DNA of 10,740 nt from Clostridiales bacterium (GTDB taxonomy: Bacteria > Bacillota > Clostridia > Tissierellales > Sedimentibacteraceae): positions 1-10,740 of the forward strand of contig DNNV01000095.1 of NCBI GenBank assembly GCA_003497505.1, written 5' to 3'. Below are positions 1-10,740 of this stretch, piece after piece. The notes under the pieces were generated by a model. That model was not told the DNA's origin and did not search any database. It saw nothing but the letters and a program-made list of their open reading frames with translations. The position numbers were made by a program, and so were the translations under genes. How positions within the stretch are numbered: position 1 is the stretch's first letter; the number at the start of each line of letters is the position of its first letter.

Positions 1-8
1 TCCGATCT
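1..8. other. Possible residual sequencing adapter at the left end
   Basis: The first eight bases, TCCGATCT, equal the 3' end of the common Illumina adapter. This suggests the window starts at a contig edge with untrimmed adapter, though eight bases can match by chance. Confidence 0.4.
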
Positions 9-27
9 ATGTTAAACATTATTAAAA

Positions 28-60
28 TAAGGCTGCAGCGAACGAATAGCTGCAGCCTTA
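28..60 (-). terminator. Rho-independent terminator of the HAD hydrolase gene
   Basis: A perfect 12-bp stem (28-39 with 49-60) encloses a 9-nt loop. Read on the minus strand, the stem is followed by TTATTTTAAT, a moderate U-tract. The TAA stop codon of the hydrolase gene forms the first three bases of the stem, so the gene ends directly in its terminator. Confidence 0.85.
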
Positions 61-708
61 TTTATGAATCAAGAGCTCGCTGAAAGACTCAATATAAAAA
101 TCGCTTATTGATTCAATGATATTTCTTTTATTCCTGTATGCTTCATCGTAAACACCCACCGTATAAAAGCCTGCTTCCTTTGCAGTTATCAGAGCAAAAT
201 CCGCATCATCAAAGACTGCAGTATCACATGCTTTCGCACCAAGTTTTTTAGCTGCAAGATAAAATACATCCGGTTTATTTTTTCCGACACCTACGTCATC
301 GCAGCTTATAATGCATGAAAAATATTTTATTATTCCATTTCTCTCCAGTGCCGCCTCGGCAAAGCTCAAAGGAGATGCTGTGGCAATGCACATATTTACG
401 CCTTCTTCACTAAGCTTTAGGAGATATTCCCTAACATATGGCTTAAGAATAAGCTCATATTTGTATCTGTCTTCAATAAGACTCTTTATTCCCCAAATAA
501 TATCCTCGTTTGATAGCTTAAAATTAAAGGCTGACCTGAAATATTCGGCAGCTTCTTCCATAGACATGGCTGCAAGTATTTCATTCAATCCACTGGGCGG
601 ATTAATTTTATTGTGCAAAAGATAGTCCATACCCAAATTGCGCCAAGCCGCCATGGAATCAAGCAACGTTCCATCCATATCAAAAATTGCATTTTTAAAT
701 TTTTTCAA
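58..708 (-). CDS. HAD-superfamily hydrolase, beta-phosphoglucomutase/phosphatase-like
   Basis: This is a 216-residue cytosolic protein of the haloacid dehalogenase superfamily (Had-IA, PgmB/CbbY/GPH type), whose members are phosphatases or phosphomutases using an aspartyl-phosphate intermediate. Motif I is FDMDGTLLDS at residues 9-18, with Asp10 as nucleophile and Asp12 as acid/base. Residues 19-90 form a helical cap. Motif II is ATAS at 109-112, motif III contains Lys145 in GKNKPD, and motif IV is VFDDADFAL at 166-173 with Asp167 and Asp168 for Mg2+. All catalytic positions are intact and the length is normal. The start is TTG at 706-708: it sits 6 nt after a GGGGGA ribosome site, and the next ATG (residue 11) would remove the nucleophile. 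The gene stands alone with its own promoter and terminator. The substrate cannot be read from the sequence; sugar phosphates or phosphoglycolate are usual for the family. Confidence 0.9.
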   Translation of the reverse strand: MKKFKNAIFDMDGTLLDSMAAWRNLGMDYLLHNKINPPSGLNEILAAMSMEEAAEYFRSAFNFKLSNEDIIWGIKSLIEDRYKYELILKPYVREYLLKLSEEGVNMCIATASPLSFAEAALERNGIIKYFSCIISCDDVGVGKNKPDVFYLAAKKLGAKACDTAVFDDADFALITAKEAGFYTVGVYDEAYRNKRNIIESISDFYIESFSELLIHK

Positions 709-713
709 TATAA

Positions 714-719
714 TCCCCC
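714..719 (-). promoter_or_regulatory. Ribosome binding site supporting a TTG start
   Basis: GGGGGA on the minus strand lies 5 nt upstream of the TTG at 706-708 and fixes this codon as the start of the HAD hydrolase. Confidence 0.65.
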
Positions 720-746
720 AATAATGTTGTTTATTTTATCTCTTTT

Positions 747-775
747 ATTATACAGCCTGACGTCAGCAATTTCAA
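747..775 (-). promoter_or_regulatory. Sigma-A promoter of the HAD hydrolase gene
   Basis: On the minus strand TTGAAA (775-770) is separated by exactly 17 bp from a perfect TATAAT (752-747). This is a strong housekeeping promoter about 40 bp upstream of the TTG start. The spacer contains a perfect 10-bp palindrome, CTGACGTCAG (757-766), which would be well placed as a repressor operator. Confidence 0.8.
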
Positions 776-878
776 GCTGAGTTCATTCCTCCACGCATTT
801 TTAGGTATATTGCTTTATTTTACAAATTATCAAACAATTTAGGATTATAAAACTGCATCAAAACTGAAATAATAACTA

Positions 879-899
879 TGAAATAAGTTTTTTATTTCA
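879..899. repeat. AT-rich inverted repeat upstream of the CAP gene
   Basis: TGAAATAA (879-886) and TTATTTCA (892-899) form an 8-bp perfect dyad with a 5-nt centre, just upstream of the ribosome site of the CAP gene. It could be a weak hairpin or an operator. I could not find a convincing promoter for the CAP gene in 800-910. Confidence 0.35.
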
Positions 900-911
900 A
901 ATTCTTCCAAG

Positions 912-918
912 AGAGGTG
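912..918 (+). promoter_or_regulatory. Ribosome binding site of the CAP gene, overlapping a GTG
   Basis: AGAGGTG is a good Shine-Dalgarno sequence. It lies 6 nt upstream of an in-frame ACG (925-927), not upstream of the in-frame GTG (916-918), which is itself part of the Shine-Dalgarno. No Shine-Dalgarno precedes the GTG. The real start is therefore probably the ACG position. Confidence 0.6.
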
Positions 919-1410
919 TTTTATACGAAAAATAAAGTTTCTTTTTTTGTATTGACCATGCTTATATCCTTATCGAGCATTTCAGCCTTTGCAGTGTCCG
1001 GAACGACTCCGACTGTAAACGCTTCTTATGAGGAAAGAGTGGTTCAGCTTGTCAATATTGAAAGGCAAAAGAACGGGCTGCCTTCTCTGCATTTAGACAG
1101 GGCAATATCTGATGTAGCCAGGACGAAATCAAAAGATATGGCTGTAAACAATTATTTCGCCCATTATTCACCAACCTACGGAATGGCCAGTGATATGCTT
1201 CTAAAATTCGGTATAACGTGGTCAACATGGGGCGAAAATATTGCTTCAGGGCAGGATACACCCGAGATTGTTGTATCAGAATGGATGCATTCACCCACAC
1301 ATAAGGCAAATATCCTTTCCCCGAATTTCACATTTATAGGTGTGGGGTATTACGTTGACTCATCGGGAACACCCTTTTGGACCCAGATGTTTACAAGCGA
1401 CGAAAAATAA
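916..1410 (+). CDS. Secreted CAP/SCP-domain protein (YkwD-like)
   Basis: This is a small exported protein of the CAP superfamily (cysteine-rich secretory proteins, antigen 5, PR-1). Bacterial members are extracellular or spore/cell-wall associated, and their biochemical role is mostly unknown. The N-terminus is a typical signal peptide: Lys/Asn, a hydrophobic stretch VSFFVLTMLISL, and a probable cleavage after AFA. The CAP domain spans roughly residues 40-160 and shows the family signatures FAHYSP, WGENIA, the SEWMHSPTHKANIL block with its conserved His and NIL, GVGYY and WTQMF near the end. The coordinates use the first canonical start, GTG 916, but the Shine-Dalgarno and the shape of the signal peptide (it would read M-K-N-K-V-S) point to initiation at 925, where the codon is ACG. 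The gene converges on the cotJ operon across a shared terminator. A spore-related role is possible from context only. Confidence 0.88.
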   Translation: MFYTKNKVSFFVLTMLISLSSISAFAVSGTTPTVNASYEERVVQLVNIERQKNGLPSLHLDRAISDVARTKSKDMAVNNYFAHYSPTYGMASDMLLKFGITWSTWGENIASGQDTPEIVVSEWMHSPTHKANILSPNFTFIGVGYYVDSSGTPFWTQMFTSDEK

Positions 1411-1419
1411 TTAAAATTG

Positions 1420-1482
1420 TTGCGGCTGACCTGCCACCATTTTTCAGAAAAACACTCTGAAAAATGGGGTTAGGGCAAGCAA
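1420..1482. repeat. Imperfect long palindrome with a perfect 12-bp core hairpin
   Basis: CCATTTTTCAGA (1437-1448) and TCTGAAAAATGG (1456-1467) form a perfect 12-bp stem with a 7-nt loop. Flanking bases continue the symmetry imperfectly out to TTGC (1420-1423) and GCAA (1479-1482). No T-run follows, and a separate terminator hairpin lies directly beside it, so this looks like a palindromic repeat element or an mRNA-end hairpin rather than a second terminator. Confidence 0.55.
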
Positions 1483-1513
1483 TAAAAACTGCGTTAAAAA
1501 CGCAGTTTTTATT
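1481..1513. terminator. Bidirectional terminator between the CAP gene and cotJC
   Basis: AATAAAAACTGCGTT (1481-1495) pairs perfectly with AACGCAGTTTTTATT (1499-1513) around a 3-nt loop. The A/T arms give a U-tract in both directions, so it can serve the plus-strand CAP gene and the minus-strand cotJ operon, whose stop codon begins at 1516. Confidence 0.9.
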
Positions 1514-2119
1514 TTATCTGTTATTCATAAACTCCGGCTTAGGCATTATGAACAGCCGAGGCTCCTGCAAGTAGTCCTGGACTTTTCTCAGTGCCTCCCC
1601 GAATCTTTGATAATGTACAACCTCCCTTTCTCTCAGAAATTTTAAAGGTTCAATTACGTCTGGGTCATCAGCCATCTGAATTAAGTACTCATACGTTCCG
1701 CGCGCCTTTTGTTCAGCGGCTAAATTTTCTGTCAAATCAACTATAGGATCTCCTTTAACTTGAAGAGCCGCTGCTGTAAACGGTGTTCCTGCCGCACTTT
1801 GAGGATATACTCCTCTTCCGTGATCCGTAAAGTATGCTCCCGCTCCCGCCTTTTCTATTTCCTCGACAGTTGCATTCTTCATAAGCTGATACACCATAGT
1901 TCCCACCATTTCAAGATGCGCCAGCTCCTCTGTTCCTATATCGCTCAATGTTGCGATTGCCTCAGGAGTAATCATTGTAAATCTCTGGCTTAAATATCTC
2001 AGTGACGCCCCCAATTCTCCGTCCGGACCGCCGTATTGAGAAATAATGAGCGTTGCCATTGCAGGGTTTGGATTTTTTATTCTTATTGGATATTGCAGTA
2101 TCTTGTCATATGACCACAT
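1514..2119 (-). CDS. cotJC: Spore coat protein CotJC, manganese-catalase family
   Basis: The 201-residue protein belongs to the ferritin-like manganese catalase family and is the CotJC component of the spore coat; clostridial homologues (CotCB, CotD) are coat catalases. The dimanganese ligand set is visible: Glu35, Glu65 and His68 in EELAHLE, Glu136 in AAEQKA, and His169 in REREVVHYQRF. These match the Glu-Glu-His-Glu-His pattern of Lactobacillus manganese catalase, so catalase activity is plausible. The ATG start at 2117-2119 follows a strong AAAGGAG site. It is the last gene of cotJABC, 15 bp after cotJB, and ends directly at the bidirectional terminator. In Bacillus the operon is transcribed by sigma-E in the mother cell; the same timing is inferred here. 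Length and order are standard for the operon. Confidence 0.95.
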   Translation of the reverse strand: MWSYDKILQYPIRIKNPNPAMATLIISQYGGPDGELGASLRYLSQRFTMITPEAIATLSDIGTEELAHLEMVGTMVYQLMKNATVEEIEKAGAGAYFTDHGRGVYPQSAAGTPFTAAALQVKGDPIVDLTENLAAEQKARGTYEYLIQMADDPDVIEPLKFLREREVVHYQRFGEALRKVQDYLQEPRLFIMPKPEFMNNR

Positions 2120-2134
2120 ATATATTCTCCTTTC

Positions 2135-2404
2135 CTAAAGCTTAAAGTTTGCATCTGGTTCCCAGGGCCACGGCTCGTCAATCCACTGCCATGGATATGG
2201 ACTGAGCGAATCATCCTGACTGATCATTCCATAGTTTTTATTATACTCATCTTTTAGCATTCTCATCTGCCTGACAAATGCATTTCTTTTTGCAATAGCA
2301 TCACGATCAGAAGGATGTGTATTGAGATATAGCTGAAGATCCTCAAGCATCATATGGACTGCTGAAATTTCTTTTCTTAATTCCATAAAATTATTATTAG
2401 CCAT
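2135..2404 (-). CDS. cotJB: Spore coat protein CotJB
   Basis: This 89-residue protein is recognisable as CotJB by its helical N-terminal half (residues 8-40, MELRKEISAVHMMLEDLQLYL), the NTHPSD turn and the aromatic C-terminal signature PYPWQWIDEPWPWE. It is a structural partner of CotJC in the inner coat or around the forespore, and has no known catalytic function. It starts at ATG 2402-2404. Its GGGAGG ribosome site lies in the 11-bp gap after the cotJA stop codon. It is the middle gene of the three-gene operon. Confidence 0.95.
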   Translation of the reverse strand: MANNNFMELRKEISAVHMMLEDLQLYLNTHPSDRDAIAKRNAFVRQMRMLKDEYNKNYGMISQDDSLSPYPWQWIDEPWPWEPDANFKL

Positions 2405-2415
2405 TTTTTCCTCCC

Positions 2416-2664
2416 TTACTGAGCCCTGTTCCTGGACTTTCCGTCATATGGGCTGTAAAGCTCGGGAAATGCCGTCCCTTTAGCCAATGCCTCCACCGGA
2501 TTGAAAAGTTCACACATAAACTGATACGGAACGTATGCTGCAGCCAGCCTTACATTTTCAATCACCATTTCCTGAGACACACAATTCGTCATATTAGGAA
2601 CATTCATGGGATTTCGCGGGTTCATTCCGTAAATGTTATCTCTTGGTCTTATATTATTTACCAT
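2416..2664 (-). CDS. cotJA: Spore coat associated protein CotJA
   Basis: The 82-residue protein carries the CotJA core: AYVPYQFMCELFNPVEALAKGTAFPELYSPY at about residues 48-78, with the hallmark GT-x-FPELY-x-PY. The N-terminal 30 residues are rich in Asn, Pro and Met and probably disordered. CotJA is needed with CotJC for coat incorporation in Bacillus and has no enzymatic motif. The ATG start at 2662-2664 follows AAGGAGGAG. This is the first gene of the operon, and its promoter must lie in the 137-bp region shared with the divergent ferritin-like gene. Confidence 0.95.
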   Translation of the reverse strand: MVNNIRPRDNIYGMNPRNPMNVPNMTNCVSQEMVIENVRLAAAYVPYQFMCELFNPVEALAKGTAFPELYSPYDGKSRNRAQ

Positions 2665-2705
2665 TTAAGGCTCCTCCTTATATTTCATTATTTTATAATA
2701 TGGAA

Positions 2706-2721
2706 AACATATTTATATGTT
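2706..2721. repeat. AACATAT-TT-ATATGTT dyad in the cotJ / ferritin-like intergenic region
   Basis: A perfect 7-bp inverted repeat with a 2-bp centre, 42 bp upstream of cotJA and 81 bp upstream of the ferritin-like gene. It is a possible operator shared by the divergent genes. No specific regulator is identified. Confidence 0.4.
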
Positions 2722-2736
2722 ACTTAACCATATGTT
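2708..2736 (+). promoter_or_regulatory. Possible sigma-E-like promoter facing the ferritin-like gene
   Basis: CATATT (2708-2713) is followed after 15 bp by CATATGTT (2729-2736), resembling sigma-E -35 (ATATT) and -10 (CATAnnnT) elements. The region is AT-rich and partly palindromic, so chance matches are likely. No equally good match was found on the minus strand for cotJA. Confidence 0.25.
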
Positions 2737-2744
2737 TATTAATG

Positions 2745-2772
2745 TTTAAAAACAGCATAATAGTGGTATAAC
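2745..2772 (+). promoter_or_regulatory. Extended -10 promoter of the ferritin-like gene
   Basis: TTTAAA (2745-2750), a 16-bp spacer, and TATAAC (2767-2772) preceded by TGG (2764-2766) make an extended -10 sigma-A promoter. It would start transcription about 23 bp before the ATG, leaving just room for the AAGGAGG ribosome site at 2790-2796. Confidence 0.55.
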
Positions 2773-2801
2773 ATTGATATATTTATAATAAGGAGGAAAA
2801 A

Positions 2802-3299
2802 ATGTACAAAGAAGAACTGTCGATAATTTCTCAGGCTATTTTAAATGAAATCGAGGGCTATGAATTTTACAGACTTGCCAGTGCCCAGGCAACTTCGGAA
2901 GGAACCAGAGGAGCTTTTACGGAACTGGCAAACGAAGAATTAAAACACGCCGATTACCTTAAGGCATTGTGGCAAAAACTCAGCGGCGGCGGTGAAATGA
3001 AGGTTGAAGATATTCTTTCGTCAGGAATCGAAATACCTTCTCCCGAAATTTACCGTTGGGATAAGGTGGATAAAACCAGTTCATCTGTTGCCATGTCTAT
3101 TTTTGGAATAGGCATGCAGATGGAGCAAAACTCTATTAAATTTTATGAGGAAGCAAAAGATAAGGTTGCATCAGAGGTGAGCAAGGCGCTGTTCGATTTA
3201 CTGATTGGCTGGGAAAGAGTACATTTGAATCAATTTGCAGAGCAATACAGCCTTTTGAAAGAGGATTGGTGGGCAGAGCAGGGGTTTGCTCCGTTTTAA
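2802..3299 (+). CDS. Ferritin-like diiron protein (rubrerythrin domain only)
   Basis: The 165-residue soluble protein is a four-helix-bundle ferritin-like protein of the rubrerythrin group. Metal ligands come in the expected repeats: Glu18 in NEIEGYEFY, Glu46 and His49 in EELKH, Glu108 in QMEQNSIKFYEEA, and Glu138 and His141 in WERVH. The C-terminal rubredoxin domain of true rubrerythrins (two CxxC pairs) is absent; instead it ends in DWWAEQGFAPF. Family members reduce peroxide or handle iron; without rubredoxin, an external electron donor would be needed. The gene has a strong AAGGAGG site, its own promoter, a terminator after it, and is divergent from cotJA, whose operon encodes another ferritin-like metal protein (CotJC). 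A role in oxidative stress or spore protection is inferred from that context. Confidence 0.88.
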   Translation: MYKEELSIISQAILNEIEGYEFYRLASAQATSEGTRGAFTELANEELKHADYLKALWQKLSGGGEMKVEDILSSGIEIPSPEIYRWDKVDKTSSSVAMSIFGIGMQMEQNSIKFYEEAKDKVASEVSKALFDLLIGWERVHLNQFAEQYSLLKEDWWAEQGFAPF

Positions 3300-3356
3300 C
3301 CTGTCGGTCATTGAAGATAATCAGTATTTAAAATAAACTTTCTATAAATAAGATCA

Positions 3357-3389
3357 ATAGGACGGATGTTAAACCAACATTCGTCCTAT
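3357..3389. terminator. Terminator between the ferritin-like gene and the nhaC-family gene
   Basis: A 14-bp stem (3357-3370 with 3376-3389, one G-U pair) with a 5-nt loop lies between two convergent genes. T-rich but broken tails occur on both sides, so it probably acts in both directions. Confidence 0.8.
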
Positions 3390-3414
3390 ATTAATACAAA
3401 TCGTTATTAAAGCC

Positions 3415-4851
3415 TTAAGCTGTTTTTTTAACCTTTTTAGCTTTTTCCATATTATCATTTTGTCCTATGCCAAGAAGTATTGTTGCAAACATTACAGCAA
3501 GCATTGCATATGCGTAGAACACATAAGGTGTGATTTCAAGAGCAGCCAGTGGTGCATTGCTGTCAGCTGCAAATCCAAGAGTGTAAATCATTGCAGGTGT
3601 CCATGGAAGGCTGTAAACAAAAGTGTTGGACTGTGCATCAAGCAAATTTGCAACTCTGTACGGGCTGATATTATGCTTCTGACCCAACGGCTTTGCAAAA
3701 GAAGCTCCAACTGCCAAGATTGCAGGAGCATTTAATCCCATTAATGCAGATAATAATATTACCATTACAGAAATTGTTATTTCTGAGCCTATTCTTGTAT
3801 CCGTAACCTTGTTCAATGCGTTTAAGAGCTTAACATCTCCTTGTCCGTTTCTCATAACCGATATCGAGCCGAACAGCAGCAATGCCAAAATACAAACCTG
3901 GATCATGCTGCTTAACCCTGATTGAATAACCCCGCCTATGGCACGATCAAGACCTGCTCCAGAAACTGTGAGCAGTGCAGGCTTAACAGCATTCACAGCG
4001 TCAATTTGAATAATATCAAACAACCCTGCGGCAACCCCGGTTACAGCTCCAACAACAGAACCTACTATTGTGGCGATAATAATATCTCCTGATTTCACGG
4101 CGACAATAATTGTTACTATAACAGGAACAAACATAACCAGCGTCGCGGGATTGTATTGAAATGCTTCAGGTGACACTCCGGCATTGGCTTTACTTGAGCC
4201 GAAGATTAAAATAGCTAAAATTGTTATAGCACCTGCTGTAAAGGCATATTTAAGCCTCGATCTTACAACACCAGGAACGTCAACCCCTTGTGAAGTAGCA
4301 GAGCATATGGTTGTGTCAGATACAGGAGCAAGATTGTCTCCAAATGCTCCTCCTGATATTATGGCACCTGCCACAATAGGAGGATATGCTCCTAATGCAA
4401 CAGCCGCGGGATAAAGAACACCCATACCTGCCGCAATAGTACCGAAGCCTGTACCAGTTGCTGTTGCAAAAACTGCTGATGCTATAAATGTTACTATAGT
4501 AAACGCAGTGCTTCCAACACCCATGTTAGCCGCTATTCCTGCTATCCCTGTTGCCAGACCTGATTCTCTCAGAATTCTTGAGAACACGCCTGCAAACAGC
4601 CAGCACACCACAGGTATGAGCGCTTCCTTGCTTGCTATACCATCAATTACAGTATTTGAATAATCCTGCTTGTTTTTAGCGAAGAAGAATCCCACAACTA
4701 TGGCCATAAACGCTGGAACCCACAGGGCACCGTCTGAAATAGACCCAAAATGGAATGTTGTAGTGATAATCAAAACCAAAAACACCAGGAACGGAACGAA
4801 TGACATCCATTCTCCGCCATAAAACTCCAATTTCTTTTCTTTTAATTCCAT
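3415..4851 (-). CDS. nhaC: NhaC-family Na+/H+ antiporter-type membrane carrier
   Basis: This is a polytopic membrane protein of about 478 residues with some eleven hydrophobic segments and the NhaC-family signature GGAFGDNLAPVSDTT at about residues 167-181. NhaC proteins exchange Na+ for H+; relatives such as MleN exchange organic acids, so the true substrate may be an organic or amino acid. The start chosen is the ATG at 4849-4851 (MELKEKK). An ATG 12 nt upstream (4861-4863) has no ribosome site, and its G begins the GGAGGA that serves the downstream ATG. The gene lies 3' of a sigma-54 response-regulator gene, is separated from it by a terminator, and has its own sigma-54 promoter. It is therefore the likely target of that regulator. 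The symbol reflects the family, not a tested function. Confidence 0.9.
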   Translation of the reverse strand: MELKEKKLEFYGGEWMSFVPFLVFLVLIITTTFHFGSISDGALWVPAFMAIVVGFFFAKNKQDYSNTVIDGIASKEALIPVVCWLFAGVFSRILRESGLATGIAGIAANMGVGSTAFTIVTFIASAVFATATGTGFGTIAAGMGVLYPAAVALGAYPPIVAGAIISGGAFGDNLAPVSDTTICSATSQGVDVPGVVRSRLKYAFTAGAITILAILIFGSSKANAGVSPEAFQYNPATLVMFVPVIVTIIVAVKSGDIIIATIVGSVVGAVTGVAAGLFDIIQIDAVNAVKPALLTVSGAGLDRAIGGVIQSGLSSMIQVCILALLLFGSISVMRNGQGDVKLLNALNKVTDTRIGSEITISVMVILLSALMGLNAPAILAVGASFAKPLGQKHNISPYRVANLLDAQSNTFVYSLPWTPAMIYTLGFAADSNAPLAALEITPYVFYAYAMLAVMFATILLGIGQNDNMEKAKKVKKTA

Positions 4852-4855
4852 AATT

Positions 4856-4861
4856 TCCTCC
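4856..4861 (-). promoter_or_regulatory. Ribosome binding site that decides the nhaC-family start
   Basis: GGAGGA on the minus strand ends 4 nt before the ATG at 4851-4849. It overlaps the alternative upstream ATG (4863-4861), which has only AT-rich sequence before it. Confidence 0.7.
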
Positions 4862-4888
4862 ATGAATAATATAGTTCATTTATATATG

Positions 4889-4905
4889 AGCAAATTTCAT
4901 GCCAA
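4889..4905 (-). promoter_or_regulatory. Sigma-54 (-24/-12) promoter of the nhaC-family gene
   Basis: The minus strand reads TTGGCATGAAATTTGCT from 4905 to 4889. It matches the sigma-54 consensus TTGGCAC-N5-TTGCT at all but one base, with the obligatory GG (4903-4902) and GC (4891-4890) at the exact 10-bp internal spacing. The predicted transcription start is near 4878, giving a leader of about 27 nt that contains the ribosome site. The gene immediately upstream encodes a GAFTGA-containing sigma-54 activator. Confidence 0.85.
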
Positions 4906-4930
4906 GAAAATTGAAGCAAAAACACTACAA

Positions 4931-4940
4931 TTCAATTGAA
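4931..4940. promoter_or_regulatory. TTCAATTGAA palindrome upstream of the sigma-54 promoter
   Basis: A perfect 10-bp palindrome centred about 32 bp upstream of the -24 GG. It could be a binding site for the regulator or an architectural protein. It is AT-rich and could be chance. Confidence 0.3.
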
Positions 4941-4950
4941 AATATAAAAA

Positions 4951-4995
4951 ACTGCCTGGAATTAATTTTCACATGGAAATATTTTTCCCGGCAGT
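4951..4995 (-). terminator. Terminator of the GNAT-BFD-kinase-regulator operon
   Basis: On the minus strand ACTGCC (4995-4990) pairs with GGCAGT (4956-4951), extended inward past one mismatch by GGAA/TTCC, and is followed by a T-run (4950 downward). It begins just after the response-regulator stop codon and separates the operon from the sigma-54 promoter. Confidence 0.75.
4957..4989. promoter_or_regulatory. Candidate activator sites: two TGGAA...TTTTC half-dyads
   Basis: Two similar units, TGGAATTAATTTTC (4957-4970) and TGGAAATATTTTTCC (4974-4988), repeat at 17-bp spacing. The second contains the dyad GGAAA-N4-TTTCC. They lie 65-100 bp upstream of the -12 element, the usual place for sigma-54 activator sites, and also form the loop of the terminator. 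The assignment is inference. Confidence 0.35.
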
Positions 4996-5002
4996 CTTTT
5001 TC

Positions 5003-6364
5003 CTATTTCAAATCATATTCGATAATCTTGTTGAATACTTGTCTCCTGCTTATATCCATAATTTTGGCGGCATGGGTGATATTATTATTGCAGCTTTTCA
5101 AAACCTTACTTATATACTCAATCTCAAAATTTCTTTTTGCATCCTTGTAGCTTGTCATGATTTCAGATAGTTGTTCGTCGTTCCTAACGCTGTTTTCACA
5201 TTTAACACTGTTAAATATACTTCCCTTTAATACGCTTCCTCCTGAAAGAACAACCATTCTTTCTATTATATTTTTTAGCTCTCTTATATTTCCCGGATAG
5301 CTGTAATTCAGAAGCTGCTGCATTGTATCGCCGTCGATCTCTTTAATGCCTTTCCCCATTTCTTTATTAAACCTGTTTACAAAAAAGTAAATCAAGTCCT
5401 CTATATCTTCCTTTCTGCTCCTCAGAGGAGGAATTTTTATTTCAATGGTGTTTATCCTGAAGAATAAATCTTCACGAAATTTCCCCTCAGAAACAGCTTT
5501 CGCCAGATTCTTGTTCGTGGCTGAAACCAACCTGAAATCAACATCAATGAGCTTGTTGGAGCCAATCCTCTCTATCTGCTTTGTTTCAAGAACCCTGAGA
5601 AGCTTCACCTGGGTGGCCTCCTCCATATCTCCTATTTCATCCAAGAAAACAGTTCCTCTGTCAGCTTCTTCGAGATGACCGACCCTTGTTGAAGTTGCGC
5701 CTGTAAATGCCCCTTTTTCGTGTCCGAAAAGCTCAGACTCTATGAGTCCTGACGAGTAATAACCGCAGTTTATCGGTATAAACGGCATATTTGACCTATC
5801 GCTGCTGTCGTGTATCATGTGAGCTATTATTTCCTTGCCTACACCTGATTCACCTGTAATTAAGGCGGTAGAGCTGCTTTCGGCAACGCGCCTTACAACT
5901 TCGTACACCTTTTGCATCTCTTTATTTTTGCTGGTGTACAAATATCTGCCTTTCTTGCTGTTCCTGTTGAACTCATTAATACTGCGCAAAGAAAAAATCT
6001 TATGCACCTTTTCTATTTCAAGGATAAGCTCCTCAGGATTATGGCTTTTGATGAAATATCCGAATGCTCCTATTTTCATGGATTGAACTGCAGTCTCAAT
6101 GCTGCCGTATCCGGTAACCATTATTATTTCAATATCCTTATTATACTTATCCTTTATTTCTCTAAGGAACTCTACTCCGCTTATTCCCGGCATCATAATG
6201 TCGCTGATTATCAAAGGATAGCACTCCACATCAAGCAGCTTGTATGCTTCCTCTGCTGAAGCTGCTGTCTCAATCCTGTATCCTTTACTTGTGAGAAGCA
6301 TCCTGTATGTTTCCCTATAGTCTGCATCATCATCAACTATCAAAATCTTAAATAAACCCGTCAC
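5003..6364 (-). CDS. NtrC-family sigma-54-dependent response regulator
   Basis: The 453-residue protein has the full NtrC layout. The receiver domain (residues 5-120) has acidic Asp11/Asp12, phospho-acceptor Asp55 in SDIMMPG, Thr84 and Lys106. The AAA+ domain (about 145-375) has Walker A GESGVGKE at 171-178, the sigma-54-contacting GAFTGA loop at 218-223, Walker B with Asp242-Glu243, and arginines in FREDLFFR. A Fis-type helix-turn-helix occupies 425-451. All key residues are intact, so it should hydrolyse ATP and open sigma-54 promoters when phosphorylated. The start is GTG 6364-6362: an in-frame stop lies just upstream and an AGAGG site 10 nt before. It overlaps the kinase gene by 17 bp, showing coupled synthesis with its partner. 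The visible target is the sigma-54 promoter at 4889-4905. Confidence 0.96.
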   Translation of the reverse strand: MTGLFKILIVDDDADYRETYRMLLTSKGYRIETAASAEEAYKLLDVECYPLIISDIMMPGISGVEFLREIKDKYNKDIEIIMVTGYGSIETAVQSMKIGAFGYFIKSHNPEELILEIEKVHKIFSLRSINEFNRNSKKGRYLYTSKNKEMQKVYEVVRRVAESSSTALITGESGVGKEIIAHMIHDSSDRSNMPFIPINCGYYSSGLIESELFGHEKGAFTGATSTRVGHLEEADRGTVFLDEIGDMEEATQVKLLRVLETKQIERIGSNKLIDVDFRLVSATNKNLAKAVSEGKFREDLFFRINTIEIKIPPLRSRKEDIEDLIYFFVNRFNKEMGKGIKEIDGDTMQQLLNYSYPGNIRELKNIIERMVVLSGGSVLKGSIFNSVKCENSVRNDEQLSEIMTSYKDAKRNFEIEYISKVLKSCNNNITHAAKIMDISRRQVFNKIIEYDLK

Positions 6365-8345
6365 TCACACTCTTCCTCTCTAAGGGCAGTCTTATGACAA
6401 ATTCGGTGCCTTCACCCAATCTGCTGTTCACTTCTATTTTCCCCCTTAATTTCTCAACCTCCGAATACACAATGAAAAGGCCCAGTCCCGTGCCCTTGCC
6501 TAGCTCCTTTGTCGTGAAAAACGGATTGAATATATCGCCCAAATACTTTTCATCTATTCCGGTACCGCTGTCTTTACAGATTATAGTCAATACCTCATTT
6601 TCAATATAAATACTTATGTTTACTTCTCCATCATAATCAATTGCATCTATTGAATTTGAAAGCAGATTTAATATTATATGTTCAACGCTTTCGGCATTAA
6701 TAAATATTTCCTGTCTTATGCTGCTGTTGACAGTAATCTTTATGTTCTTTTTCTTAATTATGTCATTATGAATCTCAATAAGCTTCGAAATAACCTGATT
6801 CATATCGACAGCATTTGTTGAATTGCTTGACAGTCTTGAAAAATTCAGTATATTATCTATAATCTTGCTCGCCCTCTCCACTGCAGTATCTATGAAATCC
6901 AGAGACTTACGAGCTGCTTCATCTGCTTTATCATTAATTCTCACAAGGTAGCTTTGAGTGCGTATTATCCCAAGTGGGTTTCTTATTTCGTGTGCCATTC
7001 CGGCGGCAAGCTGACCAACCGCAATCATTTTATTGCTTTGAAGCATCTGGTTTCTGTTTATTTTATCCATGGTTATATTCTTTATGGATACAAGCACCGT
7101 CATGCTTGTTCCCTCAAGGTTCTGAAAATTTATTTCGTACACCTCATTGCCGACGGATGTTTCCTTTTTTATGTCATGGCCGCATGCTAAAGCATCATTG
7201 AGCATGCAGTCACTGCAGTCGTGACAAAATTTGCCCAGGTAGTCTGAGCAATTGCTTCCATCAACTGAATTCTTTAAAATCCCGAGATAATCAGCAAAGC
7301 TCTTATTAATTTTTAAGACATTTTTATTATAGTCAGCCACAAGCATAAATTCCGATATGCCGTCAAATATTATCTGCAGCTCATTTCTGCTGTTCTCCAG
7401 CTCTCCTGTTCTTTTCCTCACCTGCTGCTGTAAAGAAAAATTATTCAGCAAAACAAGGGCAAATATACAGCTTGCTATCAAAGCTGTCACAACCACACTT
7501 TCAACTATATCATCCCTGCTTTTGCTGTCAAGGAGCGGAGTTGAAATTCCGAACCACTTCTGCTGTATCTTTTCAAGCTGTCCTTTTCCGTTTATCTGCC
7601 TTATTGCCTTATTCAAAATAGGAACAAGCTCCGGTCTGTTTTTTGAGACTCCCAGCACAACTTCTTTTTGGTACAATATTATATTTGAATACCGTGGATC
7701 GTTGTTAGCGTTTCTTTCAACAAGCAAATATGTGATAATAGGTTCATCACCAATTACCGCATCCACCTCACCTTTTAAGAAAAGCTCAAAACCGTCTTCC
7801 ACATTGCCTGTGTAAACGAGCTTTGCACCGGGATAATTTTCAGACAAATATCCATTGGCATAATCTCCTCTTTCTGTTGCAATAGTCATGTTGTTGATGT
7901 TAATTAGGTTAGAGCTTTGGGATGACTGTGTCATCAGCACTGTTCTCAGATTGTATATAGGCTCAGTGAATAAGTAATACTTCGCTCTTTCATCGCTTAT
8001 GAACATATCACATATTTGTGTAGTACCTTCCTTCAATGCACTCAATGCTTCATCCCACTTCATGGGTACAGTCTGAATATCAACTCCCAGCTCCAGTGAC
8101 AATTGATTTATATAGTCAACCACCACTCCTTTATATTGGTTGTCTATATTATCCACGAACCTGAGAGGAGGTGCATTTTCATTTGCAGCATATACTATGA
8201 CATCCTGCCTCTTAAGCCACATTTTCTCATCGCTGCTTAAATGCTTATCATTTCTGTCGTAAAAATAAAATAATGTGATACACATTGCAATCAGTACCGT
8301 GAATATTATTGTTTTTTTATTTTTTGTGTATGCTTTGAAATTCAT
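6348..8345 (-). CDS. Membrane sensor histidine kinase with SBP_bac_3 and cysteine-rich PAS domains
   Basis: Domains of this 665-residue kinase in order: transmembrane helix 1 (about 12-29); an extracellular solute-binding family 3 domain (about 45-268); transmembrane helix 2 (about 283-303); a short coiled coil; a PAS domain (about 322-425) with five cysteines at 366, 374, 377, 380 and 388; a HisKA domain with His452 in AHEIRNPLG; and an ATPase domain with Asn560/Asn564 (N box), DSGTGI at 592-597 and GKGTGLGL at 617-624. In the binding domain, Arg120 (SDERAKYY) and Asp200 (AVIGDEP) sit where amino-acid-binding proteins such as GlnH hold the ligand carboxylate and amino groups, so an amino-acid ligand is inferred. 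Its start overlaps the stop of the [2Fe-2S] gene (ATGA) and its end overlaps the response regulator, its evident partner. Confidence 0.95.
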   Translation of the reverse strand: MNFKAYTKNKKTIIFTVLIAMCITLFYFYDRNDKHLSSDEKMWLKRQDVIVYAANENAPPLRFVDNIDNQYKGVVVDYINQLSLELGVDIQTVPMKWDEALSALKEGTTQICDMFISDERAKYYLFTEPIYNLRTVLMTQSSQSSNLININNMTIATERGDYANGYLSENYPGAKLVYTGNVEDGFELFLKGEVDAVIGDEPIITYLLVERNANNDPRYSNIILYQKEVVLGVSKNRPELVPILNKAIRQINGKGQLEKIQQKWFGISTPLLDSKSRDDIVESVVVTALIASCIFALVLLNNFSLQQQVRKRTGELENSRNELQIIFDGISEFMLVADYNKNVLKINKSFADYLGILKNSVDGSNCSDYLGKFCHDCSDCMLNDALACGHDIKKETSVGNEVYEINFQNLEGTSMTVLVSIKNITMDKINRNQMLQSNKMIAVGQLAAGMAHEIRNPLGIIRTQSYLVRINDKADEAARKSLDFIDTAVERASKIIDNILNFSRLSSNSTNAVDMNQVISKLIEIHNDIIKKKNIKITVNSSIRQEIFINAESVEHIILNLLSNSIDAIDYDGEVNISIYIENEVLTIICKDSGTGIDEKYLGDIFNPFFTTKELGKGTGLGLFIVYSEVEKLRGKIEVNSRLGEGTEFVIRLPLERKSVSDGFI

Positions 8346-8551
8346 ATACTTTCTTCTAAAAGCTTAAGGATTTTTTCAGTGCATCTTTTCCCGCCGCATG
8401 GGCCGCTTCCTGCCCCCGTTGCTTTCTGAACCTCAGGCAATGTTGTCGCACCATTTGCTATTGCTTTTTTAATAGTTGCTCTTGATATTCCCTTACACAA
8501 GCATATCTTCGTCATCTTATCCATTATTTCCGCATGTTTATCCTGATCCAT
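8342..8551 (-). CDS. BFD-like [2Fe-2S] ferredoxin-domain protein
   Basis: A 69-residue protein consisting of little more than one Fer2_BFD domain. Four cysteines, Cys17 and Cys19 (CLC), then Cys52 and Cys57 (GPCGGKRC), follow C-x-C-x32-C-x4-C. The C-x4-C spacing resembles the BFD-like domains of amino-acid and amine dehydrogenase subunits (GMGPCQGRxC) more than bacterioferritin-associated ferredoxin, which has CxxC. The domain binds a [2Fe-2S] cluster and normally passes electrons or docks to a partner. The ATG at 8551-8549 lies 1 bp after the acetyltransferase stop, using AGGAGA inside that gene's last codons. Its TGA overlaps the kinase ATG, so the protein is made together with the sensor. 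A redox role in the signalling system is possible but not shown; no oxidoreductase gene is present nearby. Confidence 0.88.
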   Translation of the reverse strand: MDQDKHAEIMDKMTKICLCKGISRATIKKAIANGATTLPEVQKATGAGSGPCGGKRCTEKILKLLEESI

Positions 8552-8552
8552 C

Positions 8553-9434
8553 TTATCTCCTCATCATATAGTAGCTCATTACATTTTCATCTTCAAATCC
8601 GCATGATTTGTACAAATTAAGAGCATTTTCGTTATCTGTATCCACCTGAAGGATAACCCTATCAGCGCCCATTTCAATGAGCTTTTCAACCGACCACATG
8701 AGCAGTTCCCTTCCGTATCCCCTTCCTCTGTACTCAGAAAGTACACCAAGACCGTATATTCCTCCCGTACCATCATTTAATTCTATCCGCACACTTCCTA
8801 CGTTCCCATTATCAGCTTCTGCAATAAAAGTTCTCCCATTGACAATATTATCCACAAGTGCTGTGTCGCCTTCCTTTATAATAATTCCAAAAAAATCATA
8901 ATTCATTTCCGCTATTATCTTGGCGTCACTTTCAGCAGCCATGCGTATATTCAGAGAGCGCGGACACTTCTGTGGAAACAGCTCTCTGTTCAGAACCATA
9001 TCATATTCGGAATGGTGGTATTTTTGAGAAAATTTCTCAATGAAGCTAATGCCGGAGTGAGATTTATTGTCACAGAGCAGAAGTATTTCATCACTCTTTC
9101 TTTTTTTACATTCATCCTGAACCAAAGCAAATATCTGTGTGAAAATCCCCCTGCTCCTGTATGCAGGGTGAACCATTCCTGTGATTTCCAAATTATCACC
9201 GCCGAAATTGCTGATATTTATATACCCTGCAAGCTCGTTTTCCACATAATACATGAATTCATTGAGCTCAGTCTCTCGTTTACTAATCTTCCCCGCATTT
9301 TCCAGCCTGTAATCCAGTTCTAACTTAAAAGATAGGCTGTCATATTCGGCACATGTTCTTTCTAAATTTTTCAATGCGTCATAGTCATTTTTATCAATAC
9401 AGCTCTTTAGTACGATTTTTGAATTTCTTATCAT
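8553..9434 (-). CDS. Tandem GNAT-family N-acetyltransferase
   Basis: The 293-residue cytosolic protein contains two GNAT folds. The first (about residues 35-150) has a degraded acetyl-CoA loop, VHPAYRSRGIFTQI at 88-101. The second (about 162-293) has a canonical loop, VLSEYRGRGYGRELL at 231-245 with the RGRGYG core, followed by the typical NxxALNLYKSCGF motif at 268-280. The C-terminal domain is probably the active one; the N-terminal domain may bind substrate, as in other two-domain GNATs such as mycothiol synthase. The acceptor is unknown. It is the first gene of the four-gene signalling operon, and its last codons carry the ribosome site of the next gene. The ATG at 9434-9432 is the only usable start before an in-frame stop. 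Its Shine-Dalgarno is weak (GAGGGG 14 nt upstream). Confidence 0.9.
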   Translation of the reverse strand: MIRNSKIVLKSCIDKNDYDALKNLERTCAEYDSLSFKLELDYRLENAGKISKRETELNEFMYYVENELAGYINISNFGGDNLEITGMVHPAYRSRGIFTQIFALVQDECKKRKSDEILLLCDNKSHSGISFIEKFSQKYHHSEYDMVLNRELFPQKCPRSLNIRMAAESDAKIIAEMNYDFFGIIIKEGDTALVDNIVNGRTFIAEADNGNVGSVRIELNDGTGGIYGLGVLSEYRGRGYGRELLMWSVEKLIEMGADRVILQVDTDNENALNLYKSCGFEDENVMSYYMMRR

Positions 9435-9478
9435 ATTATTTTGCTCAACCCCTCAACTGTAAATTTTTATCAAATTCA

Positions 9479-9508
9479 ATTATAATATAGGGCAATAAAA
9501 TTTACCAT
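9479..9508 (-). promoter_or_regulatory. Possible sigma-A promoter of the signalling operon
   Basis: A perfect TATAAT lies on the minus strand at 9484-9479, about 45 bp upstream of the acetyltransferase start. The -35 region at 17-bp spacing (TGGTAA) is poor, so an activator or a different start may be used. Confidence 0.35.
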
Positions 9509-9532
9509 TACATTTTGAGTTAATTTCAAAAG

Positions 9533-9558
9533 CAGAGGGCTCATATTTAAGCCCTCTG
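9533..9558 (-). terminator. Terminator of the polysaccharide deacetylase gene
   Basis: CAGAGGGCT (9533-9541) pairs with AGCCCTCTG (9550-9558) around an 8-nt loop. On the minus strand the stem is followed by CTTTTG. It begins just after the deacetylase stop codon. Confidence 0.8.
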
Positions 9559-9562
9559 ATAA

Positions 9563-10675
9563 TTATTCGTATATATTTATTTTTCTGTCTCCAACCATAT
9601 CCATGTTCAGATGTTTTTCATGCCTCTTCGGAATTGTAACAACATCCGGATTTCCGTCACTTATGAATCTTTCTCTTTTATTGTTTTCATATGACCTGAA
9701 GTAATCATACATTCCACAGTTATCAACGTTTATCTCGCTTGCCGTAACTCTGTAGAGGCTTGTAAAATTAGTCAATATGTCGAAAGGTGAATAATCAGGT
9801 CTCCAGCCAACATCAAGAACGGCTATGTTCTTATATCCATTTCCTTCATATTCTCCCTGGAGGATACTTTGCAAAAACTCATCCTTTGGATTGCTTCCAT
9901 GAGGAAGAGCCAATGTTTCCACCGTGTAATCTGGCAAAGATTTCTTGATTATATTATTCACAGAGCCTATTTCTACTATAATTTCCTTATTAGTAAGTGT
10001 TGCAAGCTCATAGTGACTGTATGTGTGATTTCCTACATCATATCCGTTTTTAACAAGCCAGTTAAGCTTCTTTTCCGCATATTCTTCCTGACCGAAGGCA
10101 CTTGAATTTAGAAAAAAGCTCGCCGTAACATCGAAATCAGGATATTTCTCCTTAAATTCCTCTAATATTCCAACTGCACAGTCAGGATCAATAACAAGCT
10201 CGCCGTTTTTCTCAATATAATTGAAATTATTTTGTCTTCCGTCGTCAAAGGTTAAAATTATTGGAGTGTATCCTGCTCTTGTCTTTATTTCTCCCTTTGC
10301 GTAATCATTCAAGCTTATCATTTGATATTTATTGTCATACATATACTGCAGGTCACTGCGGAAATTATCGTAGTTGCGCTGCCACACCGACTCCTCTTTT
10401 CCGATGCCGTGGTACATGAGAATCATTATTTCACCTAATTCATTTGGCTCCAACGACAGGTCAATGGAAGCAACAGGGTCTGTTTCTTCATCTGTCCCCT
10501 CCTCTTCCTTTTGTTCCTGTTCACTTTTGCCTTCTTCCTTATCTTGCTGGTTTGCCTCGACAGCATTTTCATCTGTGTTATCAGGAACCTCAGGAACATT
10601 TTCTTTTTCTCTTCCGCATCCCGCCAAAATCAGGAGCAGTACTATTAGTGCAATTATAAAGCTCTTTTTCTTCAT
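9563..10675 (-). CDS. Lipoprotein with NodB-type polysaccharide deacetylase domain
   Basis: The 370-residue protein has a lipoprotein signal (residues 1-20, lipobox LAGC with Cys20), then a highly acidic Glu/Asp/Gln-rich linker (about 23-67), then a carbohydrate esterase 4 / NodB domain. Catalytic motif 1 is TFDDG at 142-146 (Asp144, Asp145), and motif 2 is HTYSH with His217 and His221 for the metal. Motif 3 (RxPYG in most members) is replaced by LALPHGS at 256-261, lacking the usual Arg-Pro-Tyr. Family enzymes remove N-acetyl groups from peptidoglycan, chitin or exopolysaccharide on the cell surface. The long insert after motif 1 and the variant motif 3 make the substrate uncertain. The ATG start at 10675-10673 has AGGGG 6 nt upstream. 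It is monocistronic here, with its own terminator. Confidence 0.9.
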   Translation of the reverse strand: MKKKSFIIALIVLLLILAGCGREKENVPEVPDNTDENAVEANQQDKEEGKSEQEQKEEEGTDEETDPVASIDLSLEPNELGEIMILMYHGIGKEESVWQRNYDNFRSDLQYMYDNKYQMISLNDYAKGEIKTRAGYTPIILTFDDGRQNNFNYIEKNGELVIDPDCAVGILEEFKEKYPDFDVTASFFLNSSAFGQEEYAEKKLNWLVKNGYDVGNHTYSHYELATLTNKEIIVEIGSVNNIIKKSLPDYTVETLALPHGSNPKDEFLQSILQGEYEGNGYKNIAVLDVGWRPDYSPFDILTNFTSLYRVTASEINVDNCGMYDYFRSYENNKRERFISDGNPDVVTIPKRHEKHLNMDMVGDRKINIYE

Positions 10676-10699
10676 TTTTAACCCCTAAAATTTTTCTTA

Positions 10700-10740
10700 T
10701 ACTAATTCGCATTAAATATTTCCCTTGAAGCGAATTAGTA
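10700..10740. repeat. 11-bp inverted repeat at the right edge
   Basis: TACTAATTCGC (10700-10710) and GCGAATTAGTA (10730-10740) form a perfect inverted repeat with a 19-nt centre, and the second arm ends exactly at the last base. Without further sequence it cannot be told whether it is an operator for the deacetylase gene, a terminator of a neighbouring gene or part of a longer repeat. Confidence 0.6.

Follow-up and report, generated by a model that had tools for sequence, protein, structure and literature searches.

A probable sigma-54-dependent sensor and carrier cassette for an amino acid of the ornithine/AKP route in clostridia

The stretch of DNA analysed here (the window, 10,740 nucleotides of contig DNNV01000095.1 from Clostridiales bacterium assembly GCA_003497505.1, an anaerobe akin to Sedimentibacter) encodes what is probably a DctBD-like, sigma-54-dependent transport circuit for an amino acid of the ornithine/2-amino-4-oxopentanoate (AKP) route. 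As in systems of the DctBD type, a kinase for an external ligand is accompanied by an EBP partner and an adjacent transporter gene under a -24/-12 promoter. Each part of the circuit is ordinary when taken singly. The domains, the promoter, a tandem palindrome, the gene order and the linkage to ortAB are features of the sequence itself.

Organisation of the locus and its proteins

On the minus strand the order is kinase, overlapping NtrC-type regulator, hairpin, -24/-12 site and PF03553 carrier. The initial annotation had recorded a kinase whose SBP_bac_3 domain lies outside the cell, a regulator of the NtrC type containing GAFTGA, a terminator, a near-consensus sigma-54 promoter and a carrier, and all of these were confirmed. 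The features are as follows.

3415..4863, minus strand: PF03553 (NhaC-family) carrier, 482 aa, predicted fold of the IT-superfamily type
4889..4905, minus strand: sigma-54 -24/-12 promoter TTGGCATGAAATTTGCT, 25 bp before the carrier ATG
4938..5010, minus strand: hairpin and T-run, intrinsic terminator of the regulator gene by fold energy, with the palindrome inside the stem-loop
4958..4988, minus strand: tandem palindrome GGAAAAATATTTCC-ATG-TGAAAATTAATTCC, probable UAS/enhancer of the regulator, 52 bp before the -24 box
5003..6364, minus strand: NtrC/AtoC-type response regulator with receiver, AAA+ domain with GAFTGA and Fis-type HTH; GTG start, 17-base overlap with the kinase end
6348..8345, minus strand: membrane sensor histidine kinase with SBP_bac_3, a weak PAS-like match, HisKA and HATPase_c (open reading frame and Pfam)
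7548..8195, minus strand: extracellular SBP_bac_3 sensor domain, kinase residues 51-266 (Pfam, alignment and model)
8342..8551, minus strand: BFD-like [2Fe-2S] protein of 69 aa (Fer2_BFD match), 4-base overlap with the kinase start
8553..9434, minus strand: tandem GNAT acetyltransferase (Pfam)

In the proposed circuit, the Venus-flytrap domain of the kinase would bind an external solute of the amino-acid type, and the kinase would then phosphorylate the NtrC-type regulator. The regulator, on the tandem palindrome, would activate sigma-54 polymerase at the carrier promoter, and the carrier would move an amino acid feeding the last oxidative step of ornithine breakdown, the AKP thiolase OrtAB, which is encoded elsewhere in the window's own genome and inside the cassette in many relatives. 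What we infer is the phosphorelay, that the regulator binds the palindrome, that the carrier transports an amino acid and that ornithine or AKP is the solute.

The kinase matches SBP_bac_3 (7e-28), HisKA and HATPase_c, and H452 in its HisKA domain is the same in 29/29 aligned kinases. Four sensor residues, D113, R120, D200 and E201, are invariant in this alignment. We take R120 and D200 to be the positions that in LAO and GlnH hold the alpha-carboxylate (Arg) and the alpha-amino group (Asp) of an amino acid, so the pair expected of an amino-acid-binding domain is present throughout. The position of LAO Ser72, which is presumably S or T in amino-acid binding proteins, is F in 27 of the kinases, Y in one and H in one, and when the sensor domain was compared with sequences of solved structures in the PDB, BvgS occupied the top row and EvgS the sixth. 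Because of this pocket F and because BvgS is the best solved sequence, an alpha-amino-acid ligand is not certain; taken together, the kinase probably senses an external, amino-acid-like molecule. The predicted model of the domain has pLDDT 89 and pTM 0.85. BvgS and EvgS likewise join SBP_bac_3 domains to a kinase, but they carry these domains in tandem within hybrid kinases and work with regulators that do not use sigma-54, whereas here a single SBP domain is combined with an EBP partner. The sensor of DctB is a DctB-type input domain, not SBP_bac_3.

The regulator matches Response_reg, Sigma54_activat (2.5e-67) and HTH_8 and contains GAFTGA, and thus has the receiver, AAA+ sigma-54 interaction domain, Fis-type HTH and loop of an NtrC/AtoC-type EBP. 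Among the 28 regulators of the family the loop reads GAFTGA in 20, GSFTGA in four and GAYTGA in two; none of these forms is found in L048, where the regulator is split in two pieces, or in L055, where only the receiver is present (L and G numbers denote loci and genomes). Sigma-54 was not found with the two domains tried in the own assembly, which is 75% complete and holds 27 Sigma54_activat matches; the factor is present in 24/24 congeneric genomes searched.

Candidate circuit members upstream of the kinase were rejected: the GNAT and BFD genes are neighbours in close relatives only, outside the conserved core. A GNAT gene is nearby in L029-L032, L117 and L122, a BFD gene only in L030-L032, where a SIR2-like gene (recognised by eye) lies ahead of the kinase, and neither occurs at L028 or L033.

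The carrier promoter and conservation of the cassette

The 16-base core of the -24/-12 site is the sole exact match among two matches in the window at up to 2 mismatches, a tolerance at which 3.5 are expected by chance, so the real evidence for the promoter is its position and conservation. The site, which has GG and GC a fixed distance apart, precedes the carrier in 21 of the 22 loci (window included), and in the remaining one it stands ahead of an ortA-ortB-nhaC operon instead; the conservation in relatives that had been put forward as a check was thus borne out. With our own weights the site scores 25.0 of 26.5, above all 40 dinucleotide shuffles of the carrier's own 300-bp upstream region (maximum 20.0). 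The sites of L043, L044 and L053 fail to beat their own shuffles.

Gene order, the companion check, is also kept. Thirty loci were gathered, and two off-family ones (L056, L057) were set aside; the carrier adjoins kinase and regulator in 21 of the 28 that remain. Some relatives and paralogues have an APC-like or AGCS carrier in its stead; the APC-like one of L044 falls short of the cut-offs of all transporter models listed. AGCS is the alanine/glycine carrier family, and we know of no AGCS carrier for cationic amino acids. Paralogous kinase-regulator pairs face other carriers: among 28 kinase matches, 12 belong to the carrier cassette and nine others face other carriers or ortAB, the rest lying at contig ends (L115, L117, L123, L158) or being unread (G003:C37, G014:C4:195404, G019:C30). 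The named loci and the G-numbered genomes overlap and their counts were not summed (L028/G007, L029/G014, L032/G022, L047/G037, and L048 = L160/G019). The description of the circuit as self-contained needs qualifying: ortA-ortB often lies in the cassette, the genus also has paralogous cassettes whose enhancer boxes are related, and GNAT and BFD adjoin it only among close relatives.

The ornithine pathway and candidate solutes

The cassette often holds ortA-ortB, the AKP thiolase of ornithine fermentation, whose products are acetyl-CoA and alanine. Among 29 loci, window included, 16 have ortAB alongside and six lack it, next to the carrier in the window, L029, L033, L037 and L050 and next to an AGCS carrier in L048; the other seven are uninformative (L030, L036, L038, L041, L045, L051, L055). 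In the relatives, OrtA (4/4) and OrtB (3/3) exceed the cut-offs of NCBIfam equivalogs NF040739 and NF040741, which predict their function. ortAB is the only pathway part seen in cassettes, and it has been acquired or swapped more than once among them. The own genome encodes ord, ord, ortA and ortB outside the cassette, together with oraS and oraE; the last two labels were assigned by eye, while Ord and OrtB were also found in further searches. In 25 kinase-bearing genomes (those of the 28 loci without L030, L036 and L041), OraE was over the cut-off in 18 and Ord in 17. Both are missing from six, five of which are metagenome-assembled drafts, and five genomes lacking both have a single OrtB, sited in the cassette. 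Neither protein was found in Peptoclostridium litorale, and OrtB was found nowhere in G058 (L048, kinase with AGCS) or G055 (L045). We rejected the carrier as a plain member of the canonical ornithine operon: several kb to either side of 16 oraE operons (L125-L140, the C. difficile-type operon not among them) no carrier relative was detected at E 1e-5.

Ornithine and AKP are two sub-cases of the DctBD-like circuit. Ornithine (or arginine/ornithine exchange) is a possible solute that falls short of being probable; the circuit would sense it and the carrier import it for the whole oxidative pathway. The pathway genes of the own genome, the frequency of OraE and Ord and the additional invariant acidic residues D113 and E201 favour this assignment, as do a reported NhaC-family arginine/ornithine exchanger of Halobacterium (PMC5300872) and the prediction by Nie et al. 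that nhaC is an arginine/ornithine transporter (PMC6615313). The six genomes without OraE and Ord, the surroundings of the 16 oraE operons, which showed no relative of this carrier, and the occurrence of AGCS carriers at this place in paralogous cassettes speak against it. AKP itself, taken up from the medium as a scavenged compound and then cleaved by OrtAB, is likewise a tentative candidate. The fact that no pathway part but ortAB was seen in cassettes, the lone cassette-borne OrtB of five pathway-less genomes, the repeated acquisition or swapping of ortAB and the APC-like and AGCS replacements all point to it. Weighing against AKP are the draft status of five of the six pathway-less genomes, the chance that another enzyme supplies it, and the open literature, in which no paper describing it as a nutrient outside the cell was found. 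The open literature likewise gave nothing relevant for an AKP thiolase with a two-component system or for AKP as a free metabolite. It is unlikely that the carrier instead serves to release alanine, the product, or to exchange it, with a different carrier bringing in the amino acid of the ornithine route: AGCS carriers do take its place in other cassettes and, elsewhere in the genus, adjoin ortAB in further operons (L105, L106, L119), but the outward-facing sensor would then report product, not substrate, and the AGCS cassettes L153, L155 and L159 have no ortAB alongside.

The carrier matches PF03553 at 1.6e-17, above the gathering score, and with its predicted IT-type fold belongs to the NhaC/IT-superfamily carriers; it is NhaC at family level only, because it reaches 77.6 bits against the 370-bit cut-off of NhaC equivalog TIGR00931. 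No PDB sequence matched it at E up to 1; the predicted fold is nearest MleN, NaS1, NaDC3, ArsB and TRAP carriers, and fold alone shows no function. The alternative of a Na+/H+ antiporter that serves ion or pH homeostasis and is switched on along with amino-acid fermentation as a secondary function is suggested by the family name and by NhaC-family antiporters described from a haloarchaeon (PMC10342064), but is improbable given the equivalog score, the nearest folds, the clustering with ortAB and the exchange for amino-acid-type carriers. These exchanges lend good support to an amino-acid carrier rather than a housekeeping antiporter; the initial annotation had suggested an amino-acid or organic-acid exchanger, and its interpretation is thus supported in part. 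On the strength of the ortA-ortB linkage, the APC-like and AGCS swaps and the paralogous pairs facing other carriers, the protein is most likely an amino-acid carrier serving the ornithine/AKP route, wired like DctB-DctD-DctA.

The tandem palindrome and related systems

The tandem palindrome is likely the enhancer of the regulator. In the window it overlaps the regulator terminator, a hairpin of -21 kcal/mol (z -4.38) that a simple terminator scan did not list. That the palindrome is merely this terminator is very improbable: a hairpin with trailing T does enclose it behind the regulator, both in the window and, judged by eye, in many relatives, but the palindrome accompanies the target gene away from the regulator 3' end in rearranged relatives (L039 nhaC, L040 nhaC, L054 ortA), is separate from a second hairpin in L043 and L053, and keeps 52-54 bp to the -24 box in eight Sedimentibacter-type promoters (window, L028-L032, L110, L118). 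The consensus was derived from the same loci that were later scored and the shuffle test was post hoc; at six promoters (L033, L039 nhaC, L040 ortA, L047, L048, L049) the score is no better than shuffles. The spacing between the boxes of paralogous cassettes is 21 bp for L154, L156, L157 and one L124 promoter, 22 bp for L109 and 24 bp for L159; no related boxes were found in L153, L155 and L160. A fixed-spacing pattern with up to 2 mismatches occurs at a single place in the own, incomplete genome, and across whole genomes it located the unit's site in 5/7 searched unit-bearing genomes. We rejected this search as proof of a single target, as it allows one spacing and 2 mismatches, missed G014 and G032 and is blind to the paralogue boxes.

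Two-component systems for sigma-54-dependent transport in Pseudomonas and other bacteria, namely DctB-DctD-DctA, MifS-MifR and AauS-AauR, likewise combine a membrane kinase for an external solute, an NtrC-type regulator and a -24/-12 promoter at the gene of the transporter of this solute (PMC7962211). The present cassette differs from these DctBD kin in its SBP_bac_3 input, its clostridial hosts, its NhaC-family, APC-like or AGCS carriers and the frequent presence of OrtAB. NhaC-family amino-acid carriers have already been published, namely the Tyr T-box NhaC, the lysine-riboswitch LysW and the Halobacterium exchanger (PMC2494555, PMC5584792, PMC5300872); they share the transporter family, a likeness at family level, but are tied to RNA leaders or arc clusters, not to a sigma-54 two-component cassette. 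Also published is the prediction that sigma-54 and an EBP control nhaC together with ortAB in ornithine operons (PMC6615313); about 10% of the EBPs in that paper carry receiver domains, and its system, OrdR, targets the whole ornithine operon, whereas the present cassette includes ortAB at most. The accessible part of PMC12316311, retrieved in connection with SBP kinases, sigma-54, ornithine and clostridia, mentions neither an antiporter nor Sedimentibacter. New here are the palindrome as likely enhancer, the frequent ortA-ortB in the cassette and the paralogous pairs with other carriers.

More speculatively, and with considerable doubt, these widespread clostridial cassettes may treat external AKP as a nutrient: the SBP-kinase would sense it, the NhaC-family carrier import it and OrtAB convert it to acetyl-CoA and alanine, with AKP cross-fed from ornithine fermenters and the pathway-less genomes living on the last step. 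The lone AKP thiolases beside the cassette raise the specific question of whether the sensor binds AKP or ornithine, and the adjacency of ortAB in relatives hints at the purpose of the carrier. The cassette appears as a modular sigma-54 sensor/carrier unit, repeated as paralogues, in which natural carrier swaps hint at what is sensed, and a concrete function is suggested for one 'Na+/H+ antiporter NhaC' annotation in anaerobes with the ornithine pathway.

Organization and conservation of the unit

The window lies within contig C24 of a 2.54 Mb assembly that is 75% complete, and its nearest named relatives, judged by the kinase, are Sedimentibacter genomes (below, L numbers denote loci of relatives and G numbers genomes). 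The genes and sites are arranged as follows:

9434-8553, minus strand, GNAT protein
8551-8342, minus strand, BFD-like [2Fe-2S] protein
8345-6348, minus strand, SBP_bac_3 histidine kinase
6364-5003, minus strand, NtrC-type response regulator
between regulator and sigma-54 site, minus strand, hairpin
4905-4889, minus strand, sigma-54 site
4863-3415, minus strand, carrier

The BFD-like and kinase frames overlap by 4 bases and those of kinase and regulator by 17 bases. The carrier belongs to PF03553, yet at 77.6 bits it is far under the 370-bit NhaC equivalog cut-off. The close relatives L029, L030, L031, L032, L117 and L122 have a SIR2-like gene (by eye) between the GNAT and kinase genes; there is none in the window, where the BFD-like frame directly overlaps that of the kinase (8342-8345). 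A Mn_catalase-family protein is encoded at 1514-2664 together with two small proteins that resemble products of CotJ spore-coat genes. Kinase residues 366-380 (7206-7250), in a PAS-like region, contain a cysteine cluster, C-x7-C-x2-C-x2-C, possibly a metal or redox site; all four cysteines are conserved in 8 of the 27 kinases having this region (the window, L028-L033 and L039), and the cluster is partly conserved in others among them.

A kinase scan of genome contigs gave 30 loci, 28 of them belonging to the kinase family. At 21 of the 28 the carrier lies close to both kinase and regulator, in taxa that include Sedimentibacter, Anaerovorax, Lachnospiraceae, Anaerotignum, Caloramator, Lutispora, Thermosediminibacter, Anaeromonas, Anaerosalibacter and Peptoclostridium; three of the seven loci with no carrier nearby (L036, L041, L045) stop at or shortly past the regulator. 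At L055 (7899-9939; Acetoanaerobium pronyense) a kinase of the family adjoins a receiver-only protein, and at L048 (9859-11105) the regulator gene is split in two pieces beside an AGCS carrier. Among 41 whole genomes (the window's own, 24 of the genus and 16 of the order), 12 have the carrier at 48% identity or more, always on the kinase's contig with a one-gene-sized space between. Sigma-54 was found in 39 of the 41, the two exceptions being G027 and the window's own incomplete assembly, G000. The latter has 27 Sigma54_activat matches, yet no sigma-54 gene was found in it; the gene was most likely lost with the absent quarter of the assembly.

Promoter and candidate enhancer

In 21 of 22 loci, window included, a -24/-12 site scoring at least 21.5 (by our own weights, maximum 26.5) lies upstream of the carrier; in the remaining locus, L054, the carrier ends an ortA-ortB-nhaC operon and the site lies upstream of ortA. 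The best site beats all 40 dinucleotide shuffles of its own upstream region in 29 of 32 promoters, the sites of L043, L044 and L053 not rising above theirs. The kinase-regulator-terminator-promoter-carrier arrangement described in the initial annotation is confirmed, and its proposed control is not refuted, since relatives that keep the gene order also keep the promoter.

Between regulator and promoter lie two tandem copies of GGAAA-N4-TTTCC, a candidate enhancer; in the eight scored promoters of Sedimentibacter type, they end 52-54 bp upstream of the -24 box. In 26 of the 32 promoters this palindrome scores above its shuffled counterparts, a post hoc test because the consensus was derived from the same loci. 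It might be a terminator only, because in the window it is inside the regulator's terminator hairpin; against this, it travels with the relocated target gene in L040 and L054, lies upstream of a separate, distinct hairpin in L043/L053, and in L039 accompanies a -24/-12-like site at both an ortA operon and a separate nhaC gene, although the nhaC copy (16 of 20) merely ties its best shuffle. A whole-genome search for the candidate enhancer in 25 genomes (the window's own plus 15 of the genus and 9 of the order; fixed spacing, up to two mismatches) found one place each in G000, G003, G006, G007 and G013, which in every case lies in the gap from regulator to carrier. It missed the unit's site in G014 and G032, both of which have the unit, and gave lone two-mismatch matches elsewhere in G008, G031 and G032; a reversed-pattern control gave 1 match across the same genomes.

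Association with AKP thiolase

The cassette includes ortA or ortA-ortB in 16 of the 22 loci long enough to judge, and NCBIfam equivalog cut-offs are passed by all four OrtA and all three OrtB proteins tested. According to the available text of PMC8803604, ortAortB specifies 2-amino-4-ketopentanoate (AKP) thiolase, which yields acetyl-CoA. The PF03553 carrier is absent from L044 and G009 (L109), where kinase, regulator, ortA and ortB occur with an APC-like permease (that of L044 under the cut-off of every model listed), and is replaced by an AGCS carrier in L048 and L051.

Two ornithine-pathway proteins, OraE (searched at E up to 1e-50) and Ord (at E up to 1e-30), are both absent from 6 of 25 named genomes searched, those of L034, L035, L044, L045, L052 and L054, all metagenome drafts except the isolate L054. 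In five of them OrtB occurs exactly once, at cassette coordinates; the L045 genome has no OrtB, and its contig stops about 0.9 kb past the regulator. OrtB is matched in 19 of 20 named carrier genomes, in G043 just by fragments at contig ends, and in the twentieth, G041 (L028; L120), the start of ortA lies past the carrier at the contig end. On contig C165 the window's own genome encodes ord-ord-ortA-ortB, along with oraS-oraE as recognized by eye.

In the OrtB tree, a 99/92 branch separates 15 of 18 cassette copies, along with L107 and L121, from all 18 ornithine-operon copies, which are joined by the cassette copies L032, L110 and L054. On this split, ortAB entered the cassette, or was replaced there, at least twice. 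This speaks for a carried solute that meets AKP thiolase, without discriminating between AKP and ornithine. Assemblies end within or next to ortAB at G003:C13 and C5, G018 and G007:C2 (L120), where OrtB is missing or fragmentary, as expected of near-identical duplicate copies. The genus also has another operon, an AGCS carrier with ortA-ortB (L105 2100-8877; L106, L119), preceded in L105 by an aminotransferase-like gene, a -24/-12 site and an EBP-like gene; it is possibly a second AKP route under different regulation.

Related cassettes and known systems

The wiring of the unit is the same as that of DctB-DctD-DctA and AauSR, as far as the latter are described in the available text of PMC7962211. 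In the portions available, NhaC carriers for amino acids are already published (PMC2494555, PMC5584792, PMC5300872), and sigma-54/OrdR control has been predicted for nhaC in ornithine operons (PMC6615313). Within the literature text available, we found no SBP-kinase/response-regulator cassette linked to ortAB, no description of its enhancer and none of a lone ortAB beside it. The inference that the NhaC-family protein is an amino-acid carrier is well supported.

Besides the carrier cassettes, nine of 28 kinase matches across the 41 genomes were readable. Eight are kinase/regulator pairs (about 35-41% kinase identity) facing a -24/-12 site and a carrier, either AGCS (L153, L155, L159, L160) or weakly NhaC-like by BLAST only (L154, L156, L157 and, with two genes, L124); the ninth, L109, faces ortA-ortB-APC. 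At L124 (10443-14062; also L161) the two weakly NhaC-like genes follow one another downstream of a single pair, each L124 gene with its own -24/-12-like site. Boxes related to the palindrome lie upstream of several of these paralogous targets. The unit in the window belongs to a family of such sensor cassettes.
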